From the NCBI GenBank assembly GCA_958430865.1, contig CAUDNR010001680.1, positions 32,357 through 96,356 on the forward strand: 64,000 nt of DNA. The letters run 5' to 3'. The position numbers and the translations under genes are program-made. Within the stretch, counting starts at the first letter, position 1. Each line of letters starts with the position of its first letter. Shown in pieces: positions 1 through 64,000 of this stretch. The DNA is from Entrophospora sp. SA101. Its lineage: Eukaryota; Glomeromycota; Glomeromycetes; Entrophosporales; Entrophosporaceae. The notes under the pieces were generated by a model. The model had not been told where the DNA came from and made no database searches. It saw only the letters and a list, made by a program, of their open reading frames with translations.

Positions 1-83
1 ATTAAAAAAATATTTATAACGTGATCGTAATAAATTACATATCTCAACCTCCAACCATTCCCACAATGAATGATCCTTTTTTA

Positions 84-191
84 CATAATGATGCAGTAAT
101 TGGTTGCATTTTCGGGTTTTGCGGTGGCATTAGTAGTGTCCTTGACGACAACAATTTGAGAGACGACGGTTTGTGCAACAGTTGAAGTCAT
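84..191 (-). CDS. Possible first exon of a gene leaving the window (partial)
   Basis: Reading leftwards from an ATG at 191-189 there is an open frame of about 36 codons beginning MTSTVAQTVV, rich in Thr and Val. It meets a GTAAAA sequence just before an in-frame stop, which could be a splice donor. If so, the rest of the gene lies beyond the left edge. No family is recognised. It could equally be a chance ORF. Confidence 0.25.
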
Positions 192-1178
192 GTTTTCTAG
201 ATTTTAGTTTAGTTTTTGTGGTTGAATTAGAGAGTTGAATAAAAAAAAATTTAAAGTTGTTGTTGACAATAACAATAACAATTACTCTCGGAGTATTATT
301 ATTATTATTGATTTTAGTATTTGTGAGAAATTTTATTATGGGAAGAAATTTAAATTTGTTGTTAAGGGAAAAAAAATAAACGATGAATTCGAGTCATATT
401 TATATGCAAAATTTTCAATGCAAGTACAAATTTCTTAAATAATAAAAGAAGGAATGTCCGCCCATATAGTAAATAATAACATATTTATTTATCTTATCTC
501 GAGTTGTAAAATTATTATATAATACAATAAATATTTGGGAAAGTAAGTACAAATTATTAATTCATAATTCAAATTAGATTTTTTTTATCTTCTTTTTCCA
601 TCTGATGGGAAAGAAATTTTTTTAGAATGCTTCTATACCTGATGTATTTTCAGCATGGATTCCCGAGGATTTTTTTAATCGGATTAAAATTGGAAGTGGT
701 TGCGTAAAGTACTTATAATTAATGGTCATTATCCTTACAATTTATGATTATTTCTAATTCATCCTTGGTACTAGTAAAGTAATTCATTTAATTATTATTT
801 TTTTGATACGAAGAAATCATTATAAAAGAATTTCTCACGGTATATATAAATTTTAATTAATTACATCATCTTTGGGAAATACAATTCAGATTACCAAAAA
901 AGGCATAGTTGGATCTTCAATGTGTAAGAAAACTTTATATAAATGACAAATTTCACAAAGTCAGTTGTTTATGATGTAATAGTACAAATTGCGGTCAAAT
1001 AAAGTTGAACTGCGGTTCGGTTAAGAGAGTTCAGTTACATGGTACATCCATATATAAAGTACATTCTCTTTATAACCGTTATAGAGCATAGTAATATTAC
1101 TATTATTTTAAATATTTTTTTTTCGGTTCTAGTTGTTTACAATGACAAAATAACAATAACACTCATTTATTGTTTAGC
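192..1178. other. Intergenic, AT-rich, with one gene relic
   Basis: Apart from the MATA-HMG relic annotated separately at 640-790, I see only AT-rich sequence and chance ORFs (for example at 235-438 and 1039-1254, which are low-complexity and lack any motif). Confidence 0.5.
640..790 (-). pseudogene. Relic of a MATA-HMG gene (5' part)
   Basis: This stretch aligns by eye with the N-terminal coding half of the intact HMG gene at 38278-38766. Shared blocks include CCTGATGTATTTTCAGCAT, CGGATTAAA, a TATAATTAATGGTCAT-like segment and CTACTAGTAAAGTAAT next to the start codon. Upstream similarity continues to about 870 (an AAGAATTTCTCAC-like block). Several indels and substitutions destroy the frame. 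It is on the minus strand like the intact gene. Only the N-terminal part is recognisable, so the HMG box itself appears lost. Confidence 0.6.
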
Positions 1179-3059
1179 ATGTTACAAAATTTCAATTCAC
1201 CATTTCCTGTTGTACCAGGAAATCAAATTGATTTTTCTCATGCTGAAATATTAAAAAAAAGGATAAATTCAATAATTGGTGCAGCCATGTAAGTTGGTCT
1301 ATATTACATGATCAGTTGGTTCTTTATTTATATTTTTGTGACAACGAATTTTATATATACATATTTTAGGAGTTTTCCTGGTATAATAACACAATAATTT
1401 TAATAGTAATATTTATAATTTAATGAATGAAAGCAAAATATATCAATAATTGTTGATTTTACAGGATCTCAACCTGTCAATTTCACACAAAAACACTTAA
1501 TTGAACTTGAAAAAGAAGAGTAATTATTGTTGTTGTTGTTGTTATTTGATTTGGCTTGATTATGAAGATATTTAAGAATAATGTGTATATAGTTATTATG
1601 TATGTGAAAAATCTGATGGGATACGTGTCCTTTTATATATTAGAATGGGTAAAAATGATGATCAAGATGTATATTTGGTATTTATTATTATTACTATTTA
1701 TTTTTTAATAGAAAAGATATTTCACTCTTGACTCATAAAATATATTTAATTTTATATATGTAGATTGATCGAATGAATCATTATTTTCATCTATCAAGTG
1801 TAAAGTTTCCTGCTCCAAATTGTATGAATGTTGATCCTAATACACCCAATTGGGATAGTTTAGTTGATGGTGAACTAGTTTATGATATTGAACCTGATGG
1901 ATCTGTAAGTAAAAGTTTTCCACAATATACATATTTATATATTTATAATTTATCTTTATAATTTATGTTTATAATGTATGTTTATAATTTATATTTAATA
2001 TGTGTAGTGTACACTGATACTTCTTGCCTTTGACATGTTAATTGATAAAGGATTAAATATAATGGAAAAAACTCTTGATGAAAGATTAGGCGTAAGTTTT
2101 TTTATTTTAATGATTGACTACTTACCATATATTAAATAATAAAATAAATTTTCTAACCACATTTATAATTTCACATATGGTAACTAGCATTTACTCGTTC
2201 TTATAAAAGATTATAATAAACTAATGTTAAGAAATAACCCACAGCTTGCAAATAATCAACCACTCAAGTACATACATAACATATTTTTATTTTAATTTTT
2301 TCTCCTCACTAATAATAATGATTATGTAAAGGTTCATTTTTAAAGAGATGGAGAAATCTTATGATCTAGAGAAAGTTATTGAAGAAATAACTTCAAAATT
2401 AAAACATAAGAATGATGGATTAATTTTCACATCTGCAAAGTCAGGTTATAAAATGGGAACTAATGAAAAAATGTAATATATAAATTAATATATATATAAT
2501 ATAATAATTTTGCAATAACTAATTAATTTTATTAAATAAAGCTTAAAATGGAAATCACCAAGTAAAAATTCTATTGATTTTCTTTTAAAAGTTGAACATG
2601 ATCAAAATAAAGAAATGCCCAGATTTTGTCTATTTCAACAAGGAAATAATGGATATGAATATTTTAATGATATGAATGTAACTTATGAACAATGGAAAAT
2701 GTAAGCATTTTTTTAAACCTTTTGAATGATATGATATTAATAATTATTTGATGAATTAATATAAACTGTTTTTTTCCTCTTTTCCTAAAAGATGGATTGA
2801 TAATAATGAGAAACTTGATGAAAGATTAGTTGAAGTGGTTTGTAATCCTTCTTCATCATCATGGCAATTTTTAAGATTTCGTGATGATAAACTATACCCA
2901 AATCCTTCCGCTACTGTTGATAAAATAGTACAAAGTATCAAAGATGGTATTGATGAAGAAAAACTGATTGCACAAACACATAAAATACATGATTCCTGGA
3001 AGAAAAGAGAACAAGAAAGAAATCAACAAGTAAATTATAACAGAATATGCGATTCTTGA
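1179..3059 (+). CDS. mRNA capping enzyme, guanylyltransferase (alpha) subunit
   Basis: Transfers GMP from GTP to the 5' diphosphate end of nascent mRNA through a lysyl-GMP intermediate, in the nucleus, as partner of RNA polymerase II and the separate fungal RNA triphosphatase. Ten exons: 1179-1288, 1370-1380, 1465-1519, 1593-1677, 1764-1904, 2008-2091, 2188-2267, 2332-2472, 2542-2700, 2792-3059. They sum to 1134 nt, a 377-residue protein. Visible nucleotidyltransferase motifs in order are: PGSQPVNF, catalytic YVCEKSDGIR (motif I, the Lys that binds GMP), DGELVYD (III), LLAFDML (IIIa), NDGLIFT (IV), ILKWKSP (V) and QFLRFRDDK (VI). There is no triphosphatase or phosphatase domain, as expected for fungi. 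Exon 2 is only 11 nt but supplies the conserved FPG ahead of SQP. The start is the first ATG of the frame and follows a TTTAG, so an additional upstream exon cannot be fully excluded. Confidence 0.93.
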
Positions 3060-3191
3060 AAATAGAGAGCCAGAAAAACCCAACTACTAAATTATAATAT
3101 TGTTTATTAATTGTTGTTGGTTGGATTATTATTTTTGCTACCATTAATGTTACAGATACTTCTTAGAAATGAAGTCTAATTTAAATGTTCA

Positions 3192-3327
3192 TGTTGTGCG
3201 TGAAAAATCAAATTTGCGACAATTTGAATATTAATATTAATTAAATTTTGGGGTGGGTGTTTGAATACAAATTCTGATTGGGCTAATTTGAATTTCACGC
3301 GCGTGGATTCCAAATTCACGCACAACA
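3192..3327. mobile_element. MITE copy A, TGTTG/CAACA ends, 4-bp TSD
   Basis: 136-bp element with 13-bp perfect terminal inverted repeats (TGTTGTGCGTGAA ... TTCACGCACAACA), flanked on both sides by TTCA (3188-3191 and 3328-3331). Internally it carries TTGGGGTGGGTG and a TCTGATTGGGCTAATTTG-like block shared with copy C at 45301. It has no coding capacity. Confidence 0.8.
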
Positions 3328-4241
3328 TTCATAATTATTAAAGTTATTTGTTTATAATCTATTATACTAAATTGCCACTATTACTGTTGTCATCATTGCA
3401 ATTATGCTTCATCCTCATCCTTTTTCTGATTCTTTCTTGATAAACTTTTAATTCTGAAATTTCATGTTGAACATTCCAAATGAATTGCTTCACTAATCAA
3501 ATTCACACCATTTATTTATTATCCAGTGTGTTTCAATCTGACATCCTACCTCAAGCTGTATGAGGCATGCTGCAACAATACCAGATAAAGTGAATACTTG
3601 TACTAACAAAAATTTCAGGATCAAATTTTAGCGAGTTTGTTTAACATCATAATGTATATACACAAACTATTAAATCATTGATAAATGTTCGTTAGAATAT
3701 TTTGCAAATTGCACATTTCTTTGATCGATACAATAGCCTATTTATTAAATTTAAAATAAATGAACTTAGTTGTTCTTTGTATTTTTTTTAATAATAAAGA
3801 TAATTCTTTTCCCGTTCATCTGAAAAATCACGTGACGAAAGATTGCAATAGAAATTTTATTTTGTTTCTATATATTTTTGATGTTAAACTTTTTTGTGTG
3901 TAACACGTCATTTTAGGGCTAAACATAGTAAATTCAGTAAAACTTGTGCAACTTTGAAGCTCAAATTCCCCACAACAACATGACATATCAATGAGATGAA
4001 ATCGTGATTTTGTAGAGGAAGATCTTGGCTTCAAATACACGATTTATTTTGGGGTGTTGCATTTCCATTTTTGGAGAATTTTGAAAATCTACGCGACCAA
4101 TAAAAAGTTTGTGGGACTAAGTACCAGCCCGTAACTTACTGCGCCTCTGCGGTAGAGGCAATAAAATTGGTTGGTCATGTGATATTTTCTAATCATTCCA
4201 TAAATGATAAAATCGGCACACTCTCTATTCTGTTTTGGCGT

Positions 4242-4375
4242 TGTTGTACGTGAAAATGAAATTATGTGAATTCACAATTCACATATGTGGAATTCAAATT
4301 TACATATGTGAAATTCAAATTAGCCAATCAGAATTTCACCCATTCCATAATAATATTTCAATTTCACATACAACA
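4242..4375. mobile_element. MITE copy B, same family
   Basis: 134-bp element beginning TGTTGTACGTGAAAATGAAA and ending TTTCACATACAACA, with inner ATTAGCCAATCAGAATTTCAC matching (inverted) the core of copy A. Extra internal palindromic TTCACATATGTG-type repeats are present. No clear target duplication remains, so it is older than copies A and C or was rearranged. Confidence 0.65.
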
Positions 4376-5561
4376 CTTATAGAGAATTTACAGATCGTAA
4401 TCATGTGATAAATTCATAATGTGATACAATTAATTATTATAATAATTTGTAATATGTTTCAAGATCCATTGATTTGATGTCTTTGTATACATTTTTGAAG
4501 GCATTAACATCATGAAGTCATAAGAAAGTTGGAAGGCTGTTATTATATCATATTTACTGTAAAACTATATTATGAATCAATATTATAGTAAGTCATAATG
4601 ATGTTATAATGATTCTTCGATTATGAATTATAACCATTTTGAGTGATGATAAATTACGATATAGATATAAGTAATAATGACATTTGTATAAAGTAATGTT
4701 ATAAAGATATTGAAATAATGTTACAGATTTATTGTTGTTATAATAATCATATTGTATATAACAACAAGAGAAATATAATGCGTTCAGATTAATTCGTAAC
4801 TAATTATTAATTTGATGTTGTAGAAAATTTTCCTAGTCTAGTAATTATAGCTTCAGATCATGATCATTGGCCGTTATAATTTCAGAGATAGACCGTTATA
4901 TACTATAGGAAATTTAATAAGAAGACCGTTATAGAATATGTACTGTAATGCATGTCAAAAGATTCCCTTCAACTTTTGATGAGCATGTGTGTAAAGTTCC
5001 ACAATATAATAGTTATTTGTAATTTACCCGGCCCATTTTTTACGCGAATTCCATTTTTGATTGATTTGGTAATGTGACGCAGCATATATGGTTTTTTTAT
5101 TTCGATTCTTTACTATTGTTATACTAATACCAATGATTACTTTTATCATGTTTTGTACATTTTGTAGCTTTTTAGCTTTTTAGCAATACTACTATTGATT
5201 GTTGTTGTTCTCCTCCTTTTTCATTATGTTCCGAAATAATAAAAGCAATATTTTTCTTATTATATTAATTAACAAAGCACAAATTAATTTGTGTTTGTGA
5301 GGATAGATTTATTTAATTAATCTAATCTTAAAAAAAATATTTGCAATTTCACAATGAATAAATGACCTTTATATTTTAAAAAAAAATTCAGATGTTTTTT
5401 TTCTTTCATACAAGGAATGATTTTTTTGTTCCGGCCAATCCCGAAGAAAAAATCGAGATTTTGATAATCGTTATTTGTATATTAATATAAATATTTAGTT
5501 TTTTTTTTTTTTTATAAAAAAATAATATAGATTATTTAATTTAAATATATAATATAACATC

Positions 5562-6621
5562 ATGTTGACGTCTTTATCTTTTTTACGTGCTGTTTCCCGT
5601 GCTAACATATCAAAGGTTAGAGAATTTTATCCCATAATTTATTTGATTTTTTTTACTGATTAACCAATTACTACTTCCTAATAAAAACAATAGTTACCCA
5701 CAAATAATAAAGTTTTAATAAGACAAATATTGCCAATTACAATCAGTAATGCTGTTCGATTCTACTCTTCCCCAAGACCAAAAGGACCAAAAGTAAATTT
5801 TTTTCTTCAACTGATCTCGTTTACAAAAATAAACATTCAAAATTTGCTTTATTTTTTTTAATTAGACACTTAAAGAACGTCTTGCAGAACTGATTCCAGA
5901 AAAACTAGAAGAGATAAAATTAGTTAAATCAAAATATGGTCAAGAAATTTTAGGAGAAGTGTCGGTTGATATGGTGTATGGAGGAATGAGAGGTATAAAA
6001 GGGTTGATTTGGGAAGGTTCAGTCTTAGATCCTGATGAAGGTATTCGATTTCGTAACCTGACCATTTCTGACTGCCAACGACTTTTACCTAAAGCTGATG
6101 AAAGTGGCGGCGAGGAACCGTTGCCTGAAGGTCTTTTTTGGTTATTGGTAACTGGTGAAGTACCAACCAAAGAACAAGTTACTGCTTTATCAGCTGAATG
6201 GGCAGCCAGATCCGTTATACCATCTTTTGTTGAAGACCTTATTGACAGATGTCCAAATACATTACATCCAATGTCACAATTTTCCTTAGCGGTAACAGCT
6301 TTACAACATGATTCTAATTTTGCTAAAGCCTATCAAACTGGAGTAAATAAAAATGAATATTGGGAATATGTTTACGAAGATGCCATGGATTTAATTTCAA
6401 AATTACCTAATGTTGTTGGTAGAATATATAGAAATATATATAAAGATGGGAAGGTTGCCCCTATAGAAGCAGATAAAGATTATTCATATAATTTAGCAAA
6501 AGTACTTGGCTATGCTGACAATAAAGGTTTTATTGAATTGTTGAGGCTTTATCTTACTATTCATTCAGATCATGAAGGTGGGAATGTTTCTGCTCATACA
6601 ATGGTAAATATAAAATTTATG

Positions 6622-6657
<36 letters not shown>

Positions 6658-7540
6658 CATATTTTTGGCTTTATTTTATTTTAATTTATTTTAATTTAGA
6701 GACTCGTTGGAAGTGCGTTATCTGACCCTTATTTATCATTTGCTGCATCACTTGATGGTTTGGCTGGCCCATTACACGGGTAATTATTATCATTGTTTTC
6801 AATGTTATTTTGATTTTCATCATTTAAAAAATTTTTTTTTAAAAAAAAAGTCTTGCAAATCAAGAAGTTGTACGTTGGATTCATAAAATGAGAGATGAGA
6901 TCGGAGAATCACCAAGTGATGAAACAGTAGAAGATTATGTCTGGTCAACATTGAAATCTGGTAAAGTTGTACCTGGATATGGTCATGCTGTACTTCGAAA
7001 AACCGTAAGCTTTTATTTAATTTCTTTCTTATTACATATTTTTTATTCCATCTCTTTATTTTTCTCTCACATCTTATATGTCCATTTAAATAGGATCCAA
7101 GATATGAAGCACAAAGAGAATTTGCATTAAAAAATCTACCCGATTATGGATTGTTCAAGTTAGTTTCACAATTATACAACATTGTACCAGGTGTATTAAA
7201 GAAGCATGGTAAAACCAAGAACCCATGGCCAAATGTTGATGCACATTCTGGTGTATTATTACAATATTATGGATTAAATGAGCAAAATTATTATACAGTT
7301 TTATTTGGAGTTTCTAGAGCCTTGGGTGTTTTATCACAGAGTATTTGGGATAGAGCTTTGTAAGTAATTTATTTATTTTAAGTAGTGGTGGAGGTGGTGA
7401 CTTTGTAAAATTATGACTTTTATACAATGTTTTTAATTATATATATTTTTCAAATAATCTTGTATATTTATAGTGGATTCCCAATTGAAAGACCAAAATC
7501 ATACTCTACAGAAATGATTCGTAAGATGTTTGAGAAATGA
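5562..7540 (+). CDS. Citrate synthase, mitochondrial
   Basis: Condenses acetyl-CoA and oxaloacetate to citrate, the entry step of the TCA cycle, in the mitochondrial matrix. Seven exons: 5562-5615, 5694-5792, 5866-6603, 6700-6779, 6851-7004, 7094-7359, 7474-7540 (1458 nt, 485 residues, typical for fungal mitochondrial enzymes). The N-terminus ([17 protein letters not shown], then basic residues up to about residue 45) looks like a matrix-targeting presequence. Active-site regions are all present: [11 protein letters not shown] with the first catalytic His, PGYGHAVLR with the second His, and [11 protein letters not shown] with the catalytic Asp. [13 protein letters not shown], conserved in the family, spans the exon 4/5 join, which supports that splice. 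A CATA microsatellite lies in the intron after 6603. I see no peroxisomal targeting tail; the protein ends MFEK. Confidence 0.96.
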
Positions 7541-8904
7541 AGCATAAATTAATTTTTTTAATCTCATTTTTAGATAATGATATAAACATTTATTAAAAAA
7601 ATTTTCAAGAATAAATAATAATATATTAAAATCATTCATTATATCACTACTACTTAAAATCGATTCATTCAATCTTAGTCCACTTCTAACCTTCTAATAA
7701 TTATAATTTAATATATATATTAATTAATTTACAATGATAGAATTTTTTCATATAGATTTAATATATTATAATAATAATAAATCTTCCTTACTCGAACTTT
7801 TTTTTCATTTTATATATATTAATGATAGGATTATTATATAACAATTAAAATTTGATTTTCTGATGCTCCTCCCTGTTATTAATTGGTTGGTTGGATGGAT
7901 AATGATAACTTAATAATTATTATAATGCTTTATCATTGCAGTATATTCAAAAAAAATTGTATAAAAAGGAATAAATAAATAAATAAAATATTTATATAAT
8001 AATTATTTTGTTTGTTTTTTATATATTGTATTTGTAAATCTAATATTGGTTGAAAAAAAAAAAAGTAAAATATAAAATATATATATATAAAGAAAAGGAA
8101 TTTGTTATAATATTCATCAAACTAAAGATTAATTGCTGCTCTTTTTTTTTTGTATACATTAAATATTATATATATATATTCATATATATATGTATGTATA
8201 TATATGTGTAAAGTGAAATAATCAAGAAAAAAAAACTTACAGATTTTCAAAAAAAATTATATTTAAAAAAGAGGGTTTACAAATGAGTAATTAAAATAAT
8301 AAAATAAAAATTATAAAAATATATTAACTGTTCAATAATTACATTACTCCATCAATCCTCATAATCATTATTATTATGCTTACTATAATATAATAAGAAT
8401 CATTAATAATAAAACCATTGTTTAAAAAAATAAAGTGACACTAAACTAAATAATGCAAATATTTATAATAAAAATAAGAATAAAATATAAATAAGAATAT
8501 GATATTATATAAATAAATTGAAATAGATTGTCAAGAAACAAATATCCCATAATATTTCTCTCTCTCTCTCAATATAATCTTTTTCATCTTCATCAATGAT
8601 AATGTTATAAAAATACCACCCAAAAAAACACCAACAATAATAAAAATACTGAGAAATAAAAAAAGGTAAAGATAAATCAAATTATAGTTTTCTATTCTAA
8701 TTAAGTTATAATTAAAAAAAAATTAAAGTAAATTAAAGTAATTGTAATAATAATAATTAGGTAGTAATTAATGAGAATTGAGTGAGGATATAATTTATCT
8801 TTTCCTTTTTTTCTTAATATATATAAATATTATGCTGTATATGTAAATCTAAAATATATATAAATATACATGAGAGAGAAACCATAAATATAATAATAAC
8901 ATTA
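7541..8904. other. Convergent 3' intergenic region
   Basis: Lies between the 3' ends of the convergent citrate synthase and GSK3 genes. It is extremely AT-rich, with TA, A and T runs and a short CT run at about 8560-8570. It presumably contains both polyadenylation regions. No ORF or repeat family was recognised. Confidence 0.6.
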
Positions 8905-10997
8905 TCAATCCAATGTTGCTCGCATTTGACTCTGTGGTAGTGGTTGGAAATTGTGAACATCAATTCCTCTACGAGAAAGTTCGGCTTCTGCATGCGGTGG
9001 TGCTAGTTGATGAATAAGATCATGTCGAATTGATAATTCTATAATTGCAATATTATAAATTAATATAATTATTATCAATAAATATTTAACTTGAAAAAAA
9101 AAAAAAATAAAGATGCAAATATTATTAATTATTTATTTTATTATCCGGTTTTAAATACCTTGTGGTGTGAAATCAAAAAGTCTCGGTAAATCTTTTCCAT
9201 TTGGAAGCCTTGTTTCAGGGTTTCGAAGTTCATCAAAAAATGGGTGACACATGGCTTCAATCGCAGTTAATCGATTGGATGGAGTATATTCTAAAAGACG
9301 GGATATGAGATCAATAGCTTCTGGCGGTGTTCTAGCACGGAAGACCTGTTTTTAAACAAAACCAATAAAATGGCGTTATAGTTAATAAAATTACAAAATT
9401 TTTAATTAATAATAATTGACTAACTAATCAACCAATAAATTAATACCTTTGCAAATGGATGTGGTTTTATTTGAGGGAACCTGTGTTCCATGTAGTTTGG
9501 ATTCATAGTTTTAATTTGTTCTCTTGTTGGTGTTCCAAGAACTTTAATAATTTCAACCAATTGATCGATACCACTTTCACCCGGGAATAAAGGTTGACCT
9601 AACATTAATTCAGCCATAACACAACCTGTTGACCAAACATCTAAAATATATATATATATATATAATTAATTAACTGATTAACTAATTAAACGAATTATAG
9701 AAGTGAAATTTAAAATATATATATATATATATAATTATCTACCAATATTTGTTGTGTAATTTGTTGCTCCAAAGATCAACTCTGGTGCTCTGTAGTATCT
9801 GGAACAAATATAAGAAACATTTGGTTCACCATGCACTAAAATCTTTGCACTTCCGAAATCACATAATTTTAATACACCTGAGGCCGGATTCAGTAATAAA
9901 TTCTGAGGCTTAATATCGCGATGACAGATGCCAAGAGAATGGATGTAGGCAAGTGATCTGAAAAGTTGATACATGTATAGTTTTATATAGAGCATTGGCA
10001 TTGTCTGCTTGCTCTTGGCGTAAACTCTTGATGCTCTATAAACAGTCTCAGGAACATATTCAAGTACAAGGTTCAAAAAAACTTCGTCTTTCTAATAAAA
10101 CAACAATGAATGACAATCATGATGATGGTAATAACGATGATAATATAATAATATATATATTTTCATATATTTATATATATTCATATAATAATAATCAATA
10201 AATTAATAATTTTAATAATTTTAATGTTTCAATAATTAATTAAATTGCAAACCTTTTCACCACTAGAATAAAAAAACGCTTTTAAACCCACTATATTAGG
10301 ATGCGATACTAATTTCATGATTTGTAGTTCACGATTCTATAATAGATAGGATGAGAGATAATAATAAATAAATAAATAAATAAATAAATATATTATATAT
10401 ATAATTTAATAAATAAATATATATACCTTGAAACGTTTATCCTGTAAAACCTTTTTAATGGCAACATCTTCACTATTGTCAATTATTCTTGCTTGAAATA
10501 CTACACCGAAAGAACCGTTACCAATTATTTTTGTAACATTGTAAGCCAGCTCGAAATCTTCAGCTCTTTTTCCGTCGGTAGCAGTAACTTTGATCACCTT
10601 ATGTGGATCGAAATCACCTTAACAAAAAAAAAATAGTTTGTCAATTGATTTGTCCAAGTTTTAAAAGTTAAATAAATTGTTTAAATTTTATAGTGGTTAT
10701 GTTAAGAGATTAAATAGCATTAGAAGGAGTAGTGTGTTAACTTTTACTATTTCAAAGTTAACTCTTCTTAAATCTTTATAAAATAAGTCTATATAGATGT
10801 TCTACACCAGTATGTATATATATGTATATTTTTTGAAGAAAAATTTTTTTTTGCTTAATGAACAAATTTAATGTATTAATTAAATTTACATTACCAGCCT
10901 TTATTCCGTTGAGAGGATTGTGTGTTGACACATTATTATTATGTGATAGTTGATTCTTTGAATCTTTGTTAATGTTGGTTCTGGGGCGACTTGTCAT
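8905..10997 (-). CDS. GSK3/shaggy-type serine/threonine kinase
   Basis: Glycogen synthase kinase 3 homologue, a cytosolic and nuclear kinase that in fungi acts in stress response, meiosis entry and carbon metabolism. Seven exons read from 10997 downwards: 10895-10997, 10427-10617, 10253-10336, 9743-10091, 9447-9640, 9159-9345, 8905-9038 (1242 nt, 413 residues). Visible in order: glycine loop GNGSFGVV, catalytic Lys in [30 protein letters not shown], and the activation loop [12 protein letters not shown]. That loop holds the autophosphorylated Tyr and the Arg pocket for primed substrates. GSK3-specific regions follow, including [11 protein letters not shown] and [11 protein letters not shown]. 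The N-terminus is short and Asn/Ser-rich. All kinase subdomains are intact, so it should be active. Confidence 0.96.
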
Positions 10998-11941
10998 TGT
11001 TAATTACACACAAAAAAAGCTTTGAAAATGTTTATTAAAAATTGTAATAAAATAATAATATACTAATAATAAATATTTTAAAAAAAATTATTTTATATAG
11101 TAGTTATTGGCATTTATATGGAAAATCTAAAGCTAACACTATTTTTTTTCTAATTCAGAAAAACTACTGACTGCCCCGCTGAAAAAGATTGCAACATTAC
11201 TTACCCCTTATTAGACTTTTTATTTGTTGAGCGCCATAACTTTATCACATCACTACCAAATTAGGTATATTGTGTAACTTCCTATACATAAATAAATTAT
11301 TTTCTTAATTTAATTATTAATGTATCATATATATTATAAATAAATATAATAATAAGTCAGTTGATCAGTATATTAATATATACCAAACCAATAAAATCAA
11401 TCAAATTCATAATGCTACAAAAAAATTTGTATAAAATTTTTTCTCACATAATTTCATGCATTATATATGAATTTGAGAAATTCCATCGTTGTATTATTTT
11501 TTTTTACCGACTGATTGGATAAATAAAAACCGATGATTTGCTAATAATATGATAATTATCTCAAGCGATGATAGTAATAAGAGACACAGCCATATTTAAT
11601 GGAACTAACTAACTACTTATATTTTGCAAAACATCGTGTAACATAATTGTCATAAAATGCCGTTTTTTAAAAGGCCATTCATTATAATTATCATAATTTC
11701 GTATAAAAGATTCTCTGCAAGGTCAGAGAGCAGATCAACATCTCGCGAATGAACCTTTCTAATTTGGTTTATTATAATATCGCCGTATCAATGAAGAATC
11801 TCAAATTATTATAAACTTTATAAATACGATTTATTTATATTTATAACATTAATAATTGAATAATAGCAGATAGTGGTAGGTAGGAAGCAATTCTAAAGGG
11901 TTAATTAAAAAAAGAAGCCATAAAGAAATAATTTTGTTTTT
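10998..11941. other. Intergenic, upstream of the GSK3 gene
   Basis: Holds the 5' region of the GSK3 gene and the 3' flank of the HMG-box gene, both on the minus strand. AT-rich; no repeat or ORF supported. Confidence 0.5.
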
Positions 11942-12788
11942 TTACTCTTCGTAATCTTCTTTTGGTAATTCTTCATCTTCTTCTAAAGCTTTACTGCTAC
12001 TGTTTGACTTGGATGACTTTTTACCTTGTGTCTTAGAAGGAGGTTGTTTACTAGTGTCCTAATAATAATAATAATTATAATTATAATTAAGCCAATAATC
12101 AAAATCTAATAACAAAAACGCGTCCAAACTCACATTATTTGTTACTGCCTTTTCATCTTTTTTAAAGTCAAGGAAAAATTTTTTAATTGTTTTGTTATAA
12201 ATTTATAAATAAATAAATAAAAATAAAATAAAATGAGACCAACTTTCGTAACGTTTCTTATCGTCAGCAGCCATTTCGTTGTAAAACTAAATTCGATAAT
12301 TATGTTATAGCGTTTAATATTAATTTATAATGTTTAATATTAATGAGATAATTATCGAGGGACATACTTACGGTTTTGTCATTCAAAGCTTTCCACTTTT
12401 CACCAACAAGTTTTGCAATTTCACCTAATAAAAAAAAGGAACAATGAAAAATATGTAATGGTATATAATCGTAAAATAGCCATATTACAAGAAAAAAAAC
12501 TTTTTTACCAAATTTTGCACCAGGATTTTCAGCTTTAACCTTTTCTCTATTTTCGCGAACAAAAAACATATAAGCACTAAGTGCCCTTTTAGGATTAGAG
12601 GAAACTTTCTTTGTTTTTGTAGTAGAAGAGGTCGAAGAAATTTTTGTAGTTGATTCTGATTTTTGTTTCGTATTTGATGTTATTGTCTTACGAGAAGTTG
12701 TATTTGTTGTTGTTGATGATGATTTGTCATTATTGTTAGAATTATTGTCGTTGGTAGCAACGACTGAACTTTTAGATGGTTTGGGCAT
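11942..12788 (-). CDS. NHP6/HMGB-like chromatin protein with a long Ser/Thr N-terminus
   Basis: Single HMG-box, non-sequence-specific DNA-bending protein of chromatin (NHP6 family). Exons from the start: 12509-12788, 12372-12424, 12244-12286, 12134-12156, 11942-12058 (516 nt, 171 residues). The first about 65 residues are Ser/Thr/Asn/Lys low complexity. The box begins [20 protein letters not shown] and continues [20 protein letters not shown] and [15 protein letters not shown], about residues 67-130. An acidic, Ser-rich tail ends LPKEDYEE. Exon 4 is only 23 nt. Yeast NHP6 lacks the long N-terminal extension and the acidic tail; the combination resembles filamentous-fungal and animal HMGB layouts. 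The join of exons 3 and 4 was chosen to keep frame and is the least certain. Confidence 0.9.
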
Positions 12789-13297
12789 AATTTTTTTTAT
12801 AATATTATTTTTCGTGTGAATAGAATTTTTTAAAAAAAGGATAAAAAAACCGTTTAATGACTAGTTTATTATTATTATTTATGTTAGAAAATAACGTCAT
12901 CAAAAAAATCTACCGAAGTTCAAAAATAAATTTCACGTGACTGATTAATACTCAGTAAAACTTTCGTTTTTATGGTCTATTCTATAGGAATTTCCTTGAT
13001 GTTAGTAGGGTTAGTGGCAAAATTAGCCCAATTATTCTAATTCCAAGATTATATAATCAACCTTTGGCCATGACGATTTCGAAAAGTGCACATTCAAATA
13101 AGAATTCAGATAATAGTAAGAAGAACCAGGATTAATCGCATCAAAAGCATTACAAATAGTTCAACAATAATAATAATAATGAATTACAATTAAAAAGTGC
13201 AGAACTAAATCATGTAAAATATTCTTGTATGATTGATTTATTAAATATCGATTTAAATTTCTATTGTTTATTATTACTATTATTATTATTATTATTA
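12789..13297. other. Intergenic
   Basis: 5' flank of the HMG-box gene and 3' flank of the metallophosphoesterase gene. AT-rich, with a TTA microsatellite at about 13270-13300. Nothing else was seen. Confidence 0.5.
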
Positions 13298-15692
13298 TTA
13301 AAATCTCTTAAATAATTCTTCATAACCCCAAACCAATAACCAAATTGTTTGTATATTTATTAAAGATGAATTGGTATAATAAAGCGTTAAATTATATAAA
13401 TTATATAATTTAAATAACCAAAGAAATATTCCAATTATTATTAAAGTATTTTTAATTTTTTTGATTTTTATAATTAATAAAAACCAAAATAATAAAATAG
13501 AATTATAAATATAATCCATTAAGCCATAACTCCAAGTGTCAAATATCGGTAACCAATTACCATCACCATCACTTCTAACATTAAAGCTAATATAACTACT
13601 ACTACTATTATTGCTATTTAGTAATTTAATTCCATATAGCCAAAATACACCATAACTATTATTTGTAGTTGGTATGAAATTACCATAAAACCAAGGCAAA
13701 GTTATTGTTGATAATAAATAAAAATAAAACGAATAAAATAATCTTGATTTTAGTGAAACAAATAAAAACAATTTACTAATAATATAATTTATTAATAAAT
13801 TAAATTTATTATTATAATCATTATAAAGACTAAGATTTAATTTTAATAATCTATGACCTGGTTTAAATGTTAGAATTATTTTAGAAGCTAATAAACTATT
13901 AATTAATACTAAATGAATAAAAATAAATAAAAATTTAATCTAAAAAATTTAGGTTAAAATTAAAACAATTGTATTAATCATCAATTAAATTTAAAAAAAT
14001 TTATTTAATTTCAATAAAAAATTAATTCCTACTTACAAAGTTTGTCCAACGAAGTCCAATTAAAAATTCACTAATTCCCCCATCCATATCACTTCTTTCC
14101 CCGTCAACTCTAAATACTATTTTTTGATATCCAACTTGTCCTGAAATATCTTTAGCATACACTGATATGTGATGGTTTTTATTATTATTGAATTTACTTG
14201 GATCCCATTTAGATGTCCAAAGTGGTGGCGATATATTACTATCGCTATCACTTTTATTATTATTATTACTTCTTACTAATACAACATCTTCTTGATGAAT
14301 TTTACCATCCAAATAAATTGTGACATTTTGAATTTCATATTCTGACCAAATTAACAATCTTATATGTGTACTATCCAGTATACGATTAACTGGTTCATGA
14401 TGTTTCATTGAAAATTTGGAGTCCTTAGGATTTGTTATTAGTATAACAGGTGGAAAAGCTAATCTATCTGGTAAGATCGTTTGATTATTTTTCGGCTTTG
14501 GTTGATTTCTTAATGGTACTTGATTTAAAGGCAAGATTAAATCAACAAAACTAATGAGATCATGATCAATTGCTATTACTCGATAAGCTGCATGCTCTTT
14601 CATATCTGCTAATTCTAATTCTAGGTAATCTGTAGGCTGATATGTCTGTAATCTTTCACCCAAACCCCATGCGAGCTTATGCAAATGGCCACAAATATAA
14701 ACACTGATATGTCTTGATAAGTCATGAAAACTTTCTCCTTTTGATGTTTTACCATAAACTGTTGTTGCAGTAGGATAATGGGCCATCTATATTAAAAAAA
14801 AATAAATGATCAAATGTGAATAATATGATATGATTTATTAATTAATATACAGTACTATTATTATTACCAAAAAGATATGATTAGAATTTAAAGATGCATC
14901 ATGAATTTTATTAGCCAAATTATCCATATCTTCAATTTCATAATAACCAAAAAAATTAAAAGGCCTAGCTGGACCAAGTTTCGGACATGCATCTAGACCA
15001 ATAAATGTATAATTACCAAATGGTTTTTCAACGGTAAAATTAAATCCTTTTTGTTTTACAATTCCGTATTCTTTATAAAAATTCTCTTCACTTTCCCATG
15101 ACTTAACATTAAAACAGTCATGGTTTCCACGTAAATCATACCAAAACTCTTTTCTTTTAGCAGGTATTCCTGACTCTATCAATGCTGATTCATATGTTAT
15201 CCATTCTTCAACATATTGGCTCGATGTTACTAGATCTGAATCTTTTGCATCTGTCAAATCTCCCGTCACAATCACAAAACTTGGAGAAATTGCTGGAATC
15301 ACTGTTGAAAGAAAATGTAAAAAGTGATAAGTTCCTCCAACCCTTTGAAACTTCGATATATGTAGATCAGATATCTTTAAACAAGAGGGGAAAGAAAAAA
15401 AAATAAAGATGAATCAGTTCCAACTCACTTATATCTCCAACCACCATAATAGATATATTACCTGGATAAAATAGAATAAATTATCTAGTTTATTATCAAT
15501 TCTGACATCTTTATCAAAATCTTTTTTTAAATATTGATCATCATTTGAAGATGACTTTAAATCACTATCGATTTTTTTATCGTCTTCACCATATAAACTT
15601 ATATTTGCTTCTTTGTTCAAGTTATAAGCTCTATACCAACAAAATAATGTTAAAGGAATCAACAATAATGGTAATAAAGAAAATAGCCGCAT
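13298..15692 (-). CDS. TMEM62-like transmembrane metallophosphoesterase
   Basis: Calcineurin-like metallophosphoesterase anchored in a membrane, resembling the TMEM62 family of unknown substrate. Four exons from the start: 15462-15692, 14868-15374, 14037-14786, 13298-13939 (2130 nt, 709 residues). The start codon opens a hydrophobic N-terminal segment (LFSLLPLLLIPLTLFCW). Metal-binding motifs follow in order: SDLHISKF, VTGDLTDA, LRGNHDCF, MAHYP and CGHLHK. This is the full dinuclear-metal set, so an active fold is expected. After the catalytic domain there is a beta-rich region and then four or five hydrophobic segments in the last exon. That gives the N-in anchor, lumenal/outer domain, C-terminal membrane bundle layout typical of TMEM62 proteins. 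The substrate cannot be read from sequence. Confidence 0.9.
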
Positions 15693-18471
15693 ACTGCAAA
15701 AACAACTTTTTATTTTATTTAGAAATTAATAAAAAAAAAAAGGGACAAAGAAGGAGGGAGGGAGGAGGAGGGAGGAAAGAAAGAGAGAAAAGAGTAATTT
15801 ACTTTTTCTAGTTAGAAGGAAATTTAATAACTTTTTTAATTTAAAATTTTGTAATCTATTTTTAGCAATGATCTTTATTTTGTTGTTGATCTGCCTACGT
15901 ATAGCAAGCACAATAAATAAGGCGGTGTAAGTCCCAAATTCGCGAGTGACTCTCGTTGTGTTTCCGTAATATATTTTAAAAGTATTATAATTAGTATATT
16001 ACGGGCTCTATTTACATTAGGTTTTATTAAATAGTATTCGCGGGATTTGTGGAACAAATGACTTTTAAGTTGGTAATGTGACCAGGTTTAATGATCAAAT
16101 GAAATATCATGTGATCCACACATCAAAATCATATTATTTTTTGGTTACACGAAACTTATAAGGCTCAAAAAATCTAAGAAAAATCCAACAGATAAGTTTT
16201 GAAGCCAGAATCATAAACTATAGAACTTATCTGCTAACATTTTTGAAACGTTGTATTTTTTTTTTTTTAGTATTTTAAAGACGTTCAACTGTTATTATGA
16301 TTATACAAATTTGGGGTTTTCGCGCGGGTTTGGAAGTTTCGTACATAGTGTGCGGATTGCCTATAATCAAAAGCTTGCTTATAATTTAAGCATGCGTACA
16401 AACCGGTTCGAATTATAATCAAAAACTTTTTATTCGAATATTCTATGGTTCGATTCAAACCAACTATAGATGGGTGTCTAATTGTTTTTGGGGTAGTTGT
16501 CAAAATAGTATTTAGACAAAATTTAATACAAATAGTAATGGTTTGTTTTAAATACGACTAAAAGTCACGTGGATATATATCAAAATCCAAAAAGTCGGTA
16601 AATTATCCATTAAAAATTCGTTTTGGATAATCATGGTCTCAATTGTCTAAATATATAAAAATTAATTATATTTTGGACATTACTCATCTATAGAACCAAC
16701 TATGTGATTCGAATTACATGGACAAAAGTTAAGCAATGATCACACAACAATAATTTTGCAGCCTAAGTTCTCAAAATTATATATGCAAAGTTTTGTTTCT
16801 CTAACATTTTATTAAATTATTAATAATTAAAAAATAGGCAAAGTACCGAAAAAATCAATTAATTAATATACATTTTGAATAAACACTAAATTTTTTCCAA
16901 ACAAGCATAATTTTTAATAAACGAAATAATCAGTCTTTATAAAAAAAAGAGTGCCCAACTACAATATATCTAGAATTCTTGGTATCCATAGAACAACAAT
17001 ATTTTATATCATTAAAAAATATATTTATAAAAAGATCTTACACAAAAATCAAATTGCTCGTCCTGAATTAATAAGCAAAAAACACGAGGAAAAAGAGACA
17101 TCTTTACACTGAAAATCTTTACTAAAGAGCAACAAATATTCGAATAATTTTAATAGTTCATTTTGAATATTTTATGGTTTGTACAATTCGAATATTTGAT
17201 GGTTTGTATATGGTTCGAACGTTCCATTCCAAAATTACCGGTTCGAATTTGTTTCGAACCCGAAGATTCGATTTGGCCAGTAAGCTCTAACAATGTCTTC
17301 TAATGAAGTTTTTACTGTACTAATATCATTTTCTGTCAACGCTGCCGGCATTAGGATTTGCAGCAGCAGTAATTCCACATTTAACAACGCAATTCCAAAT
17401 ATCCATTTCTTTCGATGGTGAATAATCTCTTTTTAATATTTTGATTTTAATAAACTCTGGTGAAATCGTTTGATTGTAGAAACAATTACAATGGGTTTAT
17501 ATTAATGTTAATATTAATATGCGAAACAAAAATTTCAAAAATTCGTTATGACGCGAATTTAATACTATAATTATAATCCTCCGCGGAAAGGTTTGACTAC
17601 CACATACGTACATATATGATATATGTAGATAAAAAATATTGAATATATATTATCATAATAAGTAAGATATGCCAAAAAATCCCAGATTATTTTTTATCGT
17701 TCAGATAGATTATGGATAATTAATTCCCTGTGTAGCGAGTGGTTTAAAATATTTTTTTTTAGGATGTTATTAGCGATTTCCAAATAAATTTAACTTTTTT
17801 AAATATCAAATTTAAAGGTTTATGACTCGGAAGAAAATTTCCAAATCAAAAATTCCCTAAACATAAAGTTAAGGAGGAATTGGCACCTCGATTTCTAATT
17901 TAACCTTTCTGTAGAAAAACCCCCCACAGATTTGGAAAACATACGCAATCGGATGATATTTTTTCTAAAGGGTTAAAACCTGATCATATTGAAAAGGTAG
18001 TCTTTATCATATGTCCATCTCCATCCTCCCCCAAAGAAGAAAAAGATGGTTTATAAAAATGAGGGATTACAGAAACATGTAATGTATAACCCACTATTTA
18101 TGTAATGTATCACTATACAGTATAGTAATGTCGATAATACATACTACTGATATATAATTTAATATATAGTTGGCTCGGTCTAAGGACCTCCTAAATTTTT
18201 CACAAATTTTAAAAAGTATAGAAGTCACTTTCTATCCTACCTTTTAAAAAAATAGCGTTGTTAGTTGATATAATAGGCCTTTAGTTTTAATGTAATAACG
18301 AGATTTCTCAAAAAATCATTTGGTATAGAGTTCTATTCTTTTTTAGTACATGTATTTTACTATAGTGCAAGACACCTAGTCCTACAATTTTCTGCGCCAC
18401 AGGAGATTGTCAAGCGCGGAATTTTATCAGATATAAGTATGTAACAATTAATATAATTATACAGTCGAACC
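15693..18471. other. Intergenic, gene-free
   Basis: Contains a purine-rich GGGA-type stretch at about 15740-15790 and scattered TTCGAA/GGTTCGAA-type short repeats at about 16380-16460 and 17190-17270. These look like degenerate repeat DNA, and similar GGTTCGG strings recur near 25770-25810. Short ORFs here (for example 16285-16503) have no motif and span those repeats. I support no gene. Confidence 0.4.
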
Positions 18472-18500
18472 CTCGTTTCAACGGATTTTTGGTTTTACCC
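18472..18500. mobile_element. Possible Tc1/pogo-like inverted-repeat end
   Basis: The sequence CAGTCGAACCCTCGTTTCAA, followed by CGGATTTTTGG, resembles the CAGTCGAACCTCG-type ends of pogo/Tigger elements. No matching inverted end was found nearby, so this is either one surviving end or a chance match. A 73-bp tandem repeat and a small ORF follow downstream. Confidence 0.3.
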
Positions 18501-18654
18501 CTTGATTTTATTAAAGTACTAATCGCGTTACAACGGATTCACGTGATATAGATTTTATAAAAAAAAACACATTACTATGTTAAGATTAATTCATTGCTAA
18601 ATAATAATATAAACAAATTGAATAATTCTCATGAATAATTCTCACATTACTATT

Positions 18655-18845
18655 ACTAAATAATAATATTAATCAAAATTTTCCATATTTCTAAATAATG
18701 ATTTTACACAAATAATTAAACACACATTACTAAATAATAATATTAATCAAATTTTTCATATTTCTAAATAATGATTTTACATGAATAATTAAACACACAT
18801 CACTAAATAATAATATTAATCAAATTTTCCATATTTCTAAATTGA
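18655..18845. repeat. 73-bp tandem repeat, about 2.6 copies
   Basis: Unit begins ACTAAATAATAATATTAATC and ends with AAACACACATC. Copies start at about 18655, 18729 and 18802, the last one partial. About 1.5 copies recur at 21740, inside the second copy of the large direct repeat. Confidence 0.75.
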
Positions 18846-20532
18846 TAATAAATAAATATCTTCTAATAATTCTACATAATCAACATTTTCTTTGATTTCT
18901 TTAAATTAATAAATCTCTAAATTCTACAAAATTAAAATGTCTCAACAACTATCTTCTTCTTCCAAAAAATGTGAAAAAGCTTTTGAAACTGCTTTTAATT
19001 TTCTTGAACAAAATAATATACAAGCAGATTATAATGAATTAAAAGCTTTAAAATCATTGAAAAAAAAACAATAAAATCATATAGTATTCAAAATTCAATA
19101 CAACAAACGTTACTAGTTTTTTCAGTAAATAATTGACTATTAATTAGCATTTAATTTTTTGTAAATTATATCAAGTATTGTATTAAGTATTATTTATTAT
19201 TATTAAAATTTTCCTGTTGATCCTGTAGATCATTACTAAATTTAGACTAATCTACAACAATCATCTCTAAATTTGGCAGTAAGGTAAGTTAGCTTTAATG
19301 AGAGAACAAACAAGTATATAGATTGATTGTATATGACAATAGTGTAAATAGTTGTTTAATTTATTATATTAAAATTTATCATTTTTGGGAAATACCTTAA
19401 ATACCCTTTAAAGGATTTTAGAAATTTGGCCACATGGAGCAGCAATAGGAGGTTGCCGACCATGCAGTATAATAAATAATGTTGATCATACATACATATA
19501 CATAACAAATATATGTATGTATGTGTATAATAGGATTTTTTATTGTTTGTTGTACATAAATGTAATTGATTATGCATTATTATTATATTAAATGAGTTTT
19601 TAAACAATCATATAAAAACATGATATCAAAGTACTCGTGTGAATGAATTATCTAATAAAATCAAATTTATCAAAGTTTGTATTAACATGATTTTTCTTAC
19701 TGATATATAATGTTTTTGTCCATTTTTGGTATTAAAGGAAAAGGTTTATAGAATTTTTTGGTCTTATTTGATAAATAATCGTGTAACCTTCGGATTCTTC
19801 TCTTTAACATTATACACTTTGGGAACTTGGAGGTTGAAAACGAGGTAGACGTACTGAGCAAAAAAAAGTTTATTTTATATATATAATCAATTTAAATAAA
19901 CTTTACATTACATTTATTATGAATAGTGCGAAGGTAGCTTTTTGGTCAACCTCGGTTATTTTACGTTTATAGCCAAGTTTCAAGATTCGATTAAAAATTC
20001 AATTGTCACACAATAAGTATTATTCCGTGCAAAAATCAACTGTATCATTTATGTTGTCAACAAATCATTATTTTAAAAATGACGGGGGATGTAAAATATA
20101 ATTTTTTTGTTGATCTTTTATAAAATTTCTTCGCGTTCTATTTCCATATCCACCCAAATATCAAGATCAATCTTTGAAATGGATTGGTTTAAAGATGTCA
20201 AAATGTATCGTTGTTGATAAATAATTTCAACCAACCTGCAATATTTTTTGTGTACATGTATGTATCAATAAATATAATACAATCAAGTAATTCAATTACA
20301 ATATACCCTCGATTACATCATTAATTTTTTCAAGGATCATATATTTGTTCTTCACTTGTTGCATAAGGAATTTGTCTGATCAACCTTTTGGTTGTTACAT
20401 TGAATGGTTTTTTTGTAAATATTTAATATTTTGCTTAAAAAAGCAAATAAATAATCACATATTAAACATGACTTAAATACATAAATCAAGCGAGTTTTCC
20501 AATCCTTTTCAGAATCTAAATGATGTAATGCT
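18735..20532. repeat. 1.8-kb direct repeat, copy 1
   Basis: Nearly identical to 21740-23536 at an offset of about 3004 bp; by eye only a few differences, mostly single-base indels in A/T runs. The copies diverge abruptly on the right, after TGATGTAATGCT. It contains a small ORF (18937-19074) and the 3' end of a minus-strand mobile-element gene that is complete only at copy 2. The near identity implies a recent duplication or an assembly or haplotype artefact. Confidence 0.85.
18937..19074 (+). CDS. Small 45-codon ORF of a repeat element
   Basis: Encodes a 45-residue Ser/Lys-rich peptide starting MSQQLSSSSKKCEKAF and ending LKKKQ. The duplicate near 21941 has lost one A in an A-run (ELKA becomes ELK then stop), so only this copy is full length. 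It may be the N-terminal exon of an element-encoded protein. No family is recognised, and translation is unproven. Confidence 0.25.
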   Translation: MSQQLSSSSKKCEKAFETAFNFLEQNNIQADYNELKALKSLKKKQ

Positions 20533-21422
20533 TTTTATTTTCTTCAAAATACTGATTTATTTTTGGCAAGTGACCACTTGTAATGTTTTTTTTGTATCTA
20601 TCTACTGATTTGTAGGATACTGAAATACCAAGTCTTGACATCACATCTATACACTCTGTAGTAGCACCACATGAAAATAAATAAAGACCAATTTCTAATT
20701 GAAGAGAATTATTAAATTTATTCCTTAGGCCAGTCAACAAGTAGCAAAACCCAACAAGTGATTTTTTGGCATTGTCTATAGTATGTGTTGATCTATTAGA
20801 AGGTAAAAAGATATCAACTAATTCATCAAAAAAACCTTTTAATTTCATATCATGTTTCTCAATCATATCTTTAAATTTTTCAGGGTCTAACTCTATGTCT
20901 AAATTCAGCTGTCTTTGCCTTTGATACAATACTTGTGATAATAATTTAATTTTTTCATTAAATTCATTTATTTTATTTTTTTTTGTAATCATTTAATTGT
21001 TTTTGGATTTCTTTTATTTTATTTATTAGGAGATCAAAATTTTCATTTGACAAAGATACCTTATCTTTATGATTATTAATATTTATATCTGACCAATAAT
21101 CAAAATTTTCTTCAACATTATCAGATGAATTTTCCAGAATATGAGATAATTTGGATTCTGTAGAATCATCATCATCAACAATAAAAATTTCCCCAAAGTC
21201 TCCTGACCGTCTTTTTTTATCATCGCCTCTATTTGGCACTACAATTGATAAATAATGTGGATGACAAAGTTGATCACCAATCTTAAGGTAATTATAATCT
21301 TCATATGTTTTATGTTTTATAGCTTTGTTTTTAGAATCTTCAGTAAAAGTTCTAAATTTATTTGTATTAGGATCATTATTTTTACAGTTTTCAACTTTAC
21401 ATGGACCATAGTTTTGTCTCAT
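20516..21422 (-). pseudogene. Broken mobile-element gene (coiled-coil protein), truncated
   Basis: Two overlapping frames read as one gene. 21422-20973 starts MRQNYGPCKVENC, has a Cys/His motif (CKVENC ... LCHPHY) and an acidic middle, and ends LNDYKKK. The second frame (20992-20516) continues NKINEFNEKIKLLSQVLYQRQ and contains SYKSVDRYKKN. The two join at an A9 run, where a one-base shift would fuse them into about 300 residues. The second frame ends within a few codons of the junction with direct repeat 1, so the C-terminus is cut off by the duplication boundary. The style (a family-repeated Lys/Asn-rich protein beside transposon sequence) suggests a transposon accessory or transposase N-region, but I do not recognise a named family. 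Confidence 0.5.
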
Positions 21423-21739
21423 TTTAAAACAATTTATTTTTTTTATTTTATTTAATATGTTAAATTTAAGTTTTTATGAAAATCTAATTGAATTTTTCAG
21501 TGGTTTTTTATCTCATTTTGAAATATGCATTTAATTAATAGAAATTAATTGATTTTGTAAGTTTAAATTGTTTTGTTTAACAAATATAAATGTGAATTAT
21601 ATTATACGCGTTTATTAAAAATTTTTTTTGGCAATGATATTCAAGCCAATAAGATTCGATTTTTGTGTGATATTTCGAAGAGAGATCATCACAAAAATTA
21701 GCCAATGAAATCAAATGTCCACTATGCTATCCCTGACTG
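20533..21739. other. Unique segment between the two direct repeats
   Basis: About 1.2 kb that carries the broken gene above and its 5' flank. Near the right end an inverted repeat (TTTTTGTGTGAT ... ATCATCACAAAAA at about 21660-21700) could be a hairpin or an element terminus. Confidence 0.45.
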
Positions 21740-23536
21740 TAATAATATCAATCAAATTTTTCATATTTCTAAATAATGATTTTACACGAATAATTAAACA
21801 CATATCACTAAATAATAATATTAATCAAATTTTACATATTTCTAAATTGATAATAAATAAATATCTTCTAATAATTCTACATAATCAACATTTTCTTTGA
21901 TTCTTTAAATTAATAAATCTCTAAATTCTACGAAATTAAAATGTCTCAACAACTATCTTCTTCTTCCAAAAAATGTGAAAAAGCTTTTGAAACTGCTTTT
22001 AATTTTCTTGAACAAAATAATATACAAGCAGATTATAATGAATTAAAGCTTTAAAATCATTGAAAAAAAAACAATAAATCATATAGTATTCAAAATTCAA
22101 TACAAACAAACGTTACTAGTTTTTTTCAGTAAATAATTGACTATTAATTAGCATTTAATTTTTTGTAAATTATATCAAGTATTGTATTAAGTATTATTTA
22201 TTATTATTAAAATTTTCCTGTTGATCCTGTAGATCATTACTAAATTTAGACTAATCTACAACAATCATCTCTAAATTTGGCAGTAAGGTAAGTTAGCTTT
22301 AATGAGAGAACAAACAAGTATATAGATTGATTGTATATGACAATAGTGTAAATAGTTGTTTAATTTATTATATTAAAATTTATCATTTTTGGGAAATACC
22401 TTAAATACCCTTTAAAGGATTTTAGAAATTTGGCCACATGGAGCAGCAATAGGAGGTTGCCGACCATGCAGTATAATAAATAATGTTGATCATACATACA
22501 TATACATAACAAATATATGTATGTATGTGTATAATAGGATTTTTTATTGTTTGTTGTACATAAATGTAATTGATTATGCATTATTATTATATTAAATGAG
22601 TTTTTAAACAATCATATAAAAACATGATATCAAAGTACTCGTGTGAATGAATTATCTAATAAAATCAAATTTATCAAAGTTTGTATTAACATGATTTTTC
22701 TTACTGATATATAATGTTTTTGTCCATTTTTGGTATTAAAGGAAAAGGTTTATAGAATTTTTTGGTCTTATTTGATAAATAATCGTGTAACCTTCGGATT
22801 CTTCTCTTTAACATTATACACTTTGGGAACTTGGAGGTTGAAAACGAGGTAGACGTACTGAGCAAAAAAAAGTTTATTTTATATATATAATCAATTTAAA
22901 TAAACTTTACATTACATTTATTATGAATAGTGCGAAGGTAGCTTTTTGGTCAACCTCGGTTATTTTACGTTTATAGCCAAGTTTCAAGATTCGATTAAAA
23001 ATTCAATTGTCACACAATAAGTATTATTCCGTGCAAAAATCAACTGTATCATTTATGTTGTCAACAAATCATTATTTTAAAAATGACGGGGGATGTAAAA
23101 TATAATTTTTTTGTTGATCTTTTATAAAATTTCTTCGCGTTCTATTTCCATATCCACCCAAATATCAAGATCAATCTTTGAAATGGATTGGTTTAAAGAT
23201 GTCAAAATGTATCGTTGTTGATAAATAATTTCAACCAACCTGCAATATTTTTTGTGTACATGTATGTATCAATAAATATAATACAATCAAGTAATTCAAT
23301 TACAATATACCCTCGATTACATCATTAATTTTTTCAAGGATCATATATTTGTTCTTCACTTGTTGCATAAGGAATTTGTCTGATCAACCTTTTGGTTGTT
23401 ACATTGAATGGTTTTTTTGTAAATATTTAATATTTTGCTTAAAAAAGCAAATAAATAATCACATATTAAACATGACTTAAATACATAAATCAAGCGAGTT
23501 TTCCAATCCTTTTCAGAATCTAAATGATGTAATGCT
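21740..23536. repeat. 1.8-kb direct repeat, copy 2
   Basis: Counterpart of 18735-20532. Here the right boundary runs smoothly into the 5' part of the minus-strand ORF at 23356-23751, so this copy keeps the original right junction. Copy 1 keeps the longer left context (the 73-bp tandem array and the possible inverted-repeat end). Confidence 0.85.
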
Positions 23537-23751
23537 AGTCCTAAGAATTTAGCGTGTGCAGCATCTAAATCTGATAATGTCCAACCGATGCCTTCTTTAT
23601 GAAAGTGGTAAAATTTGAACGATTTCCCATTAACTTCTTCAATTACATCAAAATTGATAAAATAAGCGTCTGTATCCACCATTGTAAAAATGTTTGTAAA
23701 AACTCGACAAAGTGATGGTGATTTAAGATAAGAGTTAAAATTTTTGATCAA
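23356..23751 (-). pseudogene. Transposon-type ORF fragment
   Basis: 131-codon frame. Its central part (SDLDAAHAKFLGLALHHLDS, then KDWKTRLIYVFKSCLICDYL) resembles in style a repeated transposase-like protein of Rhizophagus genomes, as I recall it, but I cannot place it in a named superfamily. The C-terminal part lies inside direct repeat 2. In copy 1 the frame survives only from the repeat boundary, with its 5' half missing. No start, DDE or zinc motif is convincing, so this is a fragment. Confidence 0.4.
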
Positions 23752-24348
23752 TAAAATCTTTCCTAGTATCTAATATACAAATCAACTTGAAAAAAATCAC
23801 TTACTTCAATGATACACTGGATCATATGTATTGATTTCAAATTCATTGATTTCACTCGCCTTTTACTCTTTTAAAACTTACATCTACTCGTATCCATTTC
23901 AAGTTGATAATTTTTCCATCCGCCAATATCAAAATGAAGTAGCTAGATATTCTATGGGAAAGTTGTGTATATTATTCAGTTTATTAGTAAGAATCATTGG
24001 TGAACCTTTGAGTGAAAAGTTGTATTATACTTTAGCCCTGCCAGATAAATTTTTTTGTATGTGCAGCTAGAAAAAAAATCCAAAAGTTATTGATATATAT
24101 TAATATATATATTGCTTGAATTGAAAAAAAAATTTTTTACTTTGAGAATGTAAAGATTAGTGCTTCCGCAGCAAGTTCACTAAATTCATAGACGGATCAT
24201 CAATTAAAACTTCAGCATAAGAGAGAATCTTGTTCATATTGATATTAGAAGACTCCATGGTAAAAAACAAAATGTCATCAAAACAAACATTTTGTAAATG
24301 TATGTATGATCGACTACTGTGATACATAGCTTACTATACTCTATAAAA

Positions 24349-25596
24349 ATGAAATATCGATACTTATTTAAAGAAGAAAAACAGTTGGAAAGTGCACTTG
24401 AAGTTGATAAAAATGAAACTGACAATGTAAAAAAAGTCATTATTTTATTGAAATGCAAAGTTTCTATAAATTAATAATAAAAATTTCTTTTTGATTGAAT
24501 TAGATTTATGAAGAGTTAATGAGTATTGGGTTTGATAGCTTGGATGCATCAATAGGTAGTGTGGAATTACATGAAAGATTAAATATAAATGATGATTTTT
24601 TAAAGGTAACTAAATATAATCCTATAATAATATAATGATGGTGATAAAGTAATAATAATAATATGATGACGATAATACAAAAATAATATAATAATGATGA
24701 TAGGAAGCATTAAAAACTATTGACATTAAAGATTCAAATGCAATGAATTTAAAACATCCAATAATTCCAAAGCATATAAAATCTTCAACTATATCAACAA
24801 CTTCTTCTTCTCCACCACCACCTTCTTCTTCTTCTTCAATCAATAATAATAGCATTCAAAAATATACAACAAGCAAAAAAAAAGAAAAAGCTCCATTGTT
24901 ATTGAATAATAATTCATCGTCATTACCATCACCATCACCATCATCACCATCATCATCATCAAATCAGAAATCTGCCAAAGTAATTAGAATCACTGGACCA
25001 CATTCTAATTCAAATTTAAAAGGTGATTTTTTTTAAATTGTTTAGTTTTTAGATTTTTAATAATAATATATTTATTAAAAAATGATAACAATAATTTATT
25101 AATTAATTAATTAATTAATTAATTAAACAGTTACTCCCAATAAATCTGCTACTGCTAAAACCAATATCATTAGTAGTAGTAGTAGTAGTAGTAATTTAGC
25201 AAAAAAATCACCTATAGATATTAGTAAAGATGTTGGTGATAATATAATATATGCAACTACAAAAACTACAGCAAAATCAACGATATCAGCAAAATCAACA
25301 AAATCAGCAAAATCAGCAAAACCATCAATATCATCAAATGAAAAAGACGTTGATGATATTGACGATTTCTTGAGATCACTTGACAATGGTAAATATAAGA
25401 CTATTTATCTTGTTATTTATGTATTATTTAGATTTTTTTTATTGTAGAGATAATCTTAATTCTAATAAAAATTATTATTAATTAAGAACCACAAACTGCA
25501 AAACCAAGTATAAAAAATATCGGTAAAAAGAAAATCAACACAATAGTTAATAATAAAGATGACGATGAAAATTGGTTAGATGATATTCTAAAGTGA
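24349..25596 (+). CDS. Uncharacterised Ser/Pro-rich protein with acidic DDFLRSL and WLDDIL motifs
   Basis: Five exons with consistent GT-AG joins: 24349-24426, 24504-24605, 24704-25022, 25131-25388, 25487-25596 (867 nt, 288 residues). The first about 75 residues look folded and helical (IYEELMSIGFDSLDASI, then LHERLNINDDFLKEAL). Residues from about 85 to 230 are low complexity: Ser/Pro runs, NNN, poly-Ser coded by an AGT array, and KSAKSTKSAK. Two short acidic-hydrophobic modules stand out, DVDDIDDFLRSLDN at the end of exon 4 and DENWLDDILK at the extreme C-terminus. Such modules in a disordered tail usually act as peptide ligands for a partner, but no family is recognised. The phase-correct exon chain and the conserved-looking ends argue for a real gene. 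Confidence 0.7.
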
Positions 25597-28500
25597 TAAT
25601 TGAATTAGACGTTTTATTAAGCAAAATGATGTCATTTGGGGACACCCCTCTTTAGTATTAGTATTAAATTTAGGATTCAAAATTCCGAAAAATTTCAAAG
25701 AGTGGGAAAAATCAGATGAAAAATTAAAAACCTTGCTTTCTGATCCTTCAATACTGACAACTAAAGGCTCCAAGCGGTTCGGATTCGGCTTTTCCCGGTT
25801 CGGATTTCGGCTTAATTCGAGTTATTGAAAAAGGAAATGTTTTGACATTTTGAGCGTTGTGCAAACTTTAAAATTAAATAAAAAAAGAAACCATTGCACA
25901 AACCAATATTGCCCACCAATTTAAAGAGTTGAAGTTTTCCTTATATTAAGAAAAATAATCGGTTTTAATAATTCGTCGTCGTTTAACACATTTAATACAC
26001 AAAGCCTTTTGTTTGTCTACTTGCTCATAACAACTACAGCTAGAACGTGACGTCATTTTGTTGTCCTTGCGTGATCTTACATATTGTAAACTTCAAAGCC
26101 GTAAATTTTTAAACTTTTGAAGATGTATTCTATATTATTAAAGTAACGTTCAATTTTCCCATTAATTCTGTTATTGCAAGTTTCTTCTTTGTGATCTTGC
26201 GGATCTTGCGAGTTCTTGTGGTCTTTTATCGCTAGTTTCTACATTACGAACTTTCTTAAGCAAATTGATTTTTTCTTTACAAATTTGTGCACATAATTCA
26301 AAATTATGCGCAGATAAATTTTGACCCTGGCGCAAGCAATATAAAATTTTTTTATTTTATTATTATACACAGGAAAGGTATATGTTTATGATCTTTATCT
26401 ATTACTACCAAATCAATGCTCCAACTAAACTCGGTTTGTTAAGTAGCATATTTGATTAAAAGAATCAATCGGGAAAGTCCATTGTTTTCGGAAATCTGCA
26501 TCCTGATCTTGGCGCATTAGAATTAATATATATTTGAACAAATGAACACTAATATTTCAAATATTTATTAGTTTTATTTATACCTTATCTCATCTTTATG
26601 TATCATAAAGGATAAGTTTCTTCCTAAACAATCGAATAAATGTTTGCCGCAGAGACCAGTTCTTATTTACACGCCTTCTGAGCAAATACGCGATTATTAG
26701 AGATAACTTCTACCTTCTTGAACCGATAAAGCATGATTGACCAATTGATCTCACGGAGTTGATACAATAAAAATTTATGGTGGCTGACTGGGTTGAATGT
26801 GAAAGACTTGTTTGACACCTAACCATATGCGCTGATTTTGTTTGAACCCTAAAATTCAGTACGGGTATGGACCCATTGGTTTTGAGGTGGGTACATTTTG
26901 ACGGGTTGTTGAATGTTAAAATAGTTTTTTTTAGCAGAGCAAATAAATTTTTTTTTAGGGTTAATTATCATTCTACTGACCAGTTTACACATTAAAAATA
27001 CTTGTGTTTAACGTCTAGACACAATAAGAAATAATAATAAGGTTTGAAAAAAGGGTCCAAAAAATCAAATCGGCTGATATGCCTATTCTTGATCCCAAAT
27101 AACGAGTAAATATTATCTGATTTATACAAATTAAGTCATGTGATTGATCCAAGGAATAATTTTATCCATTTAACTAAATTTTTTGAGCTTGGTTGCGTAA
27201 ATTTACGCAAGCTTTAAAATTTCCTGATAACGATATGGAGTGCATGGTTGGATAGGAACTCAACCATTAAAAATTTTCCAGTACCATTTGGATGAAACAC
27301 TTATCCTGCGAGGATTCATCAAGGTTTATTTCCTAATGTTGCTATTTTTAGGATCTTGACTGTCATCGACAAACTAATCAATTCAGTAACTTGGGGGCTC
27401 CGACCTTTTAATACGGATAATTTTTAAGATTATTTCATCTTTCCAGGGCATTATGTCTTTAAAATTTCTTTTTGCATGGCCTTAGTATTTGGTTTATTTA
27501 TTATATTATGAAAAATATTCACAACTCAAATGTCTTTACTGCTTAATAAAAAATAATCAGTAAAAAAGGGCATAAATTTGTTGACAAGAAAATCATGGAT
27601 GTATAAGAAGTATGTGTGACTGTGCGTAGTTATTATTATTCGATCTGAATCGAATTCTTTTGAAATATAATTCTATAATAATTTAGGAAACAGAATCACT
27701 TGCCGAATTCAAGAATTATTTGTATGAACATAAAATTATCAAAATAAATGACGTTATGAACAGCTCACTATATCGTGGAACGCAAGTACGCAGAAATGTT
27801 TTTGAGCCCATTGTAACTTGCTGCATCTGGAAATAAAGCAACGTGCTGTATGTTAAATTGAAAATTCTAATTGTGTCAATCATTTAAAGGGGAAAAGGAC
27901 CTAAAGGTTGCACGATTCCTTTTGTCAACCAAACCTCACCACAAGACGATGATCATGGAATATACGTAGCTGTAGGATAATTACATTTCGTCATTAACAT
28001 CTAAAATATTTTTTCTAATGATTACAATGTGATTTACAACGTATTTATTGATATTAGCAAGAATTGGATGAGAAAATTTAAAAGAGGCCCTTGATAATAG
28101 TAGAGGATGATGGGGGATACGATTACGCACAATCCCTGTTACGCTGCGGGTGAATTTACTTTAAAAAAAAAAAGAAGATAATTTCAAATTACTAAAATTG
28201 TTAAAAAGAAAAAAAGAAAATGCATTAATATATACTTGGAACACAAAAACTATATTTTATTTGCTTTGTTTATAAAAATCTTTATGAAGAATGTTGATTG
28301 TGTGTATTCATGAAATACATATTCATTAAAGGGGTTACATGTATTAAAATCAGACGACCAACACACGATTGATGCCTAAATTATTCAAATTATACAGTAT
28401 CTCGGCGATCAATTAATAACCCGTGATTCCCAATCAGGGAATTTCAATATAAATCGAGGCACATTTACTAATTAAAAGAAATGATTGACTGAATGCGTTT

Positions 28501-29216
28501 GTTAAATTGTTATGTAACATACCAAATTTATATCACACATAAAATAATATATATAAAGAAATTACTGTTATCTTAGCCCTGCCGATCTTACATGTATAAA
28601 AAATCCCGGTTGATGTATGTTGATCATTTTGTGTGAATCGCGATTGTGCTTAATTTCCGTTTCGGCGGGAAAAATATCGAGATAATAATAATAAAGATTA
28701 CATACATCATTTCGAAGCTAGAATTTTTCCATCAGCTTGCTTCTAAAAGGGATTGATTGATCCGCTTTTTTCTTTTGTACATGATAAAAAGAGAGACAAA
28801 TTAACACCTGAATGTGATTTAAATTGGTGTGTGTTTATTTTAATTACGAATTAAAATGTCCAAAAAATACCAACAATGATAAGATTACAACAATTGATTG
28901 TGATGGAAATATGGGAGGCGAAAATGATAATGAAAGTTGATAAATAGAAAGTGGTGAAGAAAAAGGTGATATTCTAAATTCTTTTAAAAAAAATGCACTG
29001 CATTATGCGCACGCAGTTTCCCATCTCTAGGAAGAATGAGTTCGCTGGAATACAGATCATTATTAAAAAATTTTCTATAAATTAACGAATATTCATTATA
29101 TTATACTTTAAAGTTAATTATTCTATATGTGGTCATTACTATTTGCTGATAATTTTGTTTTGTTTTCAAATCACTATTCATACAGATGGATATATATATA
29201 TTTATATTTATATTTA
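25597..29216. other. Intergenic, possibly with decayed exons
   Basis: 3.6 kb without a supported gene. At 27687-27785 there is an AG-flanked, GT-terminated open stretch (starts ETESLAEFKNYLYEHK). At about 27892-27980 lies another open stretch ending DDDHGIYVAVG-stop. Their phases do not join, so they may be decayed exons. GGTTCGG-type repeats occur at 25770-25810. Confidence 0.35.
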
Positions 29217-29248
29217 TTAACAATCATCTATAACGAATCTTGTTTCAG

Positions 29249-29285
<37 letters not shown>

Positions 29286-30971
29286 ACGTGGCGAAGAAGG
29301 ATTTAACTTGTCCCTTGCAACTACTATAAATTTTATATTATATAAAATGTAATTTAACAACAATAGCAACGACATAATATGTAACAATAATAATGATATA
29401 ATAATATATTGAGTAACTTACTGGCTTCATATAAACCTTTATCAAAGTTTTTATAAATTATAAAACTTAAAATCCAAGTTATCTATATAACGTTAATGCA
29501 TCCGTAATTAGTAAATGAATGAATTTAACTGTTTTTATTTATTAGATTGCAAAAACTTACCAGTGACATCAAAACAGCCAACACAGCTATACAACATAGA
29601 ATATATTATTTATATTAATACTGTTACGACGACGATTAATAACATTGATTAAATTTTTTAAAAACAAAACTTACTAAAGATTATGAAAAAATACCAAGAA
29701 AGCTTTGAACTGATGATATATTTAAAAATAAATACGTAATCAGAAATTACAGCTGTCCACACGACCAAAAAGACTATCATTCCTAGTTTATACTCAAACT
29801 TGGACTTCAAATAAAAGACTAAATAAATAAATATCTACTGCTTAAATTCATCAGTAAAAAACCATACCGATAATAAATATACTACTTACTGAAAAATAAA
29901 CCAATAATTCTAACACGATAATTAAAATTGTAATAGTTTTGTGAAAATATAGGAATATTTTTGGCACATGGTAACGATTACTTTGTTCTTCCTCATCATC
30001 GTAAAATGACATCCATGCCTCAACGGCAAATACCAACAAAAAAAAAATATCAAGTTTTAAAAATATTATAAATACAAGAAAATTTTTATACATTCTATAA
30101 AATAACAGAACATATTGTTAATAATAAAGTAATGATAATCAATTAATTCTGCTTATTTCTTTACTTGCCTTTGAATTTGAGTATTCCCGCCGATTTTCTT
30201 ATAAATCTTCCAACCGAAATGTTGATATAATTTATAAGCAAAAATTCCCATTAATAATGAAAAAGTTAACAGTATAGCAACTAAAGGCACGTCATATATT
30301 TTATAATCAAATTCTCTTATAGGATGATTAGTACATTCATTTTTAAAATCTTTATACCATTTAGAAACAATCAATATTTGTCCCTGAAATAAATAGATAA
30401 TTAAATTAATATTTGATTGAATTGATTGAAATTAAAATTAAAAGCAAAAGTTAAAATAAATCATCTTACAGCTCCATAAGCAGAACATATAAAATTTGTT
30501 ATTGCTATAGTTATTACTTGAATCGTATTTTGATCATAAATCTAATATTTAATAATTGATAACTAATATTTAATATTTTAATATTTAACATTAATAAAAT
30601 AATAATAATCCTTACTGCATCAAGACAAAAGAATAATTGAAAAATCTGAAATATTATAAAGAATAAATTCTCTCCCACTATTCTCTCCATTCTTTCCACT
30701 GAACCCAACGACTGACAGGTAGTACCATACTTTTCAAGTTCAGTGGATATATCGTAATTACGTTGATATACTCTTATGGTTAACACTATTCCAATTATTG
30801 CTTGAATTATCGATGTGCATGTAAATAATTGTGACCACAAACATTCATTAATTCTTTTCCACTGTCAATTACAAGAAGAAAGATGTTAGTATCCGCAGTA
30901 GTAATATAATAAAAATCAGGTTAGTTTAAAACTTTTACCCAGGTTATAAACCATTTTTTAATTGTGATCAT
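29217..30971 (-). CDS. Polytopic membrane protein (seven or eight segments) with poly-Asn tail
   Basis: Nine exons from the start: 30939-30971, 30616-30861, 30470-30541, 30169-30383, 29868-30094, 29675-29818, 29561-29586, 29422-29482, 29217-29323 (1131 nt, 376 residues). Hydrophobic segments are spread along the whole length, with a central FGWKIYKKIGG loop followed by FLKLDIFFLLVFAVEAW. This layout matches, as I recall it, uncharacterised multi-pass proteins common in early-diverging fungi. The function is unknown. Frame continuity after KKIGG requires a GC-AG intron: the exon ends AAAG and the intron begins GCAAGT, a classic GC donor. The obvious GTAAAG donor six bases downstream leads to a stop. 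The C-terminus is soluble, with twelve Asn residues coded by a GTT/AAC microsatellite, and ends IDDC. The donor of exon 5 is the least certain. Confidence 0.78.
29250..29285. repeat. (GTT)12 coding microsatellite
   Basis: Twelve uninterrupted GTT units, read on the minus strand as AAC to give poly-Asn near the C-terminus of the membrane protein. Expected to be length-polymorphic without changing the frame. Confidence 0.85.
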
Positions 30972-31999
30972 TTTTTAAATAAAAATTTGTTTAAATTTAA
31001 AAAAATTTTTTAAACATGTATGTATGTATATAATAACATTGTATTGGTGGATTGTTAATTTCTTCAATAAAAATACACGATACACAATTAATTATGCAAA
31101 TTCTTACTGCATATGGGCATGTTGCATTTTTTTAAGAACAAAAGCAGGGGTAGCCCAATTTGACAGATATAAATAAATAAAGTTTTACAATATCTTAATC
31201 ATATATGCATGGATTATGATAAATTTCGGTAAAGTTTTTCCAAAAAAAAAACTTATTTTTGTTTGTTTGTTTTATTAATAACATTATAAATCACAAAGTT
31301 GCACGACATGATGTGAACTCAATTCTTATTATTAAAAGATATCGGTTCGGCATATTCCTTTTCTAATTTGGTCGCATATGTATCCAATGTAAGTAAATAT
31401 TTAAATAGATTTTCTTGCTAATCAAAAGAATTATGCATTTCCTGAAAAAAAACCATTAAAGAATTTTTTAATATTAGGTAATTATCAATTGGTTGTGCAA
31501 ATAAATCCTTCTGTGGTTTGTGATCATAACAATGATGCGCAATAGTAATTGACAACTAAATCATAATTTTGTTGAAAATAGTTTTTTGATTCTTTAAATA
31601 TATATATTTAAAAATCAAAGTAATCATTAATTATAAATTATATATGATGGCAACAAATGATAAATGATAAATGCTTGCCGAGTGAGTTAAGAGAGTTAAG
31701 AAAGATTTCTTTTATAGAGACGATAAAAAACCCTGCATAAATAAAAGATTAATCGCCCGTGTAACATCAAATATTAATATTTATCTAATAAATATGTACA
31801 TATTAAATTGAGTAAATATTAATGATATCTTATCAGAGCAATTAATTAGTATAAAATGTCTATAAAAACAAAACTTTGAATTTTATTTTATTTTTTTTTG
31901 AGAAAATTTCCGCTTTCGTTTCTTTCAAAAAAAAATTTTAAATTTTAACCTACTACACAGCCAGTAATATTATTAATAATATTAAATCATTCGTTTGAG
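30972..31999. other. Shared upstream region of divergent genes
   Basis: Lies between the minus-strand membrane protein and the plus-strand methyltransferase, so it holds both promoters. AT-rich; no ORF or repeat was recognised. Confidence 0.5.
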
Positions 32000-33414
32000 A
32001 TGGGTGCAAATCACGCAAAACACAGACCACAACCAGATGTGAATAAAACTTGCACAGAAAAATTTCGATTTATCGAGGGAAGAAGATATCATAATCAAAA
32101 AACACTTTATGATTTACCTAACGATAACGACGAAAGTGTGTAGTAATATATAGTTTATTTATGAAGAGTAACTACATTTATTTTTTCTTAATCCTTTTTT
32201 AATTCTATTATTTTTTTTTTTTTTAGTTGATCGATTAAATTTAGAACATTTTTTGGTACGAGCAGTTTATCAATCAAATTATTCATCCCCTATAAATGAT
32301 CTATTAACATCAGGAATCAGTGTTTTAGACGTTGGGTAAAGTATTTATTTTTTTATTATTATTACCATCGTTATCTCATCATCGACTAATCAATCTATCG
32401 TTTCTGTTAGGTGTGGATCTGGCGCTTGGGCGCTTGAAATGGCCACTAACTATCATAAATCAGAGTTTGTTGGAATAGATGTTTCACCAACTTTTCCAGT
32501 TTCAATCAAACCACAAAATATCACGTTTCTGGAAAAAAATATTTTAGAAAGTATTCCATACGATGATGAGTCGTTTGATTTTGTACATATGAGATTTATG
32601 TTACCTGCCTTCTCACAAAAACAATGGGAAGAGATTGTTATAAATGGTAAGAAATCAGAATTAATTGATGAATTAAAGTTTTTTATGTTGTTTCTAACAT
32701 AGTCTTGTACATATTGATTAGAGGTCATACGAGTAGTTAAAGGCGGCGGATGGTTAGAGTTGTGTGAATATGAATTATGTCAGAATTGTGGTCCAGTATT
32801 AGAACATTTATTAAATCGTCGTAAGTAAAACAAATATTCAGAATGATGAATAAATGAATATTTAAGAATGTGAAATTCTAATTTTTCCTTTTTTTTTTTT
32901 TTTTGCTAATCAATTAGGAAAAGACATGTTTAATGAAATGGGAATAAATCCATTGATTGCTCAATTACTTGGTAAATTTATGGAAAGATCCGAACATTTT
33001 GAAGAAGTAAGTTGAAGTAATAATAATTTAATTAAATTTAAATATAATCATATTAAATTATTACCATAATGAATACACATAATAGGTATATCATGAAAAA
33101 AAGACAATTCCAATAGGCGAATGGGGTGGAAGAATCGGTCAAGTGGTAAGCGTAAAAATAAAAATCGTTTGTTTATTTTTATTTATTTTACAAACCAATA
33201 ATATAATAATGTGTTAATATGTCAATAATAGGGAAAAGAAGATATAGTCACAAGAATGACAGCGATAGGACCAGCATTATTTAATTACATGAAAATAACG
33301 TCCAAGGAATATGAAGATATGATGAAGCAAAGTATCGAGGAATTTAATGAATATGAAACTTTTTTCGTTACGTGTAGGTGGTTTGGTAAAAAAAAACAAT
33401 CACCAAATAAATAA
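32000..33414 (+). CDS. Class I SAM-dependent methyltransferase
   Basis: Seven exons: 32000-32135, 32227-32335, 32411-32646, 32722-32820, 32918-33006, 33086-33145, 33232-33414 (912 nt, 303 residues). Rossmann-fold motifs: VLDVGCGSGAWALEMA (motif I, SAM binding, spans the exon 2/3 join), FVGIDVS with the acidic residue for the ribose, NILESIPYDDESFDFVHMRF (motifs II-III), and VIRVVKGGGWLELCEYE (post-motif III). It belongs to a type I recall as expanded in Rhizophagus; the substrate cannot be deduced. The N-terminus reads MGANHAKH: Gly2 could be N-myristoylated, which would place the enzyme at a membrane. That is an inference from the short motif alone. Confidence 0.9.
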
Positions 33415-36400
33415 AATTATAAATAATAATAAAATCCAAAAAAATCATTATTATATTTTATAGACTTTTGAAAATTTTCCAATCGTTCGTTCATTATTAT
33501 GCAAATGAATTGTAGGGTTGTAATTACTCCCCAAAGTTTTATTCTGTTTATATATATAGTATTAATGGAGTAACCAAACCAAAATGTTTTTTCCCTTCTG
33601 GCTTCATTCATAATTTTTTAAATATTTTAATATTTAATATTAATCGACAAATTTGGTAATTATTTGCATAACCAGCTAACTTTATATTAATCTTAAGTTA
33701 GTCCCATAAATTCCCGTGCAAAACTTAATTATTCTCTTTTTTTTAAGGTTTCATCTGGGTCATAAAACATAATCATCTGTAAAAATAAGCATCTTTTGCC
33801 GCAGCGATCAATACTAGCATTGGATCTTTTCTTGGTCGAAAATTTTGTTTAGAGAAATATACCTGTAGAATATCTCTTTCGGCGATAAACACTGTATACT
33901 GAAATGGTATGGAATGCATTTTAATTTAGAAAAGCGCATTGTTAATACGAAATAACATATGGGAAGGTGCCGCATTTTTAGGCACGAAAAAGTGCATTTT
34001 TCCCCTATTACTATTAGTAGTAATATGTATTCCGTATCAAAAATGTGTTTTTCTGAATGAATTCAGGATCAGAAATACGTTTTTTCGTGTGTATTCAGTA
34101 TGTATTCAGCGTTTATTATAATTACTATTCCGTACATAATTGTTTATAGTAATCGGGCAAAAATTACCCTTGTTACTTTTACTTATTTGAAACGATAAAA
34201 CTTTTAATTTCTTTTACAATATTGGAAATTTCTGCTCTTTTAGTTTCATAAAATGGATCATTGACGATCTCTTGAACTTTCACCATACCAAGGTCAAAAG
34301 AAAACGCTAGCATACCATTTAGCTTCTTAAAACAAATCTTCAAACCAGATTTTAATATATCTTCATAACATCGAGTTTTATTCAATCCAGCAGCACTAGC
34401 GCCTTTTACAACATCTACAACATGATACACGCATTTAACAGTTGTCTTTTTTTTGTATGGTTTTGATTGGTACAGAACTGCTATCGCATTTGAATTTAGA
34501 GATCGTGAAGTTTTAATTCAATGCCTCCATAATTACCAAATATAAATAAATCCAATATTCTCATTTTCATTTTCTCTATCAACATTGTCACAATTCTTAA
34601 TTGCATTCCAAGTGTGCTATTAGGGCCTTTCGAGTTGAACAAATCAACTAAGCTCTCAATGAAGATGAATACCAAATATATGGATATTTTGAGTACCAAT
34701 ATAATATCGTTGTTCAGAATATGGTACATAGTCATAACTATGCAATAGCATCTGTTCGTTAAACACCATTTAAATATTCAAAATAATTATGACCTTTTAG
34801 TTATAAATATTGTGAATAACCAAATGTATTTCGAATAAGTATTTTGAACGACACCAAATATTACTCATAAATCGCAAATATTATGGATGATCATAAATAT
34901 TATGACCAAATATTGTGAGTCGAATGTATTACAATGATCATAAATACGAATAATTATAATGTTGTGGGTACGAAAGGAAAAATAGAAAGAGATAGCAGGT
35001 TTTGTGCCAATATGCTCTATTTAAAAACTTCGATTGGTACTAGAACACTATTCTTTTTTGTTTCTAATTTTAGATGTGTAGAACACTATGTTAATCAGTT
35101 GCATATCAAATTATTAATACTTTATTATAATAAAAAGAGTTCATGATTTATAGTTAAAAGTTTTAATTGGTTTTATTTTATTAAATAACTGTTTGTTTGT
35201 TTTGACCATTATCTTTTGCCATTTTTATGGGTATGAAGTAATCTAGTTCGTGTGGTGGTACATTTCCAAAGTAAACAGAATCACATGCAAAAGGCTTATA
35301 ATCAATCGCTTATCTTTGGCAAGATACTGAAATTAGAATCTAATCAGTATCCCATAAACTTACTTTTCTATCGCTATCGTTATCGCTTTTATTACTTGAT
35401 TAGTATTACATTCATTAATTGAATTCATCATCACTCGTTAATGGGATTCGTTATCATTTTTATTATTCTCACTATCATAAAGAAAAACTTTTTTTCTCCT
35501 CAGAAGCAAGTCATTTAAATGGTTTCCTTTTTTGTAAGTGGCAGCAGCATACTCTCGTTAAAATGGAATGAATGAATGTAAATTTGTTTGTTAATAATTT
35601 ACTATATGTAACATTGGCAATAACCTTTTTGATTATAATTGTTCAACCCCAAAATTTCCATAGAATTATTCTTTGCCATTTACTACGTATGTAAAACTAT
35701 GAAAAGTTCGAGTTCAGGACCAAGTGACTTGAGAGCTTCAATTAATTAGTAAGGAAGTGCAGATGTACTAGTACGGAATACGGAACCAAAAAAACTCCCG
35801 TTTATATTTATAATTAATAGCCTTTTGCTTTTATAAAAAAGTCTCAAGCACACACTTCCCCTATTAAATGGTTGAAATGTGGAGAAAACTTTTAAATAAT
35901 AAATAATCATCCCAAAATATTCTATTTCAACAAAAATGTGTTAACATAAATATTGCATCTATAAACTTTTATGAAAGGTGTGTCTCTGCGAGAATAATAA
36001 TATATCATCATCATCTCACTATTAAAAATCAGTCATTAAACTATTTTATTGATAAAGATAAAAATTAAAAGTTTTATTTGCAAAGTCGATTCTTTCTTTT
36101 ATCAGAATTATTACTAATATATGATGATAATGTCATTGAAGTCAGTAAAGATGATAATGGAGAATAGAAGTAGTAGAAAGTGGTTTTGGATGTTTTTAAT
36201 AATATTATAAAAAACTCACTGCGCATGCAAATTTCAATGTTCATGCAATTTCCCATGATTATTTGTTAAGTAATATATAATGAATGAATGAAATCTTATA
36301 TAATTGATAACGTTCATGTCTAGTAGTATGCATATTCGTGACCCTTAACCCCCCACATTCGGATATTCGAAAACTTTTGGACATAATATTCGAGTTATTA

Positions 36401-38277
36401 TTATATTATATTCGAATTTCAAGCATTCGTAATGCTTGAAAATACTATAATCTTTAAGGCAGTTGCATTTAATAATTATAATCATTAAACTTCAAAATTT
36501 TAATTAATAGAATTATTAACTAAATGATTAATTGAATTGGTAGTAGCTGTTTTCTGTGTTTGCATATCGTTTATTGTACCCTCTGGATGATGGTCCAAAG
36601 AAATTGGTATTTTTATTTAACAAATCCGGTATGTTCCATCTTCACCTTCATTAAATTAATTCCATATAAAACATTTTAGATTTTTTTACGAGGTGTATTA
36701 GATGTTCCTCTAATTCTAATGGAAGATTCAAATTTGTTTTCATCGCCAATACATAATCACTGTTATTCGAAGTGGGGGGAGGGTTCTTTGAAAGTATTGC
36801 GAATATTGAACAGTCGAAACATTATTATCACGAGTATCATTGTTATTATTATTACATGTATTCAAATATCTATAATTATGTGCATATTCGGAACATCAAT
36901 CGACCCTTCAGCTGGTTTGTTTATTTTGAGTGTATAGAGCTGATCATCAACTATAAAATATTTCTGCAACTAGCAAACAGTATCCAATTTTCACCAATTA
37001 TTATAGATTTAATATGATTCGTCTATGCATGGTCCTAGTATTATTATTACTTGGGTATTAGATTATAAATTTAAGAAAATTATCATAATCAAAATAAGCA
37101 TTTTTAACAGATATGACACAAGATATGAAAACAAAGGTATGTCACATCCAAGGAAAGGATTAAATAACAAAAAGGATGTCTTCTTTATCGTCGTCTTCAC
37201 CCCCATCAATACATTCTTCCCCATTCCACCAATTAGGCTATTCTTTACTAATTAAGTTTTGATTTAGTGGAAAGTCAACAATATTTTAAGGCTGAATTAT
37301 TTCTATCATTTTTTTCCTAGGATTGGTTTTGCAGTTCCATTTCATCGAATGAAAAATTTGAGTCTAGCTTTAACCTTTCACTGAATTCCATAATTGTTTA
37401 TCATCAACTAATGGATGATATTACGGAATTATTATCTGTCACTTGAATCATTTAGAAAGTCTTGGATTTCAGCATTTTCATGTTATAAATTATAATTGAA
37501 GAAAAAAAAATATGATGTTAATATTTACATCAAAAAAAAAAAAATTATATATATTATTATTATTATTATTATTATGAAAATTGGATATCAGCCAGATTAA
37601 GGTTAGAAAAATATATCCAAACATAAATAGATATACATATAAAATAAATAAAAAAAAGGTTAGCAAGCATCAAAGGAAAAGAGGAAAAGAAAATTTTGAC
37701 AATCATGTCAATGAAAATGCATTACCAGCCGACACATTTCCTTTCGTTGCAATAGCATGATAATATGGATTTTTTAGAACCTTGTATGCCACAAAGCATG
37801 TACCCACTATTTGCTCTTTTAGATTTTTCTAAAGAATTGTGAGTTTGCATGTATTGTGGAATCTTAAACAAACAAATAAAAAATACGAAATATATATTTT
37901 ACTATTAATTTCCATTATAAAATAAAAACCAAGGAATTAGTTAATCTCATTTCATAGATCATATACATGTAATATAGATATTAATAAGTTAATATTATGA
38001 ATTTGTGACTTTAAGTAAGTTAAATAAATATTCAACACAGATATATATGTATTTATGGAAGTTATACGGCTTAAAATAAACTTTCACAATTTTGACAGTC
38101 ATTTCGCAAGTTTAACTTAGACATTCACTAACTTAATTAGACACTCGCCAAGAATTTGAACTCTGTTAATAATATAAGTCTTTATTTTTAGGACTAACTT
38201 TTAATTTTTTTACATATGGTTAAAATTATAGTTCCCAATGATATATTCTATATAGTTTTATGAAGATAAGTCATGTT
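33415..38277. other. Gene-poor 4.9-kb region
   Basis: Contains ORF fragments at 34179-34520 (annotated separately). Short internal repeats based on AATATTATGACCAAATATT-like words occur at about 34790-34930. A TTCGAATATTCG-type patch lies at 36350-36440, and an ATT microsatellite at about 37550-37575. ORFs around 36700-37255 are low complexity and unsupported. No complete gene was seen. Confidence 0.4.
34179..34520 (-). other. Unidentified ORF fragment
   Basis: On the minus strand a frame of about 108 codons is open without a clear ATG. It includes AVLYQSKPYKKK, VVKGASAAGLNKTRCYEDIL and, at the end, EISNIVKEIKSFIVSNK. Amino-acid usage looks coding rather than random. An adjacent frame to 34735 (RILDLFIFGNYGGIELKL) may be a preceding exon or a frameshifted part. 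No family is recognised. Confidence 0.3.
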
Positions 38278-38766
38278 TTATTTAAATATACCACGAGATT
38301 TTTTAATTATATTCGATTTTGTACTATGTAGATCTTCTACACGTGTAAAATTACGCGTTTTACGAGCTTTGGGAGAATAGTATTTTATGTTGTCGATTAC
38401 AATTTTTCGACTTTTCGATTTATTGATTTCTCTTGAAAGATCCTTGAAAATCTTCTGATCCTCGTGACTTAGTGCTTTCCACGATCTGGAGGCTAAAGGG
38501 CTTAATTGACGGATAAAAGTTTTTTCATAATACTTTCGATATTCTTCATTAAATATTTGACGAAATAAGATGAAAGGCTTTGATTGACCTGATGTATTTT
38601 CAGCATAGAATTCTGGGTTTTTGAATCGGATTAAATCGGGAGGTAGTTTCGGAAAGTATTGGGTTACGAAAAACAAATTTCCTCTATAATTAATGATCAT
38701 AGACTCGTTTATATTACGGTTTATGATGCTTTCTAATACATCTTTGCTACTAGGAAAGTAATCCAT
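38278..38766 (-). CDS. MATA-HMG type HMG-box protein
   Basis: Single-exon 162-residue protein. Residues about 63-120 form an HMG box of the sex-related MATA_HMG type: KPFILFRQIF, then RQLSPLASRSWKALSHEDQ and IFKDLSREI. A basic tail follows (KSKSRKIVI ... KKSRGIFK). Such proteins bind and bend DNA sequence-specifically in the nucleus. They are known to be expanded in arbuscular mycorrhizal fungi, where most copies are not at a mating-type locus, so this should not be called a mating-type gene from sequence alone. A decayed 5' copy is at 640-790. No HD-type homeodomain gene is visible beside it. Confidence 0.85.
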   Translation of the reverse strand: MDYFPSSKDVLESIINRNINESMIINYRGNLFFVTQYFPKLPPDLIRFKNPEFYAENTSGQSKPFILFRQIFNEEYRKYYEKTFIRQLSPLASRSWKALSHEDQKIFKDLSREINKSKSRKIVIDNIKYYSPKARKTRNFTRVEDLHSTKSNIIKKSRGIFK

Positions 38767-39496
38767 GATGAGAGAGTTGTTTTTAATTACTTTAATTATG
38801 ATTGTTTATAACGAAGGAAAAATAACGCTGATAAAATATGAGAATACCATCTTTATAAAGAATTCTCACATATAGATCATTCGTTTTTTTTTTGAGAAGG
38901 AAAAAATTAAATGAATTGATATTTAAATTACCAAATTGTGAATTACATGACGTACAACAATTTACATTTCCCAAAATGGCAAATTAATCCATGTAGATCA
39001 AATTCTCAATTTATTTCTATATAATAATAAGTGGAGTTTTTTAAATGGTTTATTCCAAGGTAATGAAAATGTTTATTGATTAAGATCATATCCAAGATAT
39101 ACATTAATATTAATATTTTTTCCTGTATCCCATTAATAATTGGATCGGGTTGGGAAAGTCATTTTTTAAATAAATGTATAATAACCAGTTTAAATAAACA
39201 TCAAATGCTTCTACCCAATTATTAAATGTTCACATCCAGTTAATCATTAGAATCATGGTGCGTCATATTAATTCACTTATTTGGAGACTTGTTAAATTGG
39301 ACATTTCACAGCAAAAACCATATCTGAGACTCTCTAACCAAAACTGAGTTTTTTGCATAATAATAAACTATAACATAAGGCCTATTAATTATGAAAACAT
39401 TAAACCCTGTTTACATAATAAAAAAAGAGAACCGGAAGGACCTCGGAGGTCCTGAACTGGGTAGGGTTCCTGACCGTGATTCTACCCCCGATTGAA

Positions 39497-39667
39497 TACT
39501 CGTAATTATTTTTGATACTCGTAATTATTTTTGATACTCGTAATTATTTTTGATACTCGTAATTATTTTTGATACTCGTAGTTATTTTTGATACTCGTAA
39601 TTATTTTTGATACTCGTAAATATTTTTGATATTCGTAATTATTTTTGATATTCGTAATTATTCCAAA
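39497..39667. repeat. 19-bp tandem repeat, nine copies
   Basis: Unit TACTCGTAATTATTTTTGA repeated nine times in head-to-tail order; the first four and the sixth are identical and the last three drift (TATTCG). Inverted relatives (AATAATTACGAATAT) occur at about 40130-40230. Confidence 0.9.
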
Positions 39668-39714
39668 CACTTGTTTATTTCAGATATTCATTAATTTTGT
39701 AAATACTTAACAAA

Positions 39715-39960
39715 TTACAGTATACCTAAACGGAAAAATCTTTTTTTTAAAAAAAAATCAGAAAATAAGGTAAACGATTTAAATGTATGGGTTATATTTA
39801 TTATAAAAGAAAAAAAACTTATTCCGTTTGGGTTTTGAGAAGACACTTTTACTTGAACTTGGCGTGTTCTCGCACTTCCATCGTCATTAAATGAAGCTCT
39901 CACGTGTCCTGCCTTTCTTATCGTGTTTTTTTTGGCTAACGATTGATGAATTATTGGCAA
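39715..39960 (-). CDS. Small ORF inside a possible transposable element
   Basis: The first about 47 codons read MPIIHQSLAKKNTIRKAGHV ... FNDDGSARTRQVQVKVSS and look coding. The rest becomes Phe-rich and intron-like, so this may be a first exon. It lies between the direct 19-bp array and its inverted counterpart, a position suggesting an element-encoded protein. No family is assigned. Confidence 0.3.
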   Translation of the reverse strand: MPIIHQSLAKKNTIRKAGHVRASFNDDGSARTRQVQVKVSSQNPNGISFFSFIINITHTFKSFTLFSDFFLKKRFFRLGIL

Positions 39961-41462
39961 AATAGATGAAAAGGGGGTTCGAATTTGTTGTTAGATATCC
40001 TGCATATTCTTCATAAAAACAGAGTTGACTCATCTTCTGATGTTAAGTCAGTTAAACCACTCATACTTGAAAATTAAGGAATTAAAAATTATTTATTATT
40101 ATCAAATATTATTTGTAATTATAACAAATGTTTGAATATTACAATTGTTTGAAATGATTATGAATATTCAAGTGTCTAAAATAATTACGAATATCTAAAA
40201 TAGTTATCCGAAATAATTACGAATATTCCAAGTCGTTACGAAATAAATTATATATATTTAAATATCCTTGATAAATTGATTTTCGAAAAAATTTGATTTA
40301 TATTAATATATAATGTAATTGAATAATAATAATAATGAGTCTCAGAGGTGTTTCAAAACTAATGTTTTAGATATTGTAGATTGTGCCCAAGTCAATAATT
40401 AAAAAAAGAATTATTAATTTACAGTGAATCTTTAATTAAAACAAAATTCGATCCAATTGATAAACCAATAGATTTGACCTATCTTTGAATTTTTGGGGAT
40501 CATTTTCTCGATGCACTCGTGCTTATATGAAGAAGGGATCTTTCACATGAATAGAAAGGATGATTTTTATTAAATCTGACACCTAAACTTTAATTTTGGA
40601 AATGATTTTGAATGGAAAAATAATTTTTGGGAAAGATTTTAAATAAATCATTTATTTGTGCGTGTTTTTTTCAATTGGTTCCTTTAAAAGTTACTTGGAC
40701 GATGTAATTTATTTATTTTATTAATCCTTTACAAATTCAAGAATACAAAATAGTGATAATACATGTCAAATTACAACAACATCAACTGTCCTCACCGTCT
40801 AATCAGACAAAAATAAAGGTAATTTGTGATTGTGACGAGTGTTCACAACCATTTGGGCCTGAGGCGGATCATTTGCTGACTACCTGAGAAAAAAGGGTAT
40901 CGAAAATACTTGCAAGATTCTATTTATTGATCAAATGGTAGATACAATCAAAATGAATGAAAAAAAAAAGTTATATCGATCAGCTTTCTATTTATCTTTT
41001 CTCTCGATTACTAGAGAGTTACTGCCAGCCTTAAAATATGATTTGATCAGTTAATTGATTATTGTAACTTGCATTATTAAAGGAAACATAAGTCTTCTGT
41101 TGGTAACCCAGAAAAATATAATAAATTCCAAGCTAGATTATTCCCATCGACAGTTACTTCCCTTTCTAAACTAAGAAAGAGTTATTTCTTCACAAAATTG
41201 AATTAAAGACAATTAATTAATTACTATGATTTTGATATTTTGCTATTATGATTATTGATGAAATGAGAAAACTTTAATAAAACTCATCTTTCAAATACAC
41301 CAGTTACTGGTCAGATAGATATATTTATGATTTAGAAATTTCGTCAAATTTTACTTTAAATATTTCGAAGAAAAGGATTTATTTTTTGTCAATATATCAT
41401 TTATTTATTTATATTATATGCACATACATATATATATATATATATCATTATTTATTATATAG

Positions 41463-43953
41463 TTATAATTGAATTTGCAAACTTCTTGTACTATTAGGAG
41501 TAATAGTACCATTATCATTAGAATCATCATCACTATGAAGATGGTGATTCTTATTTAAATCTAAATCATCCCAATTTGTTTTGTCCCAGTAACCTTCTAT
41601 AAAATTTAAAATCTTAGTTACGCCATCTATTTTATTCAACTTTCTATTTAATCTCATACCGAGAGATTCACATCTTTTTTTCAGGTCAATATCTGTTAAC
41701 ACATCAAGTAGTGATTCGTAGATTTTATCTGAATCCACTGTATTTACATGAAATCCCGCATTAGAAGTTAAACCGTGACGATATAGTATGGATGCCCACC
41801 ATGATTGTTCAGGATAGTTGTATACCTATATAATAATTTATTATTATTATTATTATAGAAAGATAGAAAAAGAAAAATGTATGCTTACTATTAGTGAAGG
41901 TACGCCTGCTCTTATGACAGAATGAGTTGTACCTATGCCACCATGAAATACCACACATGATAATTGTGGAAATAACCACGAATGTGGGACATAATAATTT
42001 AAAATAAATATTCTACCGTTTAATATTTCATCATTTAATTCTTGAATATCAACACTAAAATTAATTTAAAGGTCAAAAAATAAATTATTATTATTATTAG
42101 TTTGCCATCCTCATCTAATTTAAATCACTTACTCTCCAACATCACAAAATATGGCTCTTTGGTTTTCGGGTAATTTTTGCATAACTTCCAACCAAAGTCT
42201 GATCCTTTCTATTTCATCCACAAAATCATTATTATTTGTTCCATATCCAAAATATATTGGCTTTCTACCCTCATTTAGAAATTTATCTAAATCAGGATCT
42301 GCTTCAAATATATCCAATTCATTTTCGTATTTTAGATATGGATAATCGATTTGCGTTTCATTTATATTTTTACTATGGAAAAAAAATAATACAAATTAGT
42401 ATAAATAATAAATTAATAAGAGTGATGATCCATTGCATTAACTTACGGATTTAGTGGTATTTTAATTAAATGTCTATTTGAAATATGTATTACTGGTATT
42501 TGATTGGTTTCAATTGAACCACCTGATGACCATGGAACTCTAATATATATATATATTAATCAATTTAAAGATATAATCAATTATTGTTGTTGTTATTATT
42601 ATTAGTTACTTTACTTTTCTACAGATTTAAGTCCAAGTTCTAAAAGTTTTTGGTTATAGATCTATATAAAAAAATTATTTTTAAAATCATTTTATGATTA
42701 TTTCAGATTAAAAAATATTAAATTTAATTATTTTATTCATACTGGTAAATTTTCCATATCAGACCAAACTGTAACAAGATAATCCTTTTTTTTAAAAAAA
42801 GATTTTTTGTAATTTTAGTTTGAATATTGAATATAAATTAAACTAATTTTATAAATATATATATGGATATGCTTACAAATGTCTTCCGCATTTTAAAATT
42901 TAATTGAAATGGGATCCATTGTAATGAATCAAATGAATAAATATCCTAACATATTGAATTCAGTTAATATATATTAATTACTATCATTAATAAAATATAA
43001 TCCATATATATTTATATTCACTTCTGTAATCTTTGGTGCACTTGACCAGGGATAAGTACAAATATATGCTATACGAATATCTCTTATAATACACTAATAA
43101 AATATATAATATAGTTGATTTTTAATAAACTGTTGATTGATTGATTGTTGATTAATTTTAAGTCATTAATGATTTTAACTTGGTAAAATAGGATGTTAAT
43201 ATGATAGAAATACCTCAGGGTACATGTACATTGAACCAATTCCAAGAATAACAAACTCAATCTTATTCAACATTCTTTCTGCATCTCTTTAATCATTTGA
43301 ATTTCCATTAATTCATAATAGTAATGATAGAGTAATAAAATAATGGCAAGAATTAGTTTTCTTACTCATAATTGTTTCTTTGTAAACCTTGTTTCAAGAA
43401 ATTGAATGCAATTGATGATCCAGGAAATTTGAATATTTTATTGTTACCTATATAATTGATTAATTTCATTGATATATTATGTTATAATATTTACAAAAAG
43501 CTTATATATAATTTGTTCTTACTCAATTCATTATTGTTTTCAATATAATCAATTAAATCCCACTAAAAAATAAAATAAATTGAAATATCAACATTTTTTT
43601 CTTAAATAATTTTTTTTTTCAAAAAGAAAAAAAGATAATTTACACCAATTGTGCGAAATTCAAATCCTCTTTCTAGAACAAATCTACGATAAATTGATGT
43701 AGTTGCTATTATTACATTATGTCCACGTTGTCGAAGTCCTATCCCAAGATTAAGAAACGGTATCACATCTCCAAAAGATCCTACAGCTATTCAATTATTT
43801 ATTATAATAACAATTGGAAATCATCATACCACTCAAAATATACATTAATATAAAAGTATGGATCTATTTTTTTTTTTTTTTTGTACCTAACAATAAAACA
43901 CTTTTGGTATTAATGAATAATGCACTATCGATACTGCCACTCCTTACTGACAT
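41463..43953 (-). CDS. UDP-glycosyltransferase (GT1/GT28-like)
   Basis: Transfers a sugar from a UDP-sugar to a lipid or other small acceptor. Thirteen exons from the start: 43887-43953, 43644-43786, 43523-43562, 43366-43447, 43214-43286, 43022-43093, 42877-42945, 42743-42784, 42615-42661, 42447-42539, 42133-42372, 41889-42054, 41463-41825 (1497 nt, 498 residues). The N-terminal acceptor domain opens [20 protein letters not shown] and GHNVIIATT, as in sterol glucosyltransferases. The C-terminal donor domain has [10 protein letters not shown] and then [20 protein letters not shown], the UDP-binding signature. The usual DQ pair is represented by EQSWWA. There is no PH or GRAM domain and no signal peptide or C-terminal membrane anchor, so a soluble or peripheral enzyme is expected. 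The tail after about residue 470 is Asn/Asp/Ser-rich. The acceptor is unknown. Confidence 0.88.
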
Positions 43954-45709
43954 TTACAGATATTACAGATATTTTAAAATTTTTTTTTAAAAAAGAAATA
44001 TTGGGGCTGTGATCAGCAGCAGATTCATTAAGTTATAAGTAACCAAAAGCATGTATCATTGTGACAATAGTAATGGTTAGTATTACTGTATTGGTAGTAT
44101 TAGTATTAGTATTAGTATTCATTTGGAATTATTCGAACATACGTTAATAATAATTTCTTCACCCTCTATGAGTGCACCCCCCTCTGGAATGGAGGGTGCA
44201 TTTATTACACATAAAGTCGGACGCAGCAATCGAATGTTTAAGCACTTGATAATAATAATATTATTAAAAAAATTTACTATGTCTTCTAGGTAATTATATT
44301 AATAACATTTGAATAGTGACCAAATGATTGATGTATTTGTTTTGCGTAATTATTATTATTAATATTAGATGGTTGTATATTAAATTTAAAGGTGAAAGCG
44401 GCGTAACTATTGAAGACGGGAAAACTGCTAGACAATTTAATAATGCAATATTTGATTATTGGAAATTTGCAGATATTGAAAATTTACTTCAAGGCTCAAA
44501 TATTTAAAACATCACATCTATTCTTATCTTTTTTGGTTACAAAGGCTAATCTGACCTTTTTCCCCAGTGACATTTTAAATTTCAGAAGGCCTTGGAGTTG
44601 TATGTTGTCAAAAGAGACCGTTAAAGGCTTTCACTCGACTAAAGCCTCCTAACATGTTCGAGTTGGCGCATCTATGTGGATTTGATTGATTAAATCTGAC
44701 TCTTATGATCAATATCGGATTTATTCTATTTTTTTTTTTGGGGGATTTTTACAACTTGTGTACGATTGGGAAGCATGCACGCACACAAAAAAAAGGAAAC
44801 CAAGTAATAGGTTGACATTATATAATTAATTGACCGGGAATCTAAACAAAAAACATTATTGTTTTTGAAAGCACGACTTGCGTATTAAATGAAAGGTTTT
44901 TCTCATAAAAAAATTGCAATTCGGAATAAGTTTATTTGTTCTTCGTTTCATCTCTAAATGGTTTTTCTACTAGTGTGTTCATCCATCAACTAATTTTTAT
45001 AATAATATTATTTGCAATTGCTGTTCTTTATATAATATTTACACAATAATTTAACGTTATATGGATTAAAATTTAGATGTAAAATAGCGCATGGCAGAAA
45101 CGGATATCCGCATCACTGATACTAGTTGTACATTTTATTAACAGTGTTGAAATTAAAGAAAATCTGGGAGTATATTAATATACTTTTTAAGGTTTCTCGC
45201 ACCATAAAAAATTTCACAGTAATCCAACAATATATATATTAATAATTGAATGTAAAATGGGATTCTCTCAAAAAAAATTAAAATTTGATTGTGTTGAGGC
45301 TGTTGTATGTGAAATTGAAGCTATTAAAATCTTGGGGTGGGTGCTTGGATATGAAGTTCTGATCGGCTAATTTGTAAATCCACATATTAATATATTTTCA
45401 TTTTTCACACACAACAAGGCTAAGGAATTGATTCTTTGAACAAATAAAAACCAAGAATGGGTTTAGCTAGAACCATATCGCATTAGGAGTATAACAATTG
45501 GATTCTAACTTGTTAGAGTTCTGATATTCAAAAATTAGATATTAAAAAGCATAATAATGAATAATAAATAATAAATAATAAATAATATATCAAAAAGCGT
45601 GTGAAATAATTTAAAAATTTAATAAATATAGATTAAAAACAAATAATAATATTTATCCTTAATATAAAAGTTCATTGTATATATATATATATATGTATGT
45701 ATGTATATA
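43954..45709. other. Intergenic with one MITE and a possible gene fragment
   Basis: Shared upstream of the glycosyltransferase and downstream of the PHO85-type kinase gene. At about 44391-44507 a + frame reads GESGVTIEDGKTARQFNNAI and then FDYWKFADIENLLQ before a stop; it looks like a protein-coding remnant. MITE copy C is at 45301-45416. The rest is AT-rich. Confidence 0.45.
45301..45416. mobile_element. MITE copy C, same family as copies A and B
   Basis: 116-bp element TGTTGTATGTGAAATTGAAG ... TTTTTCACACACAACA flanked by AGGC on both sides (45297-45300 and 45417-45420). It shares the inner CTTGGGGTGGGTG block with copy A. It is non-coding. Confidence 0.8.
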
Positions 45710-46246
45710 TTAATCAATACCATATGAATCATATTGTTGCCTTCTTGTTGGGTGCCTTAAAGGTGGAGGGACTGGCGCACTATTAGGTGGAGGATTTAAC
45801 AATTGGTGTACTGGAACCATTGATGGAGCTGGGATAATTTGAGGCGGAGGTACAGTCATGATTGGTCGAATAACATTTTGTTGTTGTAAAGGTATTGCTG
45901 TTGACATGTTAACACCTGCTGCTGACGATAGTAGTTGCAAATTTTGTAGGTTGATCGACTGCATATTCACATTTACGCCATGTGCGTGTGGTGGCGGCAT
46001 TGTATTCAGTTGTAAAGGTATACCACCGCCAACACCATTTGGATTGGTAAATCCCATATTATTAGTGGTAGGAATTGCTTGATGATGGCGAGGATGATGA
46101 CGTTGAGGTATCAGATGATTGACCGTGTTTAGATTGTTAAGATTGTTTAGATTGTTAAGGTTGTTTAGATTGTTTAGATTGTTCATATTGACATTAACAT
46201 ATGGATTATTATTGTGTAAAGATGCATGAAGAGACGGTTGAGACCT

Positions 46247-46278
<32 letters not shown>

Positions 46279-47170
46279 GCAAATTTTGATTAATGACAAT
46301 GTCACTAAAATAAATATGATTTAAAGCATTTTTTGCTGTGATTCTTTGATCAGGATCATAAACTAACATTTTACTTAATAAATCCAATCCAACATTATCA
46401 ATCATTGGAATCATTTTTTTTAAATCTTGTGGCGAATAATTAGGATACCGTTTCAAATGCTCAGGATAAGTTATCAAACCTTTCCAAATAGATTCCGGTG
46501 GTGTGCCCATTGTCTTGAAAATTTTTACCAATTGATCATCATTTGTTGTGCCTGGAAATAAAGGTCGACCAGTATACATTTCTGCCATAATACAACCGGC
46601 TGACCATATATCAATTGAGGTAGAATAGGTGCGTGAACCTAATAGTACATCTGGTGAACGATACCATAGTGTTACAACTTCATTTGAAAAAGTCGTGACT
46701 GGGATTCCAAAAGCTCTTGCTAAACCAAAATCTGCTAATTTTAAAAGATTTCCATTATCTTTTATTAAAAGATTTTGAGGTTTTAGATCACGATGTAAAA
46801 CCCTATTGTCATGACAAAAATCTATCCCTAATAACATTTGATACATGAATCGTTTAATCGTCAATGGATCCAATGCACCATTTATTCCATTAGTATCCAT
46901 ATATTTTTTAAGATCTTGATGCATGAATTCAAAAACAAGCATCAACTTATTTTCTGTGTGAATAACATCCAGTAATTTTACAATATTCGGATGTCTTAAC
47001 TCTTTCATTAAAGAAATTTCACGAATGGCAGTTGAAGGTGCACCCTCTTCGGTGTCCAAATGTATTTCTTTTAAAGCTACTATTTCATTTGTGCTGCGAT
47101 CCCTTCCTTTATAAACTGTTGCATAAGTCCCTTCACCTAACTTTTCTAAACGAGTATACCTATCTGACAT
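45710..47170 (-). CDS. PHO85/CDK5-type cyclin-dependent kinase with polyQ/Asn tail
   Basis: Single uninterrupted 486-codon frame. Kinase domain residues 1-291 carry [12 protein letters not shown], the cyclin-contact helix [45 protein letters not shown] and [21 protein letters not shown]. The Ser in [13 protein letters not shown], where CDK1 has the T-loop Thr, is the PHO85/CDK5 signature. PHO85 kinases with their cyclins govern phosphate response, glycogen metabolism and cell-cycle exit. The C-terminal 195 residues are disordered: a run of Gln (46247-46278), a repeated NLNN segment (about 46128-46190), then a His/Pro-rich tail. Yeast PHO85 is about 305 residues, so the tail is extra. The lack of introns contrasts with every other housekeeping gene here. 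Confidence 0.95.
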
Positions 47171-47711
47171 GACTACTATTTTTTTTTTTGGGCAAAAAAA
47201 AACTTGTAAACTAATAAATAAACATTTCTTAAAATGACAAGTAAAAATAATAGAAAAAAAAATACTTGAATTACTTATTAAATGTAATCTATCTTTTAAT
47301 GTATTAGCTGAAGTTTTTAAACTTTATGATAAATTTTTTTTTTTAAAAATATCACCTGAATATTTGTATAACAAACAATTAATAATTGTAAATATCGTGT
47401 AACGATCAATTTGTATGGTATTTTACTAATTGAGAAGCTAACAAGATATTTGAATGAGAATGAATATATATGCATGTTGTGAATTGAAAGCAGATTGTTT
47501 GGATTATTAGATATATTTTTTTGAAAAATTAATTCATACATGTAATATTACACTTTAAAAAAGCTGTAAAACAACTCTGGCTCTTGTAGGTGGTTAGTTA
47601 CATACAGTGGTTGATCATCAAACAGTTCAACATTAATGTATTTATTATTACATAGAAAATTACTATGTGCGGATTTTTTAATCATCAAAACATTTACAGT
47701 GAAATAATCGA

Positions 47712-48428
47712 AGATTAGATAAACTTTAAAATAAAGGCTCAATAACCAAGTAGGCTGTGGGAATTAATATTTCCGCAATTGTATTTTCAAACACTCAATT
47801 AATAGCCTGTCGGTGAGTTTTTTTTATTTATTTTTAGTAAAAAATTTTTTTGTAAAATTTAGCTAGACTTTAAAATGTAAAGCTCAATAAACAAGTAAGC
47901 TATGGGAATAATATTTCCACAAATTGTATCACTCAATTAATAGTAATAGGCTGTCAACAAAGAGTTTTTTTATTTATATTAGTAAAAAATTTTTTTGTAA
48001 AGGTTCAAAGTTATCAATTTTATTAACTTTAACAATGGAAATTTAGTATTAGATAGACCTTAATATGTAAAGGCTTATTAACCAAGCAGGCTGTGGGAAT
48101 AATCTTTCCACGATTGTATTTCCGAACACTCAATTAATAATAGTAATAGCCTGTAGATGATTTTTTTTTCATTTATATATTAGTAAAAAAATTTTCAAAA
48201 CTATCGATTTTATTAATTTTTTACTATAAACAATGGAAATTTAGATAAACTTTAAATGTAAAGGCTCAATAACCAAGTAAGCTGTGGAATAATCTTTTCG
48301 CAATTGTATTTCCAAACACTCAATTAATTAATAGTCTGCCACCGAGTTTTTTTTTTATTTATATTAGTAAAAAATTTTTTTGTAAAGGTTCAAAGTTACC
48401 AATTTTATTATTTTTACTATTTTGGAAG
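47712..48428. repeat. Four-copy tandem repeat, units about 150-190 bp
   Basis: Each unit runs from a TTAGATAAACTTTAAAATG-like start through TAAAGGCTCAATAACCAAG, GGCTGTGGGAATAAT, CAATTGTATTTCCAAACACT and CAATTAATAG to a T-rich end with TTAGTAAAAAATTTTTTTG. Copies begin near 47712, 47862, 48046 and 48238 and differ by small indels. No coding potential. Confidence 0.8.
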
Positions 48429-50557
48429 TGTGATAATGGTTAAGAAAGAAATCCGCATATATGAAATTTATTATTGATGTTTATTATTTTTGATAATCAA
48501 CCATTGTGGTCAATCCAATACAATGCGCTGCTGGGACGACTATAACTTCATGGAGTGCTAGCTACCAGCCATTTTGGAGTCAGGCAAAGTTCTGTTGTAA
48601 GCCTAGTAGGCAAACCAGTTTAACTGGTGGTTCTTGAAAAATATCTGGCTTATCCCCTACATATGTTTCTGGTGTTACATGGAACATTTTACATCTCTGT
48701 TCCAGTTGTTTGACATCTTGTAGATTGGCAATATTTTATTGCATAGATTAAGATTAGCAAAATTTTTGATTGTTGGCTTTTTTCCAAAATATAGAAATAG
48801 GATATGTTTTGTGATTTATATTTTTTAACTGTATATATATATATAAGGCATGAGGTCCAGTCAAACCTTTACAATATACATCAATAAATTGCCAAGAGTG
48901 CCCTTTCTTGTATATTTTTTTGCTTGCTTCCCAACATGAACCCATTCCTTTTTTCCTTAAAAGATCCAATAAGTTTTTTGATCATCATTAGCACAACAAA
49001 ATACAGACTACTGCATCAGGAAATGTTTCCCATCATAATATTACATCTGTAAGTTTTAATATGCAATGTTATAATATTTGTATAAAAATTATGTAAATAT
49101 TTTGTCTGTTCATTCATCATTTCCATCCATCGTCTAGTAATTTCTCAAAAAATACATCAGTCAGATTCAGCAGATAATCTGTAGAATCCATAGAATCGAA
49201 TAGATGATTTGGACGATCCATAGATTGAACAGATTGAACAAATAATCTAATGATATTAGCATCATTTTCAAGATTATTTTTATATGCACAACTTATCATA
49301 ATGACAATGACAAAAATAATAAAATGTGCCTATAGTTTGAAGCAACACAAATATAATATCTCTATATCAATAATATCATCTAAATGACAAAAAAATTATA
49401 TCCCCCCATTTGAATTGAATATTTTATTTGTAAAAAAATATATTCACAGAATGTTGAAAGTTTTACATTGAACTTTGCAACTTGTAATTACCATCTAATT
49501 CATTATGTGATATAAAATTACATTATTAATCCTTTTCGCCTAATGATATTACATGTTAATAAGATGCTTATTTATTCAACAACACATTTGTTATTGTAAT
49601 CCATTTAACTATCATAAAACATAATGGGTGCCTTCAAAAATTATTAGATTGTGATTGAGATCGAATTTTAATATTAGATATGAAATTTCAATCTAGGTCC
49701 AGGTAGTAAGATTGAAAAAATAAACAAAAAATAAAAAAAAAAAAAAAAATAAAATGAAATATTGAAATACCCAAAAAACAAAGACATAAATACTAGAATC
49801 ATTTAACATTGGTATTTGTAAGTCCAAGGTTCAATTCATTTCTTTGATGCAAAACAATTAATAAAAGAGAAAAGAGACGTATATAATAAAAACTTGCATT
49901 TTTAATATTTTTTATTAATAATTGTCGATCATCTTGATAAAATAATTTTTGATCACAGATTGAAAATTTCAATTTAAATCTAATAATTTTTGAATGCATC
50001 CAATGATAATATTCATACCTTCCTTTGATCTAGTAGATACAAGCATGTTGCAATCCTTTATATTGTAGAACTAGAAGTAATTTTTCAGTGTAAGAGTACT
50101 TTTAAACATGTTGGTTCACTTTTTTTTTACTTAAATTTACTTTGACAGTATATAAAATACTCTATTATGGAAATTCCATATGAATTATAAAATAAAAACA
50201 TATTAATATGGAATTTTTCCGGAAAAAATTACAATAATAATTGATTTTACCATTACTATGATACTTATCCGGAATTTCACTATGTATTATAGATCCTTTC
50301 CTTCACTGATGGATCACGAATTAAGCTTGCAGAACATAAACCTACAACTTAACAACGTAACAGTGCCATAGTTTAGAAATATTTATTAGCATTGATGTGC
50401 TTTTATATTGCAAATGTAAAATTTTCGAAAAAAATGCTGAAATAGGGTTTCTACACTTCAGTCGTTCTAAAGAGAGATTTTAAATGTGAGGAATGTGAGC
50501 CTTACTTTTCCACTTTGAAATAAATGCAAAAGACACAAACAACATTAGTGGTGGGCG

Positions 50558-50578
50558 GTGATGATGATGATGATAACG

Positions 50579-50612
<34 letters not shown>
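50558..50612. repeat. Compound GAT / AAC / AAT microsatellite
   Basis: Short GAT run followed by about eleven AAC units and then AAT units, in non-coding sequence. Confidence 0.85.
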
Positions 50613-50613
<1 letters not shown>

Positions 50614-51854
50614 AATAATAAAAGGAAAAAATGTCAATATTGGAAATGGATAAAGAAATTGTTGTTGTTTAACGTGTTAGGGTTGATATTATGGTAAAGT
50701 ATGACGGACGATTCAAATTTATTTTTTTTGAGAAGGAAATTTCTCATTCTTACAAACATTCATTTATTAAAATTAAATTGGTGTTCATTTCAGGATGGCT
50801 TGTAAACAAAATTTTTTATTAAAACAATGTTATTTTTCTTGTGTTGTTAAAAATGGTTTTACAAATACACCATTCATAGTGTGAACACTTTTTAGATTAT
50901 AATGATAGTTATATATGTATATATTATAAAATACTTTGTATTTTATAAACAAGTGAAAAATTTTTTGCAAATGAATTTTGAATTTAATAAAAATTAACGA
51001 ACAAATAAAATCAATTTAGTTTTCTTGATCTACAATATTGTTGTTTTGTGTATTTGTTTTTGCATAAAATTTATTGCTATTGCCTTTTTTTCCTTAATTA
51101 ATTTAAATTTGACGAATATAGGATATATATAGCAATACGGAAAAAAATTTGAGGATAATAATATAATAATAAAGTAATAATAATAATAATAATAGTAAAT
51201 ATTATTTGCGTATCAATTCCAAAAGTTGCATGATGTATTCAAGCATTTTTTTTGGAACTTTAAATTCCAAGACCATTCTTTGATTTTCAGTTATATCATA
51301 TCCTTCATTTTCATTCTATTCATCATTCAACGAAATCTTTTCTTTTCCTTTTCCGGTCTATAATACGCTATGGGATAATCATTCGACAATAGTAAAACAA
51401 AGGTATGCATACTAATTATATAGAAAAATTGATTTTCATAATAAAAAAAATTATTCACCAACTTCTGATTAAATTAATAGACGAGAGTCAAATTAATTTA
51501 CATGAATAAATATGGTAATGCAATGCACCTAATATTTGAGGCACCTATATATATGTTGACCGGGACTTGTTATTGACGAGTCATGAACTGAGAAAAGGAA
51601 AAGGATGAGGTTGGTAGTTAATAGGGACAACAACAGTTATTTATCTTTATTTTTTTTTTTTTTTTGCTAACTTGAAACATTCATTAACCTTGTATGTTTT
51701 TAGTCAAAATTAACAATTTATATTTAAAAAATATGGTGAAGTTAGTTGGAACTTTAAATTTGGTGGTGTAATTAGTAGCACTCTCCAAATTAGGTTATGT
51801 TACTTTATAACTCAATTGAAATATATGTGTGTTACGCAGTTATATACAACATAA

Positions 51855-52095
51855 TATGGCACGCCAACCATGACAAAAGTCTACATTATTTGACATTTAA
51901 AATGAGGGTGGCTTTATTTTAAATATTTTCATCCCTGTTTTAAATGATTTAAAATTTATTTAAAATGTAAAATTTTTTATTTTAAATGTCACAAATATTA
52001 CTTAAAATGGCGTCACATGAATTGGATCACTTTTTCAAAAAAAAATTACAAATTTAGCAATTAACATTTTAAACGAAAAACCTTTCATTTTAAAT
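51855..52095 (+). repeat. Left terminal inverted repeat of the 6.6-kb transposon
   Basis: Matches the reverse complement of 58205-58445, including AAAAGTCTACATTATTTG, AGGGTGGCTTTATTTTAAAT and GGATCACTTTTTCAAAAAAA. Confidence 0.9.
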
Positions 52096-52099
52096 GATA

Positions 52100-52480
52100 T
52101 TTTCTTTATTTACCTGTTTTACTTCATTCTAACTAAACATAGTTAGACGTTATTTTAAATAATAATTTATTTATTTTAAATAGTTAAATTATTATTTTAA
52201 ATAATTGCTAATTTATTTTAAATAGTTAAATTATTATTTTAAATAATTGTTAATTTATTTTAAAATACAAAGTGTTATTTTAAAATAACTGTTAATTTGT
52301 TTTAAAGTAGTTAAGTGTTTATTTTAAGTAATTAAATGTTATTTTAAATATTTTTTTTTCTTTTAAACATTTTTAAATTATTTAAAATGTTTAAATTTCA
52401 TTTAAAATGTTCCAATTCATTTAAAACATTCCAATTCATTTAAAATGTTTTGATTTCAAAATGTTTCGATTTTATGAAAA
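52100..52480. repeat. Subterminal TTTAAAT-rich repeats of the transposon
   Basis: Repeated units such as AGTTAAATTATTATTTTAAA, followed by TAATT, and later TTTAAAATGTTT words, next to the left TIR only. Such arrays are typical transposase-binding regions; that function is inferred. Confidence 0.7.
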
Positions 52481-52659
52481 TTTACATTACTTATTAATTA
52501 GGAAAATGAGTCAATTAATACCTTTATTAGGAAATGAAAGGAGGTAATTAAGGTTCACGGATAATCCAATATTTTTTTCCACGTTAAAAAAAAATAAAGT
52601 TTTTTTTTCGCGCTAAAAAAACAGTTTTTTTAAATTAATAAGTATTTTTAAAAAAGCAA

Positions 52660-55600
52660 ATGAGTAAACCAAGACGGTGTTATTATTTTTATCCTGATTC
52701 TAATAAACATTGTGAATGCAGAAAACTTAAAACTATTGAAGATGAAGAAACATGTAAAATATGCAATCATGATGAATCATGGCATGAACAGGTATTGTTT
52801 TGTAGTATTATGTCATTTTTTATTAAGTTGTTTCAGTGTCATATATTTACACATTAACATATGTATATTTTAAGTTATGTGAAAATGATCTCAATCATAC
52901 TCCACAAACACAAAAGGCGAATCAAATTGCTAACAATAAAGATATTGAGAATTTTTTAGTCACCACTCAAAATATTAGATCTAATCTCAAAATAAATCTT
53001 CAAAGTCAATTAATGAATAATAGTTCACAAAAATTACAAAAAAATAAAGAATATAAATTCACATTCTTTTTTTTACCAAAAAAAAATAATAATAAAATAC
53101 CAAAAGGAAAGAAGTAAGTACAATAAACTATGTACTGTCAATTGGTCAATTAATTACTTAAAATTAAAATTTTCAACTGCTAACTTTGCAAATTTTTTTT
53201 CTATATTAGTAGGGAATCTATGCATGCTGCTGGATTTGTGAAAGAAATTGGTTTTCGAAAAAAAGACAATGTGAATAACAAAATTATAGAAGCATTTCCA
53301 TTTAGTAAAGAATCAGGATATAATATTTACAAAGTAGTAAATAAAAAGGATCTGGTTTTATGTCACCCAGAAAAAAATATAGAACAACTAAAAAAGTAAG
53401 TTAAATGATATTTGATTTGATCTTAATTTGTTAATTTATAATAAATGTTTAATATTTTTTAAACATTATAAAAGGATTGCGACTGGTAGAAAATATATAT
53501 ATTTAGCACCAAAAAAACATGATCTAATATCAGAGGATTTATTTTCTGATGATAATGGTGATGAAAGTGTAAACAACAGTGAAGCTGATGAAGCTGATGA
53601 AGCCAATGTGCATGATGATGAAGTCAGACATATTGAAAATCCAACACAAAATAATAATTCAAGCATTTCTGTTATTCAAAAAAATCATACAACACTCTCC
53701 AACAACACTGTCAATAGTAAGGTTGCGGGAGAAACTCCTCCAGAAATCAATCGACAGAGTTTCGACAGGTTACACATTAATTGTTTATTAGAGTTTCGGC
53801 AGAGTTTCGCATTTGGGGTTTTCGCCAATCATCAGAGTTTCGACAGGTTACACATTAATTGTTCATTAGAGTTTCGACAGAGTTTCGACAGTCATTAAGA
53901 GGTTTCGCCCACAACCTTAGTCAATAGTTATCACTCCATCACAAATGATACATTATCCTCAATTAACTCCTCAACAAATTATCCTACATACTCGATTATT
54001 GACCACTCTAATAGTTCAAATGTTGATTACCCCTGTTCTACAAGATCTAATATTGGTTCAAATGATTATTCTACAAGAACAAACACTGTTATCAATATTG
54101 ATGATAATGATGATGATAATGAAAAAAATATCAATGAAGATCAAGGTATTGATTTATTGCTCCTTAATAATAAGAACTATATTATAATTTTTGTTAATGA
54201 TGAAAATTATTTTGAATGTCAAAATTAGGAGTTATTCTTCATAATGAGCTCAAAAAATATTATAATGCTGGAAAAAAAGAAACTAGGATTGAAATTGATA
54301 CTTATGATTTAATAAGTGAAACATTATTTCATTGGGCCTGTACTGCAACCAAGATAGATATTTTTCAAAATCCGTATTTCATTGTGCCATCAGAAGAGTA
54401 AGTTTTAAAATATTTAGTTTAATAATTTTATTTCATGATTTGTTTATACTCAACAAACTTGAATATATAGTCTAACCATTGTTTTAATGAAATTGCATTT
54501 AAAATTCATCGTTAATGAAACTAACATTTTTATGTAACAAAAATTTAAAAAATTCGAATTTAATGTTAATTAAATTTATTATTTATTTAAAAGTGTTATA
54601 GATACTGGTGGAGGTTTTAGGGATGCTACTCATAAATTATGGGAGGATTTAAGGAATAAAGGATTAAAGAACAATTCTTTAGAATTGATTGGAAATTACA
54701 TATTTTTGGCAGAAAATCAAACTTCAATTGGTGATAAATTTGGTTTTATTTTGGGGAAATTGTTAATTTGGTGCCTTTTGCATGGTGGTGCCTGGCCATC
54801 TTGGCTCCATCCTATGCATTTACATTATATTTGTGATAAGAATATTAATTATATTGAAATCTTTAAAGAATTAAATCCAAATATATACAATTGCATCAAA
54901 AAATTAGAATCAGGTGATAACTCACATTTTAAAGATGTTATTGATTATGCTAAACATTACAATGAGAATGTAAGTTAATTCATAATAAATCTTTCTAATT
55001 ATCCATTCCCATTAAGAACTCAAATATTTATTACACATATTTAGAGAATTTTTCAAATCAATCGGAAGGATATTGCAAACCATATTTCAAAATTTGTAAT
55101 ATTGGATAGTCGAAAAAATGTATTAGATGACCTGAAGAAAGGATTTAATTATTTTGATCAAATCCAGGTATTTAAGAATTTTAAATATAATTATTTTAAT
55201 TTTAATGATCTATATATTAATTAATTATATTTTTGATGTAGACATTGAGAAACATGAATTTTACAAAAATATTATCTGCTTTATATATTAAATTAGAAGG
55301 TAAAATGGTCTGGTGCCAATTTGATCATGTATATAATGAAAAAATCTTTAAAAACGAAAAGGCCAAAAGTGAATTATATACTTTGTTAAAAAATTGGGTT
55401 TTAAATCAAAATGAAACAACACTTGATAAATTTTTAAAGTTTATAACTGGTTGTAATCGTTTTCCTGTCAAAGAAAAAATCAAAGTAAATATTTTTCATT
55501 ATTTTATTGATTTAATATTAACCTCTATCAAACTAAATATCCTATATTGTTATAAAAAGGTCCACTGGAGGGTTAGTAATTCAAAAAAAATGTTAGGACG

Positions 55601-56210
55601 TATTCCAATGGCAAACACTTGTTCCTGTGTGTTGATTCTATGTGAAAATTTTGAATTATCCGAGGGTGATAAAAAAGCTTTTGAAGAAAGTTTGGTGATT
55701 GCATGTGAAAATAATGAAGGATTTTCAGAATCCAGCATAATAAAAATTAATTATGATTACCCAATTTTTCAAGGAATGAATCCATCAACACCTCAAAATC
55801 AAAACCATCAACCTTTATATACAAGCAATAATGATAATTTACAATCCAATTTTTCTCATCAACAACAACTACTTAATACATTTGACAATTCACAATCATC
55901 AGCTAATTCTAATTTATGTTTTCAACAATCATGCAATATCTTTGATAATCCACAATATAATGTGTCTCATCAACAATTTTTTCCAAATGTTAACTTAAAT
56001 TTTTCACAACAACCATCCAACAACTTTGTTGAACCACAGTTTAATGTTACTCAACCTTTAGATTACAACTCATTCTCTAGGCTCCAAAATTACAATACTT
56101 ACAGTTATAATCCTTTAAATCTAACTAATAACCGTCAATTCAATCAGTTTATTAATCAAACTTCAGACAATTTTAACAACAATAAAAAAAGAAAAAAGAA
56201 TAACAATTAA
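52660..56210 (+). CDS. Transposon-borne HECT-type E3 ubiquitin ligase-like protein (interrupted copy)
   Basis: Nine exons: 52660-52791, 52875-53113, 53210-53395, 53475-54145, 54229-54397, 54594-54969, 55045-55167, 55242-55484, 55560-56210. The N-terminus has a Cys/His module (CYYFYPDSNKHCECR, CKICNHDESWHE) likely to bind zinc. A HECT-like N-lobe follows, with FRDATHKLWEDL, then DKFGFILGKLLIWCLLHGG (the aromatic-rich 'FxxGkll' segment). The C-lobe has LDKFLKFITGCNRFP and then RIPMANTCSCVLILCENFEL, where TC marks the thioester Cys, about residue 664 of the uninterrupted protein. It ends with a long Asn/Gln-rich tail and KKRKK, a probable nuclear signal. Exon 4 is broken by a 202-bp MITE that adds an in-frame stop at about 53897. 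Without insert and duplication the model is about 859 residues. HECT ligases pass ubiquitin from E2 to substrate through that Cys; a role in transposition is not established. The last intron (75 nt) has no stop, so its removal is inferred from HECT spacing. Confidence 0.8.
53718..53919. mobile_element. 202-bp hAT-type MITE inside the HECT gene
   Basis: Ends TAAGGTTGCGGG and CCCACAACCTTA form an imperfect inverted repeat (TAAGGTTG / CAACCTTA perfect). The 8-bp GTCAATAG flanks both sides (53710-53717 and 53920-53927), the duplication length typical of hAT elements. Inside is a 78-bp direct repeat starting CAGAGTTTCGACAGGTTACA. Excision together with one duplication removes 210 nt and joins NNTVN to SYHSITND in one frame. 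Confidence 0.9.
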
Positions 56211-56442
56211 AATAAATTTATAAGATATGGTTGCTGCTATTTTTTAAAATTGGAAACTGTTTATTTTAAAATTACTATTTTTAGAGTGATAATTCTATTT
56301 TTTTTTTTATATATATATATATAAAAAAATATAAAGTTTAAAATATTTTTTTTCTGATTCATTTCATTAAAATTTTAGTTCAATGCAATAAATTTAGTTA
56401 ACCATTTAAGTCTTACAAATTTAAAATAAAATAAAATATAAA

Positions 56443-57900
56443 CTAAACATATCTTCTATTCAATATTTCTTTAACTTTAGCTATTACATCTAAATAAACA
56501 TTTATTCCATAATTATTATCTTCTCTATCTATACCCACTGAATTTAATAATTCATGATATTCATTTTGGTTTAAAACATTTCTAGGATCTTCAACAACCA
56601 CAGCAGCAGCATTATCATCTGAATTTGATGGTATAGGCCCTTCCCAGTCAATCCCATACAGTTCATTGACATTAAAATCTTCCATTCCTCTATATCCACA
56701 TTCAATCATTCCAGATGTAAATAATTGTAATGGAGTCTGAAAATGTTCAGTACGAATTGAATGATTATTCCACCCATCTACAAATAATTTAAGGCTTTTA
56801 TTAATACGATTCAAATAAGTTAAATGCAAACAAAATAAATACACATTATTATCAATATCTAATTCAAAATTTTCTTCTAAATATAGAAAAATAGTTTTAT
56901 ATATCTTTAAAACACATCGATTTATATCACCCCATAACCTTTCAATGCGTTGATTATGAACAGAGCGTCCTGCTATAAAACTACCACGTCCATACCCTCT
57001 ATATCTTTCCATAAATTGCTTTACTAAAGCATTTTCACCACCATGATCTGCCCTTACTCTACTTGGAATACCAAATTGTTCTATTCCTTTTTGAAATTGT
57101 GTTAAAACAGTAATGGATTTATTGTTACTACTGCAGTTACAAAAAGTGATCATTCGTGAATAACCATCTATTCCTGCATGCACAACAAATTTCCACCTAA
57201 TTAGCTTGTGATTTCCATCAATATGCCAAAGTGCATTTGGGCCAGCAACTTGATAAACACGCCTTGGAATTATATTGGACCATCTTTGTACCATTCCCCA
57301 AGCATCAACACGATTTAATGACTCACGTAGCCTTTGACGATGAACACGTATTCCTCTTGAACGTAATACACCTGCTATTATTATCTGTCCAGAAAATGGT
57401 TGTTCTCTTTGTATGTTTCTGATTTCGTTATCTAAATCATCATTTGATATATTAGTGTATGCTAAATCATCAGGCAAATTCAATTCAATTCTTCTTCTTA
57501 AAATTGTTCTATAAGAAACACCAAATATATCTGCAATTCGTATCCATGTATGTCCTTCTTGTCGCAATATTCTAATAATATTTTCATTAATCAATAGTTT
57601 TGGTCTTCCTCCATTTTCTTCTCTATATAAAAGAGGTTGTGATGCCTCATTTTGTAAAAGATTGATCCTAGACTCAATCATTTCTTTTAAATTTGATAAT
57701 TGAATTAATCTATGGTCCACATTATATTGCAAACCCAAATGGACATACATTGAATGCAAAGTTTCAATTTTTTCCAACTGTAATTCCAATGAATTTAAAT
57801 CTTCACCCTCATGGAGAATACGGGAAGCTATTCTAATTATTTCTTCAGCAAAATTTTCAAAATTTCTTTGTTGTTCATTCATTTTAATATTAATAGGCAA
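56443..57900 (-). CDS. DDE transposase with integrase (rve) core
   Basis: Catalyses excision and integration of the 6.6-kb element. Single 485-codon frame with no introns or stops, so possibly active. Residues about 1-95 are helical or coiled. Residues 99-140 form a helix-turn-helix (GRPKLLINENIIRILR, then GVSYRTILRRR). The RNase-H-like core has WHIDGNHKLIRW (Asp228), RVRADHGGEN (Asp285) and NQRIERLWGDI (Glu320), giving D-56-D-34-E spacing of a retroviral-integrase type. The motif string GIDGYSRM plus THNQRIERLW-like closing resembles the 'integrase core domain' proteins I know from fish and other animals, sometimes annotated beside HECT (G2E3-like) proteins. The first in-frame ATG is used; a second Met at residue 7 is equally possible. 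Confidence 0.92.
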   Translation of the reverse strand: MPINIKMNEQQRNFENFAEEIIRIASRILHEGEDLNSLELQLEKIETLHSMYVHLGLQYNVDHRLIQLSNLKEMIESRINLLQNEASQPLLYREENGGRPKLLINENIIRILRQEGHTWIRIADIFGVSYRTILRRRIELNLPDDLAYTNISNDDLDNEIRNIQREQPFSGQIIIAGVLRSRGIRVHRQRLRESLNRVDAWGMVQRWSNIIPRRVYQVAGPNALWHIDGNHKLIRWKFVVHAGIDGYSRMITFCNCSSNNKSITVLTQFQKGIEQFGIPSRVRADHGGENALVKQFMERYRGYGRGSFIAGRSVHNQRIERLWGDINRCVLKIYKTIFLYLEENFELDIDNNVYLFCLHLTYLNRINKSLKLFVDGWNNHSIRTEHFQTPLQLFTSGMIECGYRGMEDFNVNELYGIDWEGPIPSNSDDNAAAVVVEDPRNVLNQNEYHELLNSVGIDREDNNYGINVYLDVIAKVKEILNRRYV

Positions 57901-58204
57901 TAAAAAATAATTAAGGTGTAAAATTGTTTTAGTATAATGAAATATAGCTTAAATCACTGCAAAATTAAAATCTAGTTTTATTATGTTTGCAATATTTTTT
58001 AACTGGCTACAAAATTAAAAGACAATTCAACAACTTAATGATTCAATTAATATAACAAAGCAATTAATATGGAAAGATGTATTCTTTTATTGGGAAGTGC
58101 AATATCTGTAAAATAAGAAATATAATTTCTTTATTAATATTTTTTTTTCAATTAGAAATCGATTAATAAATTTGGAAAAATTCATGAATTTTTTTAGTAT
58201 TTCA

Positions 58205-58445
58205 ATTTAAAATGAAAGGTTTTTCGTTTAAAATGTTAATTGCTAAATTTGTAATGTTTTTTTGAAAAAGTGATCCAATTCATGTGACGCCATTTTAAGT
58301 AATATTTGTGACATTTAAGATAAAAAATTTTACATTTTAAATAAATTTTAAATCATTTAAAACAGGGATAAAAATATTTAAAATAAAGCCACCCTCATTT
58401 TAAATGTCAAATAATGTAGACTTTTGTCATGGTTGGCGCACCATA
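58205..58445 (-). repeat. Right terminal inverted repeat of the 6.6-kb transposon
   Basis: Inverted copy of 51855-52095, ending GGTTGGCGCACCATA just before the ACATAA duplication. Confidence 0.9.
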
Positions 58446-58748
58446 ACATAAGCCCTCCTTACTTCTAAAAATATATTTCGAAAATTAAATATTTCCTAAA
58501 CAAGATTTTTTCAACCCCCTTCGGTATATACAAGTTGGACAAGATTTCGTGAAAATATAAATACAATTAATTTTTAATTCGCAATAATTAATAAATAATT
58601 TTTTTCATTAAATTTTTTTAATTTTGTTAATGATATAAGGGAAAAAAATTATTTATTTTTACAAAAAAAAACAAACGCATATAATATACCATTGAACTTT
58701 ATTCGATTTTTATCTATTATTATTATTATTATTTTACCAAAGGACAAA

Positions 58749-60978
58749 ATGAACAAAACTAGCACAAAAACATTGATAGCACTTTTAGTAGTTCTGATAA
58801 GTTTTATTTTCATTGTCGAGTTCACAAGTCCAATTCAATCAATTAATATTGGACATTTACAAAAAAGACAAACTCCGGGTAATTATAATTATCTTTATTT
58901 TATATTACGCATTTGATTGATTCTAATTGATTTATTTATTTAAGATTCAACACTTACTATCTAGATTGATTTTTAATTAATTAATTAAATAAATTATTTA
59001 TTTTTGATTTAGCACCACCACCAGACAACCCACCACCAAAGGATAATCGTAATTATATATTTTTATTTGTTAACTTTTTTCGTTTTTGTTTTTAAAATAA
59101 AAAAAAATTGATGTTTATATATTTATTTTATAGCACCACCACCACCAAAGGATAATCGTAATTACATATTTTATTTGTTAACTTTTTCGTTTTTGTTTTT
59201 AAAATCAAAAAAAAATGATGTTTATATATTTCTCTATTTATTTTATAGCACCACCACCACCACCAAAGGATAATCGTAATTATATATTCTATTTGTTAAC
59301 TTTTCGTTTTTGTTTTTTTGAATCAAAAAAAAAAAAGATATTTATATATTTCTTTATTTATTTTATAGCACCACCACCACCAAAGGATAATCGTAATTAT
59401 ATATTTTATTTGTTAACTTTTTACGTTTTTGTTTTTTGAATCAAAAAATGATGTTTATATATTTATTTTATAGCACCACCACCACCAAAGGATAATCGTA
59501 ATTATATATTTTATTTGTTAACTTTTTTCGTTTTTATTTTTAAATCAAAAAATGATTCTTATAAATATATCTCTTTATTTATTTTATAGCATCACCAGCA
59601 CCTCGTAATTATTATTTGTTTATTCAGTTTTTTCGTCTTTATTTCTTGGATCAAAAAATGATGTTTTATTATTTATTTATTTCATAGAACCAACACCTGA
59701 TGCAACACCCAACCCAAATCCATCACCACCTGCTCCAAGTGCACCACAAACACCAGCACCCAACCCAGATGCAACACCAACACCTGATCCAAATGCAACA
59801 CCAACACCTGATCCAAATGCAACACCAACACCCGATCCAAATGCAACACCAACACCTAATCCAACACCTAGTCCAAATGCACCAGCACCCAACCCAAGTG
59901 CACCACCAACACCTGATCCAAATGCACCAACGTCTAATTCAACAACAACTGGTAAGTTTTAAGAAGGGAAATAGCACATATATATAAACAGAGTATATTG
60001 GTAGTTGTATCTCGAGATAGATAGATTTAGATTTCATTAAAAATATAATTATAACTATAAATATATACATTATAAATATATAGTTGTTAGTATTACTAGT
60101 GATACTACCACTAATACAGTTAGTCCAATTGTCGATAGCTCAGTTGTTACTAACTCAACTGGAACTAATGCTGATACAAATGCCGGTACACACACACATA
60201 TATATGCTCAAAAGAGAATAAATTTGTTAAAATATATTATTTATGATTTTATTATTTTTCTTTTTACAGGTCCTAGTTCTAGTCCTAACACTGGTGTTAC
60301 TTCTATATCATCAACAGGTAGTCCTTTCATACAATTAATTACACAATTAATATATTTATATTTATATTTATATTTATATTTACGTTTATATTAATTAGTT
60401 TCTCAATCTACTACTACGTCATATCCACCTGGACGAGAACCATGCACAAAAGCTGATGATCCAAGATGTGAACGTAAAACAACAGAGTGAGTGATTTTTG
60501 TTTTTAAAAGAAAAATTCATTATTTTCCAACAAATTAATTAAATTTATTGCAAAAAAAAAAAAAAATAGCCCAACAGTGGTCAGCACAACAGAAGAGAAT
60601 GAAATAATTACACAACCATCAACAACACCTGCAGCACCTACAAAGTCCCAATCACAACTAGCTCCAAACCCTAAAAAATCAACCATAACGCAATTCACAA
60701 CCTACACCACCACTTCAACAATATATCACCCAGGGTACTCTACTGTTACGTCTTCAAAAGGGACCGATGGAGAATTAACAACATATGCAACTTACATTCC
60801 ACCAAGTACTGTCGTGGTGGTCAAGAAAGTTACCTCTGCAAAAGTAGAAGAAATTCAGGAAACTAATCCTTCTTCAGCTGGACATCTTGATCTGGAACTC
60901 TCGGTGTATAATTTATACAGTGTTGCTACATCATTATCTGTTATCGCTGTAACAATGCTTTATTTAATCGTTGCTTAA
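58749..60978 (+). CDS. Secreted Pro/Ser/Thr-rich, probably GPI-anchored cell-wall protein
   Basis: Twelve exons: 58749-58878, 59013-59048, 59134-59157, 59249-59275, 59369-59392, 59474-59497, 59590-59604, 59688-59951, 60084-60185, 60270-60317, 60399-60486, 60570-60978 (1191 nt, 396 residues). The chosen ATG opens a signal peptide (TLIALLVVLISFIFIVEF). Exons 2-6 each add a PPPPKDN-type block. Exon 8 encodes a NATPTPDP repeat region. Exons 9-12 are Ser/Thr-rich, with a small Cys-containing part (GREPCTKADDPRCERKTTE) and TTYTTTSTIYHPGYSTV. The C-terminus is hydrophobic (YSVATSLSVIAVTMLYLIVA) after SSAGHLDLE, fitting a GPI attachment signal. The Thr/Pro content suggests heavy O-mannosylation and a wall or host-interface location, an inference. 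Exons 2-7 are symmetrical (phase 1), so skipping any of them keeps frame. Confidence 0.85.
59013..59604 (+). repeat. Tandem array of exon-intron units
   Basis: Units of about 90-120 bp, each made of a CACCACCACCAAAGGATAAT exon followed by an intron. The introns begin GTAATTATATATTTTATTTG, pass TTAACTTTTTTCGTTTTTG and end TTTATTTTATAG. Five clear units plus one diverged unit (exon 59590-59604) are present. Length differences between exons are whole CAC/ACC codons. Confidence 0.9.
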
Positions 60979-61045
60979 TTAAATTATAGTATTTGTTAAT
61001 AATAATAGGGGCTTTCTCTTTTTTTTTGTATTAATAATAATAATA

Positions 61046-61087
<42 letters not shown>

Positions 61088-64000
61088 GTTTATAGAATTA
61101 ATGGGTAATAGGTTTATGGTTTTTTTGTAATTTTAACTTATTTATTATCATATATTAATAGGAATATTTAAATAATTTATGATTTTTATGACTTAATAAA
61201 TAAATATCAATAAGTAATGAGGGGACCTCACTCGGGTCTTCTTTATCAACATCTACAAATCTTTTCGTAACGTCTACAACAATTAACAGTTAACAGTTGT
61301 CTCATCACATTTTGAATTTGGCATGTCCTGGTTTAATCAAGTGCATTCATGATCATTAAACACAGCATTATCACAGGTAATCTCAATTTCTTAATTACTA
61401 ATACTACAAGCGTATTTAATGTACGCGTCAATAATAGCGAGATTGTTATTAACTACAAAATCTACAGATGATACATCATTCCTTGTCTTCTAAAACCCAA
61501 TAATTCCAAGATATGTTATAGCGTTGCGTTTAGCATGTTCTGTATATGTGACCGCATCTCTGATTGCATTTTTAGGGAAAGCCTATAAAACACCAGCAGC
61601 TTGGTGATACCTTGAATATTGTCACGTAAACTTTTACAATGTCGTATTTTTCCCCTCCTCTAACCCCTGTAGTAGTGGTATTTGTATCATTAATAACTTC
61701 TTCCTCTCCACATCCCTGATCAATTCAAATCAAACCAGTTTAACCGCGTTTTAATCAGTTGGGTTGAACCATGGTTTACATTTCTTTAAACGTATATATT
61801 TAATTTCTATTGGTCAGTATCAACTGGCCCCGTGGTCCTAACTTGATTTATTGAATCAATAATATACTTTATTAATTTTTTTTTTTACAATTTTTCCTCA
61901 AATAAAAGACAAATATATATTATTACTGTTATTAATACTGCCGCTGTCACCACCATTTCCCGATTCAAAACTCCAGTTTAACAGCGGGTTTTCAAATTAG
62001 ATTAACAAAATTGAGTTAAAAAAATTTTCTTTTGATAATGCTGCACTTTTACCATTACTTTAATTGTTCAAATTTTTGATAATAATATTTCATCAATAAT
62101 AATTCAATTCGAATACAAGACATTACACTTATGCCTTCCATTTTCATCATCAATCATCTTAATATAATAATTCACAGATACTTGGAGCTACTACAAAAGT
62201 AGATGAAATTCAGAAGTACCCTTCACATATAATGGGATCGGACAAACTTCAACCGGTACTTTTAAAAATCAAATCTGATGAATAATTTGTTTTTTTAAAA
62301 AATTTCATCTATTATAAAAATAAAATTATATAACTGCTGCGGCCCAGACTGCCATGGTAAGCCGCCAGTCGGTGCGTTTTTTTAATGATGGGAGTGTTTG
62401 ATCAGTAGGGATTGGAACGGTTCGGTTTATAGACTGCCAATGTGACTAAAAAAATTCCTTATCAATGTTACTATTATGTTGATTTATGTATTATATTAGT
62501 ATCAAAAACGAAACAATCAATCTTCTTCATGATTTATTTACTAAATTTGAATTAATCGACTCGATTTTTTTTAATCTCGACATTAATATTTACCAGTGTA
62601 TGTATGCTATTTTTCAAGGTAATAACCAAACACATACTCTTGGTTATAATCACCATTATCATCATCACAATCCAATAACAGATTCCTGTAGCTTGAATGG
62701 ATAGTCGAAAACATATTGACAAAAGGTTAATGTTACTGCGCCTCTGTATATGATTCGATTGACATTTTAGAATGGACAAATAAATGACTATGCAAAAGTT
62801 GCATCTGGGCATATAGAAGCCTAATCTATACTGTAAAGAACCTCGATCAATTGTCACGCGCGTTAATTTTGTATAGAGATTGATCACGTTATCTTTTTCT
62901 AGTAAACTATATTGTTGCATAACTAATACTCGTGAGGCAATGCAATTTACTTTACTTTATTCCATTACAAAAAATCAAAATAATAAGAAACAACCTCATG
63001 AATATAGAAAAAGGTTTCAATGTTTTGATGTTAAGAAGCATACTTTAAGAAGATAGATGGTATTCAAGAATTTCTTCTTTTTTTGATGCTTCAAATTCTG
63101 GTGTTCTAAAGGTCTCCCTCCTCTCATTAATTCAAGCTATTGAAGATTAAGAGAATAGAAATTTTCAACACATCATAAAATTTATTAAAGGTTTATCATT
63201 TCCATATTAACACCCGTTCCTATGGATCTCAAATATCTTTACAAGGACCTCAAGAACTATACAGATGGGTTACTGTTACATCTCAAAGTAAAAGATCTTA
63301 TTAAAAACGCAGTGCTTGTGAAAAAATCTCCACTAATCAGCCAATTACATTAATTTTTTTTTGTTAGTAAGTGACATATCTATCTACATGATTTTCGAGG
63401 TCCTTTTGAATAGTCCTTATTCACTCTAATTAATTATTCTTTCATAACATTTTATTTTTTTTTATTTAGTAGGGAAGATTTTAATATCGCTGCAACCTAA
63501 ATAAAATATTATCCGTTTTGACCATCATAATTAGTATCAATATTTGGTGACTGGTACTTGACATGAGCATAGGCCCACAAATTCGTAGGGATATATGTAG
63601 CTGGCTGTGTAGGTGACACGAGCATAAATTCACTAATTCGTAACGAAACGAGCCAAGAGATGCAAAATTTGACGACAAAAAAAATTATTTAATACGAAAA
63701 TTGTTTAAAACATCATAATAACATTAATTAAATTATGCCTTCCATCTTAACTGCAGTTGTGTTGCAAGTGGTTCTAATGTTTTAAATGGGGTAGCAACCT
63801 CAAGACTTTACAATTATTGTTGTTTTCCAAGATATAGAGTTTCGCAACTGTGCAAAAGTAAAAAGATTTCGCCATAAGCTGAAACTAATGATACAACTTT
63901 TTAATTTTAAAATTAGTTTTGACTTTTGCCTCTTCAAAATAATTTTGGCGACCAATACTATCTATCGATCAACGATATTTTAATTTTAGAGCCTTTAATG
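60979..64000. other. Intergenic to the window end
   Basis: An AAT/AAC-type microsatellite lies at about 61029-61090. A GC-richer patch (GCGGCCCAGACTGCCATGG) is at about 62340. A frame at about 62925-63055 (REAMQFTLLYSITKNQ, then EYRKRFQCFDVKKHTLRR) looks like a decayed coding fragment. A GAGTTTCGCAACTG patch at 63838 is faintly like the hAT MITE interior. I support no gene. Confidence 0.4.
61029..61090. repeat. AAT microsatellite
   Basis: About 18-20 AAT units with one or two AGT interruptions, just 3' of the wall-protein gene. Confidence 0.85.

What the first reader, a model, noticed from the sequence alone, without database searches (positions are those of the whole stretch)
51855..58445. 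Intact DNA transposon pairing a DDE integrase with a HECT ubiquitin-ligase gene
Seen: about 241-bp TIRs, a perfect ACATAA target duplication and two convergent genes. One gene has D228/D285/E320 integrase motifs; the other has a HECT C-lobe with a catalytic-type Cys. Known: HECT enzymes are normally host proteins, and few transposons carry ubiquitin ligases. Inference: the element may use ubiquitination to control host repair, transposase stability or silencing. The transposase type and 6-bp duplication suggest IS3EU, and a similar pairing may exist in animals (G2E3-like HECT near integrase-core proteins), which would mean a broadly conserved two-gene mobile system.
Basis: partly seen in the sequence, partly recalled or inferred. 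Interest (0 to 1): 0.88.

Follow-up and report, generated by a model that had tools for sequence, protein, structure and literature searches.

The report
Fungal transposon carrying a ubiquitin-ligase gene
A cut-and-paste jumping gene in a mycorrhizal soil fungus carries, besides its transposase, a gene for a HECT-type ubiquitin ligase, and the same two-gene layout recurs in a distant sister family in the same genome, so the ligase looks like an old working part rather than a chance passenger.

Summary
The element is real: 51855-58445, 241-nt TIRs (5 mismatches), TATGG..CCATA ends, 6-bp duplication ACATAA. A 479-aa rva_4-type DDE transposase and a multi-exon HECT gene lie tail to tail. HECT is significant (E 2.1e-12) with a catalytic-type Cys. 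Protein names point to Entrophospora sp. SA101.

Main new result: a second family in the genome (transposase 45-49% identical) has a homologous HECT gene (29%) in the same convergent place, with matching introns and N-terminal CxC-x11-CxxCxH-x4-H motif. HECT lies beside 6 of 10 rva_4 matches, many of them duplicates. This speaks against a chance passenger. Ends, duplication and domain fit IS3EU as printed; Repbase was not searchable.

Corrections: this copy's HECT gene is interrupted by a 202-bp hAT-like MITE with an in-frame stop; complete ends of the second family were not found; the animal link was not supported (weak tests); function is inference. My reading: an IS3EU-type element with an inherited E3 ligase acting in trans, comparable to the alpha-kinase gene of published TET-bearing IS3EU elements. 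New variant of a known kind.

The parts
51849..51854 (.). left target-site duplication ACATAA
51855..52095 (+). left terminal inverted repeat, begins TATGG
51855..52500 (.). left end rich in ATTTTAAAT / ATTTAAAAT (9 and 6 copies against a mean of 0.38 each and at most 3 in 300 shuffles); possible transposase binding sites (inference)
52660..52791 (+). HECT gene exon 1 (predicted): C-x10-C-x-C-x11-C-x2-C-x-H-x4-H motif
52875..53113 (+). HECT gene exon 2 (predicted by GT-AG and frame)
53213..53395 (+). HECT gene exon 3 (predicted)
53475..54145 (+). HECT gene exon 4 (predicted), low-complexity linker, split by the MITE
53718..53919 (.). hAT-like MITE, GTCAATAG duplicated at 53710 and 53920, in-frame stop at 53896-53898
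54229..54397 (+). HECT gene exon 5
54594..54969 (+). HECT gene exon 6, part of the HECT N-lobe
55045..55167 (+). HECT gene exon 7
55242..55484 (+). HECT gene exon 8
55560..56210 (+). HECT gene exon 9: C-lobe with catalytic-type Cys (55620-55622), then a Q/N-rich tail of about 160 aa ending KKRKKNNN
56446..57882 (-). transposase, 479 aa, HTH region (matches under the cut-offs) plus rva_4 core, D222 D279 E314
58205..58445 (-). right terminal inverted repeat, ends CCATA
58446..58451 (.). right target-site duplication ACATAA

Best explanation
An IS3EU-type cut-and-paste DNA transposon of a glomeromycotan fungus whose inherited equipment is two genes: a DDE transposase and a HECT E3 ubiquitin ligase with an N-terminal zinc-binding-like module, convergent between long TIRs. 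Shown: TIRs, 6-bp duplication, both domains, and the same gene pair in two diverged families. Inferred: the transposase cuts and inserts the element at 6-bp staggered sites, and the ligase acts in trans, taking aim through its N-terminal module and passing ubiquitin through the C-lobe Cys to a host protein that limits the element (a silencing or repair factor) or to the transposase, so that the element persists. In this copy the transposase frame is open but the ligase gene is interrupted by a MITE, so this copy would depend on ligase made elsewhere or make a HECT-only product.
For: Anatomy. A second 6-bp duplication (AATATC) flanks a 137-bp derivative with the same ends at C1972. Second family: HECT convergent with and 3' of the transposase at C2114 and two C1181 places, with remnants at C394 and C661. 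HECT 29% identical between the families yet with the TC Cys in both, five introns at matching places (four exact, one within three columns) and the same CxC-x11-CxxCxH-x4-H spacing. HECT beside 6 of 10 rva_4 matches. Host-annotated proteins P0121 and P0123 of the two families both pass Pfam's HECT cut-off, and P0121 has the same four splice junctions as my model. Published fungal IS3EU: TAYGG..CCRTA ends and 6-bp duplications in rusts, and an alpha-kinase gene oriented opposite to the transposase in all TET-bearing IS3EU families (passages).
Against: No activity, expression or target is shown. This copy's ligase gene is interrupted, and two of the four family-B HECT places read have lost the Cys codon by a small deletion. 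The right end and target duplication of family B were not found, so family B is not shown as a complete TIR-bounded element. Many copies are duplicates (C124 differs from C2114 by 1 base in 3264), so the independent evidence is two families. A full-length transposase copy without HECT exists (C1). The genome search with the Pfam HECT profile listed HECT-A but not HECT-B. In family A the HECT domain is followed by a tail of about 160 aa, unusual for HECT enzymes (recalled). The AlphaFold model was unusable (mean pLDDT 35).
Confidence: 0.6

Rival explanations
1. Chance passenger: a host HECT gene was captured once by an IS3EU element and is now decaying.
For: MITE in the HECT gene; Cys codon lost in two of four family-B places; one full-length transposase copy without HECT.
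Against: Two families with transposases only 45-49% identical both have the pair in the same orientation, with matching introns and the same N-terminal motif, so the capture would be older than their split and kept since. Profile comparison with three host HECT domains aligns only the C-terminal part, with probability 51% and E 0.00015.
Confidence: 0.2
2. The HECT-fold protein is a non-catalytic, mainly DNA-binding partner of the transposase (like RAG2 for RAG1, recalled), with ligase activity secondary or lost.
For: Conserved N-terminal C/H motif; basic C-terminal end and long tail after the HECT domain in family A.
Against: The TC Cys is kept in both families at 29% identity.
Confidence: 0.15
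3. Two unrelated loci: a host HECT gene that happens to lie between two inverted repeats and a transposase.
For: Only the general caution that the assembly is duplicated around this locus.
Against: Perfect duplication outside TIRs that match at 98%, and the same gene pair in a second family whose left end sits at two different sites.
Confidence: 0.03

Closest known systems
[quoted passage not shown]
   Same: TA..TA termini, 6-bp duplications, integrase-like DDE transposase.
   Different: The terms HECT and ubiquitin do not occur in that paper's main text; Repbase entries could not be searched.
TET-bearing IS3EU elements of fungi (PMC12730594, passages seen)
   Same: 6-bp duplications and TAYGG..CCRTA ends in the rust members, a second enzyme gene oriented opposite to the transposase.
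   Different: There the second enzyme is an alpha-kinase, with a TET/JBP gene between; here it is a HECT ligase. The term HECT does not occur in that paper's main text.
HECT E3 ligases (E6AP and others)
   Same: Pfam HECT over parts of both lobes, catalytic-type TC motif.
   Different: Encoded inside a transposon, very divergent, N-terminal C/H motif, long Q/N-rich tail in family A.
RAG1/RAG2 transposon (recalled; only the start of one abstract seen)
   Same: A DDE transposase in a two-gene element; RAG1 bears a RING ubiquitin-ligase domain (recalled).
   Different: Unrelated transposase; there the ligase is of another type and fused to the transposase.

Membership tests
IS3EU superfamily | TA..TA termini (rust members TAYGG..CCRTA) | tested here: met
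   TATGG..CCATA; family-B left end TATGGCAAGCC
IS3EU superfamily | 6-bp target-site duplication | tested here: met
   ACATAA in the window; AATATC at C1972. For family B no right end or duplication was found
IS3EU superfamily | Integrase-like DDE transposase | tested here: met
   PF24764 E 1.6e-82; in 20 aligned sequences D222 and E314 are invariant and D279 is N in one
IS3EU superfamily | Transposase groups with Repbase IS3EU entries in a tree | not testable with these tools
   No Repbase sequences held
HECT E3 ligase | Pfam HECT above the curated cut-off (23.9 bits) | tested here: met
   P0121 47.7 bits, family-B P0123 32.9 bits; window exon 32.2 bits
HECT E3 ligase | Catalytic Cys in the C-lobe | tested here: met
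   Codon 55620-55622; aligned with the E6AP TC (E 0.12). Family B: kept at C2114 and C124, lost at two C1181 places
HECT E3 ligase | HECT domain at the extreme C-terminus (recalled) | tested here: not met
   Family A has a tail of about 160 aa; family B ends 15 aa after the conserved GF
HECT E3 ligase | Ubiquitin transfer | not testable with these tools
   needs biochemistry
G2E3-like animal HECT next to integrase-core genes | Same gene pair in animals | tested here: inconclusive
   No animal protein among the HECT hits; three sponge-MAG contigs of 3.4-4.2 kb show no HECT, and a HECT search of that assembly was empty with no control ringing; no animal genomes searchable

The most novel reading that the evidence does not exclude
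A distinct, old lineage of IS3EU elements in arbuscular mycorrhizal fungi is a two-gene system in which a self-encoded HECT ligase with a C/H finger is needed in trans for successful transposition or for escape from silencing; across fungi, IS3EU elements repeatedly pair the transposase with an oppositely oriented protein-modifying enzyme (HECT here, alpha-kinase in the published TET-bearing elements).
Probability: 0.35. Interest if true: 0.78.

Novelty: new variant of a known kind. Interest (0 to 1): 0.62.

Why it matters
HECT ligases are ordinarily host enzymes (recalled). A transposon lineage that has kept one through the divergence of two families suggests that mobile DNA can manipulate ubiquitin signalling, and it gives a natural pair (transposase plus ligase) for testing what limits transposition in arbuscular mycorrhizal fungi. 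Together with the alpha-kinase gene of TET-bearing IS3EU elements (PMC12730594, passages) it hints at a rule: this superfamily recruits protein-modifying enzymes.

Tried and rejected
Structure prediction of P0121 alone gave mean pLDDT 35; no fold search was run on it. Profile comparison with three host HECT domains was weak (probability 51%, E 0.00015), so which host HECT type is closest stays open. Two viral-contig scans with the transposase matched 1 and 35 stretches by pattern, none a relative. The genome-contig scan gave 4 relatives among 53 pattern matches: three from a sponge-symbiont MAG, probably sponge DNA, and one weak archaeal-MAG locus that I did not follow. No long terminal inverted repeat showed in the two sponge-MAG contigs tested. 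A second letter-identical full copy at C130:117462-124052 was first taken for an independent insertion; it shares at least 1.49 kb of the window's right flank and has a repetitive, different left flank, so duplication or misassembly is not excluded and it is not counted as one. Paper searches that could have shown a HECT-carrying transposon: 0 papers; 1; 5; 2; 0; 726 matched, 15 listed; 3; 504 matched, 10 listed; none of the listed titles and abstract starts reports one. The one paper was looked into by passages and has no HECT gene in a transposon. The original GingerRoot paper was not among the four listed. Repbase and most subscription papers were not searchable.

Full report
Observation. 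The window 51855-58445 is bounded by inverted arms of 241 nt, 98% complementary, with five mismatches, flanked by perfect ACATAA copies at 51849-51854 and 58446-58451. Its ends read TATGG..CCATA. The minus-strand gene 57882-56446 is one open frame of 479 aa that matches Pfam rva_4 at E 1.6e-82 and rve at 2.1e-6, the latter under its cut-off. An alignment with 19 relatives puts the DDE triad at D222, D279 and E314; D279 is N in one relative. The plus-strand gene 52660-56210 is broken into exons; the seven introns listed are GT-AG and 74-196 nt long. Exon 55242-56210 alone matches Pfam HECT at E 1.1e-7 (the frame read there runs through one intron). The host's annotated protein P0121, which covers most of the HECT part and has the same four splice junctions as my model, matches at E 2.1e-12 over profile positions 38-280 of 306.

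Not intact. A 202-nt insert (53718-53919) with TAAGGTTGYGGG inverted ends (2 matches in the window, none in 100 shuffles) and an 8-bp duplication GTCAATAG lies in the low-complexity linker of the HECT gene and brings an in-frame TAA at 53896-53898. It looks like a hAT-type MITE (type recalled from the 8-bp duplication). Its GT and AG ends, if used for splicing, would shift the frame (reasoned by hand from the sequence, not computed). A metagenome relative, P0122 (82% identical over the 15% of the query that is matched), reads through the same linker without it, so uninterrupted relatives exist.

Host. P0001, P0002, P0121 and P0123 are named as Entrophospora sp. SA101, and P0001's longest contig has the length of G000:C130, 135846.

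Other copies. Searching the whole assembly with the left TIR gave 13 matches. C130:117462-124052 is letter-identical over 6591 nt and shares at least 1.49 kb of the window's right flank, but not its left flank, which is repetitive. C130:25806 to 48865 has the window's left flank (100%), a long N run, and the window's right flank (about 99%) around a decayed copy with the same ACATAA at its right end; it is probably the same insertion seen in another haplotype or duplicate. C1972:4048-4184 is a 137-bp derivative with the same ends and its own 6-bp duplication AATATC, a second insertion that supports the 6-bp rule. A terminus pattern, up to one mismatch, found these ends at 8 places against 1 for the reversed control.

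The pairing. Searching the assembly with the transposase gave 15 matches and with the HECT part 15 matches. Beyond the window's family (A), a second family (B; transposase 45-49% identical) occurs at C2114, two places in C1181 and C1, with remnants (40%) in C394 and C661. HECT-B sequence lies convergent with and 3' of the transposase at C2114, both C1181 places, C394 and C661, and also at C124, where no transposase hit was listed. Of 10 rva_4 matches in the genome, six have HECT sequence on the opposite strand beside them: the window, C130:122305, C130:47042, C2114, C1181:55012 and C1181:22878. Four do not in the stretches read: C1 (full-length rva_4 domain; likeness to C2114 stops about 157 bp past the transposase match, no HECT in the next 4.4 kb or so), C1615 (truncated), C1526 and C1977 (shreds). 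Several of these places are duplicates: C124 differs from C2114 by one base in 3264, and C2114, C1181:54394 and C1 share their left flank, while C1181:22506 has its left end at another site. So the independent evidence is two families, not six cases.

HECT-A and HECT-B are 29% identical. Five introns lie at matching places, four exactly and one within three columns of the alignments; three are in phase 0, and the other two split a codon after its second base in both families as read from the upstream exon. A frame break inside one B exon prevents reading one of these from the downstream side as well. Family A has one further intron. The N-termini share C-x(9-10)-C-x-C-x11-C-x2-C-x-H-x4-H. The TC Cys is present in A, C2114 and C124 and deleted in the two C1181 places. 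One gene inherited with the transposase since before the two families split is the simplest reading. Limits: the right end and duplication of family B were not found, only a left end at two sites and short inverted subterminal repeats at 76-83% identity; and a genome search with the Pfam HECT profile gave 27 matches that include HECT-A at both full copies but not HECT-B, although the annotated HECT-B protein P0123 passes the Pfam cut-off.

Mechanism. Shown: ends, duplication, domains, repeated pairing. Inferred: cut-and-paste movement by the DDE enzyme; binding of subterminal ATTTTAAAT/ATTTAAAAT motifs, enriched in the left 646 nt (9 and 6 copies against a mean of 0.38 each and a maximum of 3 in 300 shuffles) and less clearly in the right 563 nt (3 and 2 copies, shuffle means 0.23 and 0.27, maximum 2 for both); ubiquitin transfer by the HECT C-lobe to a host restraint or to the transposase. 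The basic end of the Q/N-rich tail suggests nuclear entry (inference).

Known context. IS3EU families have TA..TA ends and usually 6-bp duplications (PMC10045372, passages). TET-bearing rust IS3EU elements have 6-bp duplications and TAYGG..CCRTA ends, and all TET-bearing IS3EU families carry an alpha-kinase gene oriented opposite to the transposase (PMC12730594, passages). Neither main text contains the term HECT. No paper with both IS3EU and HECT was found, and two papers with IS3EU and ubiquitin were listed but not read. Repbase itself could not be searched, so a HECT-bearing entry there is possible.

Animals. The transposase has 1728 relatives at E <= 0.001, of which 120 are listed, including tardigrade, sponge, cnidarian and hemichordate proteins besides those of mycorrhizal fungi. 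The HECT part found two proteins by itself and six with the two-family profile, five of the six from Entrophospora; these searches reach only relatives that share exact short words. Three contigs from a sponge-symbiont MAG carry the transposase and show no HECT, but are 3.4-4.2 kb long; that assembly has five rva_4 matches on four contigs, of which I read three, and a HECT search of it was empty with no control ringing. The animal claim is therefore neither supported nor excluded.

Noticed in passing
window 53718-53919: hAT-like MITE (inverted TAAGGTTGYGGG ends, GTCAATAG duplication) inside the HECT gene; a similar-looking stretch lies beyond the HECT-B start at C2114.
   Followed up: partly
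L012 1549-1685 (C1972:4048-4184): 137-bp non-autonomous derivative with the element's ends and its own 6-bp duplication AATATC.
   Followed up: yes
G000:C130:25806-48865 and 117462-124052: The window locus appears in part twice more on contig C130, with mixed flanks and a long N run: haplotype, duplication or misassembly.
   Followed up: partly
G000, pattern GGCTTGCCATA: The family-B terminus occurs 27 times in the assembly against 1 for the reversed control, so short derivatives may be spread about.
   Followed up: no
G000:C1199 (7287, 27499, 48037, 75947) and C844, C1548, C1957: Equal-scoring copies of large HECT genes, four on one contig and three on others; TRIP12/Ufd4-like as judged by eye.
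   Followed up: partly
L047, L048, L049 (LWTN01000118.1, LWTN01000139.1, LWTN01000127.1): Contigs filed under a Cycloclasticus MAG encode eukaryote-type rva_4 transposases, probably sponge host DNA.
   Followed up: partly
L050 860-1243: Weak match (30%) to the transposase in a Thermococci MAG contig.
   Followed up: no
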